From assembly GCF_000215745.1 (NCBI RefSeq), contig NC_015663.1, positions 310,001-374,000 of the forward strand: DNA of 64,000 bases, given 5' to 3'. This document shows, in pieces, positions 1 to 64,000 of the stretch. Made by a program: the position numbers and the translations under genes. Each line of letters opens with the position of its first letter. Position 1 is the stretch's first letter. Source of the stretch: Klebsiella aerogenes KCTC 2190 (GTDB lineage: Bacteria; Pseudomonadota; Gammaproteobacteria; Enterobacterales; Enterobacteriaceae). The notes under the pieces were generated by a model. It saw only the letters and a list, made by a program, of their open reading frames with translations, made no database searches and was not told the DNA's origin.

Positions 1-237
1 GACGGCGACGGTCTTTTCCTGCGCCAGACGATGCGGATCTAAATCAGCCTGATTCAGCTCGATAATCGCCTGGGCAATACGCCAGGTTGGAGAACCGTTG
101 AGCGCGACCACGGCCTTCTCATCAAAACGCATACCGTAACGGCCCAGTACTTCACGCCATGCCTTACGATGCGTCGGCTCGGTATCGAGGATGGTGCCAT
201 CCATATCGAAAATCAGTCCTGCGTAACGTTGGTACAT
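1..237 (-). CDS. yqaB: YqaB-type HAD sugar phosphatase, 3' end cut by window edge
   Basis: The first 79 codons of a haloacid dehalogenase (HAD) family phosphatase are present and the rest lies outside the window. HAD motif I, DMDGTILDTE, is at residues 11-20 and contains the nucleophile and acid/base aspartates. The sequence is nearly identical to E. coli YqaB as I recall it, including NGSPTWRIAQAIIELNQADL. YqaB dephosphorylates fructose-1-phosphate and 6-phosphogluconate in the cytosol. The start ATG is at 237. The position downstream of the Arg tRNA cluster matches E. coli, except that a BON-domain lipoprotein gene lies between. Confidence 0.93.
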   Translation of the reverse strand, partial: MYQRYAGLIFDMDGTILDTEPTHRKAWREVLGRYGMRFDEKAVVALNGSPTWRIAQAIIELNQADLDPHRLAQEKTVAV

Positions 238-316
238 CGTGTTCTCACAAACCGGATAAGGAAACGTTACTGTATCGCAAAAGGCGGGTTTTGTCGCGGG
301 GGAGCCAGAGACAGCA

Positions 317-336
317 AAGGCGCCTGCAGGCGCCTT
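317..336 (-). terminator. Palindromic terminator after the BON-domain lipoprotein gene
   Basis: A perfect 20-base palindrome, AAGGCGCCTGCAGGCGCCTT, lies 27 bases past the stop of the lipoprotein gene. On the minus strand it is followed by TTTG. The short T run makes it a plausible but not strong intrinsic terminator. Confidence 0.6.
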
Positions 337-363
337 AATCAACTCGGGATAGCGAAAACGGTA

Positions 364-678
364 TTATTTGATTCGCAGGTCGTTCTCAACCACGCGCACG
401 CCCTGCACGCGACGGGTGACCTCTACCGCCCGTTTAGCGCTCTCAGCCGACGATACGAAACCGCTCAGCTGTACGCGGCCTTTAAAGGTCTGCACGCTAA
501 TTTCTGAGGATTTGATATCTTTTTCGTTAAACAGCGCGCTTTTTACCTTGGTAGTTACCACGGTATCGTCAATATAACCGCCGGTGCTTTCTTTGGTGGA
601 CGATCCGGCACAGCCTGCCAGAGATACGGCGACCAGAAGCGTTGCGCAAAAGGCAGGTATTGCTTTGAACCATTTCAT
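364..678 (-). CDS. Small BON-domain outer-membrane or periplasmic lipoprotein
   Basis: Encodes 104 residues. An N-terminal lipoprotein signal ends in the lipobox LAGC at about residues 20-23, followed by a Ser/Thr-rich linker. A single BON domain (about residues 38-104) shows the typical pattern TTKVKSALF...GRVQLSGFV...A.RAVEVTRRVQGVRVVENDL. BON domains bind phospholipid or partner proteins and occur in envelope stress proteins such as OsmY and DolP. Those have two domains and this one has one. I start at 678 because AGGAGAG sits 8 bases upstream; an in-frame ATG at 696 lacks such a site. The gene stands alone between yqaB and the tRNA operon. Its specific role is unknown. Confidence 0.85.
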   Translation of the reverse strand: MKWFKAIPAFCATLLVAVSLAGCAGSSTKESTGGYIDDTVVTTKVKSALFNEKDIKSSEISVQTFKGRVQLSGFVSSAESAKRAVEVTRRVQGVRVVENDLRIK

Positions 679-973
679 TGATTTCTCTCCTTGCATTCAT
701 CACACCCGGTTCAGGTAGATCTACAGGGATAAATTATAGTGGAAAGAGCGACTTGCCAATAAGAAATGTGTTGATTATCGAGGAGATAAAATGCGTCGTA
801 CTGATGGGATGAAAATTGGAGAGTTTTATTGAAGAGAAGATGGTGCATCCGGGAGGATTACTCGGCTACGCCTCGCCCTACGGGCCGTTGCTGACGCAAC
901 GTTATCCTTCCTGGTACTCGCGATAATTTCGCATACCATGCAACAATCGAGATTGCTGTTACTGAGGAGAATA

Positions 974-1050
974 TGGTGCATCCGGGAGGATTCGAACCTC
1001 CGACCGCTCGGTTCGTAGCCGAGTACTCTATCCAGCTGAGCTACGGATGC
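974..1050 (-). tRNA. argQ: tRNA-Arg(ACG), fourth copy in the operon
   Basis: A 77-base gene with encoded CCA. It folds as a full cloverleaf: acceptor GCATCCG/CGGATGC, anticodon loop CTACGAA with anticodon ACG (read as inosine-CG), T-arm GGTTCGAATCC. It is identical to the three other Arg copies in this cluster. It is promoter-distal, so I assign the argQ name by order only; the copies cannot be told apart by sequence. Confidence 0.97.
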
Positions 1051-1228
1051 ATCGGAAAAGCTAGTTTACTACAGAATTAATCCGAATCAGGTATGAAGGT
1101 GCATCCGGGAGGATTACTCGGCTGCGCCTCGCCCTTCGGGCCGTTGCTTACGCAACGTTATCCTCCCTGGTGCTTGCGATAATTTCGCAGACCATACAAC
1201 AACGTCGTCGCTGTTATTAAGGAGAATA

Positions 1229-1305
1229 TGGTGCATCCGGGAGGATTCGAACCTCCGACCGCTCGGTTCGTAGCCGAGTACTCTATCCAGCTGAGCTACG
1301 GATGC
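1229..1305 (-). tRNA. argZ: tRNA-Arg(ACG), third copy in the operon
   Basis: A 77-base gene with encoded CCA and anticodon ACG, identical to its neighbours. It is followed by a repeat spacer bearing a tRNA 3'-end remnant at about 1099. The argZ name is by order in the cluster. Confidence 0.97.
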
Positions 1306-1494
1306 ATCGGAATAACTAGTTTACTACATAATTCATCTGAACAATTCAGAATCAGGCAAGAATGGTGCATCCGGGAGGATGACTCGTCTACGCCTCGCCC
1401 TACGGGCCGTTGCTTATGCAACGTTATCCTCCCTGGTGCTGGCGAAAATTTCGCAGACCATGTAACAACGGTATGGCTGTTACTAAGGAGAATA

Positions 1495-1571
1495 TGGTGC
1501 ATCCGGGAGGATTCGAACCTCCGACCGCTCGGTTCGTAGCCGAGTACTCTATCCAGCTGAGCTACGGATGC
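1495..1571 (-). tRNA. argY: tRNA-Arg(ACG), second copy in the operon
   Basis: A 77-base gene with encoded CCA and anticodon ACG, identical to its neighbours. It is followed downstream by a spacer with a tRNA 3'-end remnant at about 1363. The argY name is by order in the cluster. Confidence 0.97.
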
Positions 1572-1721
1572 ATCGGGAAACTTGCTTTACTACGCGTCAG
1601 TGTCACAACTAACACATGCCACACTGAGTATGATGGAGTAATCGGTAGAGTGACTCGATTACGCCTCGCACTGCGGGCCGCTGCTTTCACAGCGTTCTTC
1701 TTTCTGTTTACAGAGAGAAGA

Positions 1722-1798
1722 TGGTGCATCCGGGAGGATTCGAACCTCCGACCGCTCGGTTCGTAGCCGAGTACTCTATCCAGCTGAGCTACGGATGC
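1722..1798 (-). tRNA. argV: tRNA-Arg(ACG), first copy in the operon
   Basis: A 77-base gene with encoded CCA and anticodon ACG. It lies 4 bases downstream of serV, so the two must be cut from one precursor. The downstream spacer (1572-1721) differs from the other three and has no obvious 3'-end remnant. Confidence 0.97.
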
Positions 1799-1802
1799 AA
1801 AA

Positions 1803-1895
1803 TGGCGGTGAGGCGGGGATTCGAACCCCGGATGCAGCTTTTGACCGCATACTCCCTTAGCAGGGGAGCGCCTTCAGCCTCTCGGCCACCTCACC
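1803..1895 (-). tRNA. serV: tRNA-Ser(GCT)
   Basis: A 93-base class II tRNA with long variable arm and encoded CCA. Acceptor GGTGAGG pairs with CCTCACC, and the anticodon loop CTGCTAA gives anticodon GCT for AGC/AGU codons. It is the first gene of the Ser-Arg-Arg-Arg-Arg operon, as in E. coli. Confidence 0.97.
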
Positions 1896-1962
1896 ACACA
1901 ACACGCCTCTTGCGAGTGCTTCGAAGAACTTGTTTCTGCTCTTCGTCGCTGCGATGGCGCAC

Positions 1963-1990
1963 ATATTACTTTCTGAGACTTATAAGTCAA
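1963..1990 (-). promoter_or_regulatory. Strong sigma-70 promoter of the serV-arg tRNA operon
   Basis: On the minus strand TTGACT (1990-1985) and TAATAT (1968-1963) are separated by 16 bases. They are followed by a G/C-rich discriminator, GTGCGCC. That discriminator is the hallmark of stringently controlled stable-RNA promoters, so ppGpp control is a reasonable inference. Confidence 0.8.
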
Positions 1991-2201
1991 ACAATTTTTC
2001 GAGAGCTTTTTCCGTTTGCACACTTCACGCGCAATTAGCCTGCAAAAACGGCAAAAAGAGTATTTTATCAACAGGAAATAGCCCTTTACGGCCACTCAAA
2101 AGCGACAACGAAAAATGACGTACGGCGAATAAAAACAAAAGAGAGGATGTCGCGAGAGAAGAAACAGGAGAAGAAAAGAGAAAAACGACCGCCGGAGGGA
2201 T

Positions 2202-2225
2202 GCGCCTCACAATAAAGCGAGGCGC
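2202..2225 (-). terminator. Stem-loop downstream of csrA
   Basis: GCGCCTC and GAGGCGC pair across a 10-base loop starting 8 bases after the csrA stop. The downstream T run (GTCGTTTTTC) begins only about 15 bases past the stem, so this may be a terminator or a 3'-end stabiliser. Confidence 0.5.
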
Positions 2226-2232
2226 GGAAAGC

Positions 2233-2418
2233 TTAGTAACTGGACTGCTGGGATTTTTCAGCCTGGATACGCTGGTAGATTTCTTCACGATGTACAGAGA
2301 CTTCTTTAGGGGCGTTGACACCAATACGTACCTGGTTACCCTTAACCCCTAAAACTGTCACAGTGACCTCATCTCCAATCATGAGGGTCTCACCAACTCG
2401 ACGAGTCAGAATCAGCAT
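2233..2418 (-). CDS. csrA: CsrA post-transcriptional regulator
   Basis: Encodes 61 residues, the usual E. coli length, with an essentially identical sequence ([18 protein letters not shown]). CsrA is a homodimeric RNA-binding protein that recognises GGA motifs in leader RNAs. It represses glycogen synthesis and biofilm functions and promotes glycolysis and motility. It is sequestered by CsrB/CsrC RNAs. The conserved L4, R6 and R44 involved in RNA contact are present. AGGAG lies 8 bases before the ATG. Position between alaS and serV is as in E. coli. Confidence 0.98.
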
Positions 2419-2611
2419 TCTTTGCTCCTTGAAAGATTAAAAGAGTCGGGTCTCTCGCATCCCGGCATTATCCATCATATAACGCCAAAAAGTAAGCGAT
2501 GACAAACACCTCGCGGTGTAAGCAGTCACGGCATCACATTCTGTTAAACCTAAGTTTAGCCGATCTACACAACTTCAACCCGACTTTATCGTTATCAGTA
2601 CTTATGACGCA

Positions 2612-2641
2612 AGGTGCCGTAACCCTCTGGTTACGGCACCT
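2612..2641. terminator. Perfect 13-bp stem, 4-base loop hairpin, likely end of alaS transcription
   Basis: AGGTGCCGTAACC, loop CTCT, GGTTACGGCACCT. It lies downstream of alaS beyond the ERIC element and upstream of the csrA leader. Neither strand has a clear T run directly after the stem, so it may act by blocking exonucleases or with Rho. Confidence 0.5.
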
Positions 2642-2642
2642 A

Positions 2643-2765
2643 TACCCGTCATACTTCAAGTTGCATGTGTGTTGGCTTTCCTCGCTCACCCCAGTCACTT
2701 ACTTGAGTAAGCTCCTGGGGATTCGCTGCGTCGCCGCCTTCCTGCAACTCGAATTATTTAGGGTA
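2643..2765. repeat. ERIC (IRU) element
   Basis: A 123-base imperfect palindrome. It starts TACCCGTCATACTTCAAGTT and ends, on the other strand, TACCCTAAATAATTCGAGTT. The centre contains both ERIC landmarks, CGCTCACCCCAGTCACTTAC and TAAGCTCCTGGGGATTC. ERICs are non-autonomous enterobacterial repeats that are transcribed with their host operon. This one lies between the alaS stop and the hairpin, so it would form a large stem-loop in the alaS 3' end. Confidence 0.95.
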
Positions 2766-2781
2766 AATGCGTTTATAGTTA

Positions 2782-5409
<2,628 letters not shown>

Positions 5410-5428
5410 AATTATCCTGAAATCAAGC

Positions 5429-5550
5429 TACACTTCATCCTTCAAGTCGCCTCTGACCTGGCGGAACGTCCTCTCCCGGTAGTGAACTCACGTACGCCCC
5501 AGAAGCTGTTCTCTCTTGCCGCCGTGATGCAGCTTGAATGATTTTGTGTA
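5429..5550. repeat. Diverged ERIC-like palindrome in the alaS leader
   Basis: A 122-base segment whose ends mirror each other: TACACTTCATCCTTCAAGTC at the left and, read on the other strand, TACACAAAATCATTCAAGCT from the right. The right arm (TTGCCGCCGTGATGCAGCTTGAAT) closely follows the ERIC at 2643-2765 (TCGCCGCCTTCCTGCAACTCGAAT in the same register). The core is degraded. It begins 19 bases upstream of the alaS start codon, so it lies within or across the alaS leader. Confidence 0.65.
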
Positions 5551-5660
5551 TAAGGAATAATCGCCCTGGACGCTGATTATGCAATCACAAGCAGCGGCCC
5601 GACGGAATAAAGTGGGAATAAGATAAGTTTTCTTTAGAGGGAAGTAAAATCCCCGATGGG

Positions 5661-6161
5661 TCAATCTGCAAAATTTCGCCAGATTTCCTGGATATCTTCC
5701 ATCAGATAGCCGCGGTACAGCAAAAATCGCTGGATTTTAACTTTTTCAGTAAAGGTGGTAGGTAACGGTTCGCCGTATTTACGCTGCGCCTGCTCTTTGG
5801 CCAGCGCCGCCCAGTCGATTTCACACTCGCGCATCGCGCTTTCGATGTCGCTGCGGCCAATGCCCTTTTGATTCAACTCCTGGCGGATACGTGCCGGCCC
5901 ATAGCCCTTGCGGCTCCGGCTGGCAATAAACTGGCGAACAAAACGCTGGTCATCAAGATAGCGGTTTTCCAGGCACCAGCCGACAACCTGTTCGAGCTCT
6001 TCCGACGTGATGTCCAGCTTTTCAGGGCCGTTTTTACTCATTACCGGCGCCGCCAGCTTACGCCGCAGCTCCTGTTCGCTATGATCGCGCATCGCCAGAA
6101 TACGAATTGCGCGATCCAACAGACGCGCATAGCCGGAGCGGCGTGGTGAAGTCTCAGTCAC
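5661..6161 (-). CDS. recX: RecX, RecA regulator
   Basis: Encodes 166 residues, same as E. coli, and strongly similar ([44 protein letters not shown]). RecX binds RecA filaments, caps their growth and inhibits strand exchange. The protein consists of three-helix repeats. I use the GTG at 6161 (MTETSPRR), which has GAGG 5 bases upstream and gives the usual length; a GTG two codons earlier overlaps that site. It lies 70 bases after recA across a stem-loop, so expression probably depends on partial read-through. Confidence 0.96.
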
Positions 6162-6188
6162 AGGCACCTCGATAATCTAAGAAAAGCA

Positions 6189-6212
6189 AAAGGGCCGCAT
6201 CAGCAGCCCTTT
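6189..6212 (-). terminator. recA-recX intergenic terminator stem
   Basis: On the minus strand AAAGGGCTGC and GCGGCCCTTT form a stem across TGAT, followed by TGCTTTTC. It lies 20 bases after the recA stop. In E. coli a similar terminator is read through at low level to give recX. Confidence 0.75.
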
Positions 6213-6231
6213 GTCACTCTTTTAGACGATA

Positions 6232-7332
<1,101 letters not shown>

Positions 7333-7355
7333 TTAATATTTGTTCAGTTGAGGCA

Positions 7356-7383
7356 ATTATACTGTATGGTCATACAGTATCAA
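7356..7383 (-). promoter_or_regulatory. recA promoter with LexA (SOS) box
   Basis: The 20-base SOS box TACTGTATGGTCATACAGTA (7360-7379) matches the consensus CTG-N10-CAG. It lies between a -35 TTGATA (7383-7378) and a -10 TATAAT (7361-7356) spaced by 16 bases. The -35 hexamer includes the pncC stop codon, so the recA promoter begins inside the end of pncC. Confidence 0.97.
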
Positions 7384-7877
7384 GTATTTTGTAGAAATTG
7401 TTGCCAGAGCAGATTTAACGCATAGGCCGTCGCCTGACGACGCACCGCTTCGCGGTCTCCGGCAAAGCATTCGCGGCGGGTCACGCCCTGCTCGTTCGCA
7501 CAGGCGACGCCGAACCACACGGTGCCGACGGGCTTCTCCGCGCTGCCGCCGTCCGGGCCGGCGATACCGCTGACCGATACCGCATAGGTGGCGCGCGCCG
7601 CGCGTAGCGCGCCAATTGCCATCTCGACAACCACCGGTTCGCTCACCGCGCCGTTATCCAGTAACGTCACTTCGCTCACGCCAATCATCTGCGATTTGGC
7701 TTCGTTGCTATAGGTCACGAAACCGCGCTCAAACCACGCTGAGCTACCGGCAATATCGGTCAGCGCTTTGGCTATCCAGCCCCCGGTGCAGGACTCCGCG
7801 GTGGTCACCGTCGCGCCCTGCGCTTTCAGCGCCAGCCCAACCTGTTCGCTTAGCTGCATTAATTCTGAATCGGTCAT
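7380..7877 (-). CDS. pncC: Nicotinamide-nucleotide amidohydrolase PncC
   Basis: Encodes 165 residues, as in E. coli YgaD/PncC. It deamidates nicotinamide mononucleotide to nicotinic acid mononucleotide in NAD recycling. CinA-C family signatures are present: TTAESCTGGWIA near residue 25 and SGIAGPDGGSAEKPVGTVWFG near residue 100. I start at MTDSELMQLS (7877), which matches the E. coli start; upstream in-frame ATGs would add 15 unsupported residues. It is directly upstream of recA, whose -35 element overlaps its stop. Confidence 0.96.
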   Translation of the reverse strand: MTDSELMQLSEQVGLALKAQGATVTTAESCTGGWIAKALTDIAGSSAWFERGFVTYSNEAKSQMIGVSEVTLLDNGAVSEPVVVEMAIGALRAARATYAVSVSGIAGPDGGSAEKPVGTVWFGVACANEQGVTRRECFAGDREAVRRQATAYALNLLWQQFLQNT

Positions 7878-7979
7878 TTTCGCCCCGCTTAAGCCAGATA
7901 AAGAGGCCATCAAAGATAGCACTTTCGGCAGAGATATGGGGACGAGCTGGTGATTTTACGAGGGGGGATCCAAAAATGG

Positions 7980-8004
7980 GCCGTCCCGCTGCAACCAGGA
8001 CGAC
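7980..8004 (-). terminator. Terminator of the zinc ABC operon
   Basis: On the minus strand GTCGTCC and GGGACGGC pair across a TGGTTGCAGC loop, followed by CCATTTTTGG. It lies 12 bases past the stop of the binding-protein gene. Confidence 0.6.
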
Positions 8005-8015
8005 CAGACAACCCG

Positions 8016-8894
8016 TTACTTCATACTATTGACGATGAGCTCGACGTTATGGCGCAGCATTTTAACGTAGCTATCGGCCACGCCGCCCGGCTTAGACAGC
8101 GCTTCCGGATAGAGTTCGCCGCCCGGTTGCGCCCCCGTCGCGCCAGCGATTTGCTGCACCAGACGCGGGTCCAGCTGGTTCTCCATAAACCAGGTATGCA
8201 CGCCATCGGCTTTGATTTGCTTAATCAACGCCGCCACCTGCGCCGCGCTAGCTTCGCTCTCGGATGAGAGTCCCTGCGGCGCAAGGAACGTCACGTGGTA
8301 AGCGCGGCCAAAATAGCCGAAAGCATCATGGCTGGTCAGCACTTTACGCTTCACCTGCGGGATGGCGCTAAACTGCGCCTTCGCCCAGCCGTCAATTGCC
8401 GTCAGCTGCTCGATATAACGCTTACCGCGGCTCTGGAGCGCCGCTTTATCCTGCGGGTCGGCTTTCACCAGGCCATCAAGGATATTCTGCGCGTATAACG
8501 CGCCATTAGCGGCGCTATTCCAGGCGTGCGGATCGGTCACCGTTTTACCGTCTTCATCGAGGGTATGCGTCTTAACCCCTTTTGACGCCACCACTAATTC
8601 GCCCTTAAAACCGGACGCTTTCACCAGCCGATCCAGCCACCCTTCCAGACCAAGCCCGTTGACCACCACCACGTCGGCTTTGCTGAGCAGCGCGCTATCC
8701 TTCGGTGAAGGTTCAAAGGTGTGCGGATCGCCATCCGGCCCTACCAGCGTATCGACATGAACATGCTCGCCGCCGACCTGCTGCACCATATCGCCCAGCA
8801 CCGAAAAACTGCTTACCACGTTCAGCGTTTTTGCTATCGCCCCCTGCGCCATCAGCCCCACGGCTAACGCCATCACCACTGCACTTCGTTTCAT
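8016..8894 (-). CDS. Periplasmic zinc-type (cluster A-I) metal-binding protein
   Basis: Encodes about 292 residues with a signal peptide ending near AIAK. It belongs to the ZnuA/TroA family of ABC substrate-binding proteins. Likely metal ligands are the histidines in DPHTFEP, DPHAW and SHDAFGYF, and a late acidic ligand in ENQLDPRL. It lacks the His-rich loop of ZnuA. It is the last gene of an operon with a permease and an ATPase behind a Zur-like site, which argues for zinc. I start at the second of two adjacent ATGs, which is better spaced from AAGGA. It is not the canonical znuA, which lies elsewhere in these genomes. Confidence 0.88.
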   Translation of the reverse strand: MKRSAVVMALAVGLMAQGAIAKTLNVVSSFSVLGDMVQQVGGEHVHVDTLVGPDGDPHTFEPSPKDSALLSKADVVVVNGLGLEGWLDRLVKASGFKGELVVASKGVKTHTLDEDGKTVTDPHAWNSAANGALYAQNILDGLVKADPQDKAALQSRGKRYIEQLTAIDGWAKAQFSAIPQVKRKVLTSHDAFGYFGRAYHVTFLAPQGLSSESEASAAQVAALIKQIKADGVHTWFMENQLDPRLVQQIAGATGAQPGGELYPEALSKPGGVADSYVKMLRHNVELIVNSMK

Positions 8895-8901
8895 CATTTC
8901 C

Positions 8902-9765
8902 TTACCCCATTAATTTGCGCCAGCCAACGACCAGCCGGCTGCGCGTGCCAAAAAACACTGAAATAAAAAACAGTACGCTGGCGGTCAGCACGATGGCGGG
9001 CCCGGCGGGTAAATTCACTGCCCACGAAAGGCTCAATCCCATCCAGGCGCAAAACGCGCCGATCGCCGCCGCCAGCAACAAAATGCCCGGCAGCGTTCGT
9101 GCCCAGCAGCGCGCCGCTACCGCGGGCAACATCATCAGCCCTACCGCCATTAGCGTGCCGAGCACCTGGAACCCCGCCACCAGATTCAGTACCAATAGCG
9201 CGAGAAACAGGCCGTGCAGCAGCGCCGGTAGCCGCCGCGCGTTGACCTGTAGCCAGGCGCTATCGAACGCCTCGCTGACCAGCCCGCGATAAAACAGCGC
9301 AATGCACAGCAGCGTCAGGCTCGCCACGCCGGTGACAAAGAACGCCGCGTCGCTATCCACCGCCAGAATCGAACCGAACAGCAGGTGCAGCAGATCGACG
9401 CTGGAGCCGCGCAGCGAGACCAGCGTGACGCCAAGGGCCAGCGAGCCGAGGTAAAACCCGGCAAAACTGGCGTCCTCTTTCAGCGGCGTTCGCCGGCTGA
9501 CCCACCCCGCCACCAGCGCCACCGCGATCCCGGCGATAAATCCGCCAACGCTCATCGCCAGCAGCGACATGCCGTTAAGGAGATAACCCGCCGCCACTCC
9601 CGGCAGAATGGCGTGCGACAGCGCATCGCCCATCAGGCTCATCCGTCGCAGCAGCAATAGCACGCCTAACATGGTGGTGCTCAGCGACAGCGCGAAGCAC
9701 ACCACCAGCGCCCGGCGCATAAAGCCAAATTCAATAAAAGGTTGAAAAAAGGTATGCCAGATCAT
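8902..9765 (-). CDS. Zinc-type ABC transporter permease (ZnuB family)
   Basis: Encodes 287 residues with about eight predicted transmembrane helices. The family motif LMGDALSHAILPGVAAGYLL is at residues 45-64. The inner-membrane channel pairs with the ATPase encoded upstream, whose stop codon it overlaps by four bases (ATGA). The binding-protein gene follows after 7 bases. The C-terminus is short compared with some ZnuB proteins. Substrate is inferred from family and from the upstream Zur-like site. Confidence 0.9.
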   Translation of the reverse strand: MIWHTFFQPFIEFGFMRRALVVCFALSLSTTMLGVLLLLRRMSLMGDALSHAILPGVAAGYLLNGMSLLAMSVGGFIAGIAVALVAGWVSRRTPLKEDASFAGFYLGSLALGVTLVSLRGSSVDLLHLLFGSILAVDSDAAFFVTGVASLTLLCIALFYRGLVSEAFDSAWLQVNARRLPALLHGLFLALLVLNLVAGFQVLGTLMAVGLMMLPAVAARCWARTLPGILLLAAAIGAFCAWMGLSLSWAVNLPAGPAIVLTASVLFFISVFFGTRSRLVVGWRKLMG

Positions 9766-10439
9766 GCCTGCCTCGCGGTGTTGAAGGCGGGAAGCACGCT
9801 TGACGTCTCGCCCCAGCGCGCGTGCTGGGGTTCAAGCAGCAGCGTCTCGGGAAAGAAATCGGCCACGCACTGGTTATCGTGCAGCACCGCCAGTATCGTT
9901 TGCCCCTGGCGGTGCATATCGACGATAAGCGCCATCAGCTCGCGGCTGGTGGCCTCATCGACGCCGGTAAACGGCTCGTCCAACATCACCAGCGGCGCCT
10001 GTTGCACCATCACCCTGGCAAAGAGCATACGCTGGAACTGGCCGCCCGAGAGCTCTTCAATTGGCGTATTAGTCAGCGCGCTGATCCCCACCCGCTCAAG
10101 CGCCGCGGCGATGCGCCGACGCTCGTCGCCGCCCAGACCGCGCAGCAGCGAGACCCGCGGCCAGGCCCCCTGACTGACGACATCGCGCACCAGCAGCGGA
10201 AACTGTGATTCCAGGGCATGGCGCTGCGCCAGCCAGCCAACCACGGGCCGCCCTTTGCGCCAGTTCAGCCGGCCGCTAACCGGCGGAATAAATCCAGCCA
10301 GCGTTTTCAGCAGCGTCGATTTACCGCAGCCATTAAGCCCGACAATCGCCGTCAGGCTTCCCGCCGCAATCACGCCGCTCATCGCCGGAGTGATTGCCAT
10401 GCCTTCATACCCGGCAACCAGATGATCCAACTCAATCAT
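9762..10439 (-). CDS. Zinc-type ABC transporter ATPase (ZnuC family)
   Basis: Encodes 225 residues. Walker A is GLNGCGKST near residue 33, the ABC signature is LSGGQFQR near residue 125 and Walker B is PLVMLDEP near residue 145, followed by the H-loop VLHDN. I start at MIELDHLVAGYEG (10439). The long in-frame extension upstream is the shadow of a separate small gene whose TGA overlaps this ATG. The overlaps on both sides indicate translational coupling. Confidence 0.9.
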   Translation of the reverse strand: MIELDHLVAGYEGMAITPAMSGVIAAGSLTAIVGLNGCGKSTLLKTLAGFIPPVSGRLNWRKGRPVVGWLAQRHALESQFPLLVRDVVSQGAWPRVSLLRGLGGDERRRIAAALERVGISALTNTPIEELSGGQFQRMLFARVMVQQAPLVMLDEPFTGVDEATSRELMALIVDMHRQGQTILAVLHDNQCVADFFPETLLLEPQHARWGETSSVLPAFNTARQA

Positions 10440-10543
10440 GGCAGCGCCACCGCCCACCATGTGGCCAGCCATAGCGCCGCCAGCAGTCCGCAGGCGATTG
10501 CCACGCGCGCCGCGCCGGATGCCATAAAAACCGATGTGAACAT
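10436..10543 (-). CDS. Predicted 35-residue single-span membrane peptide heading the zinc ABC operon
   Basis: An ATG at 10543 preceded by GGGGCGGGAAT opens a 35-codon frame whose TGA (10438-10436) overlaps the ATPase start as ATGA. The peptide begins MFTSVFMASGAARVA and continues into one hydrophobic stretch rich in Leu, Ala and Trp (about residues 14-35), ending ALP. It is the first gene after the Zur-like operator. It has a good ribosome site, a coupled stop and a plausible membrane span, but I know no family for it. Alternatively it is a leader frame that only couples translation. Confidence 0.6.
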   Translation of the reverse strand: MFTSVFMASGAARVAIACGLLAALWLATWWAVALP

Positions 10544-10561
10544 ATTCCCGCCCCAATAAAA

Positions 10562-10576
10562 TGTTATAACATAACA
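10562..10576 (-). promoter_or_regulatory. Zur-like operator of the zinc ABC operon
   Basis: TGTTATAACATAACA is a perfect 6-bp inverted repeat (TGTTAT/ATAACA) with a 3-base centre. It lies in AATAAAATGTTATAACATAA just upstream of the operon. It resembles the E. coli znuA-znuC Zur box, whose core is ATGTTATAatATcACA-like. Placement 19 bases before the first start codon fits repression by zinc-loaded Zur. Confidence 0.72.
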
Positions 10577-10710
10577 ATATGGGATTCAGAAAAGAATGTA
10601 AATCTGCGTCAGCAAGAGGAAATGTAACAAAGGTCAACAAAAGGCATGCAGAAGGGAAAAAACGGATGGATAAGCGCGGCGTCCCGGGGCTACCAACCGG
10701 ATACCAGACC

Positions 10711-10747
10711 GTAGCCCGGATAAGGCGCTACGCGCCGCCATCCGGGG
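10711..10747. repeat. REP element between mltB and the zinc operon promoter
   Basis: GTAGCCCGGATAAGGCGCTA followed by CGCGCCGCCATCCGGGG forms the usual REP stem with a short loop. It lies downstream of mltB. Confidence 0.8.
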
Positions 10748-10777
10748 AACTCGAAATATGTCGGCTGGATGAAAGGA

Positions 10778-11857
10778 TCAATACCCGCCGCGGGCCTGCG
10801 AAACCGCCAGCCCCAGCTGCCAGACAGCCATCGCGTAGTGGGTGCTGTGGTTATATCGGGTGATAGTGTAGAAGTTCGGCAGACCATACCAGTACTGGTA
10901 CCCGGTGCCGATATCCAGCCGCAGCAGACTGGCCTGCTGATGGTTGCCAAGCGGCTGCGTTGGAGTTAATCCCGCCGCCGACAGCTGTGAAACGCTGTAT
11001 TTGGTTTTAAAGCCGTTATCCAGACCCGGCGCCTGGCCCAGCGCCTGCACCGCGACGGTATCGCCGCTCACCCAACCGTGCTGTTTAAAGTAGTTCGCCA
11101 CGCTACCGATGGCATCAACCGGATCCCACAGGTTGATATGACCGTCGCCGTTGAAGTCCACCGCGTATTGCTTATACGACGACGGCATAAACTGGCCGTA
11201 GCCCATCGCGCCGGCAAAGGAGCCTTTCAGATCCAGCGGGTCATCGCTTTCGCTGCGCGCCATCAGCAGGAAGGTTTCCAGCTCAGAGGAGAAGTATTCA
11301 GCGCGGCGCGGATAGTTAAACGACAGCGTCGCCAGCGCATCGAGGATGCGGGTTTTGCCCATCACCCGGCCCCAACGGGTTTCCACGCCGATAATGCCGA
11401 CGATGATTTCCGGCGGTACGCCGTAGACCTGATACGCGCGGTTCAGCGCGTCCTGATACTGGTTCCAGAACACCACGCCGTTCTGCACGTTATCCGGCGT
11501 AATAAACTGTTTCTTATAGCGTAACCAGGCGCCGTTTGGCCCGGTCGGCGGCAGCCCGCTCGGCGCCTGGCGATCCATCAGTCGCAGCACGTAGTCCAGG
11601 CGCTTAGCCTGCGACAGGATCTCCTGGAGCTGCTGTCTATCGAAGCCGTGCTTCGCCACCATCTTATCGATGAACTGCGCCGCCGCTGGGTTATTGGCGA
11701 AATCGCCGCCCATCTGCATCACGTTATGCTGCGGTTCCAGCAAAAAGCCGCCGGTTCCGCTCGCCATCTCCGCTTCCGCGGGGGTCTTAGGTTTGCTGCT
11801 GCAGGCAGCCAGAAGTGCACATAAAGGGAGTAAAGCCAGATAGCGACGCTTCAACAT
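10778..11857 (-). CDS. mltB: Membrane-bound lytic transglycosylase B
   Basis: Encodes 359 residues (E. coli 361). A lipoprotein signal ends in LAAC near residue 19. The enzyme cleaves the beta-1,4 bond of peptidoglycan to give 1,6-anhydromuropeptides. The catalytic glutamate is in GIIGVETRWGRVMGK, and the SLT-fold segment GAMGYGQFMPSSYKQYAVDF is present. I start at MLKRRYLALLP (11857) because it begins the signal peptide; the upstream extension of 26 residues has no signal character. It is divergent from srlA, as in E. coli. Confidence 0.97.
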   Translation of the reverse strand: MLKRRYLALLPLCALLAACSSKPKTPAEAEMASGTGGFLLEPQHNVMQMGGDFANNPAAAQFIDKMVAKHGFDRQQLQEILSQAKRLDYVLRLMDRQAPSGLPPTGPNGAWLRYKKQFITPDNVQNGVVFWNQYQDALNRAYQVYGVPPEIIVGIIGVETRWGRVMGKTRILDALATLSFNYPRRAEYFSSELETFLLMARSESDDPLDLKGSFAGAMGYGQFMPSSYKQYAVDFNGDGHINLWDPVDAIGSVANYFKQHGWVSGDTVAVQALGQAPGLDNGFKTKYSVSQLSAAGLTPTQPLGNHQQASLLRLDIGTGYQYWYGLPNFYTITRYNHSTHYAMAVWQLGLAVSQARGGY

Positions 11858-12085
11858 GGGAATTCCATTTAACAAAATCGGCAAAGGGTAATTATGGTAA
11901 AGCATGCGCCCGCCAACAAGGAAGCGGCAATACATTTGCAGACAAAATAGTTCTTTTTTTGCACGTTATCCGCATTCGATCCGCACGTTAATTTTTTCAC
12001 TCATCGCGAACAAACTTTCAAAATAAAATATTTATCTTTCATTTTGCGATCAATTTAACACTTTTAAACCTTTCAAAGTGATTAA

Positions 12086-13665
<1,580 letters not shown>

Positions 13666-13678
13666 GAGGTTCCTGAAG

Positions 13679-14041
13679 ATGACCGTCATTTACCACACCA
13701 CTATTACCCGTATCGGCGCCAGCGCGGCGACGGCGCTGGAAGAACAGATGCTCATTACCTTCCGCGAGGGCGCCCCGGCGGATATCGAAGAGTATTGCTT
13801 TATTCACAACCACGGCGAGCTGTGCGGCGAGCTGCGCCCGGGCGCAGAGCTACAGCTCGGCGATCGGCATTATCCGGTGACCGCCGTCGGCGAGGTCGCC
13901 GAGCAAAACCTGCGCGAGCTGGGCCACATCACCCTGCGCTTTGACGGCCATCGTCAGGCGGAGTTTCCCGGAACCGTTCACGTCGCGGGCCCGGTACCGG
14001 ACGCCATCGCGACCGGCTGTGTACTGAAATTTGTTGCTTAG
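13679..14041 (+). CDS. srlB: Glucitol/sorbitol PTS IIA component
   Basis: Encodes 120 residues, a small cytosolic phosphocarrier. The phosphorylated residue is probably His43 in CFIHNHGEL, as in E. coli IIA-Gut. It passes phosphate from HPr to the IIB domain of SrlE. It lies between srlE and srlD with spacings of 13 and 12 bases and has the same codon character as its neighbours. Confidence 0.96.
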   Translation: MTVIYHTTITRIGASAATALEEQMLITFREGAPADIEEYCFIHNHGELCGELRPGAELQLGDRHYPVTAVGEVAEQNLRELGHITLRFDGHRQAEFPGTVHVAGPVPDAIATGCVLKFVA

Positions 14042-14053
14042 AAGGAGAGAAAG

Positions 14054-14833
14054 ATGAATCAGGTTGCTGTTGTCATAGGTGGCGGACAAACCTTAGGAGA
14101 GTTTCTGTGCCGCGGTCTGGCCGCCGAGGGCTACCGCGTGGCGGTGGTCGATATCCAAAGTGAAAAAGCCAGCCGCGTCGCCCAGGAGATCAACGCTGAA
14201 TATGGCGAAGGTACGGCATACGGCTTCGGCGCCGACGCCACCAGCGAAGCCAGCGTCACGGCGCTGGCTCACGGCGTGGATGAGATTTTCACGCGCGTCG
14301 ATCTCCTGGTCTACAGCGCCGGTATCGCTAAGGCCGCCTTTATTAGCGACTTCGCGCTGGGCGATTTTGACCGCTCGCTGCAGGTCAACCTGGTGGGCTA
14401 TTTCCTCTGCGCCCGCGAGTTCTCACGGCTGATGATCCGCGATGGCATTAAAGGTCGCATCATTCAGATCAACTCGAAATCCGGCAAAGTCGGCAGTAAG
14501 CATAACTCAGGCTATAGCGCGGCGAAGTTCGGCGGCGTCGGGCTGACCCAGTCGCTGGCGCTGGATCTGGCGGAATACGGCATTACCGTGCATTCGCTGA
14601 TGCTCGGCAATCTGTTGAAATCACCGATGTTCCAGTCGCTGCTGCCGCAGTACGCCACCAAGCTCGGCATTGATGAGAGCGAAGTCGAGCAGTACTACAT
14701 CGATAAGGTGCCGTTGAAACGCGGCTGCGATTACCAGGATGTGCTGAACGTGTTGATGTTCTACGCCAGCCCGCAGGCATCGTACTGCACCGGGCAGTCG
14801 ATTAACGTCACCGGCGGCCAGGTGATGTTTTAA
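14054..14833 (+). CDS. srlD: Sorbitol-6-phosphate 2-dehydrogenase
   Basis: Encodes 259 residues, a short-chain dehydrogenase that oxidises sorbitol-6-phosphate to fructose-6-phosphate with NAD. The Rossmann nucleotide motif is VVIGGGQTLGEFLC near residue 5. The catalytic residues are Ser in INSKSGKVG and Tyr/Lys in YSAAK near residue 155. AAGGAGAG lies before the ATG. A REP pair follows and separates it from gutM. Confidence 0.97.
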   Translation: MNQVAVVIGGGQTLGEFLCRGLAAEGYRVAVVDIQSEKASRVAQEINAEYGEGTAYGFGADATSEASVTALAHGVDEIFTRVDLLVYSAGIAKAAFISDFALGDFDRSLQVNLVGYFLCAREFSRLMIRDGIKGRIIQINSKSGKVGSKHNSGYSAAKFGGVGLTQSLALDLAEYGITVHSLMLGNLLKSPMFQSLLPQYATKLGIDESEVEQYYIDKVPLKRGCDYQDVLNVLMFYASPQASYCTGQSINVTGGQVMF

Positions 14834-14843
14834 AAGGTTCCCG

Positions 14844-14912
14844 GATGGCGCTGCGCTTATCCGGGCAACAAAACTGTAGGTCGGGTAAGGCGTTAGCCGC
14901 CACCCGACAAAA
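14844..14912. repeat. REP pair between srlD and gutM
   Basis: Two REP stems: CCCGGATGGCGCTGCGCTTA/TCCGGGC (about 14844-14870) and GTAGGTCGGGTAAGGCGTTA/GCCGCCACCCGAC (about 14877-14909). They probably protect the srlAEBD message from 3' exonucleases and so lower gutM expression relative to the transport genes. Confidence 0.85.
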
Positions 14913-14957
14913 AACGGCACCCGGGGTGTACCCGGCATCACACCTTCAGGAGACATT

Positions 14958-15317
14958 ATGGTTACCGCACTCATTACCGTCGCCGCTATTGCCTGGCTTT
15001 GCCAACTGGCGTTCGGCGGCTGGCAGATCCGCCGCTTCAATCGCGCCTTTGATAGCCTTTGCCAGCAGGGCCGCGTCGGCGTCGGCCGCTCCTCCGGGCG
15101 CTTTAAACCGCGCGCGATTGTCGCTATCGCCGTCGATGAAAACGATCGTATTTGCGATACGCTGTTGATGAAGGGACTCACCGTCTTCGCCAGTCCGCAA
15201 AAAATCCCCACGCTTAGCGGTAAACATCTCGAGGAATTGCAGCCTGATGTGATCTTTCCCAATGATCCGCTCTGTCAGAATGCACTATCATTAGCGCTTA
15301 ATCCGAAACATGCATAA
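14958..15317 (+). CDS. gutM: Glucitol operon activator GutM
   Basis: Encodes 119 residues, the E. coli length. The N-terminus is hydrophobic (ALITVAAIAWLCQLAFGGWQI) and may be a membrane anchor. GutM activates the srl operon, with SrlR as repressor. The RBS CAGGAGACATT precedes the ATG at 14958. It is followed 67 bases later by srlR. Confidence 0.95.
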   Translation: MVTALITVAAIAWLCQLAFGGWQIRRFNRAFDSLCQQGRVGVGRSSGRFKPRAIVAIAVDENDRICDTLLMKGLTVFASPQKIPTLSGKHLEELQPDVIFPNDPLCQNALSLALNPKHA

Positions 15318-15384
15318 TTTCGTTGTGAAAGTTAATATCTTGCGAAATTATCACTTCGAAACTTAAACGCAGGATACAACGCCT

Positions 15385-16158
15385 ATGAAACCACGTCAGC
15401 GCCAGGCAGCCATTCTCGAGCACCTGCAATCGCAGGGCAAATGCTCGGTCGAAGAGCTGGCGCAACACTTCGACACCACCGGCACCACTATCCGTAAGGA
15501 TCTGGTGATACTGGAGAATGCCGGGACCGTCATCCGCACCTACGGCGGCGTAGTGTTAAATAAAGACGAGGCCGACCCGCCTATCGACCACAAGACGCTG
15601 ATCAACACCCACAAGAAAGCGCAGATTGCCGAGGCCGCCGTGCGATACATCCACGATGGCGATTCACTTATCCTCGACGCCGGCAGCACCGTGCTGCAGA
15701 TGGTGCCGTTGCTGAGCCGCTTCAATAACATCACGGTGATGACCAACAGCCTGCATATCGTCAACGCGCTTTCCGAGCTCGATAACGAGCAGACCATCCT
15801 GATGCCGGGCGGCACCTTCCGTAAAAAATCGGCCTCTTTTCACGGCCAACTGGCGGAAAACGCCTTCGAACAATTCAGCTTCGACAAGCTGTTTATGGGC
15901 ACCGACGGCATTGATCTGGTCGCGGGCGTCACCACCTTTAACGAGGTCTATACCGTAAGTAAGGCGATGTGCAACGCCGCCCGCGAAGTGATCCTGATGG
16001 CCGACTCATCCAAGTTTGGCCGTAAAAGTCCCAACATTGTCTGCGGTCTTGAACGCGTGGATAAATTGATTACCGATGCCGATATTGACCCTGAATTCCA
16101 GCGGGCGCTGGAAGCCAAAGGTATTGAAGTCATTATTACTGGAGAACATCATGAGTAA
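15385..16158 (+). CDS. srlR: Glucitol operon repressor (DeoR family)
   Basis: Encodes 257 residues. The N-terminal DeoR helix-turn-helix spans [20 protein letters not shown] and [15 protein letters not shown]. The C-terminal sugar-phosphate sensor domain contains DAGSTVLQM and the later MADSSKFGR. It represses srl genes in the absence of glucitol. The 3' end overlaps the start of gutQ by 8 bases. The short upstream gap holds TTGTGAAAGTTAATATCTTG and CACTTCGAAACTTAA, possible operator halves, but that is only a guess. Confidence 0.96.
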
Positions 16159-17116
16159 CTTTTTGTTAGAGGCCGGACGCCAGACCCTGATGCTTGAGCT
16201 GCAGGAGGCGAGCCGCCTGCCGGAACGCCTGGGCGACGACTTCATCCGCGCGGCGGAAACCATCATCCACTGCGAGGGCAAACTGATTGTCTCCGGTATC
16301 GGTAAATCCGGCCACATCGGTAAAAAGCTGGCGGCAACCTTCGCCAGCACCGGCACCCCGGCCTTTTTCGTCCATCCGGCGGAAGCCCTGCACGGCGATC
16401 TCGGTATGCTCGATAGCCGCGACGTGATGCTGTTTATCTCCTACTCCGGTAGCGCGAAAGAGCTGGATCTCATCGTGCCGCGGCTGGAAGAGAAATCCAT
16501 TCCGCTGCTGGCGATGACCGGCAAATCCACCTCGCCGCTGGCGCTGGCGGCGAAAGCGGTGCTGGATATCGCCGTGGAGCGCGAAGCCTGCCCGATGCAT
16601 CTGGCCCCGACCTCCAGCACCGTCAACACGCTGATGCTGGGCGACGCGCTGGCGATGGCGGTGATGCAGGCGCGCGGTTTCAATGAAGAAGATTTCGCCC
16701 GTTCCCACCCGGCGGGCGCCCTCGGCGCGCGTCTGCTGAACAAAGTGCATCACCTGATGCGCCGCGACGAAGAAGTGCCGCGGGTCAATGCCGAGGCCAA
16801 CGTCATGGACGCCATGCTTGAACTAAGCCGAACCGGGCTCGGCCTGGTGGCGGTATGTGATGAAACCAACCGCGTGCAGGGCGTTTTCACCGACGGCGAC
16901 CTGCGCCGCTGGCTGGTTGCTGGCGGTACGCTCAACGATAGCGTCACTCGGGCGATGACCCGCAACGGCGTAACGCTGCAGGCGGAAAGTCGCGCGGTGG
17001 AAGCCAAAGAGCGGCTGATGAAACACAAAATCAGCGCCGCGCCGGTCGTGGATGAAAACGGCCAACTGGTCGGCGCCATCAACCTGCAGAACTTTTACCA
17101 GTCAGGGATCCTTTAA
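16151..17116 (+). CDS. gutQ: Arabinose-5-phosphate isomerase GutQ
   Basis: Encodes 321 residues, as in E. coli. It interconverts D-ribulose-5-phosphate and D-arabinose-5-phosphate, a Kdo precursor, and is a paralogue of KdsD. The N-terminal SIS domain has [20 protein letters not shown] and [12 protein letters not shown]. Two C-terminal CBS domains follow from about residue 200. The start at 16151 has GGAGAACATC directly upstream and matches MSNFLL of the homologue. Its 3' end overlaps the convergent norR by 38 bases. Confidence 0.97.
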
Positions 17117-18629
17117 GTCCCAGACGTTTCGCCAGCCGATGCAGGTTGGCGACGTCCAGCTCCAGGGCACGGGCGGTCGCCGCCCAGTTGCGCTGGTTCG
17201 CCTCCAGCGCGCGGCTAATCGCTTCTCGCTGAAAAGAGTCAGTCGCCTCGCGCAAATTGACGTTTTCCGTCGCCGGCGCCGCTGCCGCCGTCTCAGTCGG
17301 CAACATCGGCGCCGTCACCGCAAACTGGAAATGCTGCGGCTCCAGTACCACTTCATCACCGGCCTGGGTGGCCCGCGCCAGCACCACCGCGCGGTGAATA
17401 GCATGCTCCAGCTCGCGCACGTTGCCCGGCCAGGACCACTGCTGCAGCCTGTTTCGCGCCGCCTCAGCCAAAATGACCCGCGCCAGCCCCATCCGCAGGC
17501 GGCACTGCTCACAGAAATAGCCCGCCAGCAGCACCACATCGTTCTCCCGTTCGCGTAGCGCCGGAACCGACAGCGGGAAGACGCTCAGCCGATGATACAG
17601 ATCGGCGCGAAAGCGCCCTTCCACCACCTCCTGGCGCAGATCGCGGTTCGTCGCCGCCAGCACCCGCACATCGACCCGCAGGCTACGGTCATCGCCGACG
17701 CGCTGAATATCGCCATACTGCAACACGCGCAGCAGCTTCGCCTGCAACGCCAGCGACAGTTCGCCGATTTCATCAAGGAACAGGGTGCCGTTATCAGCCA
17801 TCTCAAATTTACCGCTGCGGTTGCTGATAGCCCCGGTAAATGCCCCTTTCACATGGCCGAACAGCTCGCTCTCCGCCACGCTTTCCGGCAGCGCCGCGCA
17901 GTTGAGATAGACCAGCGGATTGGCCGCTCGCGGCGATCCCTGGTGCACCGCCTTCGCCACCAGCTCTTTACCGGTGCCGGTTTCGCCGCTTATCAGCACG
18001 TTTAAATCCGAGGCGGCGACGATATCGATCTCTTTTTTCAGCTGCAGCATGGGCGCCGACAGGCCGATAATCTCCTGACGCTCAGGCTGCGCGTCATTCA
18101 CCGGTTGCACCGGCAACACATTTTGCGCCTCTAGGCGGGCGATGAGCAGCGCGTTATTCAAGGCGCCAGCCACCAGCGCGGCAATCAGCCGCAGCTCTTC
18201 ATCGCTGAAACTATCGAAACGATCGGCATCCATACCATCAAGGGTCAGCGCGCCAATCAGCGTCTGTCCGGCAAACAGCGGCAGGCCAACGCAGGCGTGA
18301 ACCTTCAGGCTCTCATGACCGGGGATCAGCCCGTCGTAGGGGTCAGGCAAGTCGCTATCCGCCGGGAAGCGCACCACATCCCCGGCGCGCGCAATCGCCT
18401 CAAGCCGCGGATGCCCGTCCAACGCAAAGCGCCGACCAAGCACATCCTGCGCCAGGCCATCGATCGCCAGCGGCACAAACTGATGCGCCTCATAGCGCAG
18501 CAGCGCCGAGGCATCGCAGCCGAGGATCTGCCGCAGGGTAGTAATCAGGCGCGAAAAACGGTCGGCATGACCGATATCGCTTTGTAAATCAATGGCGATT
18601 CTCGCCAGCTCGTCGACGGAAAAACTCAT
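17079..18629 (-). CDS. norR: NorR, nitric-oxide-sensing sigma-54 activator
   Basis: Encodes 516 residues. The N-terminal GAF domain (1-170) holds the non-heme iron that binds NO. The central AAA+ domain has Walker A GETGTGKE near residue 210, the sigma-54 contact loop GAFTGA near residue 265 and Walker [11 protein letters not shown]. The C-terminal Fis-type helix-turn-helix ([26 protein letters not shown]) binds three sites upstream of norV. The tail [10 protein letters not shown] extends past the usual end. Start MSFSVDEL at 18629 has GGAG upstream. Confidence 0.97.
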
Positions 18630-18641
18630 TGCCGCTCCATT

Positions 18642-18697
18642 GTCATTTTGACAATACACATTGTCATAACGACTATTTTAATCATTGTCATTTTGAC
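18642..18697 (+). promoter_or_regulatory. Three NorR enhancer sites between norR and norV
   Basis: Three 11-base inverted repeats of the GT-N7-AC type: GTCATTTTGAC at 18642-18652, GTCATAACGAC at 18663-18673 and GTCATTTTGAC at 18687-18697. Spacing is 21 and 24 bases, about two helical turns. In E. coli NorR needs all three to form an active hexamer. Confidence 0.92.
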
Positions 18698-18751
18698 AGC
18701 AACTAAAATCAGAAAAAATTAAAAATAGCTAATTATCAATGAATTAAAAAG

Positions 18752-18767
18752 TTGGCACGCAACTTGA
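18752..18767 (+). promoter_or_regulatory. Sigma-54 promoter of norVW
   Basis: TTGGCACGCAACTTGA matches the -24 element TGGCACG well, but has TTGA instead of TTGC at -12. It lies 50 bases upstream of the norV start and 55 bases downstream of the last NorR site. The -12 mismatch may lower basal activity. Confidence 0.75.
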
Positions 18768-18816
18768 TATAAGCCAATCAACTGAGTTTAAACACACTGT
18801 ATTGATTGAGGTTGCT

Positions 18817-20259
18817 ATGTCTATTGCGGTTAAAAATAACATTCTTTGGGTTGGCCAACGCGATTGGGAAGTGCGTGATTTCCACGGCACCGAATATAAA
18901 ACGCTGCGCGGCAGCAGCTACAACAGCTATCTCATTCGCGAGGAGAAAAACGTGCTGATCGATACCGTCGATCATAAATTCAGCCGCGAGTTCGTGCAGA
19001 ACCTGCGCAGCGAAATCGATCTGGCTGACCTCGACTATATCGTCATTAACCACGCCGAAGAGGACCATGCCGGCGCGCTGACCGAACTGATGATGCAGAT
19101 CCCGGATACGCCGATTTACTGCACCGCCAACGCCATCGACTCGATCAACGGCCACCATCATCATCCGGAGTGGAACTTCCACGTGGTGAAAACCGGCGAT
19201 ACTCTCGATATCGGTAATGGTAAACAGCTGATCTTCGTGGAAACGCCGATGCTGCATTGGCCTGACAGCATGATGACCTACCTGACCGGCGACGCGGTGC
19301 TGTTCAGCAACGACGCCTTCGGCCAGCACTACTGCGACGAACATCTGTTCAACGATGAAGTGGACCAGATTGAACTGTACGAACAGTGCCAGCGCTACTA
19401 CGCCAACATCCTGACGCCCTTCAGCCGCCTGGTGACGCCGAAAATTACCGAAATCCTCGGCTTCAACCTGCCGGTGGATATGATTGCCACCTCCCACGGC
19501 GTGGTCTGGCGCGATAACCCGACGCAAATCGTCGAGAAATACCTCGAGTGGGCGGCGGATTACCAGGAAGATCGCATCACGATTTTCTACGACACCATGT
19601 CCAATAACACCCGTATGATGGCGGACGCCATCGCTCAGGGGATCACTGAAGTCGACCCGCGGGTAGCGGTAAAAATCTTCAACGTCGCCCGCAGCGACAA
19701 AAACGACATTCTCACCAATGTTTTCCGCTCGAAAGGCGTGCTGGTGGGCACCTCCACCATGAACAACGTGATGATGCCGAAAATCGCCGGGCTGGTGGAA
19801 GAGATGACCGGGCTGCGTTTTCGCAATAAACGCGCCAGCGCCTTTGGCTCACACGGCTGGAGCGGCGGCGCGGTAGACCGCCTGTCCACCCGCCTGCAGG
19901 ATGCCGGCTTTGAGATGTCGCTGAGCCTGAAAGCCAAATGGCGCCCGGATATCGACGCGCTGGAACTGTGCCGCCAACACGGTCGTGACATCGCCCGCCA
20001 GTGGGCCCTCTCGCCGCTACCGGTTGCTGAAGCAGCGACAACGCCGGAACCACAGGATTGCGCCTGCGCCGCGGCCGCCGATCTCGGCCCCATGATGCAG
20101 TGCAGCGTGTGCCAGTGGGTCTATGACCCGGCGAAAGGCGAACCTAACCAGGATGTACAGCCGGGTACGCCGTGGAGTGAAGTGCCGGACAATTTCCTCT
20201 GCCCTGAGTGTTCTCTTGGCAAAGATGTCTTTGACGTACTGGCGACGGAGGCAAAATGA
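18817..20259 (+). CDS. norV: Flavorubredoxin NorV, anaerobic NO reductase
   Basis: Encodes 480 residues (E. coli 479). It reduces NO to N2O under anoxia. The N-terminal beta-lactamase-like domain has diiron ligands in HAEEDHAG near residue 80 and further His/Asp ligands. The flavodoxin domain begins near residue 254 ([19 protein letters not shown]). The C-terminal rubredoxin has [10 protein letters not shown] and [10 protein letters not shown]. The start at 18817 follows GAGGTTGCT. The stop overlaps the norW start. Confidence 0.98.
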
Positions 20260-21389
20260 GTGATGGCATCGTCATCATCGGCTCGGGCTTCGCGGCCCGC
20301 CAGCTGGTGAAAAATATTCGCAAGCAGGATACGCAAATCCCGCTGACGTTAATCGCCGCCGATAGCATGGATGAGTACAACAAACCGGATCTCAGCCATG
20401 TCATCAGTCGCGGGCAGAAGGCCGACGATCTGACCCTGCAAAGCGCAGGCGAGTTCGCCGAGCAGTACAATCTGCGTTTGTTTCCCCATACCTGGGTAAG
20501 CGATATCGACGCCAAAAACCGGTTAGTGAAGAGCCAGGATAACCAGTGGCGCTACGACAAACTGGTGCTGGCCACCGGCGCGACGCCGTTTATCCCGCCG
20601 GTGCCGGGACGCGAGCTGATGCTGACGCTGAACAGCCAGCGCGAATATGGCGCGGCGCAGAGCCAGCTGCACGACGCGAAGCGCGTGCTGATCGTCGGCG
20701 GCGGCCTGATTGGCTGTGAACTGGCGATGGATTTCTGCCGCGCCGGTAAAGCGGTAACGGTAGTCGACAATTCAGCCAGCGTGCTGGCGGCGCTGATGCC
20801 GCCGGAGGCCAGCAGCCGCCTGCAGCATCGGCTTACCGAGATGGGCGTACATCTGATGCTCAAGGCGCAGCTTGAGGGGTTAGAGCAAACCGCCGACGGC
20901 ATTCGCGTCAGCCTCGACCGCCAGCGCGCGATAACCGTCGATGCGGTGGTGGCCGCCGCCGGCCTGCGCCCGGAAACGTCGCTGGCGCGCCACGCCGGAT
21001 TGCAGATTAACCGCGGCGTGGTAGTCAATAGCCACCTGCAAACCAGCGACCCGGCAATTTATGCGCTCGGCGACTGTGCGGAAATCAACGGTACGGTACT
21101 GCCGTTCCTGCAGCCGATTTTACTCAGCGCCATGTGCCTGAGTAAAAACCTGCTGGCGCAAACGGGCGAGCTCACCTTGCCGCCAATGCTGGTGAAAGTG
21201 AAAACGCCGGATCTGCCGCTGCATCTGGCCGGCGACACCCGCCGCGACGATCTGACGTGGAATATCGTGGCCGCCAAAGAGGGGCTGGTGGCGAAAGGCG
21301 TGGATGCCGAAAACCAGCTACGGGCCTTTGTGGTGAGTGAAGACAAAATGAAGGAAGCCTTTGCGCTGCTCAAGCACCTGGTGAGGTGA
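20256..21389 (+). CDS. norW: NorW, NADH:flavorubredoxin reductase
   Basis: Encodes 377 residues. An FAD/NAD oxidoreductase that passes electrons from NADH to the rubredoxin domain of NorV. The FAD motif [12 protein letters not shown] is at the N-terminus and the NAD motif [14 protein letters not shown] near residue 145. [11 protein letters not shown] near residue 270 is the second FAD contact. ATGA overlap with norV shows a two-gene operon. Confidence 0.97.
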
Positions 21390-21397
21390 TGGTTTTC

Positions 21398-21480
21398 CCG
21401 GCTTGCGGCGTAAACGCCTTAGCCGGGCTACGGTATTGTCCTGGTAGCCCGGCTAAGCGCAGCGCAAGCCGGGAAAATAT
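21398..21480. repeat. REP pair (BIME) between norW and the nickel transporter gene
   Basis: Two inverted REP units: CCCGGCTTGCGGCG...AGCCGGGCTAC and GTAGCCCGGCTAAGCGC...GCAAGCCGGG. They separate two convergent genes and can act as a bidirectional 3' stabiliser or terminator. Confidence 0.88.
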
Positions 21481-21485
21481 CCCGG

Positions 21486-22499
21486 CTAGCGCGCCAAATT
21501 ATCGTAGCCGCGCCAGCGATAATTAATCACCGACAGCGCCCAACAAACGACGAACAACCCCACCACCACAAACCCGGCATCGCCGAGGTTATCGTTTAAC
21601 GCCCCTACCCAGCGCCACACCCCGCCGCTTAGGGCGAACTTATCCATTAACAGCCCCAGCGCCTCCAGGCCGCCGATAAACAGCGCCACCACCACCGAGG
21701 TAGCGGTGATGGTCATATTGTAATAGAGCTTGCGCTGCGGCTTGCTGAATGCCCAACCGTAGGCGCCGACCATCAACACATTATCAAGCGTATCCACCAG
21801 CGCCATACCGCTGGCGAACAGTGCCGGGAAGACCATTATCGACCAAATCGAAATGCCGCTCGACGCGCCGGCGGCGGAAATACCCAGCACGCCGATTTCG
21901 GTGGCGGTATCAAAGCCGAGACCGAACAAAAAACCCACCAGATACATCTGCCAGCTGCGGCTTATCAGCCGGAAGGTCTTGCCAAACAGCCAGCTCATCA
22001 TGCCGCCGCCGCTGACGATTTCGTCGCTGACCTTTTCACCGCGCTTCCACGCCTGGAAGCTGCGCCATACGCTGCGCAAAATCACCAGATTGACCAGCGC
22101 CATTGCCAGCAGAAACAGCGCCGATACCGCAGTGCCAATCACGCTGCCGGTTTCGTGTAGCCAGCTCATCTGCTGGCTGAAGGCGGTGGCCGTCGCGGCG
22201 ATCGCCGCCGACGCCAGCACCACGATCGACGAATGCCCTAGCGAGAACCACGCCCCGACGCCAAACGGCCGCCGCCCCTGCTGCATCATTTTGCGGGTGA
22301 CGTTATCAATCGCCGCAATATGATCGGCGTCGACCGCATGGCGCAGGCCGTAACCCCAGGCCAGCAGACTGGCGGCCATCAATGCCCCGCTGTCGCCAAA
22401 CGCCTGAAACGCCCATAGCCAGGCCAGGGCGTTCGCGGCGATAAGTCCCAGAACCAGCGCCGCCGCACGCGGCTGTTGGCGTAAAATCATCGTTATCAT
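21486..22499 (-). CDS. NiCoT-family nickel/cobalt permease
   Basis: Encodes 337 residues with about eight transmembrane spans. The family signature RHAVDADHIAAIDN is near residue 53; its HX4DH motif is needed for Ni/Co transport. The second signature, LGFDTATEIGVLGIS, is near residue 195. ATG at 22499 follows AAGGATTTAAG and lies one base after the hypF stop, so translation is coupled to hypF. This suggests it supplies nickel for hydrogenase maturation, controlled with hydN-hypF by FhlA. E. coli has no gene here; it uses NikABCDE. Cobalt is the alternative substrate. Confidence 0.9.
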   Translation of the reverse strand: MITMILRQQPRAAALVLGLIAANALAWLWAFQAFGDSGALMAASLLAWGYGLRHAVDADHIAAIDNVTRKMMQQGRRPFGVGAWFSLGHSSIVVLASAAIAATATAFSQQMSWLHETGSVIGTAVSALFLLAMALVNLVILRSVWRSFQAWKRGEKVSDEIVSGGGMMSWLFGKTFRLISRSWQMYLVGFLFGLGFDTATEIGVLGISAAGASSGISIWSIMVFPALFASGMALVDTLDNVLMVGAYGWAFSKPQRKLYYNMTITATSVVVALFIGGLEALGLLMDKFALSGGVWRWVGALNDNLGDAGFVVVGLFVVCWALSVINYRWRGYDNLAR

Positions 22500-22500
22500 C

Positions 22501-24729
22501 TTAAATCCTTTGAGACTGCCAGCGGGCGGCGGCCACCACCGCCTGACCGTAGGCGATAGCGCCATCGCCAGCAGGAAGCTGCTGCGGCAAAAGCAAAGTA
22601 AAATCCGAGAGGTAATCGCTGAGGCGGGCGGCGAGCAGCTGATTATGCAGTACGCCGCCGCTACAAACGATCGTCGCGATCCCGCAGGAAGCGGCGCGGT
22701 CGCGCGCCAGCGCCGCCAGCCCGCAGGCCAGCGCATCATGAAAGGCCCAGGCTTTCTGCGCGGGCGTCGCCTGCCAGCGCAACCACTGTCGCCAGAAGGT
22801 GGCTAAATCCAGCTCGCCGCCGCGCCAGGGCAGCGTGATCGGATGGCTGACGCCCGGACAGCTGGCGGCCAGCGCCTCCAGCCGACAGGCCGCCTCGCCT
22901 TCGTAGCTCAGGGTTTCCGGCGCGCAATCCAGCGCGCAGGCGACGGCATCAAACAGCCGTCCGCAGGAAGAGGCGCGCGGCGAATTAATGCCGCGTTCGA
23001 TGGCCTGCGCCAACAGCGGCCAGTTTCGCTGCCCCAGCGCGGCGGTTTGCGGGTATGACTGCCAGTCGGGAATAAATGCCAGGCACTGGGCCAACAAATT
23101 TCGCCACGGCTGGCGCGCCGCCAGATCGCCGCCCGGCAGCGCGACGGCCGGGAGGCCGCCAAGATGTTCGCATTCGCGGTAGTTCACCCGCAGGCATTCG
23201 CCGCCCCACAGCGCGCCGTTTTCCCCCATCCCGATGCCATCAAGGGTCAGGGCAATCACATCGCCGCCGTCGAGCGGCCAGCGGTGTTCCGCCAGGCAAG
23301 CCGCCGCGTGGGCATGGTGATGCAGTACCGGCTCGACCGGTAACGACATTGACGCCGCCCACCGCGTTGAGCGATAGCCGGGATGGGCGTCAACCGCCAC
23401 CCGCTGCGGCGCAAACGCATAAATGCTCTGCATTAACCGCAGCGCACTGCGCCACTGTTGCTCGACGCCCTCCTCGCCGAGATCGCCAAAATGCTGGCTC
23501 AGCACCGCCTCGTCGCCGCGCGCCAGACAGAAGGTATTTTTCATATCCGCCCCCAGCGCCAGCAGCGGCGGAATATTATCCAGGCCCGGCGGCAGCGGCA
23601 GCGCATCCGGCACGTAGCCTCGGGCGCGGCGCAGCATCTCACCGCTTGAGCGCACCAGCGAATCGTCCATACGCTGCACGATATCGCGATTATGTAGCAG
23701 AAAACCGTCGGCGATAGCGGCTAAGTCGGTGAGCGCTTCGTGATTACTCAATGCCGGAGGGCGGCCGCTGAGGTTGCCGGAGGTCATCACTATCGGGCGC
23801 GCCAGCGCCTGCAGAAGTAAATGCTGCAGCGGATTAGACGGCAGCATCACCCCGACTTCCGCAAGCCCTGACGCAATCTCGTCACACAGGCCGGGAACCT
23901 GCGCTTTAGCCAGCAATACAATCGGCGCGGCGGGCGAGCGCAGCAGCGTTGCCGCCGCGGCGGGTAACCCCGTTGCCGTCGGCAGCATTACCGCCAGCGG
24001 TTTTGCCGGGCGCCGTTTACGCGCGCGCAGCGCTGCCACCGCCTCGCTATTGCCGGCATCGCAGGCCAGATGAAAACCGCCAATCCCTTTTATCGCCACA
24101 ATATCGCCCGCCGCCAGCCGCGCGATGGCCGCCTGCAGGGCCGCTTCAGCGAATAGCGTTAGCGTTCCCGCCCGCCACTCCAGCTGTGGGCCGCAATCGG
24201 CACAAGCCACCGGCTGGGCGTGAAAACGGCGATCGGCAGGCTGCCGATACTCGGCAGCGCAGCGCGGACACAGCGGGAACGGCGCCATCGCGGTAAAGGG
24301 GCGATCGTATGGCATGGCGCGAATAATGGTGAAGCGCGGCCCGCAGTGGGTACAGTTGATAAAGGGGTAGCGGTAGCGGCGTTCTTGCGGATCGTTCATC
24401 TCCGCCAGGCACGCCGGGCAGGTTGCGGCATCGGGAACAATCTGCGTGCGCATACTGCCGCCGTCGCTGTGGCGAATGGTGAAATCCTGAGGAAGCCTGT
24501 GCCAGTGAAACGGGGTGCAGTCGGTGCTGTCAATGCGCGCCAGCGGCGGGCAGTGACGAGCCAACGCGGCAGAAAAGCCACCGTCGTCGCCGGTCAGTCT
24601 GACCAGCACGCCGTCGCCGTCGTTACAGACATCGCCGCCGCGCGCCATTTGCCGCGCCAGTTGCCAGACAAAGGGGCGGAAACCCACCCCCTGCACTTTG
24701 CCGCGTATGCGGATTTGCACCCCGTTCAT
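22501..24729 (-). CDS. hypF: Hydrogenase maturation carbamoyltransferase HypF
   Basis: Encodes 742 residues (E. coli about 750). It makes carbamoyl-AMP from carbamoyl phosphate and loads HypE for synthesis of the cyanide ligands of the NiFe site. Domains in order: acylphosphatase (1-90, [15 protein letters not shown]), a four-pair Cys zinc region ([29 protein letters not shown], about 107-182), YrdC-like (about 200-380, [12 protein letters not shown]) and Kae1-like with metal histidines ([13 protein letters not shown]). It follows hydN by 8 bases. Confidence 0.97.
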
Positions 24730-24737
24730 GCGGCGTA

Positions 24738-25265
24738 TTACCAGGCCAGCGCCGTACGGCGACGTTTTTCGAGGTTCATCTGCTCAAGCTTGTTGCGGTC
24801 GACGCAAACCAGCGCGTGGGTCGGGCAGGCTTCAATGCAGGCCGGACCGCTATCGCGCTGGTGGCACAGGTCGCACTTGTTGGCTTCGGCTTTTTCCGCC
24901 ATGACGTTCAACCCGGCGCCGCTGTGGCGAACGACCGGGCGCACCACCACTTCCATCGCCCCATACGGGCAGGCCACGACGCAGGTTTTACAGCCGATGC
25001 AGCGCTCCTGCATCACGTGGACAAAGCCTTTATCGCGGCTGATGGCGCCGTTCGGGCAGACGTTGGCGCACGGCGCGTCTTCACATTGACGACAGGCCGT
25101 CGCCGTCGACACATTGACGCCTTTGATCACGTGAATACGCGGCAAGAACGACTGCGGCGTCAGCGCGGCGCAATCCTGATTTTCCTGATGAGAGACCACG
25201 CAGGCCACTTCACAGGTGCGGCAGCCGATGCATTTGCTCGCATCGGCGATAATGAAACGGTTCAT
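24738..25265 (-). CDS. hydN: HydN, four-cluster ferredoxin-like protein of formate metabolism
   Basis: Encodes 175 residues, as in E. coli. Four [4Fe-4S] motifs are visible: [35 protein letters not shown] and [17 protein letters not shown]. HydN is probably an electron carrier linked to formate dehydrogenase H. It resembles HycB in sequence. It is the first gene of hydN-hypF-nickel permease behind a sigma-54 promoter at 25303-25320. Confidence 0.96.
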
Positions 25266-25302
25266 CCATTTCTCCAGCGGAAAGAAGTTAACGCGCCGGA
25301 TT

Positions 25303-25320
25303 ATGCATAATACGTTCCAA
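25303..25320 (-). promoter_or_regulatory. Sigma-54 promoter of hydN-hypF
   Basis: On the minus strand TTGGAACGTATTATGCAT has the GG at -24 and GC at -12 with the right 10-base gap. It lies 38 bases upstream of the hydN start, with an FhlA-like palindrome further upstream at 25363-25390. Confidence 0.8.
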
Positions 25321-25362
25321 CTTTTATTTTATTGAAATATAAGAGAATTAAATTAAACTCCG

Positions 25363-25390
25363 CTGTCATCGTCACAACTGACGATGACAG
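25363..25390. promoter_or_regulatory. Palindrome, probable FhlA site of hydN
   Basis: CTGTCATCGTC and GACGATGACAG form a perfect 11-bp inverted repeat around ACAACT. The TGTCATCG/CGATGACA arms match the hyc-hyp repeats TGTCGATGACA in composition. It sits about 50 bases upstream of the sigma-54 promoter. It is also 10 bases from the ascG stop and could serve as that gene's terminator. Confidence 0.68.
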
Positions 25391-25399
25391 ATGACGACA

Positions 25400-26413
25400 T
25401 CAGGCATGCGGGCCGCGCGCCAACGACTCGCGTTCAATCAGCTCGCCGGGGAAAGTTTGCTGATATTTAAATTCGCCGCCGTCGAGCATAAAGATCAGCC
25501 TGTTGATGCTCTCTTTCATCATTTCGGTGACCGGAATTTTAACGCTGGAGAGCGAAGGGATCACATACGGCGCCAGCGCGATGTCATCGAAACCGATCAC
25601 CGATACCTGCTGCGGCACCGCGATCCCCTGCTGGTGCAGTTGCTTAATCGCGCCGATCGCCATGTCGTCATTACTGGCGACCAGCGCGCTGAAACTGACG
25701 CCGCGTTGGCAGAGCGCTTCGACAGCGGCGGCTCCGGTTTGTGGCGTCCAGCGCCCTTCAACGATCAGTTCTTGCCGCACGGGAAGCCCCAGTCCTGCCA
25801 GCGCGTCTTTATAACCAGAGAGACGCTCAACCCCGGTAGGCGAATCCAGCGAACCGGTGATAAACGCAATGTCGCGATGCCCGCTGGTAATTAACTTTTC
25901 AACCGCCATCCGCGCCGAGGCTTTGTGATCGGACCATACGCAGTGGCTGGCGTGGCGGCGCAGGCGACGGTTCAGCACCACGATCGGCTGCTCATGATTG
26001 TCGATTATCTCATCCATCTCATCGACGCTAAGAAAGCGCGGATAGATGATGATCGCATCGCAGCGCATATCGAGCAGATACTGAATCGCCTCGCGCTCCT
26101 CTTGCGCGCTGTGTTTGCCGTCGGCCAGGATCAGCTGCCGCCCCTGATCTTCCGTCAGCCGCGCCACGTGAAACAGCAGCTCGCTGAAATAAACGCCGTG
26201 ATAAAGGGTGTTGGTTACCACCAGTCCGATAGTCTGGCTTTTTTTGGTCGCCAGATTACGCGCCAGCAGATTCGGCCGATAGCCGCTTTCGGCAATTGCC
26301 TGAAACACCCGGTCTTTGGTTTCCTGGCTGACATAGCCGTTGCCCGACAGCACCCGCGACACGGTCGCCTTTGATACTCCCGCGCGCTTCGCAACCTCCA
26401 GCATCGTTGCCAT
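25400..26413 (-). CDS. ascG: AscG, LacI-family repressor of the asc operon
   Basis: Encodes 337 residues (E. coli 336). The N-terminal helix-turn-helix is MLEVAKRAGVSKATVSRVLS and is followed by a hinge and a periplasmic-binding-like effector domain. It represses ascFB, and itself, in the absence of aryl-beta-glucosides. Start MATMLEV at 26413 follows the E. coli protein; the 23-residue upstream extension does not resemble a LacI N-terminus. An operator lies at 26590. Confidence 0.95.
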   Translation of the reverse strand: MATMLEVAKRAGVSKATVSRVLSGNGYVSQETKDRVFQAIAESGYRPNLLARNLATKKSQTIGLVVTNTLYHGVYFSELLFHVARLTEDQGRQLILADGKHSAQEEREAIQYLLDMRCDAIIIYPRFLSVDEMDEIIDNHEQPIVVLNRRLRRHASHCVWSDHKASARMAVEKLITSGHRDIAFITGSLDSPTGVERLSGYKDALAGLGLPVRQELIVEGRWTPQTGAAAVEALCQRGVSFSALVASNDDMAIGAIKQLHQQGIAVPQQVSVIGFDDIALAPYVIPSLSSVKIPVTEMMKESINRLIFMLDGGEFKYQQTFPGELIERESLARGPHA

Positions 26414-26555
26414 GGGGTTCTTCCTGTAACTTAAGTTGCCTGCAGTGTACTGCACGTCTCGCCGTTTTTCAGCAGTCGGCATCGCCCTGATGTTGCTCTG
26501 CCCCTGCCCACAAAGCGATCAAAATCACAAATTTGCAAAGTGATTTTTTTAGTTC

Positions 26556-26584
26556 TTGTATGACTCAATGAAACTCATCATGAT
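26556..26584 (+). promoter_or_regulatory. Likely ascFB sigma-70 promoter
   Basis: TTGTAT and CATGAT are separated by 17 bases. The AscG operator begins 5 bases downstream of the -10, so bound repressor would cover the start site. The hexamers are far from consensus. Confidence 0.4.
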
Positions 26585-26589
26585 TTTGT

Positions 26590-26602
26590 GGAACCGGTTT
26601 CC
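26590..26602. promoter_or_regulatory. LacI-type operator, probably bound by AscG
   Basis: GGAACCGGTTTCC centres on ACCGGT, the CpG-centred palindrome used by GalR/LacI-type repressors, and resembles the E. coli AscG site TGAAACCGGTTTCA. It lies between divergent ascG and ascF. Confidence 0.75.
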
Positions 26603-26680
26603 TATGCATATACCGCGCATAGCCGCCGTCAGGCGCTGGCGTGTAATCAGTACCCTATTGATAAAACAGGATAAAATCCG

Positions 26681-28117
26681 ATGTCTAAAAATTATGCAGC
26701 CCTGGCGAACCAGATCCTGACGGCGCTCGGCGGCGCAGATAATGTCGTTGCCGTGACCCACTGCATGACCCGCCTGCGCTTCGTGGTGAAAGATAACCAA
26801 CGCGTGGACGCCCCGGCGCTGAAAGCGCTGCAAGGGGTACTTGGCGTCGTGCGTAGCGATAACCAATGTCAGGTGATCATCGGCAATACCGTCTCGCAGG
26901 CGTATCGCGAGGTGCTGAATCTGCTGCCCGGCGAGTTGCGCCCGGCGGAGCCGCAGGGGAAACCGCCGCTGACCTTAAAACGCGTCGGTGCCGGGATCCT
27001 TGATGCGCTGATCGGCACCATGTCGCCGCTGATCCCGGCGATTATCGGCGGATCGATGGTCAAACTGCTGGCGATGATCCTGGAAATGAGCGGCGCGTTG
27101 CCAAAAGGCTCTCCGACACTGACCATTCTGACGCTTATCGGCGACGGCGCGTTCTTCTTCCTGCCGCTGATGGTTGCCGCTTCCGCGGCAGTAAAATTCA
27201 AAACCAATATGTCGCTGGCTATCGCTATCGCCGGGGTGCTGGTGCATCCGGGATTCATCGAATTAATGGCTAAAGCCGCGCAGGGAGAACACGTTGAGTT
27301 CGCCTTCATTCCGGTTACCGCGGTGAAATACACCTACACGGTGATCCCGGCGCTGGTGATGACCTGGTGTCTCTCTTATATCGAGCGCTGGGTCGATCGC
27401 ATCACCCCGGCGGTGACGAAAAACTTCCTTAAACCGATGCTGATCGTGCTGATTGCCGCGCCGCTGGCGATCCTGCTGATTGGCCCGCTCGGCATCTGGA
27501 TCGGCAGCGCGATCTCCGCGCTGGTGTACACGATCCATAGCTATCTCGGCTGGCTGTCGGTGGCGATCATGGGCGGACTCTGGCCGCTGCTGGTGATGAC
27601 CGGGATGCACCGCGTCTTTACGCCAACCATCATTCAGACCATTGCCGAAACCGGCAAAGAGGGGATGGTGATGCCATCGGAAATCGGCGCCAACCTGTCG
27701 CTGGGCGGATCGTCGCTGGCGGTGGCGTGGAAAACCAAAAACCCGGAGCTGCGCCAGACCGCATTGGCGGCGGCGGCATCGGCGATTCTGGCCGGGATTT
27801 CCGAACCGGCGCTGTACGGCGTGGCGGTACGTCTGAAACGCCCGCTGGTCGCCAGCTTAATCAGCGGCTTTATTTGTGGCGCGGTGGCGGGAATCGCCGG
27901 GCTGGCCAGCCATTCGATGGCGGCACCGGGGCTGTTCACCAGCGTCCAGTTCTTCGATCCGGCCAATCCGATGACTATCGTTTGGGTCTTTGGCGTGATG
28001 GCGCTTTCAGTGGTGCTCTCCTTTGTGCTGACGCTGCTGCTCGGTTTTGAAGATATCCCGGTAGAAAATGCCGCCGCCGATGCCAGACAGCGCCAGGGCG
28101 CGGCCACTCACGCCTGA
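26681..28117 (+). CDS. ascF: Beta-glucoside PTS IIBC component AscF
   Basis: Encodes 478 residues (E. coli 485). The N-terminal IIB domain has the phospho-cysteine in VTHCMTRLRFVV near residue 28. The IIC domain from about residue 105 has ten or so spans and the family segment GISEPALYGV near residue 370. It imports and phosphorylates arbutin, salicin and cellobiose-type sugars. There is no fused IIA domain, so it must use a separate IIA-Glc-type protein. It is followed by ascB after 26 bases. Confidence 0.94.
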   Translation: MSKNYAALANQILTALGGADNVVAVTHCMTRLRFVVKDNQRVDAPALKALQGVLGVVRSDNQCQVIIGNTVSQAYREVLNLLPGELRPAEPQGKPPLTLKRVGAGILDALIGTMSPLIPAIIGGSMVKLLAMILEMSGALPKGSPTLTILTLIGDGAFFFLPLMVAASAAVKFKTNMSLAIAIAGVLVHPGFIELMAKAAQGEHVEFAFIPVTAVKYTYTVIPALVMTWCLSYIERWVDRITPAVTKNFLKPMLIVLIAAPLAILLIGPLGIWIGSAISALVYTIHSYLGWLSVAIMGGLWPLLVMTGMHRVFTPTIIQTIAETGKEGMVMPSEIGANLSLGGSSLAVAWKTKNPELRQTALAAAASAILAGISEPALYGVAVRLKRPLVASLISGFICGAVAGIAGLASHSMAAPGLFTSVQFFDPANPMTIVWVFGVMALSVVLSFVLTLLLGFEDIPVENAAADARQRQGAATHA

Positions 28118-28140
28118 ACACTTTTTTGAACGCGAGGTAA

Positions 28141-29568
<1,428 letters not shown>

Positions 29569-29574
29569 CCGGTA

Positions 29575-29606
29575 TTGCCGGGTGGCGGCTTACGCCTTAC
29601 CCGGCC
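29575..29606. repeat. REP element after ascB
   Basis: TGCCGGGTGGCGGCTTACGC and CTTACCCGGC form the typical REP stem 6 bases beyond the ascB stop. Confidence 0.8.
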
Positions 29607-29920
29607 TACGGTCCGTACGGCCTGCCGTTATTTTATTCACCACGCTGGCTGAAACTGCCGGTGTTGGTGGCCTCAAAATCGCTGAGACGTTCCCGGCCTG
29701 CCGGGATAAGTCGAAGGAACCACGAAGTGGCGATTTTGGCGGCCAGAGCCCGGGAGTACAGAGGGCGGCGGCGACTGGCCGCCCTCTGTGCGCTCCCTGC
29801 GCCATGAGAGCCATAACGCAGAAAAAATATCGGGAGCGCAATGTGCTCTGAATTAACACAAAACACGTGTTTTTCCCGGACCCAAACGGTTGCAAAACGA
29901 TAACAATATCAACGGTCCGT
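29606..29920. repeat. Mosaic dispersed repeat, copy 1
   Basis: About 315 bases almost collinear with 47587-47980. Shared blocks include CTGCCGGTGTTGGTGGCCTC, AAATCGCTGAGACGTTCCCGG, AAGTCGAAGGAACCACGAAG and GAGGGCGGCGGCGACTGGCC. Internal inverted pairs are visible: AAAATCGC with GCGATTTT, and GAGGGCGGC with GCCGCCCTC, so the RNA would be strongly structured. This copy has only 6 bases where copy 2 has 81. A minus-strand frame spanning the repeat is open in both copies. Confidence 0.88.
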
Positions 29921-29929
29921 ACCATTTAT

Positions 29930-29960
29930 AGCCCGGCGAAGCATTAGCGCAAGCCGGGGA
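29930..29960. repeat. REP element overlapping the 3' end of hycI
   Basis: GCCCGGCGAAGCATTAGCGC then AAGCCGGGGAACGC is a REP unit. The hycI stop codon (29946-29944) lies inside it and the last six or seven hycI codons are REP sequence. Confidence 0.82.
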
Positions 29961-30435
29961 ACGCCTGCTCCTCGGCCGCTTCCAGCGCGGCAAAACCGCC
30001 CTGCTCCTGCCAGCCATCAAGCCGCGCGTATACCGTCGCGACGGCGTCTTTCACAGGCTGAGTCATCGGGTAATAGAAACCGACTATATCGGGCTGAATG
30101 CCCACAAAAATCACCTCGCCAACATCCTCTTTTAACTGATCGATAAGATAGTTAAGCGGCATATTGTGGGTGGTCATCATAAACATGTCGGCGATATCGT
30201 CCGGGTCGACAATGCGGATTTCGCCGGGGTTGAGCCCCATATCGGTCGCATCGACGATCAGCAACCGGGTCGGGCGCAGCTCGCGGATGGCGACGATATC
30301 GTTTTCCGGCGCGCTGCCGCCGTCAATCACCACCCAGCCGCCGACCGGATTGGCCGCGCACATTTCCGCCAGCAGCGGGCCTGCGCCGTCATCGCCCATC
30401 ATGCTGTTGCCGACACACAGTAAAACGTCAGTCAC
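29944..30435 (-). CDS. hycI: HycI, hydrogenase 3 maturation protease
   Basis: Encodes 163 residues. It is an aspartic-type endopeptidase that removes the C-terminal tail of HycE after nickel insertion. Conserved nickel-sensing residues are in GNSMMGDDGAG (Asp16) and VDATDMGLNPGEI, with TTHNMPLNY near residue 89. The GTG start follows GGAGACTAC and overlaps hycH by 8 bases. The E. coli protein ends at about residue 156 with an acidic EEE; here the frame continues through QAFPGLR, which is encoded by a REP element. Confidence 0.95.
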   Translation of the reverse strand: MTDVLLCVGNSMMGDDGAGPLLAEMCAANPVGGWVVIDGGSAPENDIVAIRELRPTRLLIVDATDMGLNPGEIRIVDPDDIADMFMMTTHNMPLNYLIDQLKEDVGEVIFVGIQPDIVGFYYPMTQPVKDAVATVYARLDGWQEQGGFAALEAAEEQAFPGLR

Positions 30436-30838
30436 GTAGTCTCCTCACCATCAGATAGATGGCGCTTTCCTGGTGAATATCGTGCAGCATGCTGAGCAGG
30501 GTTTTACTCCACGCCTGCTGCTGCGGGGTTTGCGCGGACTGCGCTTTATCAAAGGCGTTAGCCAGCATCGCCACGTGATTACTGTCGATAACGATCTCGC
30601 CATACTTCGGCACGCCTTCCATTTTGCGCCGCGCGGCGCTGCCCGCTTCCAGCGTACCGATCCACGCCAGATAGTCCTCCCACGGGCAGCTTAACGCCGC
30701 CTCCAGGCAGTCAATGACGCCGAGGTGGTGGCCAATCGCCAGGCTGTAATAGACCACCTGCTGCGCCTGATCCGGCGTCGCGTCGTTCTCATCAATAAAT
30801 TTACGGCTCAGCTGACTGAACACCACCGTCTCGCTCAT
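30428..30838 (-). CDS. hycH: HycH, hydrogenase 3 assembly factor
   Basis: Encodes 136 residues (E. coli 136). Needed for maturation of the HycE large-subunit complex, but not part of the final enzyme. It is a soluble protein with no cofactor motifs visible. Its start overlaps the hycG stop by four bases and its end overlaps the hycI start. Confidence 0.94.
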
Positions 30839-31602
30839 CGGATACGCGCCCCCTCGACCACCTGATTCAGGTGCGTGACGATCTCGGTCAGACGCGGATC
30901 TTTCTCCGCTTCCAGCCAGCGCAGTACCTGGTTATCACCCTGCCCCAGTAGACGCATATAGTCGTCGGCGATCTGGCGGCCATAGCGATAGCCGGCCAGA
31001 CGGCGCGCTTCGCGATCGATACGCACCCGCAGCGGCTGCACCATGTTGGGATGCAGCAATTCGGTTGGCTGGTCGTCAAGCTCGCCCGGCTGGCGGGCAT
31101 GGATTTTTTGCTCCAGCAGACCAAGCGCCATCGCAAAACCGTACAGCGTGGCGGCAGGCGTCGGCGGACAGCCCGGAATATAGACATCGACCGGCACGAT
31201 TTTGTCGGTGCCGCCCCATACGCAATACAGATCGTGGAAGATACCGCCGCTGTTGCCGCAGGCGCCGTAAGAGATGCAGATTTTCGGATCCGGCGCCGAT
31301 TGCCAGGCACGCAGCGCCGGCGAACGCATCGCGCGGGTCACCGCGCCGGTAAACAGCAGAATATCGGCATGGCGCGGCGACGGCACTACTTTAATCCCGA
31401 AGCGTTCGGCATCGAAAAGCGGCGAAAGGGTGGCGAAAATCTCGATTTCGCAGCCGTTACAGCCGCCGCAGTCGACGCGGTAAACGTAGGCGGAACGTTT
31501 GATTTTTTTCAGCAGTGAGGCCTTCATGCTGGCGATGGATTCATCCACCGACATCGGCAGCGGAATGCCGTTTTCATCGCGCGGGCCTAATAAATTGCTC
31601 AT
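30835..31602 (-). CDS. hycG: HycG, small Fe-S subunit of hydrogenase 3
   Basis: Encodes 255 residues, homologous to NuoB of complex I. The proximal [4Fe-4S] cluster ligands are [10 protein letters not shown] near residue 45, CYGACG-type YGACGNSGG near residue 110 and PGCPPTP near residue 142. It passes electrons between the ferredoxin subunits and the NiFe site in HycE. Overlaps hycF by one base. Confidence 0.96.
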
Positions 31603-32144
31603 CAGCTGGCCTCCCTCATGTGGCGAGTCAGTTCAATACGATCGGATGGCACCAGGCATTTCTGACGCTTGCATTCCGGGCAGGTCTCAAAACTTTCGCG
31701 GTGAAGTTCGGCGCGGGTATCGCCGTTGTGCTTAAGCAGCGCGATAGCGTAGTCGATCTCTTTTTGTACCGCGAAAGGCCGTTCGCAGACCCGACAGTGA
31801 CAGATGGCAAAGCGCGACTGCTGGAGGAAATCCTCTTTTTTCCACACCGCCAGTTCATACTCCTGCGACAGCTTAATCGCCGCCGTCGGGCAAACTTCTT
31901 CACAGCGGCCGCAGAAAATGCAGCGCCCGAGGTTGAACTGCCACGCCAGCTGGTTAGTCGCCAGGTCGGTCTCTACCGTCAGGGCGTTAGACGGACAGGC
32001 ATTCACGCAGGCCGCGCAGCCGATGCACTGCTGCGGATTGTGTTCCGGTTTGCCGCGGAAGTTTTTATCCACCGGCATAGGCTCCAGCGGATAGGAGTGG
32101 GTCGCGGTGCCGGTCTTGATGACTTTTTTGATAAAGGTAAACAT
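31602..32144 (-). CDS. hycF: HycF, 2[4Fe-4S] ferredoxin-like subunit
   Basis: Encodes 180 residues, NuoI-like. Two cluster motifs are visible: [12 protein letters not shown] near residue 40 and [12 protein letters not shown] near residue 73. A C-terminal region with paired cysteines ([10 protein letters not shown] and CPECKRQKC) could bind a zinc or iron. It links HycB to HycG in the membrane-facing arm of formate hydrogenlyase. hycE lies 9 bases upstream. Confidence 0.96.
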
Positions 32145-32153
32145 GGCGATTCC

Positions 32154-33863
32154 TTATTTCAGCGGCGAGTTTTTACGCTCGATGCTGTAGCGCTCCAGCT
32201 CTTTGTACGGCACCACTTTGCTTTTCTTCTTACGTACATCGACCACCGTCATGCGGTCGGTACAGGAGTAGCAAGGGTCGAGGCTGCCAATAATCAGCGG
32301 CGCGTCGGAGACGGTGTTGCCGCGCAGCATATAGCGCAGGGTCGGCCAGTTGGCGTAGGTCGCCGCACGGCAGCGCCAGCGGTACAGTTTTTGGTTGTCG
32401 CCGGTCATGCTCCAGTGGATATCGTCGCCGCGCGGCGCTTCCGAGAAGCCCAGCGCGAAGCGGTGCGGAATATAGGTGAAGCCATCCACCATCAGCGGGC
32501 CGCCGGGCAGATTGTCGAGACCGAAATCAATCATATTCAGCGCGGTATAAACTTCGTTGATACGCACCTTGAGGCGGGAAATCACGTCGCAGCCCTGCTC
32601 GCTGTGAACTTCCATCGGCAGCAGACCGTAACCAACGAACGGGTGATCGGCGCGAGTATCGCGGGCGTGGCCGCTGGCGCGGACCATCGGGCCGACGTTA
32701 CTGAAGTCGCGGGCGATTTCTGGATCCAGACGGCCAATACCGACGGTGCGCTGTTCCATGTTCGGCGTGCTGAGCAACATATCCACCAGCTCCTGCACAT
32801 CGCGGCGCATCTGCTGCGCCAGCTGGCGGGTCTGGATCATGTCCTCTTTCAGCAGATCGCGGCGAATCCCGCCGATCAGGTTCATACCGTAGGTTTTACG
32901 CGCGCCGGTGAGGATCTCCGCCATCTTCATTGAGGTTTCGCGTACGCGGAAGAACTGCATAAAACCGGAGTCAAAACCGGTGAAGTGGCAGGCCAGGCCA
33001 AGGTTCAGCAGGTGCGAGTGCAGGCGTTCTACTTCCAGCAGAATGGCGCGGATCATCTGCGCGCGCTCCGGCACCACGATGCCCATCGCGTTTTCCACCG
33101 AGGTGGTATAGGCGGTACTGTGGGCGAAGCCGCAGATGCCGCATACCCGGTCCGACAGGAACGTCACTTCGTTGTAGCCCATGCGGGTTTCCGCCAGCTT
33201 TTCCATGCCGCGGTGGACATAGAACAGGCGGTAATCGGCGTCGATAATGTTCTCGCCGTCGACAAACAGACGGAAGTGTCCAGGCTCATCGGAGGTGACG
33301 TGCAGCGGGCCAATCGGCACCACGTTGTTTTTCTTACTGCCGAGCTCGTTAATGAACTCGTAGGTCTCCGCGTCGGTGGTCGGCGCCGGGCGCTGGCGGT
33401 AGTCCATGCTGTCTTTACGCAGCGGATAGAGTTCATCCGGCCAGTCATCCGGCAGCACCAGGCGGCGCTCGTCCGGCAAGCCCACCGGCACCAGACCGTA
33501 CATATCGCGTACTTCGCGTTCACCCCATACCGCCGCCGGCACGCGCGGGGTCACCGACGGATATTCCGGTTTGTTAGCGTCGACTTCCACGCGCACGGTG
33601 ATCCAGCATTTAGTGCCCTGCTCCATCGACAGCACGTAGTAAACCGCGTAGTGGCCGTTCAACTTACGTTCGTCGTTGCCGAACAGTACCGACAGCCAGC
33701 CCCCCTGCTTGTAGTACAGGAACTCGACCACTTCCGGCAGGTAGTTAACCTTCACGGTGACGGTAAGCTGATCTTTGGTCTGCCAGGCTTCATCCAGCAC
33801 CACGCCAGGAAAGGCCTGGTGCAGCGCCGCAAGATAGTGTTGACCGATTTTTTCTTCAGACAT
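32154..33863 (-). CDS. hycE: HycE, large NiFe subunit of hydrogenase 3
   Basis: Encodes 569 residues, as in E. coli. The N-terminal third resembles NuoC and the rest NuoD. Nickel ligands are RVCGICGFAHS near residue 240 and DPCYSC near residue 532. A 32-residue tail after CTDR starts MTVVDVRKKK and is the part HycI removes. I use ATG 33863 (MSEEKIGQHY); a TTG two codons earlier has no better RBS. Confidence 0.98.
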   Translation of the reverse strand: MSEEKIGQHYLAALHQAFPGVVLDEAWQTKDQLTVTVKVNYLPEVVEFLYYKQGGWLSVLFGNDERKLNGHYAVYYVLSMEQGTKCWITVRVEVDANKPEYPSVTPRVPAAVWGEREVRDMYGLVPVGLPDERRLVLPDDWPDELYPLRKDSMDYRQRPAPTTDAETYEFINELGSKKNNVVPIGPLHVTSDEPGHFRLFVDGENIIDADYRLFYVHRGMEKLAETRMGYNEVTFLSDRVCGICGFAHSTAYTTSVENAMGIVVPERAQMIRAILLEVERLHSHLLNLGLACHFTGFDSGFMQFFRVRETSMKMAEILTGARKTYGMNLIGGIRRDLLKEDMIQTRQLAQQMRRDVQELVDMLLSTPNMEQRTVGIGRLDPEIARDFSNVGPMVRASGHARDTRADHPFVGYGLLPMEVHSEQGCDVISRLKVRINEVYTALNMIDFGLDNLPGGPLMVDGFTYIPHRFALGFSEAPRGDDIHWSMTGDNQKLYRWRCRAATYANWPTLRYMLRGNTVSDAPLIIGSLDPCYSCTDRMTVVDVRKKKSKVVPYKELERYSIERKNSPLK

Positions 33864-33879
33864 GCTCAAATTCTCTTAA

Positions 33880-34803
33880 TCACGCCACCAGCAAGGAGAC
33901 GAAAGCTAAAAAGGCGAAACCAAACCCGGCCCAGGTAACGCGGGAGGTGGCACAAAAGCGCAGACGCGCCATGCTGTTTTCGAATAGCGCGATAATCAGC
34001 ACCCCGAGCACCAGCTTGACGACGGCGACCACCAGCGCCAGCAGCAGGCCTGGCGCGCTAAAACTGGTCATCTGTCCCCACGGGATAAATACGCCGACGA
34101 ACATCTGCAGTACCACCAGCTGTTTCAGGCTGATGCCCCACTTCAGCACCGCGAAACCGCTGCCGCTGTACTCGGAAAGCGGCCCTTCCTGCAGTTCCTG
34201 TTCGGCCTCGGCTAAATCGAACGGCAGCTTGCCCATTTCGATAAAGGTGGCGAAAGCGCAGGCGCACAGCGCCAGGATCAGCGGGATGCTGCGCGCGGCG
34301 GGCCAGTGGTAAACGGTATCGGTAATCGCGCTAATATGGGTGGAGCCGGCAACCTGCGCCGCGACCCACAGCCCAAGCAGCAGGATCGGTTCGACCAGCA
34401 CACCGAGCATCGCTTCACGACTGCTGCCGATGGCGGTGAACGGACTGCCGGTATCCAGGCCGGAAATGGCGAAGAAGAAGCGGGCGATGGCGAACAGATA
34501 GATAAGCGTAATCAGGTCGCCCAGCCCCGGCAGCGGTGAATCTACGGTCACCACCGGCAGCGCGGCGGCGATGGTCAGCATCACGCCAACCATCACAAAC
34601 GGCGTCAGGCGGAATACCCAGCCGGAAGCGTCCGGGCCCACGCTCTGGCGACCCAGCAGTTTCAGGATATCCCGATACTCCTGCAGTACCCCCGGCCCGC
34701 GGCGGTTATGCAGGCGCGCGCGGGCAACGCGGGTCAGGCCGGACAGCAGCGGCGCGACGGCAAACAGTACCAGCGCCTGTATTAATGCAACGAATAGGTT
34801 CAC
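33880..34803 (-). CDS. hycD: HycD, membrane subunit of formate hydrogenlyase
   Basis: Encodes 307 residues with about eight membrane spans, homologous to NuoH. The conserved cytoplasmic loop EMGKLPFDLAEAEQELQEGP near residue 195 contacts the HycE/HycG arm. It starts at a GTG two bases after the hycC stop. Confidence 0.96.
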   Translation of the reverse strand: MNLFVALIQALVLFAVAPLLSGLTRVARARLHNRRGPGVLQEYRDILKLLGRQSVGPDASGWVFRLTPFVMVGVMLTIAAALPVVTVDSPLPGLGDLITLIYLFAIARFFFAISGLDTGSPFTAIGSSREAMLGVLVEPILLLGLWVAAQVAGSTHISAITDTVYHWPAARSIPLILALCACAFATFIEMGKLPFDLAEAEQELQEGPLSEYSGSGFAVLKWGISLKQLVVLQMFVGVFIPWGQMTSFSAPGLLLALVVAVVKLVLGVLIIALFENSMARLRFCATSRVTWAGFGFAFLAFVSLLVA

Positions 34804-34805
34804 TC

Positions 34806-36632
34806 TCAGGCTCCTCGCGAAATCACAATCACCACCAGTACCGCCAGTTCGATCAGCGCCACGCCGCGCAGCAAGGCGGGCGCGGCGGCGTTCTGCCAGC
34901 CGGGCACCAGCCGTACCGGATTCAACCAGTGACGCAGCTTCAGCAGCGGCGCAAAGGCTTCTTTCACCGGCATGGCGAAGCCGTGGGCGGTGACCACCAT
35001 CGCTTGTTCATGGTCGTAGCCGCAGACCCACGCCGCGCCGCGCGAGCGCGCCGGCAGGCGGTCGCCTTTGAAGAAGATCATCAACAGGAACGGCAGCAGC
35101 GGACAGGCAATCAGCAGAATGGCGATCAGCGGCTGCGACACGACGCTTGTGGCCTGCGCAGGAACCGGAATAACGTGGCCGACCAGCGGCAACAACCATG
35201 GTGCCGCCACGCCGCCGATGACGCAGCACGCGGCGGCAAGCACCACGCTTAAGGTCATCAGCCAGGGCGCGCAGGTGGCGTTTTCCGCCTCTTTACTGCG
35301 CGGCGCGCCGAGGAAGGTGACGCCGTAGACTTTGGCCATACACATCACCGCCAGCGCCCCGGTAATCGCCAGGCCAACCGCCAGCAGCGGCCCCAGCAGA
35401 CGGCCGATAAACACCTCGCCGGTGCTCAGCTTGAAGAAGGATTGATAGATAACCCATTCGCCGGCAAAGCCGTTCAGCGGCGGCAGCGCGGCCATCGCCA
35501 TCAGCCCCACCAGCATGGCGAGTGAAATCAGCGGCATTTTTTTACCGATGCCGCCCAGCTTCTCGATATCGCGATGCCCGGTACGGAACCACACCGCCCC
35601 CGCACCAAGGAACAGCGTGGTTTTGAACAGGCTGTGGTTGATCAGGTGGTACATGCCGCCGATAAAGCCCAGCACCATCAGCGCATTATTGCCGGTAGCA
35701 ATACCGGTGACGAACGCGCCGAGGCCAAGCAGAATAATGCCGATGTTTTCCAGGGTGTGGTAAGCCAGCAGGCGCTGGATATTATGTTCCATCAGCGCGT
35801 ACAGCCCGCCGATAAAGGCGGTAATCATCCCCAACACCAGCAGCAGCACGCCCCACCACAGCGGCGGCACGCTACCGGCCAGCGACACGGTCAAGATGCC
35901 GTACAGACCGACCTTCATCACCACCGTAGAAAACAGCGCGGCGGCCGGGGCGCTGGCGCCCGCATGCGCCTGCGGCGCCCAGCCGTGCAGCGGGATCACC
36001 CCGGCGAGCAGGGCAAAACCGAGCAGACCCGGCAGCCACAGCGCCATGTTCTGCGGCGCGCCAGCGGCCAACTGGCTAATCGCCGCCAGATCGAGAGTGC
36101 CGTAGAACGACCACACCAGCCAGCAGGTCCACGCCAGCAGCAGGGTACCGAGACGCCCCAGCGCAAACCACAGTTTGCCGGACTGCGCACAGCCGGTAAG
36201 GAACGCGGCGCACAGCGCCATGATTTCCGCCATCACCACCAGGCTGCCGAAGTTAGTCACCACCACCGCGCAGGTGGCGGCAGCCAGCAGCAGGTTAACC
36301 AGCAGGCCGTTGGATTTGACCTGCGGATGACGATGCCAGGAAATGTTAAACAGCGAAATCGGCAGCGCCGACAGGCCAATGGCCAACAGCCACAGAGCGT
36401 TAATCCCGCCCACCCGCATCGCCAGATGCAGATACTGCAGCATGCCGCCGTTGATCCGCTCCGGCGCGATCAGCGCCGAAAAGCCAGCGACGATTAACAT
36501 CGCGCTGGCAACCGCGCCGCCGATCCCGGCAATCGCGCCGCTCAGCGGTTTACGCAGACTAAATAAAAACGCCAGCACCGCGCTGGCGGTATACCAGGCA
36601 ACCGCCTGATTCACTAATGCAACCACGCTCAT
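34806..36632 (-). CDS. hycC: HycC, antiporter-like membrane subunit
   Basis: Encodes 608 residues with about 14-16 spans, related to NuoL/M/N and Mrp antiporters. GWAPQAHAGASAPAAALFS near residue 220 and the charged Lys/His positions in the central helices belong to the ion path. It anchors the complex and may couple hydrogen release to ion movement. Overlaps hycB by four bases. Confidence 0.96.
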   Translation of the reverse strand: MSVVALVNQAVAWYTASAVLAFLFSLRKPLSGAIAGIGGAVASAMLIVAGFSALIAPERINGGMLQYLHLAMRVGGINALWLLAIGLSALPISLFNISWHRHPQVKSNGLLVNLLLAAATCAVVVTNFGSLVVMAEIMALCAAFLTGCAQSGKLWFALGRLGTLLLAWTCWLVWSFYGTLDLAAISQLAAGAPQNMALWLPGLLGFALLAGVIPLHGWAPQAHAGASAPAAALFSTVVMKVGLYGILTVSLAGSVPPLWWGVLLLVLGMITAFIGGLYALMEHNIQRLLAYHTLENIGIILLGLGAFVTGIATGNNALMVLGFIGGMYHLINHSLFKTTLFLGAGAVWFRTGHRDIEKLGGIGKKMPLISLAMLVGLMAMAALPPLNGFAGEWVIYQSFFKLSTGEVFIGRLLGPLLAVGLAITGALAVMCMAKVYGVTFLGAPRSKEAENATCAPWLMTLSVVLAAACCVIGGVAAPWLLPLVGHVIPVPAQATSVVSQPLIAILLIACPLLPFLLMIFFKGDRLPARSRGAAWVCGYDHEQAMVVTAHGFAMPVKEAFAPLLKLRHWLNPVRLVPGWQNAAAPALLRGVALIELAVLVVIVISRGA

Positions 36633-37237
36633 TTCACGCCCCCTTGTTGCGCCTGAAACAGCGACAAATCGCCGAGGTCGGTATTAAAGGTCAGTTCACG
36701 CTTACGCTTGCTGGACTTAGCTATGTCGCGAATATCCACCAGCACTAAGGCTTTGGTCGGACAGGTCCGCACGCACGCCGGGCCCTGCTCATCAAAGTGG
36801 CAGAGGTCGCATTTCACGGCGATAGCGCGAACGCCAGGCACCCAATCGAGCAGCGAGCTGACGCGGGCCGGAGCCGGCGGCGCGGCGGGCGCCATCGGCG
36901 TGTTAGCGTTGGCGGGAATATCCAACGGGCGGCTGCCGGAGAATTCAATCGCGCCGAACGGGCAGGCGATGCCGCACAGTTTGCAGCTCACGCACAGGCT
37001 TTCATTCAGCTGTACCGCGCCGTCAACGCGAGTAATGGCGTTGACCGGGCACACCGCGGCGCAGGGCGCGTCTTCGCAGTGGTGGCACATCTGCGGCGCA
37101 GACTCTTTTTCATTACGCATGACCTGCAGGCGCGGCATACTTTGCAGGCCATACTGGCGGTGCGTCTCGGAACAGGCGGCTTCGCAGGTGCGGCAGCCGA
37201 TACAGACGCTGGAATCAGCAATTACAAAACGGTTCAC
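36629..37237 (-). CDS. hycB: HycB, four-cluster electron carrier of formate hydrogenlyase
   Basis: Encodes 202 residues. Four [4Fe-4S] motifs: [35 protein letters not shown] and CDLCHFDEQGPACVRTC. It takes electrons from formate dehydrogenase H (FdhF) and passes them to HycF/HycG. Similar to HydN but with a Pro/Ala-rich insert (about residues 113-123). An FhlA-type palindrome lies 50 bases upstream, in the gap to hycA. Confidence 0.96.
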   Translation of the reverse strand: MNRFVIADSSVCIGCRTCEAACSETHRQYGLQSMPRLQVMRNEKESAPQMCHHCEDAPCAAVCPVNAITRVDGAVQLNESLCVSCKLCGIACPFGAIEFSGSRPLDIPANANTPMAPAAPPAPARVSSLLDWVPGVRAIAVKCDLCHFDEQGPACVRTCPTKALVLVDIRDIAKSSKRKRELTFNTDLGDLSLFQAQQGGVK

Positions 37238-37286
37238 CGGGTCATCCTCGGGTGAAAGTCACTTTTGACGAAATCAGGCCGCGCAG

Positions 37287-37302
37287 GTGTCGGTTTCGAC
37301 AC
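37287..37302. promoter_or_regulatory. FhlA-type palindrome between hycA and hycB
   Basis: GTGTCGGTTTCGACAC is a 16-base palindrome with TGTCG/CGACA arms; a second half TTGTCGACA follows at 37303. E. coli also has an FhlA binding region between hycA and hycB. Confidence 0.75.
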
Positions 37303-37319
37303 TTGTCGACACTTCATAA

Positions 37320-37769
37320 TTAATGGACCTGCGCCAGATGGTTTAAATCCACCGGCTGATCACGCTCCATGGCCTCATACAGGCGGTCATATACGGTGGC
37401 GATGATCGCCAGGTAGTGTTCCAGCACCGCTTCGCGGGAACGGTTACTGATGCGACCGTCAATTACGCCTTCCGCATCCAGCGTCGCCTGGGCGATCAGC
37501 CGTTTGTCATCGCCATTTTTGCTTTCTACGTAGTATTCGATGGTGTGGCTGTTAAAGCCTTCCGCCAGCGCGACATATACCTGAAAGTGGCCGAACAGCA
37601 CGAAGCACAGCTCTTTGTCCGGCGCGCAGCTCATCGCGTGATGCAGACGCGCTTTCGACAGGGTGATGCCCTGAACCAGCGAGTTGCAGTAGGTGTGCCA
37701 CTGCTCCTGATGCTGGCGGTGACGATCGGCGATGTAGTCCGCCTTTTCACTTAATTCCCAAATTGTCAT
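37320..37769 (-). CDS. hycA: HycA, repressor of formate hydrogenlyase genes
   Basis: Encodes 149 residues (E. coli 153). It counteracts FhlA activation, probably by direct contact, and gives negative feedback on the regulon. There is no DNA-binding motif visible; it is a small, acidic-basic mixed soluble protein. GGATGA-type RBS GGAGGATCCGGGATG is on the minus strand. First gene of hycABCDEFGHI. Confidence 0.95.
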   Translation of the reverse strand: MTIWELSEKADYIADRHRQHQEQWHTYCNSLVQGITLSKARLHHAMSCAPDKELCFVLFGHFQVYVALAEGFNSHTIEYYVESKNGDDKRLIAQATLDAEGVIDGRISNRSREAVLEHYLAIIATVYDRLYEAMERDQPVDLNHLAQVH

Positions 37770-37804
37770 CCCGGATCCTCCCGTTACATGAGATGCACCG
37801 GTTA

Positions 37805-37821
37805 AGCATTTTCCATGCCAA
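37805..37821 (-). promoter_or_regulatory. Sigma-54 promoter of the hyc operon
   Basis: On the minus strand TTGGCATGGAAAATGCT carries the -24 GG and -12 GC with standard spacing. It lies 36 bases before the hycA start, on the hycA side of the shared FhlA sites. Confidence 0.88.
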
Positions 37822-37876
37822 AATTTATTTATTTGAATTTAAAGGAATTATTAAAAACTCGCGCGCCATCACGACA

Positions 37877-37910
37877 TGTCGATGACAGCCGCACGTCGTC
37901 GTCATCGACA
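37877..37910. promoter_or_regulatory. Inverted FhlA sites between hycA and hypA
   Basis: TGTCGATGACA (37877-37887) and its inverse GTCATCGACA (37901-37910) are arranged head-to-head with a 13-base gap. Being between two diverging sigma-54 promoters, they can serve both hyc and hyp. Confidence 0.82.
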
Positions 37911-37934
37911 GTTCCCCCGCCGTTTATGGTCTCC

Positions 37935-37950
37935 TGGCATCGTTATTGCA
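37935..37950 (+). promoter_or_regulatory. Sigma-54 promoter of the hyp operon
   Basis: TGGCATCGTTATTGCA fits the consensus TGGCAYG-N4-TTGCA closely. It lies 32 bases upstream of hypA. E. coli also has an internal FNR promoter in hypA for aerobic-anaerobic control, which I did not look for in detail. Confidence 0.9.
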
Positions 37951-37981
37951 TATAGCCGCCATAGTATTAACGGAGGCCAAC

Positions 37982-38326
37982 ATGCACGAAATCACGCTAA
38001 GCCAGCGGGCGCTGGAAATCATTGAGCAACAGGCGCGGCAAAACGGCGCGCGCCGGGTCACCGGCGTGTGGCTGAAGGTTGGCGCGTTTTCCTGCGTGGA
38101 GGCCAGCGCCCTCACCTTCTGTTTTGAACTGGTGTGCCGCGGCACGCTGGCGGAAGGCTGCGCGCTGCACATTGCCGAGCAACAGGCCGAATGCTGGTGT
38201 GAACGCTGTCAGCAGTATGTGCATCTTGTCTCTCAGCACGTCCGCCGCTGCCCGCACTGCGATAACGACCAGTTGCAGATCGTGGCGGATGATGGCTTAC
38301 AGATTCAGCGTTTAGAATTGGAGTAA
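37982..38326 (+). CDS. hypA: HypA, nickel and zinc metallochaperone
   Basis: Encodes 114 residues. Delivers nickel to HycE with HypB. The nickel site is the N-terminal MHEITL (His2, Glu3), and the zinc site is two pairs CERC and CPHC near residues 74 and 94. I start at 37982 because His2 must follow Met1 and GGAGG lies upstream. Confidence 0.96.
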   Translation: MHEITLSQRALEIIEQQARQNGARRVTGVWLKVGAFSCVEASALTFCFELVCRGTLAEGCALHIAEQQAECWCERCQQYVHLVSQHVRRCPHCDNDQLQIVADDGLQIQRLELE

Positions 38327-38332
38327 AAGATT

Positions 38333-39205
38333 ATGTGTACGACATGCGGCTGCGGAGAAGGCAACCTTTATATCGAAGGCGATGAACATAACCCGCACTC
38401 GGCGTTTCGCAGCGCCCCCTTCGCCCCCGCCCCGCGCCAGACCATGACCATCACCGGCGTGAAAACCGATAACTTCTCCCCGACCCGCAGCGCGCAAGGC
38501 GATCTGCATTACGGCCACGGCGAAGCGGGTACCCACGCGCCGGGCCAGAGCCAACGGCGGATGCTGGAAGTCGAAATCGACGTTCTGGATAAAAACAACC
38601 GCCTGGCGGCGCGCAACCGCGCGCGCTTCGCGGCGAATAACCAACTGGTGCTAAATCTGGTCTCCAGTCCCGGCTCCGGTAAAACCACCCTGCTCACCGA
38701 AACCCTGACCCGCCTGAAAGGCATCGTCGACTGCGCGGTCATTGAAGGCGATCAGCAGACGGTCAACGATGCCGCGCGCATCCGCGCCACCGGCACGCCG
38801 GCGATTCAGGTCAATACCGGCAAGGGCTGCCATCTCGATGCGCAAATGATTACCGACGCCTCTGCGCGCCTGCCGGCTGGCGATAACGGCATTCTGTTTA
38901 TCGAAAACGTCGGTAACCTGGTCTGCCCGGCCAGCTTCGATCTTGGCGAACGCCATAAAGTGGCGGTGCTGTCGGTCACCGAAGGAGAAGATAAACCGCT
39001 GAAGTATCCGCATATGTTTGCCGCCGCCAGCCTGATGCTGCTCAACAAAGTCGACCTGCTGCCGTACCTCAACTTTGACGTCGAGAAGTGCCTAGCCTGC
39101 GCGCGTGAAGTGAACCCTCATATCGAGATTATTTTGCTCTCCGCCACCAGCGGCGAAGGCATGGACCAGTGGCTTAACTGGCTGGAGACGCAGCGATGTG
39201 CATAG
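38333..39205 (+). CDS. hypB: HypB, nickel-inserting GTPase
   Basis: Encodes 290 residues. The N-terminal high-affinity nickel motif CTTCGCG is at residues 2-8. The GTPase domain has Walker [10 protein letters not shown] near residue 112, EGDQQT and [11 protein letters not shown] hydrolysis drives nickel transfer from HypA to the hydrogenase precursor. It has no long polyhistidine stretch, so it lacks the nickel store seen in some rhizobia. Overlaps hypC by ten bases. Confidence 0.97.
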
Positions 39206-39468
39206 GCATTCCGGGGCAAATTCGCACGATTGACGGCGTGATGGCGAAGGTTGAAGTGTGCGGCATCCAGCGCGAAGTCGATCTGACGCTGGTCGGCGCC
39301 GTCGATGAACAGGGCCAGCCGCGCATCGGCCAGTGGGTGCTGGTCCACGTTGGGTTCGCCATGAGCGTGATTAACGAAGCCGAAGCGCGCGATACCCTCG
39401 AGGCGCTGCAAAACATGTTCGAGGTGGAACCGGACGTCGGCGCGCTGCTATACGGCGAGGAGCGATAA
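39196..39468 (+). CDS. hypC: HypC, hydrogenase maturation chaperone
   Basis: Encodes 90 residues. Cys2 in MCIGIPGQI is the essential residue that binds HypD and the HycE precursor during transfer of the Fe(CN)2CO group. The OB-like fold is small and acidic. Overlaps hypB by ten bases and hypD by one base. Confidence 0.96.
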
Positions 39469-40589
39469 TGCGTTTTGTTGATGAATACCGCGCGCCGGAG
39501 CAGGTGCTGCAGCTGGTCGAACATCTGCAGCAGCGCGCCCGGCTGCTGGACTACAGTGAAGCCCGCCCGCTGCGGATGATGGAGGTCTGCGGCGGCCATA
39601 CCCACGCCATCTTCAAATTCGGCCTCGACCAGCTATTACCGAACAATATTGAATTTATTCACGGCCCCGGCTGCCCGGTGTGCGTCCTGCCGATGGGCCG
39701 CATTGATGCGTGTATCGAGATAGCCAGCCGTCCGGGGGTGATTTTCTGCACCTTTGGCGATGCGATGCGCGTGCCGGGAAAAAACGGGTCGCTGCTGCAG
39801 GCGAAGAGTCGCGGCGCCGATGTGCGAATCGTTTACTCGCCGATGGACGCCCTGCGGCTGGCGCAGCAGAATCCGCAGCGCGAGGTGGTGTTTTTCGGTC
39901 TCGGTTTCGAAACCACCATGCCCGCCACCGCGCTGACGCTGCGTCAGGCCCGCGAGCGCAACGTCGGCAACTTCTACTTTTTCTGTCAGCACATCACCTT
40001 GCTGCCAACGCTGCGCAGCCTGCTGGACCAGCCGGACAATGGTATCGATGCGTTTCTCGCCCCCGGCCACGTCAGTATGGTGATTGGCACCGACGCCTAC
40101 GGTTTCATCGCCAGCGACTATCATCGGCCATTAGTCGTTGCTGGATTTGAACCAGTTGATCTACTGCAAGGCGTGATCATGCTGGTTGAGCAGAAAATAG
40201 CGCAGCGCAGTCAGGTAGAGAATCAGTACCGTCGCGTGGTGCCGGATGCCGGTAACGCGCTGGCGCAGGCGGCAATCGCCGAAGTCTTTTGCCTGAGCGG
40301 CGATAGCGAATGGCGCGGCCTGGGGACGATCAACGATTCCGGCGTTTGCCTGACGCCAGATTATCAACGCTTTGACGCCGAGGCCCATTTCCGCCCGGCG
40401 CCGCAGCGGGTTTGCGACGACCCGCGCGCCCGCTGCGGTGAAGTGCTGACCGGGCGTTGTAAACCACACCAGTGTCCGCTGTTTGGCCGCGTCTGCAACC
40501 CGCAGAGCGCCTTTGGCGCGCTGATGGTCTCTTCAGAGGGCGCCTGCGCCGCCTGGTATCAATATCGCAGTCAGGAAAATAAAGCATGA
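39468..40589 (+). CDS. hypD: HypD, Fe(CN)2CO assembly scaffold
   Basis: Encodes 373 residues. It builds the iron-cyanide-CO group with HypC. Conserved motifs: MEVCGGHTHAIFKFG near residue 40, HGPGCPVCVLP near residue 65, and C-terminal [4Fe-4S] cysteines in CGEVLTGRCKPHQCPLFGRVC. It overlaps hypE by four bases. Confidence 0.96.
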   Translation: MRFVDEYRAPEQVLQLVEHLQQRARLLDYSEARPLRMMEVCGGHTHAIFKFGLDQLLPNNIEFIHGPGCPVCVLPMGRIDACIEIASRPGVIFCTFGDAMRVPGKNGSLLQAKSRGADVRIVYSPMDALRLAQQNPQREVVFFGLGFETTMPATALTLRQARERNVGNFYFFCQHITLLPTLRSLLDQPDNGIDAFLAPGHVSMVIGTDAYGFIASDYHRPLVVAGFEPVDLLQGVIMLVEQKIAQRSQVENQYRRVVPDAGNALAQAAIAEVFCLSGDSEWRGLGTINDSGVCLTPDYQRFDAEAHFRPAPQRVCDDPRARCGEVLTGRCKPHQCPLFGRVCNPQSAFGALMVSSEGACAAWYQYRSQENKA

Positions 40590-41596
40590 AAAGCATTCAG
40601 TTAGCTCACGGTAGCGGCGGTCAGGCGATGCAGCAACTCATTGGCGAGCTGTTTATGCAGGCCTTCGCCAACCCCTGGCTGGCCGAACAGGAAGATCAGG
40701 CGCGTTTAGATCTCGCCGGGCTTGCCGCCCAGGGCGATCGGCTGGCCTTCTCAACGGACAGCTACGTTATTGACCCACTGTTTTTCCCCGGCGGCGATAT
40801 CGGCAAGCTGGCGGTCTGCGGCACCGCCAACGACGTGGCGGTCAGCGGCGCCGTGCCACGCTATCTCTCCTGCGGGTTTATCCTCGAAGAGGGGCTGGAG
40901 ATGGCGACGCTGGAAGCGGTGGTGCGCAGCATGGCAACTACCGCTCAGCAGGCCGGGATTGCCATTGTGACCGGCGATACCAAAGTGGTGCCGCGCGGCG
41001 CGGCAGATAAAATATTCATCAATACCGCCGGTATTGGCGCCATCCCCGGCGATATTCACTGGGGAGCGCAGCAGATTAGCGCCGGCGATGTGCTGCTGGT
41101 CAGCGGCACGCTCGGCGATCACGGCGCCACCATTCTTAACCTGCGCGAACAGCTGGGGCTGGACGGCGCGTTATCCAGCGACTGCGCGGTGCTGACGCCG
41201 CTTATCCAGACCCTGCGCGAGATTCCGGGCATTAAAGCGCTACGCGACGCCACCCGCGGCGGCGTCAACGCGGTGGCGCACGAGTTCGCCGCCGCCAGCG
41301 GCTGCGGTATCGAGCTGCATGAAGCGAAGCTGCCGGTCAACGATACGGTGCGCGGCGTCTGCGAACTGCTGGGGCTGGACGCCCTGAATTTCGCCAACGA
41401 AGGTAAACTGGTGATTGCCGTCGCCAGAGAAGCCGCGCCGCGCGTACTTGAGCATTTACGGTCTCACCCGCTCGGGCAGAATGCCGCGATAATTGGCGAC
41501 GTTGTCGAGCGCGCCGGCGTGCGCTCTGTCGGGTTATATGGTGTTAAACGTACACTCGATCTTCCCCACGCCGAGCCGCTGCCAAGAATTTGCTAA
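40586..41596 (+). CDS. hypE: HypE, thiocyanate-forming dehydratase
   Basis: Encodes 336 residues. Receives carbamoyl from HypF on the C-terminal cysteine and dehydrates it to a thiocyanate donor of CN. The C-terminus is PRIC, as required. The ATP-binding PurM-like core has STDSYVIDPLFFPGG, GTANDVAVSGA and TGDTKVV. Last hyp gene before fhlA. Confidence 0.97.
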   Translation: MKSIQLAHGSGGQAMQQLIGELFMQAFANPWLAEQEDQARLDLAGLAAQGDRLAFSTDSYVIDPLFFPGGDIGKLAVCGTANDVAVSGAVPRYLSCGFILEEGLEMATLEAVVRSMATTAQQAGIAIVTGDTKVVPRGAADKIFINTAGIGAIPGDIHWGAQQISAGDVLLVSGTLGDHGATILNLREQLGLDGALSSDCAVLTPLIQTLREIPGIKALRDATRGGVNAVAHEFAAASGCGIELHEAKLPVNDTVRGVCELLGLDALNFANEGKLVIAVAREAAPRVLEHLRSHPLGQNAAIIGDVVERAGVRSVGLYGVKRTLDLPHAEPLPRIC

Positions 41597-41701
41597 CCAC
41601 TGAACAGGCCTGGAAGGTGGCAGTCGCCATATCAGGGCGACCTCAACAACGGCAACAATTGTTTTATTAACAGACTATTATTTGATTCATCTCTTTATTC
41701 T

Positions 41702-41723
41702 GCGCCGCGCTGCGGCGCTTTTT
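41702..41723 (+). terminator. Intrinsic-terminator-like hairpin directly upstream of fhlA
   Basis: GCGCCGC, loop GCT, GCGGCGC, then TTTTT. The T run ends 11 bases before the fhlA ATG. It would attenuate read-through from hypE, or fold the fhlA leader. The only Shine-Dalgarno-like sequence for fhlA, GGAC, follows the T run. Confidence 0.75.
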
Positions 41724-41734
41724 GGACTTAAGCA

Positions 41735-43807
41735 ATGTCGTATACACCAATGGGCGATCTCGGGCAGCAGGGTCTGTTTGATATCACCCGTATTTTATTA
41801 CAGCAGCCCGATCTGGCCGCGCTGAGCGAAACGCTAACCCGTCTGGTGCAGCAATCCGCGCTTGCCGACCGGGCGGCGATTATCTTGTGGAACCACGGCA
41901 ACCATCGCGCCGCCAGGTACGCCTGCGACGACGCCGGGCAGCCGGCAAGCTACGAAGATGAAACCGTACTGGCGCACGGCCCGGTACGCCGCCTGCTGTC
42001 GCGCCCCGACGCGCTACATTGCGACAACGTGACCTTCGCCGAAACCTGGCCGCAGCTGGCCGCCAGCGGCATTTACCCGGAATTCGGCTACTACTGCCTG
42101 CTGCCGCTGGCGGCGGAAGGCCGCATCTTCGGCGGTTGTGAGTTCATCCGCGACGACAACCGGCCATGGAGCGAAAAAGAGTACCAGCGCCTGCATACTT
42201 TCGCGCAGATTGTCGCCGTCGTGACCGAGCAGATCCAAAGCCGGGTCAGCAACAACGTCGATTACGACCTGCTGTGCCACGAGCGCGATAACTTCCGCAT
42301 CCTGGTGGCCATCACCAACGCCGTCCTGTCGCGCCTCGATATTGACGAGCTGGTCAGCGAGGTGGCGAAAGAGATCCACCGCTATTTCCGCATCGACGCC
42401 ATCAGCGTGGTGCTGCGCAGCAACCGCAAAGGCAAGCTTAACATCTACTCTACCCACTATCTCGACGCCAGCCATCCGGTCCACGACCAAAGCGAAGTCG
42501 ATGAAGCCGGCACGCTAACCGAGCGGGTGTTTAAGAGCAAAGAGATGCTGTTACTCAATCTGCATGAGCACGACTCGCTGGCGCCGTATGAGAAAATGCT
42601 CTTCGAGATGTGGGATAACCAGATCCAGACCCTGTGCCTGTTGCCGCTCATGTCCGGCAATACGCTGCTCGGGGTACTTAAGCTGGCGCAGTGCGATGAA
42701 CAAGTATTTACCACCACCAACCTTAAACTGCTGCGGCAAATCGCCGAGCGCGTATCGATAGCTATCGATAATGCCCTCGCCTACCGCGAGATCCAGCGTC
42801 TGAAAGAACGGCTGGTGGATGAAAACCTGGCGCTCACTGAACAGCTCAACAACGTCGAAAGCGAGTTCGGCGAAATCATCGGTCGCAGCGAAGCGATGCA
42901 CAGCGTGCTTAAACAGGTGGAGATGGTGGCGCAGAGCGACAGTACGGTGCTGATCCTCGGTGAAACCGGCACCGGTAAGGAACTGATTGCCCGCGCTATT
43001 CATAACCTGAGCGGGCGCAACGGCCGGCGGATGGTGAAAATGAACTGCGCGGCGATGCCCGCGGGCCTGCTGGAAAGCGATCTGTTCGGCCACGAGCGCG
43101 GCGCTTTTACCGGCGCCAGCGCCCAGCGCATCGGCCGTTTCGAACTAGCGGACAAAAGCTCGCTGTTCCTCGATGAGGTCGGCGATATGCCGCTGGAACT
43201 GCAGCCGAAGCTGCTGCGCGTTCTCCAGGAGCAGGAATTCGAACGTCTGGGCAGCAATAAACTGATTCAGACCGATGTACGGCTGATAGCCGCCACCAAC
43301 CGCGATCTCAAACAGATGGTTATCGATCGTGAATTCCGCAGCGATCTTTACTATCGGCTCAATGTGTTCCCGATCCACCTGCCGCCGCTGCGCGAACGCC
43401 CGGACGATATTCCACTGCTGGTGAAAGCATTCACTTTCAAAATCGCCCGCCGTCTGGGGCGCAACATCGACAGTATTCCCGCGGAGACCCTGCGCACGCT
43501 TTCGCGCATGGAGTGGCCGGGCAACGTGCGCGAGCTGGAAAACGTCGTCGAGCGCGCGGTGTTGTTGACCCGCGGCAACGTACTGCAACTGTCGCTGCCG
43601 GAAATGCATATTGAACAGGAGACGCTGGCGCCGGAAGTGCTGCCGGAGGAAGGCGAAGATGAATATCAGCTGATCGTCCGGGTACTGAAAGAGAGCAACG
43701 GCGTGGTGGCCGGGCCAAAAGGCGCCGCCCAGCGCCTGGGGCTCAAGCGCACGACGCTGCTGTCGCGCATGAAGCGTTTAGGCATTAATAAGGATCGGTT
43801 AGTCTAG
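41735..43807 (+). CDS. fhlA: FhlA, formate-sensing sigma-54 activator
   Basis: Encodes 690 residues (E. coli 692). Two N-terminal GAF domains bind formate (about 1-380). The AAA+ domain has GETGTGKE near residue 407, GAFTGA near residue 458 and the Walker [10 protein letters not shown]. The C-terminal helix-turn-helix is [22 protein letters not shown]. It activates hyc, hyp, hydN-hypF and fdhF. In E. coli its translation is blocked by OxyS RNA near the start codon. Confidence 0.98.
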
Positions 43808-43839
43808 CCCGGCGATATGTCTCTCATAGCGTGGGGATT

Positions 43840-43922
43840 CTCCCGGAGGCGGCGCATTGCGCCTTCTCCGGGCTACCAAATCGCGCGGGACCGTAGGTCG
43901 GATAAGCGTAGCGCCATCCGAC
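43840..43922. repeat. REP pair downstream of fhlA
   Basis: CTCCCGGAGGCGGCGCATTG/CGCCTTCTCCGGGCTAC is one unit and TAGGTCGGATAAGCGTAGCG/CCATCCGAC the other. They follow the fhlA stop by 33 bases. Confidence 0.85.
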
Positions 43923-44014
43923 AAAATAACGGCGCGAGCAATCGAATACCGGGCCGCCCCTGAGTTAATCCCCTTCACAATCCCTTCTCAGCCTAATCAT
44001 TACCCCAACATCTA

Positions 44015-44033
44015 AATAAGAATTATTTTCATT
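44015..44033 (+). promoter_or_regulatory. Fur-like box upstream of sitA
   Basis: AATAAGAATTATTTTCATT is an A/T-rich 19-mer resembling the Fur consensus GATAATGATAATCATTATC with about 12 matches. It lies before the MntR box, as in the sit promoters of related bacteria. Confidence 0.5.
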
Positions 44034-44054
44034 TATAAATAGCTTGTGCTATAT

Positions 44055-44074
44055 AACATAGCAAAGGCTATAAA
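44055..44074 (+). promoter_or_regulatory. MntR-like box upstream of sitA
   Basis: AACATAGCAAAGGCTATAAA matches the enterobacterial MntR box AACATAGCAAAGGCTATGTT in the first 17 positions. It lies 37 bases before the sitA ATG, so manganese repression is likely. Confidence 0.85.
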
Positions 44075-44110
44075 CGATGATTAATTAATCGCAATACCGT
44101 GAGGGATCCT

Positions 44111-45028
44111 ATGCCGCATCTGCCGCCGTTCAAGTGCCTGTTGTTCTCCGCCGCATTAGCGCTGCTTGCCATCGCCCCCGCTCAGGCGCAAGAAAAATTT
44201 AAAGTCATTACCACCTTCACCGTGATCGCCGATATGGCGCAGAACGTTGCCGGCGACGCCGCAGACGTCAGCTCAATCACCAAGCCGGGCGCGGAAATTC
44301 ACGAATATCAGCCGACGCCGGGCGATATCAAACGCGCGCAGGGGGCGAAGCTTATTCTCGCCAACGGTCTCAACCTCGAACTGTGGTTCGCCCGTTTTTA
44401 TCAGCACCTGAACGGCGTACCGGAAGTGGTGGTCAGCAACGGTATCCAGCCGATGGGCATCAGCGATGGCCCCTACAACGGCAAACCTAATCCGCACGCG
44501 TGGATGTCGGCGGATAATGCGCTGATCTACGTCGATAACATTCGCGATGCGCTGGTGAAATACGATCCCGTCAATGCCGACACCTATCGCCGTAACGCCG
44601 AGGCCTACAAAGAGAAGATCCGCCAGACCATGGCGCCGCTGAAGGCCGAACTGGCGAAACTGCCGGCGGACAAACGCTGGCTGGTCACCAGCGAAGGCGC
44701 ATTCTCCTATCTGGCGCGCGATAACGGCCTGCAGGAGCGTTATCTGTGGCCGATTAACGCCGACCAGCAGGGCACGCCGCAGCAGGTGCGTAAAACCATC
44801 GACACCATGAAGAAGGAGCATATCCCGACCATCTTCAGTGAAAGCACCATCTCCGACAAACCGGCGCGACAGGTCGCCCGTGAAGCCGGCGCCCACTATG
44901 GCGGCGTACTGTATGTTGACTCACTGAGCGCCGCCGACGGCCCGGTGCCGACCTATCTTGACCTGCTGCGCGTCACCACCGAAACCATCGTCAAAGGGAT
45001 CAACGATGGCCTGAGGAAACAGTCATGA
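44111..45028 (+). CDS. sitA: SitA, periplasmic manganese/iron-binding protein
   Basis: Encodes 305 residues. Signal peptide ends at AQAQ. This cluster A-I binding protein has metal ligands His in GAEIHEYQP and NPHAWMS and acidic residues in SEGAFSY and late D in [10 protein letters not shown] start at ATG 44111, preceded by GAGGGATCCT; a GTG 12 bases earlier overlaps that site. Delivers Mn(II) or Fe(II) to SitBCD. Overlaps sitB by four bases. Confidence 0.96.
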
Positions 45029-45846
45029 TTGCGCCACAAGCGGGACTTATCGTCGACCAGGTCACGGTGACCTATCGCAACGGCCACACCGCCCTGCGCG
45101 ATGCCTCGTTCAGCGTACCGCGCGGATCGATTGCCGCGCTGGTGGGGGTCAACGGCTCCGGTAAATCCACGTTGTTCAAAGCGCTGATGGGCTTCGTGCG
45201 CGTCGGCCACGGCGATATCGCCATTCTCGGCCAGCCGGTCAACCGCGCGCTTCGGCAAAATCTTGTTGCCTACGTACCGCAATCGGAAGAGGTGGACTGG
45301 TCTTTTCCGGTGCTGGTGGAAGATGTAGTGATGATGGGCCGCTATGGTCACATGGGCTGGCTGCGGCGGGCGAAGCCCCGCGACCGGCAGATTGTCGATG
45401 ACGCGCTGGCCCGCGTAGGGATGAGCGAATACCGCAAAAGGCAAATTGGCGAGCTCTCCGGCGGGCAGAAAAAGCGCGTGTTCCTCGCCCGCGCCATTGC
45501 TCAGGAAGGCAAAGTGATCCTGCTCGATGAGCCGTTTACCGGCGTCGATGTGCAGACCGAGGCGCGGATCATTGCCTTGCTGCGAGAACTGCGCGACGAA
45601 GGCTGTACCATGCTGGTTTCTACCCATAACCTCGGTTCAGTCAGCGAATTTTGCGATTATACGGTGATGGTGAAAGGCACCGTGCTGGCCAGCGGCCCGA
45701 CGGAGACCACCTTCACCGCCGAGAACCTGGAGCTGGCCTTCAGCGGCGTATTGCGCCACGTCACGCTCACCGGCGCGGAAGAGCGCATTATTACCGACGA
45801 TGAGCGGCCGTTTATCAGCCATCGCGCGGCGGGGGGCCAACGATGA
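45025..45846 (+). CDS. sitB: SitB, manganese/iron ABC transporter ATPase
   Basis: Encodes 273 residues. Walker [10 protein letters not shown] near residue 42, signature LSGGQKKR near residue 147 and Walker B VILLDEP near residue 165, with the H-loop STHN. Powers SitCD. The four-base overlaps on both sides mark a coupled operon. Confidence 0.96.
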
Positions 45847-46691
45847 GCTGGCTGCTGGAGCCGTTTGGCTATCAATACATGCTCAACGCGATGTGGGTCT
45901 CGGCATTAGTCGGCGGCGTCTGCGCCTTTCTCTCCTGCTACCTGATGCTCAAAGGCTGGTCGCTGATTGGCGACGCCCTCTCCCACTCGATCGTTCCCGG
46001 CGTCGCCGGCGCTTATATGCTCGGCCTGCCCTTTGCGCTCGGCGCGTTTCTCTCCGGCGGCCTGGCGGCAGGCAGCATGCTGTTTCTTAACCAGCGTTCG
46101 CGGCTTAAAGAGGACGCCATCATCGGGCTGATTTTCTCCTCGTTTTTCGGCATCGGTCTGTTTATGGTGTCGCTGAATCCGACCTCGGTGAACATTCAAA
46201 CTATTATTCTCGGCAATATTCTCGCCATCGCTCCGGAGGATATTATCCAGCTGGCGGCGATTGGCTTTATTTCAATGGCGATCCTGTTGCTGAAGTGGAA
46301 AGACCTGATGGTCACCTTCTTCGATGAGAACCACGCCCGCTCGATTGGCCTTAACACCAGCGGCCTGAAGCTGCTGTTCTTCACTCTGTTGGCTGCCTGC
46401 ACCGTGGCGGCGCTGCAAACCGTCGGCGCGTTTCTGGTCATCTGTCTGGTCGTGACGCCCGGCGCCACCGCCTGGCTGTTAACCGACCGCTTCCCGCGTC
46501 TGCTGGCCATTGCCGTCGCTATCGGCAGCCTGACCAGCTTCTTCGGCGCATGGCTGAGCTACTACCTTGATGGCGCCACCGGCGGCATCATCGTGGTGGC
46601 GCAGACGCTGCTGTTCTTAGCTACCTTTGTCTTCGCGCCGAAGCACGGCCTGCTGGCCAACCGCCGCCGCGCCAGGGAGGCCTCATGCTAA
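45843..46691 (+). CDS. sitC: SitC, manganese/iron ABC permease
   Basis: Encodes 282 residues with about eight spans. The family motif [20 protein letters not shown] is near residue 40. Pairs with SitD as a heterodimeric channel. Overlaps sitD by seven bases. Confidence 0.96.
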
Positions 46692-47539
46692 CGATGCTCC
46701 TTGAACCATTACAGTTCCCGTTTATGGTCAACGCGATGCTGGTGGCGACGATCGTCGCCGTCCCCTGCGCGCTGCTGTCGGTATTTCTGGTGTTAAAAGG
46801 CTGGGCGCTGATGGGTGATGCCATGAGCCACGCGGTGTTTCCCGGCGTGGTGGTGGCCTACATTATCGGTATCCCCTTCGCCATCGGCGCGTTTATTGCC
46901 GGCTTATTCTGCGCCGTCGCCACCGGTTTTCTCGACGATAACAGCCGCATCAAGCGCGATACCATTATGGGGATCGTCTTCTCGGGGATGTTCGGCGCCG
47001 GGCTGGTGCTGTACGTGGCGATTCAATCCGAGGTCCATCTCGACCATATTCTGTTTGGCGATATGCTGGGGATATCCACCAGCGATATCGGGCAAACGGC
47101 GGTGATTGCGCTGGCGATTGCGCTGATTATCGGGCTAAAGTGGCGCGATTTTTTACTGCACGCCTTTGATCCGAACCAGGCCAAAGCCAGCGGCCTGCGC
47201 TGCGGGCTGCTGCATTATGGTCTGCTGTGCATGATCGCGCTGACTATCGTCGCGACGTTAAAGTCGGTGGGGATTATTCTGTCGATTTCGCTGCTGATAG
47301 CACCCGGCGCTATCGCCCTGCTGCTGACGCGGCGCTTTGTCAGCGCATTATTGCTGGCAACGGTAATCGCCGTGGGCTGTTCGCTGGCGGGCGTCTGGCT
47401 GTCGTTTTATCTCGATAGCGCCCCGGCGCCAACCATCGTGGTGCTATTTACCGCGCTGTTCGTGCTGGCCTTTGTCGCCAGTACGGTCCGTGACGGTCAG
47501 AAACAGAGGGCGTCAGCAACGCTCCCCGGTGGCGGTTAA
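46685..47539 (+). CDS. sitD: SitD, manganese/iron ABC permease
   Basis: Encodes 284 residues with about eight spans; the motif LMGDAMSHAVFPGVVVAYII is near residue 41. Paralogue of SitC. The extreme C-terminus (ATLPGGG) is written in CCCCGGTGGCGG, which is REP-like DNA, so the frame may have been extended by a repeat. Last gene of the sit operon. Confidence 0.95.
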   Translation: MLTMLLEPLQFPFMVNAMLVATIVAVPCALLSVFLVLKGWALMGDAMSHAVFPGVVVAYIIGIPFAIGAFIAGLFCAVATGFLDDNSRIKRDTIMGIVFSGMFGAGLVLYVAIQSEVHLDHILFGDMLGISTSDIGQTAVIALAIALIIGLKWRDFLLHAFDPNQAKASGLRCGLLHYGLLCMIALTIVATLKSVGIILSISLLIAPGAIALLLTRRFVSALLLATVIAVGCSLAGVWLSFYLDSAPAPTIVVLFTALFVLAFVASTVRDGQKQRASATLPGGG

Positions 47540-47595
47540 CGCCAGCGCGAGCAGGGAGAATTGTCGGATGGCGCTACGCTTATCCGACCTACAGT
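47522..47595. repeat. REP units at and after the sitD stop
   Basis: CTCCCCGGTGGCGGTTAACG overlaps the sitD stop, and TGTCGGATGGCGCTACGC/TTATCCGAC follows at about 47562-47589. The second passes directly into mosaic repeat copy 2, just as a REP precedes copy 1. Confidence 0.75.
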
Positions 47596-48030
47596 CCGTG
47601 CGGCCTGCCTTTAATTTATTCACCATGCAGACCGAAACTGCCGGTGTTGGTGGCCTCAAAATCGCTGAGACGTTCCCGGAAGGCCGGGGCAGCCCGCATG
47701 GATGCGGGCTGAGGGCCGTGACTTGCAGGGACGCAGCCTCGGCCCGACCCGAAGCCTGTAGGGATAAGTCGAAGGAACCACGAAGTGGCGATTTTGGCGG
47801 CCAAAGCCCGGGAGTACAGAGGGCGGCGGCGACTGGCCGCCCTCTGTGCGCTCCCTGCGCCACGGAAAACATATTGCATAAAAATCAAACGGGAGCGCAA
47901 TATCCTCTGAAGCGACACTCGATAAACGTTTTTCTCAAGCGAAAAAGTTGCAAACCGATAGCAGTATCTACGATCCTTCAACCGCAATCCCCGGTGCCGA
48001 CGAAGCGCAGCGCAAACCGTGGAAAGGCCG
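47540..48030. other. Gene-free stretch filled by REP and mosaic repeat DNA
   Basis: These 491 bases between sitD and the convergent ygbA hold a REP and mosaic repeat copy 2 (47587-47980). A minus-strand frame at 47513-47872 is open, but it is repeat sequence and lacks a ribosome site I would trust. Confidence 0.8.
47587..47980. repeat. Mosaic dispersed repeat, copy 2
   Basis: About 390 bases collinear with 29606-29920. It carries an extra G/C-rich segment (about 47680-47760) with its own hairpin, AGCCCGCATGGATGCGGGCT. That segment is 81 bases where copy 1 has 6, a difference of 75, divisible by three. The distal parts, GGGAGCGCAAT and the GTTGCAAA region, are also shared. Family name unknown to me. 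Confidence 0.88.
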
Positions 48031-48372
48031 CTATTTTTTCGGCCGGTATTTTTCCGGCAGCTCCGGCGCCGGTCGCCTGTCGTCAATCAGGTGACGAATG
48101 GTCAGAATCGGGTGGCGCCAGAGCATCCGCGGCCCGGCCCAGCGCATGATCCGCTTCATCTCTTCTCGCTTCGCCGGCTGATAGCAGTGTACCGGACACT
48201 GTTTACAGGCCGGCTTCTCTTCGCCAAATACGCACTTATCCAGCCGCTTGTCGGCGTAAGCGTTAAGCGCCAGGTAATGTTCGCCGTCGTTGCGCGCATC
48301 CGGGCAGCGGCGCTGATAAAGCCTGATCATATTGCCGATAGTCTTCTTTTCGCGATCGATGCGTTTGCCCAT
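48031..48372 (-). CDS. ygbA: YgbA, nitrosative-stress-induced conserved protein
   Basis: Encodes 113 residues. Close to E. coli YgbA, annotated as a nitrous-oxide-stimulated promoter family protein. The cysteines in DKCVFGEEKPACKQCPVHCYQP (shown: CKQCPVHC) could bind a metal or cluster; the C-terminus MRWAGPRMLWRHPILTIRHL is highly conserved. NsrR controls it in E. coli, and an NsrR-like box lies upstream. Its position after fhlA is as in E. coli, but sitABCD is inserted between. Confidence 0.93.
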   Translation of the reverse strand: MGKRIDREKKTIGNMIRLYQRRCPDARNDGEHYLALNAYADKRLDKCVFGEEKPACKQCPVHCYQPAKREEMKRIMRWAGPRMLWRHPILTIRHLIDDRRPAPELPEKYRPKK

Positions 48373-48391
48373 GTCACAGCCTCAAGCCAAT

Positions 48392-48414
48392 AAGATGCAT
48401 TGATTATACACCTT
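48392..48414 (-). promoter_or_regulatory. NsrR-like operator of ygbA
   Basis: AAGATGCATTG followed by A and TTATACACCTT makes a 23-base imperfect palindrome. The first half matches the NsrR consensus half AAGATGCATTT in 10 of 11 positions. It lies 20 bases upstream of ygbA. Confidence 0.75.
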
Positions 48415-48432
48415 TGTATCTGTCAGGGCATC

Positions 48433-49320
48433 TCACTGCTTCAGATGCTGGATTAACTGCAGCGCGGCTCCGGATAACACGCCAAAATGGCTCCAGGCAT
48501 AGAAATCTCGGACAAACACGCTGCCCTTCGCCTCCAGCGGGCGCAACAATCCAAGCTTCTCTTCCAGTCGATAGACGGGAGCAGGCATTGACGTTAAAAG
48601 ATCGCTCTCAGCAATAAAGGATTTTATCGCCGCGGATGAAGCGCACTCGATAATAGGAACCGGACAGGGTAACTGATGCGAGCGAAAAATATCTTCAAGG
48701 ATAAGCATCGGCGTGCTTAATGGCGGCGGCATGATCCACGGATAGTCGAGCATCGCCGCAAGCGACAGACGTTTTTCTTTTTGCAGCGGATGGCCTGGCC
48801 TTGAAATGATACAAATACGGTCCTGCCAGTTAATTTTTCCACGAACCACGATTTTATCGTCATGCGGTAAAGGCCCGCAGAGGGCGATATCTATTTCATG
48901 CATCAGCAGCAGCTTAAACAACTCTGAGTCAATGCGGTCGAATATTTTGATGTGTATCTGGGGATGGCGTTTATGAAAGGCGGCTAATTTATCAATAAAA
49001 TGGCTGGTTAACAGACTGGATACGCAGCCGATTCTCAAAATCCCCTTGCCCGCCCCACGGATCAGCGCCATTTCCTCTCTGGCTTTGTTCTCCGTGTTCA
49101 ACATTGTCATGGCATAGGGTAAAAACGCGCTGCCATACTCGCTTAACGCCATTCCATGCTTATGTCGTTCAAATAAGGTGGCATTCAGATCCTCCTCCAG
49201 GGTCAGCAATAATCGGCTGAGCCCGGATTGCGTAATCCCCATTTTCTCCGCAGCCAGGGTTAAATTTCCTTCGCTGGCGACGGTAAGAAAGGCTTGTATC
49301 TGTTTAATTTTCATAGCCAT
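48433..49320 (-). CDS. LysR-family regulator, probably of the AEC/ThDP cluster
   Basis: Encodes 295 residues. The N-terminal winged helix-turn-helix is IKQIQAFLTVASEGNLTLAA and ITQSGLSRLLLTLEEDL. The effector domain (about 90-290) has the usual two-lobed LysR substrate fold, starting GILRIGCVSSLL. It diverges from the AEC carrier gene across a 183-base gap, the normal arrangement for a LysR regulator and its target. The effector is unknown; the substrate of the neighbouring pathway is a reasonable guess. Base composition is lower in GC than the hyc or sit genes. Confidence 0.9.
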   Translation of the reverse strand: MAMKIKQIQAFLTVASEGNLTLAAEKMGITQSGLSRLLLTLEEDLNATLFERHKHGMALSEYGSAFLPYAMTMLNTENKAREEMALIRGAGKGILRIGCVSSLLTSHFIDKLAAFHKRHPQIHIKIFDRIDSELFKLLLMHEIDIALCGPLPHDDKIVVRGKINWQDRICIISRPGHPLQKEKRLSLAAMLDYPWIMPPPLSTPMLILEDIFRSHQLPCPVPIIECASSAAIKSFIAESDLLTSMPAPVYRLEEKLGLLRPLEAKGSVFVRDFYAWSHFGVLSGAALQLIQHLKQ

Positions 49321-49503
49321 GACAATTACTCATTGAACGAATTATTTTTACATTTCCCTGACGCTTCTTTTTGCGTCAAGAATGCAGTAAGCAACGAAAA
49401 AAATGAATAGTGCAACAGCGGCGCATTTCCGTGGGAAACCCTCTCAATATTTATAGATCAACACCCTGACCCTAACGATAATTTATAATGAGAATAAATC
49501 ACT

Positions 49504-50445
49504 ATGACACAGAACAACATTCTATTAATCCTCGGCGCTATTTTACCCGTTATCATTACCGTTCTCATTGGCTATATCAGCGGTAAACGCAAAGACTTCA
49601 ACTGGCAGCAGGCTGGTGATATTAATAAAATTGTGATGCTGTATGCTTTACCGCTGAGTATTTTCAGTAATATGGTCATGACGCCGCGGCATATCGTGAT
49701 GAGCATGGGGCCGGTCGCTATCGCCATTATCCTGGCGCTAATTCCGAGTTTCCTTATTCCCTTAGCTATCGCCCGTTATATCTGTAAACGCTCCCTGGCG
49801 CTCAGTACCCTACAGGCTCTGGCCATCGGCTCGCCGGCCGTTCCCTTCATTGGCACCTCGGTACTGGCTTTTTTATTCGGCACCGTCAGCGCCTCACTCA
49901 TTACTGTTTCCAGTATTACGCAAAATGTCTTCCAGCTCCCGCTGGTGATGATTCTGATGTCCGTTGCAACGGGGGATAAAAGCCAGAATATCTCTTTTGC
50001 CACGCGGGTCATCAACGCCATCAAGCAGCCGGTGGTATGGTCGCCGGTTGTCGCGCTGATATTAGTATTAATGGATATTCATATTCCAGAAACCGTATCA
50101 ATGTCGCTAGGTCTGCTGGGTAAGGCCTCCGGCGGACTGGCGCTGTTTGCCGCAGGTATCGTGCTCTATACTCGCAGCATTGTCATCACCTCTGCCACCA
50201 TTATTACCGTCATCGCCCGTAATATTCTGGTGCCCGGCGCCTGCTACCTCATTTTGTTAAAAATGGGTTTCAGCATGGAGCAAATAAAACAAGTGGTATT
50301 AACGATGGCGATTCCTGTGGGCTCGATCGCCATTATTATTGCTATGCAATATAAGTCCGGCGAGCAAGAAATGGCCTCGACCATGGCGCTAAGTATTATT
50401 ACTTCCATCATTACGATGGGCGCATTTATTTTCCTGACCTTTTAA
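49504..50445 (+). CDS. AEC-family organic anion carrier
   Basis: Encodes 313 residues with about ten spans. Auxin-efflux-carrier fold: two five-helix halves, with LYALPLSIFSNMVM near residue 47 and IARNILVPGACYLILLKMGF near residue 238. Bacterial members move malonate, malate or other carboxylates (MdcF, MleP). It lies 35 bases before the ThDP enzyme gene and diverges from the LysR gene. Codons are A/T-rich relative to neighbours (ATT, TTA are frequent), a hint of separate origin. Substrate unknown. Confidence 0.88.
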   Translation: MTQNNILLILGAILPVIITVLIGYISGKRKDFNWQQAGDINKIVMLYALPLSIFSNMVMTPRHIVMSMGPVAIAIILALIPSFLIPLAIARYICKRSLALSTLQALAIGSPAVPFIGTSVLAFLFGTVSASLITVSSITQNVFQLPLVMILMSVATGDKSQNISFATRVINAIKQPVVWSPVVALILVLMDIHIPETVSMSLGLLGKASGGLALFAAGIVLYTRSIVITSATIITVIARNILVPGACYLILLKMGFSMEQIKQVVLTMAIPVGSIAIIIAMQYKSGEQEMASTMALSIITSIITMGAFIFLTF

Positions 50446-50480
50446 TCACGGCGATAACATCGCGTTAATCCGGAGAGAAT

Positions 50481-52190
50481 ATGACTTCTATCACTGTATC
50501 GGCCGCTGAATTATTACTGCACCGGCTTCAGGCCCTCGACGTGGCCTATATTTTTATTAATTCGGGTACCGATTATCCCCCGGTTATTGAAGCGTGGGCC
50601 AAAATGCGTGCTACGGGACAACAGGTACCGGAGCTGGTGATATGTCCCCACGAGAACGCCGCTATTGGCATGGCCCATGGCTATTATCTCGGGAGCGGGA
50701 AAGTGCAGGCCGTCATGGTTCACACTAACGTAGGCCTGGCCAATGCCGCCTGCGGCGTCATCAATCTGGCCAACAGCAATATTCCGGTACTGATTTTTGG
50801 CGGACGTACGCCAATTAGCGAGCATTCACACTTTGGTTGTCGCAACACGCCGATTGGCTACGGCCAGGAGATGCGCGATCAGGCGGCGCTCATTCGCGAG
50901 TCGGTGAAATGGGACTTTGAATTACGCATTGCCGATCAGATCGGCGAGCATGTTGACAGAGCATGGGCGATAGCCCGTTCATTGCCAAAGGGGCCGGTGT
51001 ATTTGAGCCTGCCGCGCGAGCCGCTATGCGAAACGTTCACGATCGATGAACAAGCGCTTCATGCCTCCCCCACCCAGCAGCCGGTACGCTACGCGCCAAC
51101 GCGGGCGGATATTGCCAGCGCCGCCGATGCGATAGCCAATGCCAGACAGCCGGTCATCTTCGCCCAGCGCGGCGCAAGAACGTCTGGTGGCTTTGCGCGG
51201 CTCAATACCCTGGTTAAGGAGTGGGCTATTCCGGTGGTGGAATACTGGGGCACTGAAGTCACCCTTAGCAGCGACAATCCTATGCTGGCCGGCAGCGATC
51301 CCGAAGGCTGGCTTTCTGCCGCCGACGTCATCATCGTTATCGACTCACAGGCCCCGTGGATCATCGAAGAAAGCCGCTGCAACGACAGCTGTAAGGTGAT
51401 CCAGATCGGCCCCGATCCGCTTTTTTCCCGCTACCCCGTCCGCGGTTATCGCGCCGATATTAACCTGGCCGGAGAAACCGACGAGGTATTCGAACTTTTA
51501 CAAGAGGCGCTCCAGCCGCTTGTGGCGGCGAAGCAACGGCAGGTGGCTGAACGTGAAAAACATGTGCTTAACCTGATTCAACACGCGAAGAACCAACGTG
51601 AAGCCCTCCTCCACGCCAACCAAAAAGGGGCGATTGGCAAACCTTGGATGAGTTACTGTCTGGGTCAGCTTGCCAATCAACATCAGGGGAAGATCGTCTC
51701 TGAACTGACAACAATGCCGCAGTTTGCCGGCCTGACTCAGGCGGACAGTTATTATCAGGAAGCGCTGGCGGGCGGTCTGGGTGAAGCGTTGCCCATCGCC
51801 TTAGGGCTGCAGCTCGCCCGGCGGGGTGAGCTTATCATCGCCGCCGTTGGCGACGGCTCCTATCTCTTTGCCAATCCGGCGGTGTGTCATCACATCGCGG
51901 AAGTGATGAAGCTTCCCGTGCTGGTGGTGGTCGGCAACAATGGCGGCTGGGGAGCGGTGGCGGGCGGCACCCGGGCGCTCTATCCCGACGGCTATGCTGC
52001 TAAAATGGACGCGATCCCGGCCACCGCGTTCTCGTCGTCGCCAGATTTCGCCGCGCTCGCCGCCTCCAGCCGCGCGGCTGCGCTGACGGTTTCGCTGGCG
52101 GAAGATCTCCCCGGGGTACTGGAAGAGGCGGTCGCTATTATTCGCACTCGCCGACAAAGCGTACTGGTCAACGTTGAACTAGGACGTTAA
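50481..52190 (+). CDS. Thiamine-diphosphate-dependent enzyme, acetolactate synthase-like
   Basis: Encodes 569 residues. The N-terminal Pyr domain has the cofactor-activating glutamate in CPHENAAIGMAHGYY near residue 55. The central domain starts near residue 200. The C-terminal PP domain has the ThDP motif GDGSYLFANPAV ending in VVGNNGGWG near residues 456-485. It resembles acetolactate synthase large subunits and 2-oxo-acid decarboxylases, but no partner small subunit is nearby. GGAGAG lies 7 bases before the ATG. With the AEC carrier it may decarboxylate or ligate an imported 2-oxo acid. The reaction is not known. Confidence 0.87.
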   Translation: MTSITVSAAELLLHRLQALDVAYIFINSGTDYPPVIEAWAKMRATGQQVPELVICPHENAAIGMAHGYYLGSGKVQAVMVHTNVGLANAACGVINLANSNIPVLIFGGRTPISEHSHFGCRNTPIGYGQEMRDQAALIRESVKWDFELRIADQIGEHVDRAWAIARSLPKGPVYLSLPREPLCETFTIDEQALHASPTQQPVRYAPTRADIASAADAIANARQPVIFAQRGARTSGGFARLNTLVKEWAIPVVEYWGTEVTLSSDNPMLAGSDPEGWLSAADVIIVIDSQAPWIIEESRCNDSCKVIQIGPDPLFSRYPVRGYRADINLAGETDEVFELLQEALQPLVAAKQRQVAEREKHVLNLIQHAKNQREALLHANQKGAIGKPWMSYCLGQLANQHQGKIVSELTTMPQFAGLTQADSYYQEALAGGLGEALPIALGLQLARRGELIIAAVGDGSYLFANPAVCHHIAEVMKLPVLVVVGNNGGWGAVAGGTRALYPDGYAAKMDAIPATAFSSSPDFAALAASSRAAALTVSLAEDLPGVLEEAVAIIRTRRQSVLVNVELGR

Positions 52191-52205
52191 TCGCAGCCAG
52201 CCGTT

Positions 52206-52499
52206 TTAGATCTGCTTCCCGGCATTATCCACGTGCCCCAGCGCTTTTTCCGGGAAGCAGACGTCCCTCACCCGCCGTTTCAGTTCAGCCGCATCCGGAA
52301 AACCGCCGTCCTGCTTACGCTCCCAGATTTGTACCCCGTCAACGGTTACCACAAAAATGCCGCCGGTACCGGGCACCAGCGTGACCGAAGCGATATCGGT
52401 ACTAAAGGTATGCAGCAGCTCCTGGGCCATCCAGCTGGCGCGCAGCATCCAGTTGCATTGGGAACAGTAGTGAATGGTAATCATCGCTTTATGGCTCAT
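52206..52499 (-). CDS. SelT/SelW/SelH-family thioredoxin-like protein
   Basis: Encodes 97 residues. The redox motif YCSQCNW lies near residue 11 with two cysteines (no selenocysteine codon). The family has a small thioredoxin-like fold; VPGTGGIFVVTVDG and WERKQDGGFPDAAELKRRVRD are typical of its second half. I start at MSHKAM (52499), since residues upstream lie within the Fur-box region. It diverges from hmuR across the Fur site and converges on the ThDP gene with 15 bases between stops. A role in iron or redox stress is inferred from that site only. Confidence 0.85.
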   Translation of the reverse strand: MSHKAMITIHYCSQCNWMLRASWMAQELLHTFSTDIASVTLVPGTGGIFVVTVDGVQIWERKQDGGFPDAAELKRRVRDVCFPEKALGHVDNAGKQI

Positions 52500-52565
52500 G
52501 TTGGCTTGCTCCCCTCCGCACGAATGTAAACAAAATTCAGAATAGATGATTATTTTGTTGCAAAC

Positions 52566-52584
52566 GATAATACCTATCATTACC
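52566..52584. promoter_or_regulatory. Fur box between the SelW-like gene and hmuR
   Basis: GATAATACCTATCATTACC resembles the Fur consensus GATAATGATAATCATTATC. It lies 67 bases upstream of the SelW-like gene and 115 upstream of hmuR, so it may serve both directions. Confidence 0.8.
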
Positions 52585-52698
52585 ATTCGCAATTACTAAA
52601 TCAGGAATACCACTGTCCGCCAGGGAAAACACGGACCAACCTGCACTCTGGAAGTAACGCGTGAGCCGATACTAATAATTATCAAGGCGTGGCTACAA

Positions 52699-55050
52699 AT
52701 GTACAAATCGACTCAATCAGCAGCATGGTGTAAGAAAAGCCTGCTGGCGACTTCTCTGCTCGCAGCAATCGCGCAGAATGCCGCTATCGCGGCCGTGACC
52801 CAGGATAACACGACGGATAGCGCGGAACAGATGGTGGTGACCGCCCCGGCCCCACAGCTGAAAGCCGGCAGCGAGCACTCGGTGAGCGCGCAGGAACTGC
52901 AGGACAAAGGCGCCAACAACTTCGGCTCAATCATGCGTTATGAACCCCTCATCAGCGCCACCGGCGCCAGCGGCGGTTCCGGCAACGGTAAAAGCGGTTT
53001 CGATCGCGGCGGCTATACCGGCTACAACATCCGCGGCCTCGAAAGCAACCGCGTCGGCATCGATGTTGACGGCATTGCCCAGCCAAACGCCACCGGCCGC
53101 GGCTACGTTGGCCGTTCCGGCCTCAACACCTTTGGCATTGGCCGCGATTATATCGACCCCTATATGTACGGCAGCGTGGATATTCAGTCGGGCGCCACCT
53201 CAACGGAAACCGCTAACAGCTCAATCGGCGGCAACGTCTCCTTCCGCCCGAAATCGGCGGATGACTATCTGCGCCCGGGCAAAACCAGCGCCTTTGGCTA
53301 CCAGAGCGGCTACGACTCTTCCGACCGCAGCTGGCATAACGGCGTCACCGTCGCCGGTGGCGATGAAACGCTGCGCGGCATTTTCGTCTACAGCCGCCGC
53401 GATGGCCAGGAAACCGAGAACAACAGCGGCAGCGTCGACGCTTACCCGGCAAACTGGCACTCTGACGCGTTTATGGCCTCCGGCATCTGGCAGCCGAACG
53501 ATGAACATAAGTTCACCAGCACCTTCGACTACTATCACAAGACCAACCACAGCCACTTCGATTCGTGGGACTCCAGCGGTAACAGCGTGATCGGCGCCGC
53601 CAACCAAACCAACCAGACGCGGCGCTGGGGGCTGAGCCTGAAAGACGACTGGACGCCGATGAACGATTACATCGACAGCGTCTCGACCAAGGTTTACTAC
53701 CAGCATACCGAAGCTCACGACTGGACCTGGATGCCGGATAGCGTCACCCGCAAAATGCAGACGGTCAATTCCGACTACGATACCGATACCTGGGGCCTGC
53801 AGACAGCGCTCGCGAAAAGCATCGGCCGCCACGACCTGAGCGCCGGTTTTAACGCCAGCACGACCAAAACCCAGCGGCCATTTAGCCAGTCGCCGATCCC
53901 CAGCGTCTACAGCGAAATTATGCAGCCGGAAGCGGACAGCCGTAGCTACACCCTCGGCGGTTATGTGCAGGATCAGATCAACTTCGATCTCGATAGCCAC
54001 TACTTCGCGATTATTCCCGGCGTACGCGTGACGCATCAGTCCACTAAACCGGAAGATCTGTCCGATCTTAGCGCCAACAGCAGCGTGCTCACCGAATCGT
54101 CGGTGGCGAATCTGTATGGTAAAAACAGCGACACCCAGGTGCTGCCGTCACTGACGTTCCAGTACGACATTACGCCGCGGCTGATGACCTATCTGCAGTA
54201 CCAGCGCGGCGCGCAGTTCCCGAATGCCAGCCAGCTGTATGGTTCGTGGAACCTGGGCTCCAGCTATGCCGGCAGCCAGCAGTACGCGCTAATCGGCAAC
54301 AACGATCTGAAAACCGAGACCAGCGACAATATTGAATGGGGTATCAAGGGCGAAGTCACCGAAGGCATCACCGTGCGTACCGCGCTGTTCTACAACAGCT
54401 ATAAGAACTTTATCGCCTATACGCGTTATTCGCGCGCCAACAATCCGGGCAAATTCACTAACGTCCCGTCGAATATTTACACCATTTATCAAGCGGAGAA
54501 CCGCGATAAGGCCTATATCTACGGCGGCGAGATCAGCACTAAATTTAACTTCGGCACCTGGTTTGAGCAGGTGGATGGCCTGAGCGCCACCCTCGCCTGG
54601 GGCTATAGCGAAGGGAAATCGAAATCCAGCTACTACGGCGACAAATACGTCGACCTCGACAGCGTCGCGCCGATGAAAGCGATCGTCGGCGTGGCGTGGG
54701 ACGATCCGGCTAAGCGCTACGGTACGGCGCTGACCGCCACCTTCGTTAAGGGCAAACAGGCCACTGCCACCAGCCGCGAGAGCTACAACAACACCGGCTC
54801 CGCCATCGCCGATTCCAGCACCGAATATATGCGCGTGCCGGGCTACGGCATGCTGGACTGGACCGCTTACTGGCAGGTGGCGAAGAACGTTCGCCTCAAC
54901 GGCGGGGTTTACAACATTACCGACCGTAAATACTGGGACTACCTGAGCAGCCGCAACATCGAGACCAGTACCAATCAGGATGCCAACGATAAAGCGCTGG
55001 CTGTGATGCCCGGAAGGACCTGGCAACTGGGCGTGAATATCGATTTCTGA
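52699..55050 (+). CDS. hmuR: TonB-dependent heme/hemoprotein receptor
   Basis: Encodes 783 residues. A signal peptide ends near AIAA. The TonB box region is EQMVVTAPAP near residue 43. The plug domain (about 50-170) contains GYNIRGLESNRVGIDVDGI; the 22-strand barrel follows and ends in the aromatic VNIDF. The region YLQYQRGAQFPNASQLYGSW corresponds to the FRAP/NPNL zone of heme receptors, but is degenerate. It opens hmuRSTUV, which fixes heme as substrate. Upstream Fur box at 52566. Confidence 0.92.
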   Translation: MYKSTQSAAWCKKSLLATSLLAAIAQNAAIAAVTQDNTTDSAEQMVVTAPAPQLKAGSEHSVSAQELQDKGANNFGSIMRYEPLISATGASGGSGNGKSGFDRGGYTGYNIRGLESNRVGIDVDGIAQPNATGRGYVGRSGLNTFGIGRDYIDPYMYGSVDIQSGATSTETANSSIGGNVSFRPKSADDYLRPGKTSAFGYQSGYDSSDRSWHNGVTVAGGDETLRGIFVYSRRDGQETENNSGSVDAYPANWHSDAFMASGIWQPNDEHKFTSTFDYYHKTNHSHFDSWDSSGNSVIGAANQTNQTRRWGLSLKDDWTPMNDYIDSVSTKVYYQHTEAHDWTWMPDSVTRKMQTVNSDYDTDTWGLQTALAKSIGRHDLSAGFNASTTKTQRPFSQSPIPSVYSEIMQPEADSRSYTLGGYVQDQINFDLDSHYFAIIPGVRVTHQSTKPEDLSDLSANSSVLTESSVANLYGKNSDTQVLPSLTFQYDITPRLMTYLQYQRGAQFPNASQLYGSWNLGSSYAGSQQYALIGNNDLKTETSDNIEWGIKGEVTEGITVRTALFYNSYKNFIAYTRYSRANNPGKFTNVPSNIYTIYQAENRDKAYIYGGEISTKFNFGTWFEQVDGLSATLAWGYSEGKSKSSYYGDKYVDLDSVAPMKAIVGVAWDDPAKRYGTALTATFVKGKQATATSRESYNNTGSAIADSSTEYMRVPGYGMLDWTAYWQVAKNVRLNGGVYNITDRKYWDYLSSRNIETSTNQDANDKALAVMPGRTWQLGVNIDF

Positions 55051-55075
55051 TCGCCCGAATAATAACAAACCTGCC

Positions 55076-55095
55076 CCCCGGCCCGCGGGCCGGGG
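55076..55095. other. Perfect G/C palindrome between hmuR and hmuS
   Basis: CCCCGGCCCGCGGGCCGGGG is fully self-complementary. It starts 26 bases after the hmuR stop and would fold the mRNA between receptor and transport genes. It could set a drop in expression downstream, as REPs do. Confidence 0.75.
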
Positions 55096-55123
55096 AAATT
55101 CATCGTAGAGAAGGATGTGAATT

Positions 55124-56155
55124 ATGCAAAACGCACACGACGATCTGTGGCAGCGCTACCAGGCCACCAAAGCCCGCTCCACCGCCAAATATGCCCGCGA
55201 CATTGCCGCAGAGATGGGAATTAGCGAAGCCGAATTAACCGCCGCGCGCGTCGGTCACGATGCCGTGCGTCTGCACGACGACGTACGGGCGATTATCGCC
55301 GTCCTGGAGAGCGTCGGCGAAACCAAATGCATCTGCCGCAACGAATACGCGGTGCACGAGCAGGTCGGCGAATTTACCCATCAACACCTGAGCGGCCACG
55401 CCGGGCTGGTGCTCAACCCGCGGGCGCTCGACCTGCGCCTGTTCCTCAGCCAGTGGTCGAGCGTGTTCCACCTCAACGATAACGGCCGCCAGAGCATTCA
55501 GTTCTTCGACCCGCACGGCGATGCGCTGCTAAAGGTTTACGCCACCGGGAAAACCGATATGGCGGCATGGCAAACGCTGGTAGCCAAATTCAGCGAGACG
55601 GCGCCCGGCGCGCTGACGATTCGCCCGGCCGACCGCGTAAAGTACGCCGACTCCGCCGACGCCGCGGCGCTGGAAAAGGAGTGGCGCGCGATGACCGATG
55701 TGCACCAGTTCTTCGGTCTGCTGCGTAAACACAATCTTTCCCGTCAGCAGGCCTTCCGCCTGGTGAGCGACGATCTGGCCTGCCGCATCGACAATAATGC
55801 GCTGCCGGGACTGCTGGAAACGGTGCGCCAGGACGGCAATGAAATCATGATCTTCGTCGGCAACCGCGGCTGCGTGCAGATCTTCACCGGCGCGCTGGAA
55901 AAGCTGGCGCCGATGCGCGGCTGGATCAACATCTTCAACAGCGCCTTTACCCTGCATCTGCGTGAAGACAGCGTGGATGAAATCTGGGTCACCCGTAAAC
56001 CGACCTCCGATGGCCACGTCACCAGCGTCGAACTGTTTGCCAAAGACGGTACGCAAATCGCCCAGCTGTACGGCCAGCGCAGCGAAGGCCACCCGGAGCA
56101 ACAACAGTGGCGCGCGCAGGTGGCGCGTCTGTGCGCGGAAGGGCAGCCGGCATGA
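55124..56155 (+). CDS. hmuS: HmuS, cytosolic heme-handling/degrading protein
   Basis: Encodes 343 residues of the HemS/ChuS family, which has two similar halves. It binds heme after import and either breaks it down or passes it on. GAAGGATG lies upstream of the ATG. The last codons overlap the hmuT start by four bases. Conserved segments such as ICRNEYAVHEQVG and FVGNRGCVQIFTG match the family. Confidence 0.93.
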   Translation: MQNAHDDLWQRYQATKARSTAKYARDIAAEMGISEAELTAARVGHDAVRLHDDVRAIIAVLESVGETKCICRNEYAVHEQVGEFTHQHLSGHAGLVLNPRALDLRLFLSQWSSVFHLNDNGRQSIQFFDPHGDALLKVYATGKTDMAAWQTLVAKFSETAPGALTIRPADRVKYADSADAAALEKEWRAMTDVHQFFGLLRKHNLSRQQAFRLVSDDLACRIDNNALPGLLETVRQDGNEIMIFVGNRGCVQIFTGALEKLAPMRGWINIFNSAFTLHLREDSVDEIWVTRKPTSDGHVTSVELFAKDGTQIAQLYGQRSEGHPEQQQWRAQVARLCAEGQPA

Positions 56156-56970
56156 AACGTTGGTTAATACTGCTTGCCGCACTGCCGCTGTTCGCCAGCG
56201 CGGCCGCCGAACGAGTAATTTCCCTCGGCGGCGACGTTACCGAAATTGTCTACGCGCTGAACGCCGGGCAGCAGCTGGTGGCGAAAGACAGCACCAGCAC
56301 CTGGCCTGCCGCCGCGCATAAGCTGCCGGATGTCGGCTATCTACGGCAGTTAAACGCCGAGGGGATCCTCTCCTTACGCCCGCAGCTGGTGCTGGCCAGC
56401 GCGCAGGCGCAGCCGTCGCTGGTGCTGCAGAAAGTGCAGGACAGCAAGGTGACGGTCGTCAACGTGCCGGGCGGCGATAACCTTGCCGCCATCGATAACA
56501 AAATCGCCGTTATTGCCAAAGCATTAGGTAAAACTCCGGCAGGCGACGTGCTGCGCCAGCAGGTCAAGCAGCGGATAGCCGCCATTCCCTCACGGCCTAT
56601 CGCCAAACGGGTGCTGTTTATCCTCAGCCACGGCGGGATGAATACCATGGTGGCCGGACAGCACACCGCCGCCGATGGCGCGATCCGCGCCGCCGGGCTG
56701 CAAAACGCAATGCAGGGCTTTGACCATTATCGCGCGATGTCGCAGGAAGGCGTGGCCGCAAGCCAGGCGGATCTGGTGGTGATTTCCGCCGATGGTCTCA
56801 AGGGGATGGGCGGCGAAAGCGGGTTATGGAAATTGCCCGGTCTGGCGCAAACACCCGCTGGCCGCCATAAACAACTACTGGCGATCGACGATATGGCCCT
56901 GCTTGGCTTCGGCCCGCGTACGCCGCAGGCGATCCTCGAACTGCGGAAAAAAGCGGAGCTGTTGCCCTGA
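56152..56970 (+). CDS. hmuT: HmuT, periplasmic heme-binding protein
   Basis: Encodes 272 residues. Signal peptide MKRWLILLAALPLFASAAA. The mature protein has the TroA-like fold of class III binding proteins: RVISLGGDVTEIVYAL at the start, LLAIDDMALLGFGPRTPQAI near the end. A conserved Tyr in IVYALN may coordinate heme. I start at 56152; the in-frame ATG at 56107 lies in hmuS and has no signal peptide. Confidence 0.94.
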   Translation: MKRWLILLAALPLFASAAAERVISLGGDVTEIVYALNAGQQLVAKDSTSTWPAAAHKLPDVGYLRQLNAEGILSLRPQLVLASAQAQPSLVLQKVQDSKVTVVNVPGGDNLAAIDNKIAVIAKALGKTPAGDVLRQQVKQRIAAIPSRPIAKRVLFILSHGGMNTMVAGQHTAADGAIRAAGLQNAMQGFDHYRAMSQEGVAASQADLVVISADGLKGMGGESGLWKLPGLAQTPAGRHKQLLAIDDMALLGFGPRTPQAILELRKKAELLP

Positions 56971-57965
56971 TGCGCCCTGCCCTCGTTCGCCATTTGCTGT
57001 TGATGGCGCTGCTGCTGGTCGTCTTGACGCTCTACGCCACCACCCTCGGCGCAATGCGATTGCCATTGGTCAACCTGCTGCCCTCCGGCGATGAAATCCT
57101 GCGCCATATCTGGCTGACGATCCGTCTGCCGCGAGTGCTGCTGGCGCTGCTGGTCGGCGCCGCGCTGGCGCTGTCCGGCTGCGTGATGCAGGGGCTGTTT
57201 CGCAACCCGCTCGCCGACCCGGGGCTGCTGGGTATCAGCAGCGGCGCGGCGCTGGCGGTGGCCTGCTGGCTGGTGTTGCCGCTCAGCGTGCCGGCTCTGT
57301 TAGCTCTGTATATGCCGATGCTGGCGGCGTTTATCGGCAGCCTGGCGGTGATGGCAGTGATTTTTATCCTCAGCCGCGCAGGTGACGGTTCGCTGTCGCG
57401 GCTGCTGCTGGTGGGGATCGCCATCAACGCCTTATGCGGCGCGCTGGTCGGCGTGCTGGCGTGGCTAAGCAACGATGCTCAGCTACGCCAGCTGTCGCTA
57501 TGGGGGATGGGAAGCCTCGGCCAAGCCGAATGGTCGACGCTGCTGGTGGCGGCCAGCCTGATTATTCCGGCGTCAATAGCGGTGTGGCGGATGGCAACAC
57601 GTCTTAACCTGCTGCAACTCGGCGATGAAGAGGCGCACTATCTCGGCGTTAACGTGCGGGCGATACAGCGGCTGCTGTTGTTATGCAGCGCGGTGCTGGT
57701 TGCCGCGGCGGTGGCGATAAGCGGCGTCATCGGCTTTATCGGCCTGGTGGTGCCGCATCTGATGCGAATGTGGCTGGGGGCGGACCACCGCGGGCTTATC
57801 CCTGGCTCGCTGCTGGCGGGCGCGATTCTGCTGCTGATTGCCGATACCCTGGCGCGCACCGTCGCCGCGCCGGCGGAGATGCCGGTGGGGCTGCTAACCA
57901 GCCTGCTCGGCGCGCCGTGGTTCCTGTGGCTGATATTTCGTCGGGAGAAACCAATCCATGGATAA
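56970..57965 (+). CDS. hmuU: HmuU, heme ABC permease
   Basis: Encodes 331 residues, a FecCD-family permease with about ten spans. Signatures: RLPRVLLALLVGAALALSGC near residue 52 and GVIGFIGLVVPHLMRMWLG near residue 250. The ATG overlaps the hmuT stop by one base, and its end overlaps hmuV by eight bases. Confidence 0.95.
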   Translation: MRPALVRHLLLMALLLVVLTLYATTLGAMRLPLVNLLPSGDEILRHIWLTIRLPRVLLALLVGAALALSGCVMQGLFRNPLADPGLLGISSGAALAVACWLVLPLSVPALLALYMPMLAAFIGSLAVMAVIFILSRAGDGSLSRLLLVGIAINALCGALVGVLAWLSNDAQLRQLSLWGMGSLGQAEWSTLLVAASLIIPASIAVWRMATRLNLLQLGDEEAHYLGVNVRAIQRLLLLCSAVLVAAAVAISGVIGFIGLVVPHLMRMWLGADHRGLIPGSLLAGAILLLIADTLARTVAAPAEMPVGLLTSLLGAPWFLWLIFRREKPIHG

Positions 57966-58737
57966 AGACTATCGGGCGCAAGGGCTGTCGCTGCGGCTCG
58001 GCCAACGTCAGGTGATTGACCAGGTTTCGCTGACGCTTCGCGGCGGCGAGATGACCGCGCTGATCGGCCCGAACGGCGCGGGCAAATCCACCCTGCTGCG
58101 GCTGCTAACCGGCTTCCTTACCCCGGATAGCGGCGAACGCATGATGGACGGCAAAGCGCTGGAGCGTTGGTCGCCGCAGGCGCTATCGCGCCGCCGGGCG
58201 GTGATGTTGCAGCGCACTCCACTCCAGGCCGACTGGACGGTGGAAACGGTTATCGCCATGGGGCGCTCGCCGTGGGAAGCGACCGCCAGTCCGCAGACTC
58301 TGCGCGATGTTATGGCGGAAACCGGCTGCGATCATTTGCGCGGCAGGCGCTATCCGTCGCTTTCCGGCGGCGAGCAGCAGCGGGTACAGCTGGCCCGCTG
58401 TCTCGCGCAGCTGTGGCAAAACGGCGCGCCGCAGGGATGGCTGTTTCTGGATGAACCCACCTCGGCGCTGGATCTCTATTACCAGCAGCATCTGTTACGC
58501 CTGCTCAAGCGGCTGACCGCTTCCGGCCAGCTACATGTCTGCGTGGTGCTGCACGATCTCAACCTCGCCGCCCTGTGGGCCGACCAGATTCTGCTGCTGC
58601 ACCAGGGACAGGTGGTGGCGCAGGGCACGCCGCATCAGGTTATCCAGCAGGAAATCATTAGCCGCTGGTACGGCGCGGACGTGCGCCTCGGCCAGCATCC
58701 GGAAAAAGCGATTCCACAGGTTTATCTGGCGCCCTGA
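57958..58737 (+). CDS. hmuV: HmuV, heme ABC ATPase
   Basis: Encodes 259 residues. Walker A GPNGAGKST near residue 37, signature LSGGEQQR near residue 138, Walker B WLFLDEP near residue 160, and the H-loop VLHDLN. Powers HmuTU. Last gene of the operon; a 10-bp stem follows. Confidence 0.96.
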   Translation: MDKDYRAQGLSLRLGQRQVIDQVSLTLRGGEMTALIGPNGAGKSTLLRLLTGFLTPDSGERMMDGKALERWSPQALSRRRAVMLQRTPLQADWTVETVIAMGRSPWEATASPQTLRDVMAETGCDHLRGRRYPSLSGGEQQRVQLARCLAQLWQNGAPQGWLFLDEPTSALDLYYQQHLLRLLKRLTASGQLHVCVVLHDLNLAALWADQILLLHQGQVVAQGTPHQVIQQEIISRWYGADVRLGQHPEKAIPQVYLAP

Positions 58738-58743
58738 ACGTCA

Positions 58744-58772
58744 CGCGCGGCCAGCTTAGCGATGGCCGCGCG
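58744..58772 (+). terminator. Stem-loop after hmuV
   Basis: CGCGCGGCCA and TGGCCGCGCG form a perfect 10-bp stem around a 9-base loop 6 bases past the hmuV stop. It is followed by TTCGCG, so no T run; the hairpin may be a terminator or a stabiliser. Confidence 0.55.
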
Positions 58773-58917
58773 TTCGCGAAGTGGAATCAGGATCGCTGCA
58801 TCTACTTCGTCACTTTCCCTCAAATGCCTATCTCCGTTATCATGTCTTCCTCATGCGATAACGACGACAATAATAAAATCGCACTCTATTAAAAATCAGG
58901 GACCTGGATAACACCCT

Positions 58918-61479
58918 ATGAGCACAATCGACAATTTAGACGCCCATACCCCAATGATGCAGCAGTATCTGAAGCTGAAGGCTCAGCATCCGGAGATCCT
59001 GCTGTTTTACCGGATGGGCGACTTTTACGAGCTGTTTTATGACGACGCCAAACGCGCCTCGCAGCTGCTCGATATCTCGCTGACCAAACGCGGCGCTTCC
59101 GCGGGCGAACCGATTCCCATGGCCGGCATTCCCCACCACGCGGTGGAAAACTATCTCGCAAAGTTGGTAAACCAGGGCGAGTCGGTCGCGATTTGCGAAC
59201 AGATTGGCGATCCGGCCACCACCAAAGGGCCGGTTGAACGCAAAGTGGTACGCATCGTCACGCCGGGCACCATCAGCGATGAAGCGCTGCTGCAGGAGCG
59301 CCAGGACAACCTGCTGGCCGCCATCTGGCAGGACAGCAAGGGCTTCGGCTACGCGACGCTGGATATCAGCTCCGGGCGCTTTCGCCTGAGCGAACCGGCC
59401 GACCGCGAGACCATGGCGGCGGAACTACAACGTACCAATCCGGCGGAACTGCTGTATGCGGAAGATTTTGCCGAATCGTCACTGATTGAAGGCCGCCGCG
59501 GCCTGCGCCGTCGCCCGCTATGGGAGTTCGAAATCGACACCGCGCGCCAGCAGCTCAACCTGCAGTTCGGCACCCGCGATCTGGTGGGCTTCGGCGTCGA
59601 AAACGCCCCGCGCGGGCTATGCGCCGCCGGCTGCCTGTTGCAATACGTCAAAGATACCCAGCGCACCTCGCTGCCGCATATCCGCTCCATCACTATGGAA
59701 CGCCAGCAGGACAGCATCATTATGGATGCCGCCACCCGTCGCAATCTGGAGATCACTCAGAATCTCGCCGGTGGCGTTGATAACACCCTTGCCTCGGTAC
59801 TCGACTGCACGGTCACGCCGATGGGCAGCCGCATGCTCAAACGCTGGCTGCATATGCCGGTACGCGATACCGCGGTGCTGGTTGAACGCCAACAAACGAT
59901 TGGCGCCTTACAGGAACGCTATACCGAGCTGCAGCCGGTACTGCGTCAGGTCGGCGATCTCGAACGTATTCTGGCGCGTCTGGCGCTGCGTACCGCCCGC
60001 CCGCGCGATTTAGCCCGTATGCGCCATGCCTTCCAGCAGCTGCCGCTGCTGCGCGAGCTGCTGGCCGACGTTGACTGTCAGCCGGTGCAACAGCTGCGCG
60101 AGAAAATGGGCGAGTTCGCCGAACTGCGTGAACTGCTGGAACGCGCGATCATCGACGCGCCGCCTGTGCTGGTGCGTGACGGCGGCGTTATCGCTCCGGG
60201 TTATAATGAAGAGCTGGATGAGTGGCGGGCGCTGGCCGATGGCGCGACCGATTATCTCGACAAACTGGAAATCCGCGAACGCGAGCGGCTGGGCCTTGAT
60301 ACCCTGAAGGTCGGCTACAATGCCGTTCACGGTTACTACATCCAGATCAGCCGCGGCCAGAGCCAGCACGCGCCGATCCACTACGTGCGCCGCCAGACGC
60401 TGAAAAACGCCGAGCGCTACATTATTCCGGAACTGAAGGAATACGAAGATAAGGTCCTGACTTCAAAAGGCAAGGCGCTGGCGCTGGAAAAACAGCTCTA
60501 TGACGACCTGTTCGAAAAGCTGCTGCCGCATCTGGCCGACTTACAAACCAGCGCCAGCGCGCTGGCCGAGCTGGACGTACTGGTGAACCTCGCGGAACGC
60601 GCTGAGACCCTGAACTACTGCTGCCCGACCTTTATCGATAAACCCGGTATTCGCATTACCGAAGGCCGTCACCCGGTAGTGGAACAGGTACTGAAAGAGC
60701 CGTTTATCGCCAACCCGCTGCAGCTGGCGCCGCAGCGCCGCATGCTGATCATCACCGGCCCGAACATGGGCGGTAAAAGTACCTATATGCGCCAGACCGC
60801 GCTGATTGCGCTGCTGGCCTATATCGGCAGCTACGTGCCGGCGCAGAAAGTAGAAATTGGCCCGATCGACCGCATCTTTACCCGCGTCGGCGCGGCAGAT
60901 GACCTGGCGAGCGGCCGTTCCACCTTCATGGTGGAGATGACCGAAACCGCCAATATTCTGCACAACGCCACCGAACACAGCCTGGTGCTGATGGATGAGA
61001 TTGGTCGCGGCACGTCTACCTACGACGGTCTGTCGCTGGCGTGGGCCTGCGCGGAGAATCTGGCGAATAAGATCAAGGCGTTGACCCTGTTCGCCACCCA
61101 CTACTTCGAGCTCACCCAGTTGCCGGAAAAAATGGAAGGCGTGGCCAACGTGCACCTCGATGCGCTGGAGCACGGCGATACCATCGCCTTTATGCACAGC
61201 GTGCAGGACGGTGCGGCCAGCAAGAGCTATGGCCTGGCGGTCGCCGCGCTGGCGGGAGTGCCGAAAGAGGTGATCAAGCGCGCGCGGCAGAAACTGCGCG
61301 AGCTGGAGAGCATTTCGCCAAATGCCGCCGCCACGCAGGTTGATGGTACGCAGATGTCGCTGCTCTCCGCGCCGGAAGAGACCTCGCCGGCGCTGGAAGC
61401 GCTGGAGAATCTTGACCCGGATTCGCTGAGCCCGCGTCAGGCGCTGGAGTGGATCTACCGCCTGAAAAGCCTGGCGTAA
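58918..61479 (+). CDS. mutS: MutS, DNA mismatch-recognition ATPase
   Basis: Encodes 853 residues, as in E. coli. It finds mispairs and recruits MutL and MutH. The mismatch-contact motif is [11 protein letters not shown] (Phe-X-Glu, residues 35-45). The ATPase has Walker [10 protein letters not shown] near residue 614, and [14 protein letters not shown] near residue 690. The C-terminal tetramer region is present. In E. coli mutS follows ygbA directly; here the AEC/ThDP cluster and hmu genes are inserted between them. Confidence 0.98.
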
Positions 61480-61495
61480 TTAAGCGTTAAATAAC

Positions 61496-61530
61496 AAAAA
61501 GCCTGGCGTCATCGTCAGGCTTTTTGTTTT
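61496..61530. terminator. Bidirectional terminator between mutS and the fimbrial operon
   Basis: AAAAAGCCTGGCG, loop TCAT, CGTCAGGCTTTTT, flanked by A and T runs on opposite sides. It can stop transcription from mutS and from the convergent fimbrial operon, whose last stop is at 61536. Confidence 0.93.
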
Positions 61531-61535
61531 TAGCA

Positions 61536-62678
61536 TCAGTTATATTGCAGGGTGATCGTCCCGGTGGCATTGGCGGTACCGGGGGTCACCGCCGAACCGG
61601 TTTTGTAGTAATCCGCCCGGAAGCGGATCGCTTCACTTGCCCCTGCCCCTCCCCTATTCGCATCATCGCTATAAGTCGTTGCGGAGCCAATATCGGAAAT
61701 GGCATTGCCATCGGCATCCTGTCCGCTATTTGCCGCCGCCGCCGCGTCACGATCGGAGCTAAAGACGCCAAACGTCTGGCCAATAGGTAGAGAAATAAAA
61801 GATTGTCGATTCGGATTATAGGTTAGGATTTTCACGCCAACGCCGGTCGCTACGCCGTCAGAGCCAGCGTCGGTCAGTGCGAAGACCGAACCGTTGTCAT
61901 TGTCTCCCGACGCCACCGCGCCACTAAATTTCAGCGTTACGTTAGTTCCCGGTTCGCATGAAAGCCCCACGCTCTGTTCAGGTCCTTCTACCGTTTGCTG
62001 GTTATCAAACGAAGAGACATCGACACTCCCCATATCAAAAAGCAAAGAAGAGACTGAAGCCGTACAGCCCATCGCATGTACTTCAACCGTGGTGGTCGAC
62101 AGCGTCAGCGTGGAGGCGATGTCGCCATCGCTGCTATCAATACTCTGCGTTTCGCGATAATCGACCCGCGCCAGCGGGCTCGGTACGTTAAACGTGCCGC
62201 TGGTTATCGGCCCGCCGGTGGCGATAATTTGCACCCGATAAGCGGAATTGTTGAGGGTGTGGTCGGAGCCCGCCCCGGCATCGTGTTCCTGCCAGCTGTT
62301 ATCGATCGCCCGTTCGTCATCAAACGGGCCTGCCTGATTAATGGTATAGACGCGAATACCGAGCCCGGTGGCGGTTGAACCATTGGTCAACGGATAGACA
62401 TTATCCTGCAGCGGGCTGGCGGTGGTTAACGCGCCGGCGTAGTGAAAACCAACGTAATAAGTCCCCGCACAGTTCTTGATGGTTGTCGTGCCGCCGGACA
62501 TATATCCGGAGTCATACAGGATCTCGCCCGGCGCATAATTTTTACTGGAGACCAGTAGCTGCTGCGGCATCGCAACATAAGATTGCGACGGGGTGTCGTC
62601 GGTACGATGACAAACCGCCTGGGCCGCCAGCGGAAACAGCCCCAGCAATAACAGGGTGGCATATAAAAATTTTAACAC
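61536..62678 (-). CDS. Two-domain fimbrial tip protein (probable adhesin)
   Basis: Encodes 380 residues, about twice a pilin. A signal peptide ends at AAQA. An N-terminal domain (about 22-190) of unknown binding specificity is followed by a pilin-like domain whose Cys pair is in AMGCTAS and LSCEPG. It ends in the donor-strand motif TGTITLQYN with the penultimate Tyr. That build is typical of FimH-like tip adhesins in chaperone-usher pili. The GTG start at 62678 follows AAGG at 8 bases. Position last in the operon fits an adhesin. The ligand cannot be predicted. Confidence 0.85.
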   Translation of the reverse strand: MLKFLYATLLLLGLFPLAAQAVCHRTDDTPSQSYVAMPQQLLVSSKNYAPGEILYDSGYMSGGTTTIKNCAGTYYVGFHYAGALTTASPLQDNVYPLTNGSTATGLGIRVYTINQAGPFDDERAIDNSWQEHDAGAGSDHTLNNSAYRVQIIATGGPITSGTFNVPSPLARVDYRETQSIDSSDGDIASTLTLSTTTVEVHAMGCTASVSSLLFDMGSVDVSSFDNQQTVEGPEQSVGLSCEPGTNVTLKFSGAVASGDNDNGSVFALTDAGSDGVATGVGVKILTYNPNRQSFISLPIGQTFGVFSSDRDAAAAANSGQDADGNAISDIGSATTYSDDANRGGAGASEAIRFRADYYKTGSAVTPGTANATGTITLQYN

Positions 62679-62699
62679 GTTGTTTGCCTTAAATCGGGG

Positions 62700-63251
62700 T
62701 TAGTTATAGGTCACGTTCAACGTGACCGCGGAGCTGAATTTACCCGCCGTTGGGGCGCCATGAGGGGTGTACATGCGGGCAATAAATTTCAATGCGCCCG
62801 CGCCATTTTCAATGGGTACCGGATAACTCACCCCATTGGCCAGCGCCACGTGGATAGCTGGATAATCGAACAACTGCAATCCAACATCGGTAGCGCCATC
62901 GGCATCAGGCGTCACCTGATTGGCATAAATGACCGAGCCATAGGTCGGGTCTTCGGAATAGGGCGTGCCGGTGAAGGTGACGGTGGCCTGGCTGATTTCA
63001 GCAGTACAGCTGTCAAAACTGATGGTGACTGGAACATTACCGGTGTTACCGCCGGCAACAGAAAAGTCTCCTTTATAGTATTTCCCCAGATCTACGGTTT
63101 CAGGATTGGTGACATTACAGGTCCCTGCGGCAATCCTGCCGTGAAAGGTAATATCACGTGTTTCCCGGAGATTATTATCCCCAGCCAGAGCTGGCATTGC
63201 GCTAACCAGCATCCCCGCGAAAAACAGAACAGCATATAAAAATTTTGACAT
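62700..63251 (-). CDS. Minor fimbrial subunit
   Basis: Encodes 183 residues. Signal peptide ends at PALAG. The mature protein has the pilin pattern HGRIAAGTCNV and SFDSCTAE (disulphide Cys pair) and the C-terminal VTLNVTYN with penultimate Tyr. AGGAGAC lies before the ATG. It is one of two similar pilins between usher and adhesin, probably adaptors at the pilus tip. Confidence 0.88.
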   Translation of the reverse strand: MSKFLYAVLFFAGMLVSAMPALAGDNNLRETRDITFHGRIAAGTCNVTNPETVDLGKYYKGDFSVAGGNTGNVPVTISFDSCTAEISQATVTFTGTPYSEDPTYGSVIYANQVTPDADGATDVGLQLFDYPAIHVALANGVSYPVPIENGAGALKFIARMYTPHGAPTAGKFSSAVTLNVTYN

Positions 63252-63274
63252 GTCTCCTGCCTTTTATCAGGTAA

Positions 63275-63826
63275 CTAGTTATAAACAACGTTCAGGGTGA
63301 CGACGCTCTGGAACTCCCCGGTGCCGGGGTTGTGGCCTGGGGTTGCCATTCTTGCGATAAAAATGATTTCACCGGCATGGCTGTCTGACTCGAGAGTGAC
63401 GTCATGACTCTGCCCGTTAGACATTTGCCAGTGATCCGCATCGGTTAATAATTCCAGTGCAACATCGGTTGCGCCGCCCCCCTCTGCCGTAATCCCGTTG
63501 GCAAAATAGAATGGCTGGGTTCCATCTACGGCACCGGTAAACGCGACCGTCGCTTTAGTCAGCGAGGGAGAACAGTTAGTGAAAGAGACAGTGAACGGGA
63601 CATTGTCCGTGCTATCGCCTTCATTAATAAAATCCGTTGGCAGATAGGTTCCCAGTTCAACGGTCGCGGGATAACTAACATTACAGCTGCCTGCCACAAT
63701 ATTCCCCGTGACGCTGAAGTTAATGACATCCTGTGTGTTGTACGCCAGCGCAGACGGCAGCCCGGCAACGAAAAGCAGGCTCGTCGCCGCCATGCGTCGG
63801 ACGGTAGCAAAATGAAAGCGTGACAT
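63275..63826 (-). CDS. Minor fimbrial subunit
   Basis: Encodes 183 residues from MSRFHFATVRR at 63826, whose ATG shares one base with the usher stop. A signal peptide ends near SALAY. Pilin features: VTGNIVAGSCNVSYP, SFTNCSPSL and C-terminal VTLNVVYN. About as long as, and clearly similar to, the next pilin, so the pair probably arose by duplication. An upstream ATG at 63853 lies in the usher gene and is less likely. Confidence 0.88.
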   Translation of the reverse strand: MSRFHFATVRRMAATSLLFVAGLPSALAYNTQDVINFSVTGNIVAGSCNVSYPATVELGTYLPTDFINEGDSTDNVPFTVSFTNCSPSLTKATVAFTGAVDGTQPFYFANGITAEGGGATDVALELLTDADHWQMSNGQSHDVTLESDSHAGEIIFIARMATPGHNPGTGEFQSVVTLNVVYN

Positions 63827-64000
63827 CAGTGAGCCCCCTGGACGGGATGGCATATCCCGTTGATAAACAGAATATCGGCCTGCGACTTCGCGCCCGCCAG
63901 TGTGTAGTCAACGGCACACCGTTTGTTCGCCCCGTCGCCCCACTTGACCATCAGTTGCCCTTTATCGGCGAGACCAACCAGGTACACTTCACCACTGTCG
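63826..64000 (-). CDS. C-terminal end of a fimbrial outer-membrane usher, cut by window edge
   Basis: The last 57 codons of a FimD-type usher: VYLVGLADKGQLMVKWGDG, then CAVDYTLAG, and a late Cys in INGICHPVQGAH. This is the second C-terminal plug domain, with its conserved Cys pair. The main barrel, and the chaperone and major pilin genes, must lie beyond the window. Its TGA overlaps the first pilin ATG by one base. Confidence 0.85.
   Translation of the reverse strand, partial: DSGEVYLVGLADKGQLMVKWGDGANKRCAVDYTLAGAKSQADILFINGICHPVQGAH

Follow-up and report, generated by a model that had tools for sequence, protein, structure and literature searches.

A three-gene insert beside ygbA

We examined a 64,000-nucleotide stretch of the Klebsiella aerogenes KCTC 2190 chromosome (the window), in which a LysR-family regulator gene lies divergent from genes for an AEC-family carrier and a thiamine diphosphate (ThDP)-dependent enzyme. 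The features of the locus, in window coordinates, are as follows.

48031..48372, minus strand: ygbA, left flank, outside the cluster (NF007716, 219 bits)
48419..52218, no strand: approximate insert of ~3.8 kb, from comparison with six empty sites
48433..49320, minus strand: LysR-family regulator, 295 residues, an open reading frame divergent from the AEC-ThDP operon
49321..49503, no strand: divergent intergenic region, presumed promoter and operator region (GC 0.37)
49504..50445, plus strand: AEC-family carrier, 313 residues (Pfam Mem_trans, 112.6 bits, above cut-off)
50481..52190, plus strand: PRK08327-family ThDP-dependent enzyme, 569 residues (three TPP_enzyme domains above Pfam cut-offs)
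52206..52592, minus strand: SelT/SelW/SelH (Rdx) gene, right flank, outside the cluster (Rdx, 109.5 bits)

The original prediction of a LysR regulator diverging from a carrier and a ThDP enzyme held for all three open reading frames, both in position and in Pfam family. The regulator scored above the Pfam cut-offs for LysR_substrate (98 bits) and HTH_1 (63.9 bits), and its nearest solved LysR protein was TsaR (92.6 bits); among the 25 NCBIfam matches listed for it there was no equivalog over cut-off. We found no convincing regulator box in the 183 bases that separate it from the carrier gene. One further AEC match was present in the window genome, and it was 22% identical to the cluster carrier. 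The ThDP gene follows the carrier gene after 35 bases and, as predicted, has no adjacent small-subunit gene, its neighbours being the AEC and SelT/W/H genes. Neither a CoA-transferase nor an aldehyde dehydrogenase or MFS carrier was found in the insert from the open reading frame list and Pfam matches, and the window locus holds no second catabolic enzyme. The earlier statement that no dehydrogenase or CoA ligase is adjacent is correct for the window locus, but as regards the dehydrogenase it fails for relatives in K. grimontii and Cedecea, where an alcohol dehydrogenase gene adjoins the cluster.

Evidence for acquisition

Comparison with six empty sites placed the ends of homology at 48414-48418 and 52219-52226, so that the insert extends into the final codons of the SelT/W/H gene. 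Twenty Klebsiella genomes were searched, and in 15 of the 19 that had the SelTWH gene the site was empty, with the gene order sitD-ygbA-SelTWH-hmuR and no insert (in a few short loci sitD was out of reach or partly seen). This agrees with the proposal that the cluster lies in a variable interval. In K. grimontii the cluster occupies a different site from that in the window genome, and the empty site together with this second insertion site supports the suggestion that the genes were acquired. The regulator and carrier genes were described as richer in A/T than their surroundings, and their GC contents (0.49 and 0.48) are indeed lower than that of sitD, ygbA and hmuR (0.58); the ThDP gene is at 0.59. 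The trio is under purifying selection and was complete in every enterobacterial locus read, so the absence of conserved co-occurrence that would have refuted the original proposal was not seen. A megablast search of 20,395 E. coli records returned no match to the cluster; the single E. coli record whose gene order was examined has ygbA next to mutS, as originally stated, with one small open reading frame between them.

The ThDP enzyme belongs to a family with no assigned reaction

The ThDP protein is a member of NF006203 / PRK08327 (746.3 bits, cut-off 456), a family of thiamine pyrophosphate-requiring proteins without an assigned reaction; the name PRK08327 matched no paper in the open-licence PMC literature. 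The nearest sequence cluster (P0002) is 85% identical and holds 3,663 member sequences, and proteins of this kind go under the name acetolactate synthase or are described simply as thiamine-pyrophosphate-requiring. The protein scored below cut-off against the NCBIfam model for benzoylformate decarboxylase (BFD; NF005485, 116.1 bits, cut-off 493). An orthologue whose reaction is known would have refuted the original proposal; none was found in NCBIfam or among the PDB sequences, nor in the papers listed by the literature searches.

The best solved matches over the full length of the protein were 2-hydroxyacyl-CoA lyases (HACL, 87 bits), a profile search placed HACL, AHAS, BbmA and BFD in a near tie (127-134 bits), and for the C-terminal part alone the best solved matches were BFD entries (45 bits), nearly all of them variants of one enzyme. 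With a structure model of mean pLDDT 88.5, BFD and acetolactate synthases came out equal in fold comparison, and Foldseek ranked a carboligase and HACL first. Fold and whole-protein similarity do not single out BFD.

The HACL matches raise another reading, in which the enzyme is a 2-hydroxyacyl-CoA lyase or an oxalyl-CoA decarboxylase and acts together with a carrier resembling YfdV. E. coli has such an arrangement in yfdXWUVE, whose oxalyl-CoA decarboxylase region also encodes the AEC protein YfdV. Like that region, the Klebsiella cluster keeps the genes of an AEC carrier and of a ThDP decarboxylase close together, and YfdV is the nearest NCBIfam model to the carrier. The yfd operon is mentioned in the abstract of PMC6339873. 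However, both proteins fall far under the respective cut-offs (133.3 bits against 404 for YfdV; 93.5 against 600 for the HACL model), no CoA-transferase or ligase gene is adjacent, and in our alignments HACL has Thr at the position of a His in the Klebsiella protein (His81), so that we regard this reading as very unlikely.

Active-site residues

Residues 53-109 of the ThDP protein align with residues 42-98 of 1bfd at equal length, which by residue numbering places Glu58 and His81 opposite Glu47 and His70, given as cofactor residues of BFD in PMC6028569. Position 81 was His in all 59 PRK08327 loci, whereas it was Thr in all 30 ilvB controls; all 30 controls had Gly at the position of Thr30. From the 120 proteins listed, 47 were chosen by hand and aligned with the window protein (the fragments P0014, P0025 and P0031 were left out), and the active-site residues were invariant across these 48 sequences. 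Thr30, which was likewise invariant among aligned family members, may be the counterpart of Ser26 of BFD.

These residues bear directly on the database name. The name acetolactate synthase, here one without a small subunit, is given in LR134122.1 and in several source names; but the protein scored 117.3 bits against TIGR00118 (cut-off 538.35) and differs from the ilvB controls at positions 30, 31, 81, 144, 293 and 432. The active site is unlike that of acetolactate synthase, and on the score and the active-site letters we rejected this identity as highly improbable.

The same His was present at position 81 in 35 distant family members, 28 of which had no aryl marker genes, and the residue is therefore not specific for aryl substrates.

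Gene neighbourhoods of relatives

We read the surroundings of 37 of the 51 distinct listed PRK08327 places beyond the window and of 19 of 29 plasmid records, together with ilvB controls from 30 of 31 host genomes (G910, a partial match, was left out). The control hosts harbour distant as well as sister members, with plasmid hosts not among them; contig ends truncate several loci in both the control and the test set, and the loci are partly non-independent (L127 and L128 are from the same genus, and L201 closely resembles L049). Neighbourhoods of PRK08327 members vary by clade.

In an alphaproteobacterial sister clade, genes for a hydroxy-acid oxidase, an aldehyde dehydrogenase, pobA or pca genes adjoined the ThDP gene in 13 of 17 loci, the markers being missing from the other 4 and also from 2 of 3 additional sister loci (L200 and L202). 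Once loci that had served as probe sources were removed, markers were found in 8 of 12 sister loci, compared with 0 of 30 ilvB controls. Three sister loci (L050, L053 and L046) carried full mandelate-type gene sets. The best single-domain solved match to the Ponticoccus oxidase was (S)-mandelate dehydrogenase (259 bits), while the nearest NCBIfam models to the oxidases of these relatives were lactate-dehydrogenase types, below cut-off. In the clade of the window protein itself, both K. grimontii and Cedecea encode a homologue of aryl-alcohol dehydrogenase directly after the cluster, and that of K. grimontii matched benzyl alcohol dehydrogenase (1f8f) with 439 bits against ≤210 for other alcohol dehydrogenase classes. 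In one Neisseriaceae locus (L040) BenE is encoded upstream (459.5 bits, cut-off 203.4); it was absent from the 12.9 kb of a second (L041), where probe labels like CaiB and acyl-CoA dehydrogenase were assigned by reading the sequence.

The aldehyde and alcohol dehydrogenases near relatives also bear on the reading that the protein joins or splits C-C bonds and releases no free aldehyde, as would a carboligase or lyase resembling benzaldehyde lyase, glyoxylate carboligase or BbmA. BbmA and glyoxylate carboligase were among the best Foldseek matches and ligation is common among ThDP decarboxylases as well, but the neighbouring dehydrogenases fit the removal of an aldehyde, and we consider such an activity distinctly unlikely. 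A decarboxylase for some other 2-oxo acid, either an arylpyruvate (phenylpyruvate or indolepyruvate) or an aliphatic one, has a better claim though still a rather doubtful one; the linked alcohol dehydrogenase of relatives would then yield a fusel-type alcohol. All 59 family loci examined have BFD-like residues despite the differing neighbourhoods of distant members, from which it follows that PRK08327 probably covers several acids. Against this for the window protein, the aryl markers in the sister clade and in its own clade point to C6-C2 acids.

A candidate arylglyoxylate decarboxylase and carrier

The gene neighbourhoods of relatives and the BFD-type residues together point to an aromatic 2-oxo acid as the substrate class, which lends indirect support to the original proposal of 2-oxo acid transport joined to decarboxylation and narrows it. 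On these grounds the ThDP enzyme is probably an arylglyoxylate decarboxylase, and we give about an even chance to the whole cluster being a compact unit for the uptake and decarboxylation of arylglyoxylates of the benzoylformate type. The AEC carrier would import the acid, most likely benzoylformate or 4-hydroxybenzoylformate, and the enzyme would remove its carboxyl group to give the aromatic aldehyde, with a mechanism like that of BFD. By its layout, and by analogy with known benzoylformate and mandelate systems, the LysR protein would sense the acid and switch the divergent operon. In K. grimontii and Cedecea the linked aryl-alcohol dehydrogenase would interconvert aldehyde and alcohol, and in the window genome an unlinked homologue at 4334897-4335985 may serve instead.

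In the mdl pathway MdlB is (S)-mandelate dehydrogenase, MdlC benzoylformate decarboxylase and MdlD benzaldehyde dehydrogenase. The likeness to this pathway lies in the oxidase and aldehyde dehydrogenase genes that adjoin the alphaproteobacterial ThDP relatives and in the retained equivalents of BFD Glu47 and His70, but the Klebsiella cluster would cover the decarboxylase step only and its enzyme is no MdlC orthologue by score. The bzfRABCD cluster of Pseudomonas sp. LLC-1, as described in PMC7760541, encodes a LysR protein, benzoylformate decarboxylase, an MFS carrier, benzaldehyde dehydrogenase and a porin; it too combines a LysR gene, a carrier and a ThDP decarboxylase, and according to that text needs no mandelate-oxidising gene. 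The Klebsiella carrier, in contrast, is of the AEC and not the MFS type, its ThDP protein is of another family and below the BFD cut-off, and the insert has no aldehyde dehydrogenase or porin, two relatives having a linked alcohol dehydrogenase instead. Among the matches listed from the open-licence PMC literature (BFD and mandelate in Klebsiella and Alphaproteobacteria, and AEC carriers) we found no description of the cluster.

If the assignment is right, a common label would be corrected and one PRK08327 clade given a function, an AEC carrier would gain a substrate lead, and some Klebsiella species would have an accessory aromatic-acid trait. With a concrete substrate class in hand, a single purified protein and a single reporter would suffice to answer the question.

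More tentatively, and with considerable doubt, the cluster may form a self-contained enteric route, acquired at two sites, by which arylglyoxylates of plant or gut origin enter through the AEC carrier, are decarboxylated, and are then reduced to aryl alcohols by an aryl-alcohol dehydrogenase, whether linked to the cluster or not. This would be a non-oxidative variant of the mandelate pathway that employs a ThDP subfamily without a known reaction, and it would make an aromatic 2-oxo acid the substrate of an AEC carrier.

An inserted three-gene cluster

The cluster of the original prediction is real, conserved and acquired, and lies between ygbA and a SelT/W/H gene of the Rdx family (window 52206-52592). 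It consists of three real genes:

48433-49320, minus strand, LysR regulator
49504-50445, plus strand, AEC carrier
50481-52190, plus strand, ThDP enzyme

Its A/T-rich parts are the LysR gene (GC 0.49), the AEC gene (0.48) and the intergenic region (0.37); the ThDP gene has a GC of 0.59, and sitD, ygbA and hmuR 0.58. SelT/W/H was present in 19 of 20 Klebsiella genomes, the window's own (one contig, 5,280,350 bases) included; in 15 of these its direct neighbour was ygbA (an empty site), and in four (G000, G012, G014 and G019) it was the ThDP gene. Homology of the window to six empty sites ended at 48414-48418 and restarted at 52219-52226, indicating an insert of ~3.8 kb with only the three genes. 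The right boundary falls inside the last codons of SelT/W/H, whose C-terminus is therefore unlike that of the empty-site genomes. Of the six empty sites compared, the one whose right flank is most like the window's is that of G004 (90% nucleotide identity). K. grimontii (G015) has an empty site (L182) and the cluster elsewhere (L039), so that the cluster has two sites within Klebsiella. K. aerogenes and K. pneumoniae have the cluster at the same site, and it has diverged (dS 0.94–1.86 across the three genes) about as much as the adjoining ygbA (1.30), which suggests that their common ancestor carried it and that others later lost it, although transfer could also account for the pattern; dN/dS against K. 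pneumoniae was ~0.05–0.07.

Strong ThDP matches (every count includes either the genome of the window or the centre genome) occurred in 5 of 20 genomes of the genus, 3/392 of the family sample, 13/398 of the phylum sample, 34/385 of a sample from the class of G337, and 4/399 from the order to which the Neisseriaceae genome belongs. A megablast search of the E. coli collection with the cluster as query gave no match. The trio was complete in every enterobacterial locus whose flanks were also read (the window, L038, L051, L137, L138, L039 and L043/L133), and K. aerogenes record LR134122.1 encodes a ThDP protein 100% identical to the window's over 569 residues. That record (568 kb) and CP125156.1 (5.37 Mb), listed as plasmids in PLSDB, both contain the Klebsiella cluster; the latter, from its length and its sit and hem genes, appears to be a misfiled chromosome.

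Family and active-site residues of the ThDP enzyme

The ThDP protein belongs to PRK08327 (NCBIfam NF006203; 746 bits, cut-off 456), a family named only 'thiamine pyrophosphate-requiring protein', and it fell far below the NCBIfam cut-offs of acetolactate synthase (AHAS), benzoylformate decarboxylase (BFD) and 2-hydroxyacyl-CoA lyase (HACL); by score it is thus no member of the BFD family. There was no close relative among solved structures. The top whole-protein matches were HACLs, profile comparison brought HACL, AHAS, BbmA and BFD close to a tie (127–134 bits), and the C-terminal 158 residues scored best against BFD entries (45 bits), almost all of them variants of a single enzyme. The predicted model (mean pLDDT 88.5) has the common ThDP fold, which in structure comparisons did not tell the enzyme classes apart.

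Residues discriminated better than fold. If the match to BFD 1bfd (query 34-90, chain 42-98) is taken as ungapped, given the equal lengths, so that residue numbers of the full protein run 11 ahead of those of BFD, Glu58 and His81 correspond to BFD Glu47 and His70, both described in PMC6028569. Position 81 was His in all 59 PRK08327 loci surveyed (7 gamma/beta, 17 alphaproteobacterial sister and 35 distant) and Thr in 30/30 ilvB controls; position 30 was Thr in 58 and Ser in one of the 59, and Gly in every control. Since distant members also have His81, it speaks against AHAS more than for an aryl substrate, and it is a marker rather than proof, as replacing BFD His70 with Thr or Leu reportedly caused modest loss (PMC6028569).

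Proposed function

The cluster's layout is like that of bzfRABCD of Pseudomonas LLC-1, where a LysR regulator gene is grouped with genes for BFD, a carrier, benzaldehyde dehydrogenase and a porin; benzoylformate induces that cluster, and the strain has no mandelate genes (PMC7760541). Of three mandelate-operon LysR regulators tested, one responded to S-mandelate and phenylglyoxylate (PMC10204090). On the basis of this layout and this response we propose arylglyoxylate uptake and decarboxylation: the AEC carrier would import an arylglyoxylate, the ThDP enzyme would decarboxylate it to an aromatic aldehyde, and a dehydrogenase, where its gene is present, would interconvert aldehyde and aryl alcohol. 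The nearest solved LysR was TsaR, regulator of tsaMBCD, a likeness that weakly hints at an aromatic ligand for the cluster's regulator. The most likely function is decarboxylation of an arylglyoxylate, served by a dedicated carrier and regulator, and the chemistry guessed originally, import of a 2-oxo acid (or product export) joined to its decarboxylation or ligation, is of the likely class. The cluster is predicted to work like the mdl/bzf systems, but its carrier and its ThDP subfamily differ from theirs.

Gene neighbourhoods

In a 76-row tree the window fell into a 14-row group (support 100/100) made up of Klebsiella, Cedecea, Neisseriaceae and unplaced rows, nested in a 37-row clade (100/99) whose alphaproteobacterial group (23 rows) had support of only 88/54. 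In K. grimontii and Cedecea the gene immediately 3' of the ThDP gene encodes a zinc alcohol dehydrogenase, read as two open frames in Cedecea. The K. grimontii protein matched no NCBIfam model above cut-off; its top match was 5tnx, a zinc alcohol dehydrogenase without named function (463 bits), followed by benzyl alcohol dehydrogenase 1f8f (439 bits), with remaining classes at ≤210 bits. An unlinked homologue in the window's genome (4334897-4335985; 51% identical) scored 360 bits against 1f8f; this aryl-alcohol-dehydrogenase-like gene (L197) lies ~9 kb from a pcaGH-like pair (L198, from 4344399). BenE is directly upstream of the cluster in one Neisseriaceae locus (L040) and absent from the other (L041).

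In the sister group, the Ponticoccus locus (L050) combines a mandelate racemase/MLE-family gene with genes for an alpha-hydroxy acid oxidase, an aldehyde dehydrogenase and a tripartite tricarboxylate-type transporter; oxidase and aldehyde dehydrogenase occur in Paroceanicella (L053) and Neorhizobium (L046), pobA and pcaGHC in Roseivivax (L048), and pca genes and aldehyde dehydrogenase in Chelatococcus (L049). (S)-Mandelate dehydrogenase, at 259 bits, was the best single-domain solved match of the Ponticoccus oxidase, outranked by two longer L-lactate oxidase constructs. We call the neighbouring Ponticoccus gene product racemase-like only, not mandelate racemase, because its best NCBIfam models were sugar-acid dehydratases, below cut-off. 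Markers (hydroxy-acid oxidase, aldehyde dehydrogenase, PobA, PcaGH, 2,4'-dihydroxyacetophenone dioxygenase and racemase-like, at ≥100 bits in fetched loci) occurred in 13/17 sister loci, or 8/12 without the five that supplied probes, against 0/30 ilvB controls (Fisher p = 4e-6) and 7/35 distant PRK08327 loci (p = 0.005 vs 8/12), loci being treated as independent, which they strictly are not. Of three loci fetched later, L201 had an aldehyde dehydrogenase and L200 and L202 no marker, bringing the sister count without probe sources to 9/15. Beside the sister clade, L045, L047, L124 and L126 share a recurrent set, perhaps for aryl ketones, of an ABC branched-chain-type transporter, aldehyde dehydrogenase, SDR, ThDP and 2,4'-dihydroxyacetophenone dioxygenase family gene.

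Although NF006203 has the type equivalog, neighbourhoods vary by clade, distant members (L105-L118, L129-L143) having few markers; because of these differences the family probably covers more than one reaction. It extends to archaea, as Sulfolobus acidocaldarius, alone of 14 control genomes, has a member above cut-off. Partial copies with one in-frame stop each (G374:C1:790684-792075 and G1070:C1:280693-282015) are possibly decaying, and L108 (G1102:C2) holds a tandem pair of PRK08327 genes with 18 bases between match coordinates.
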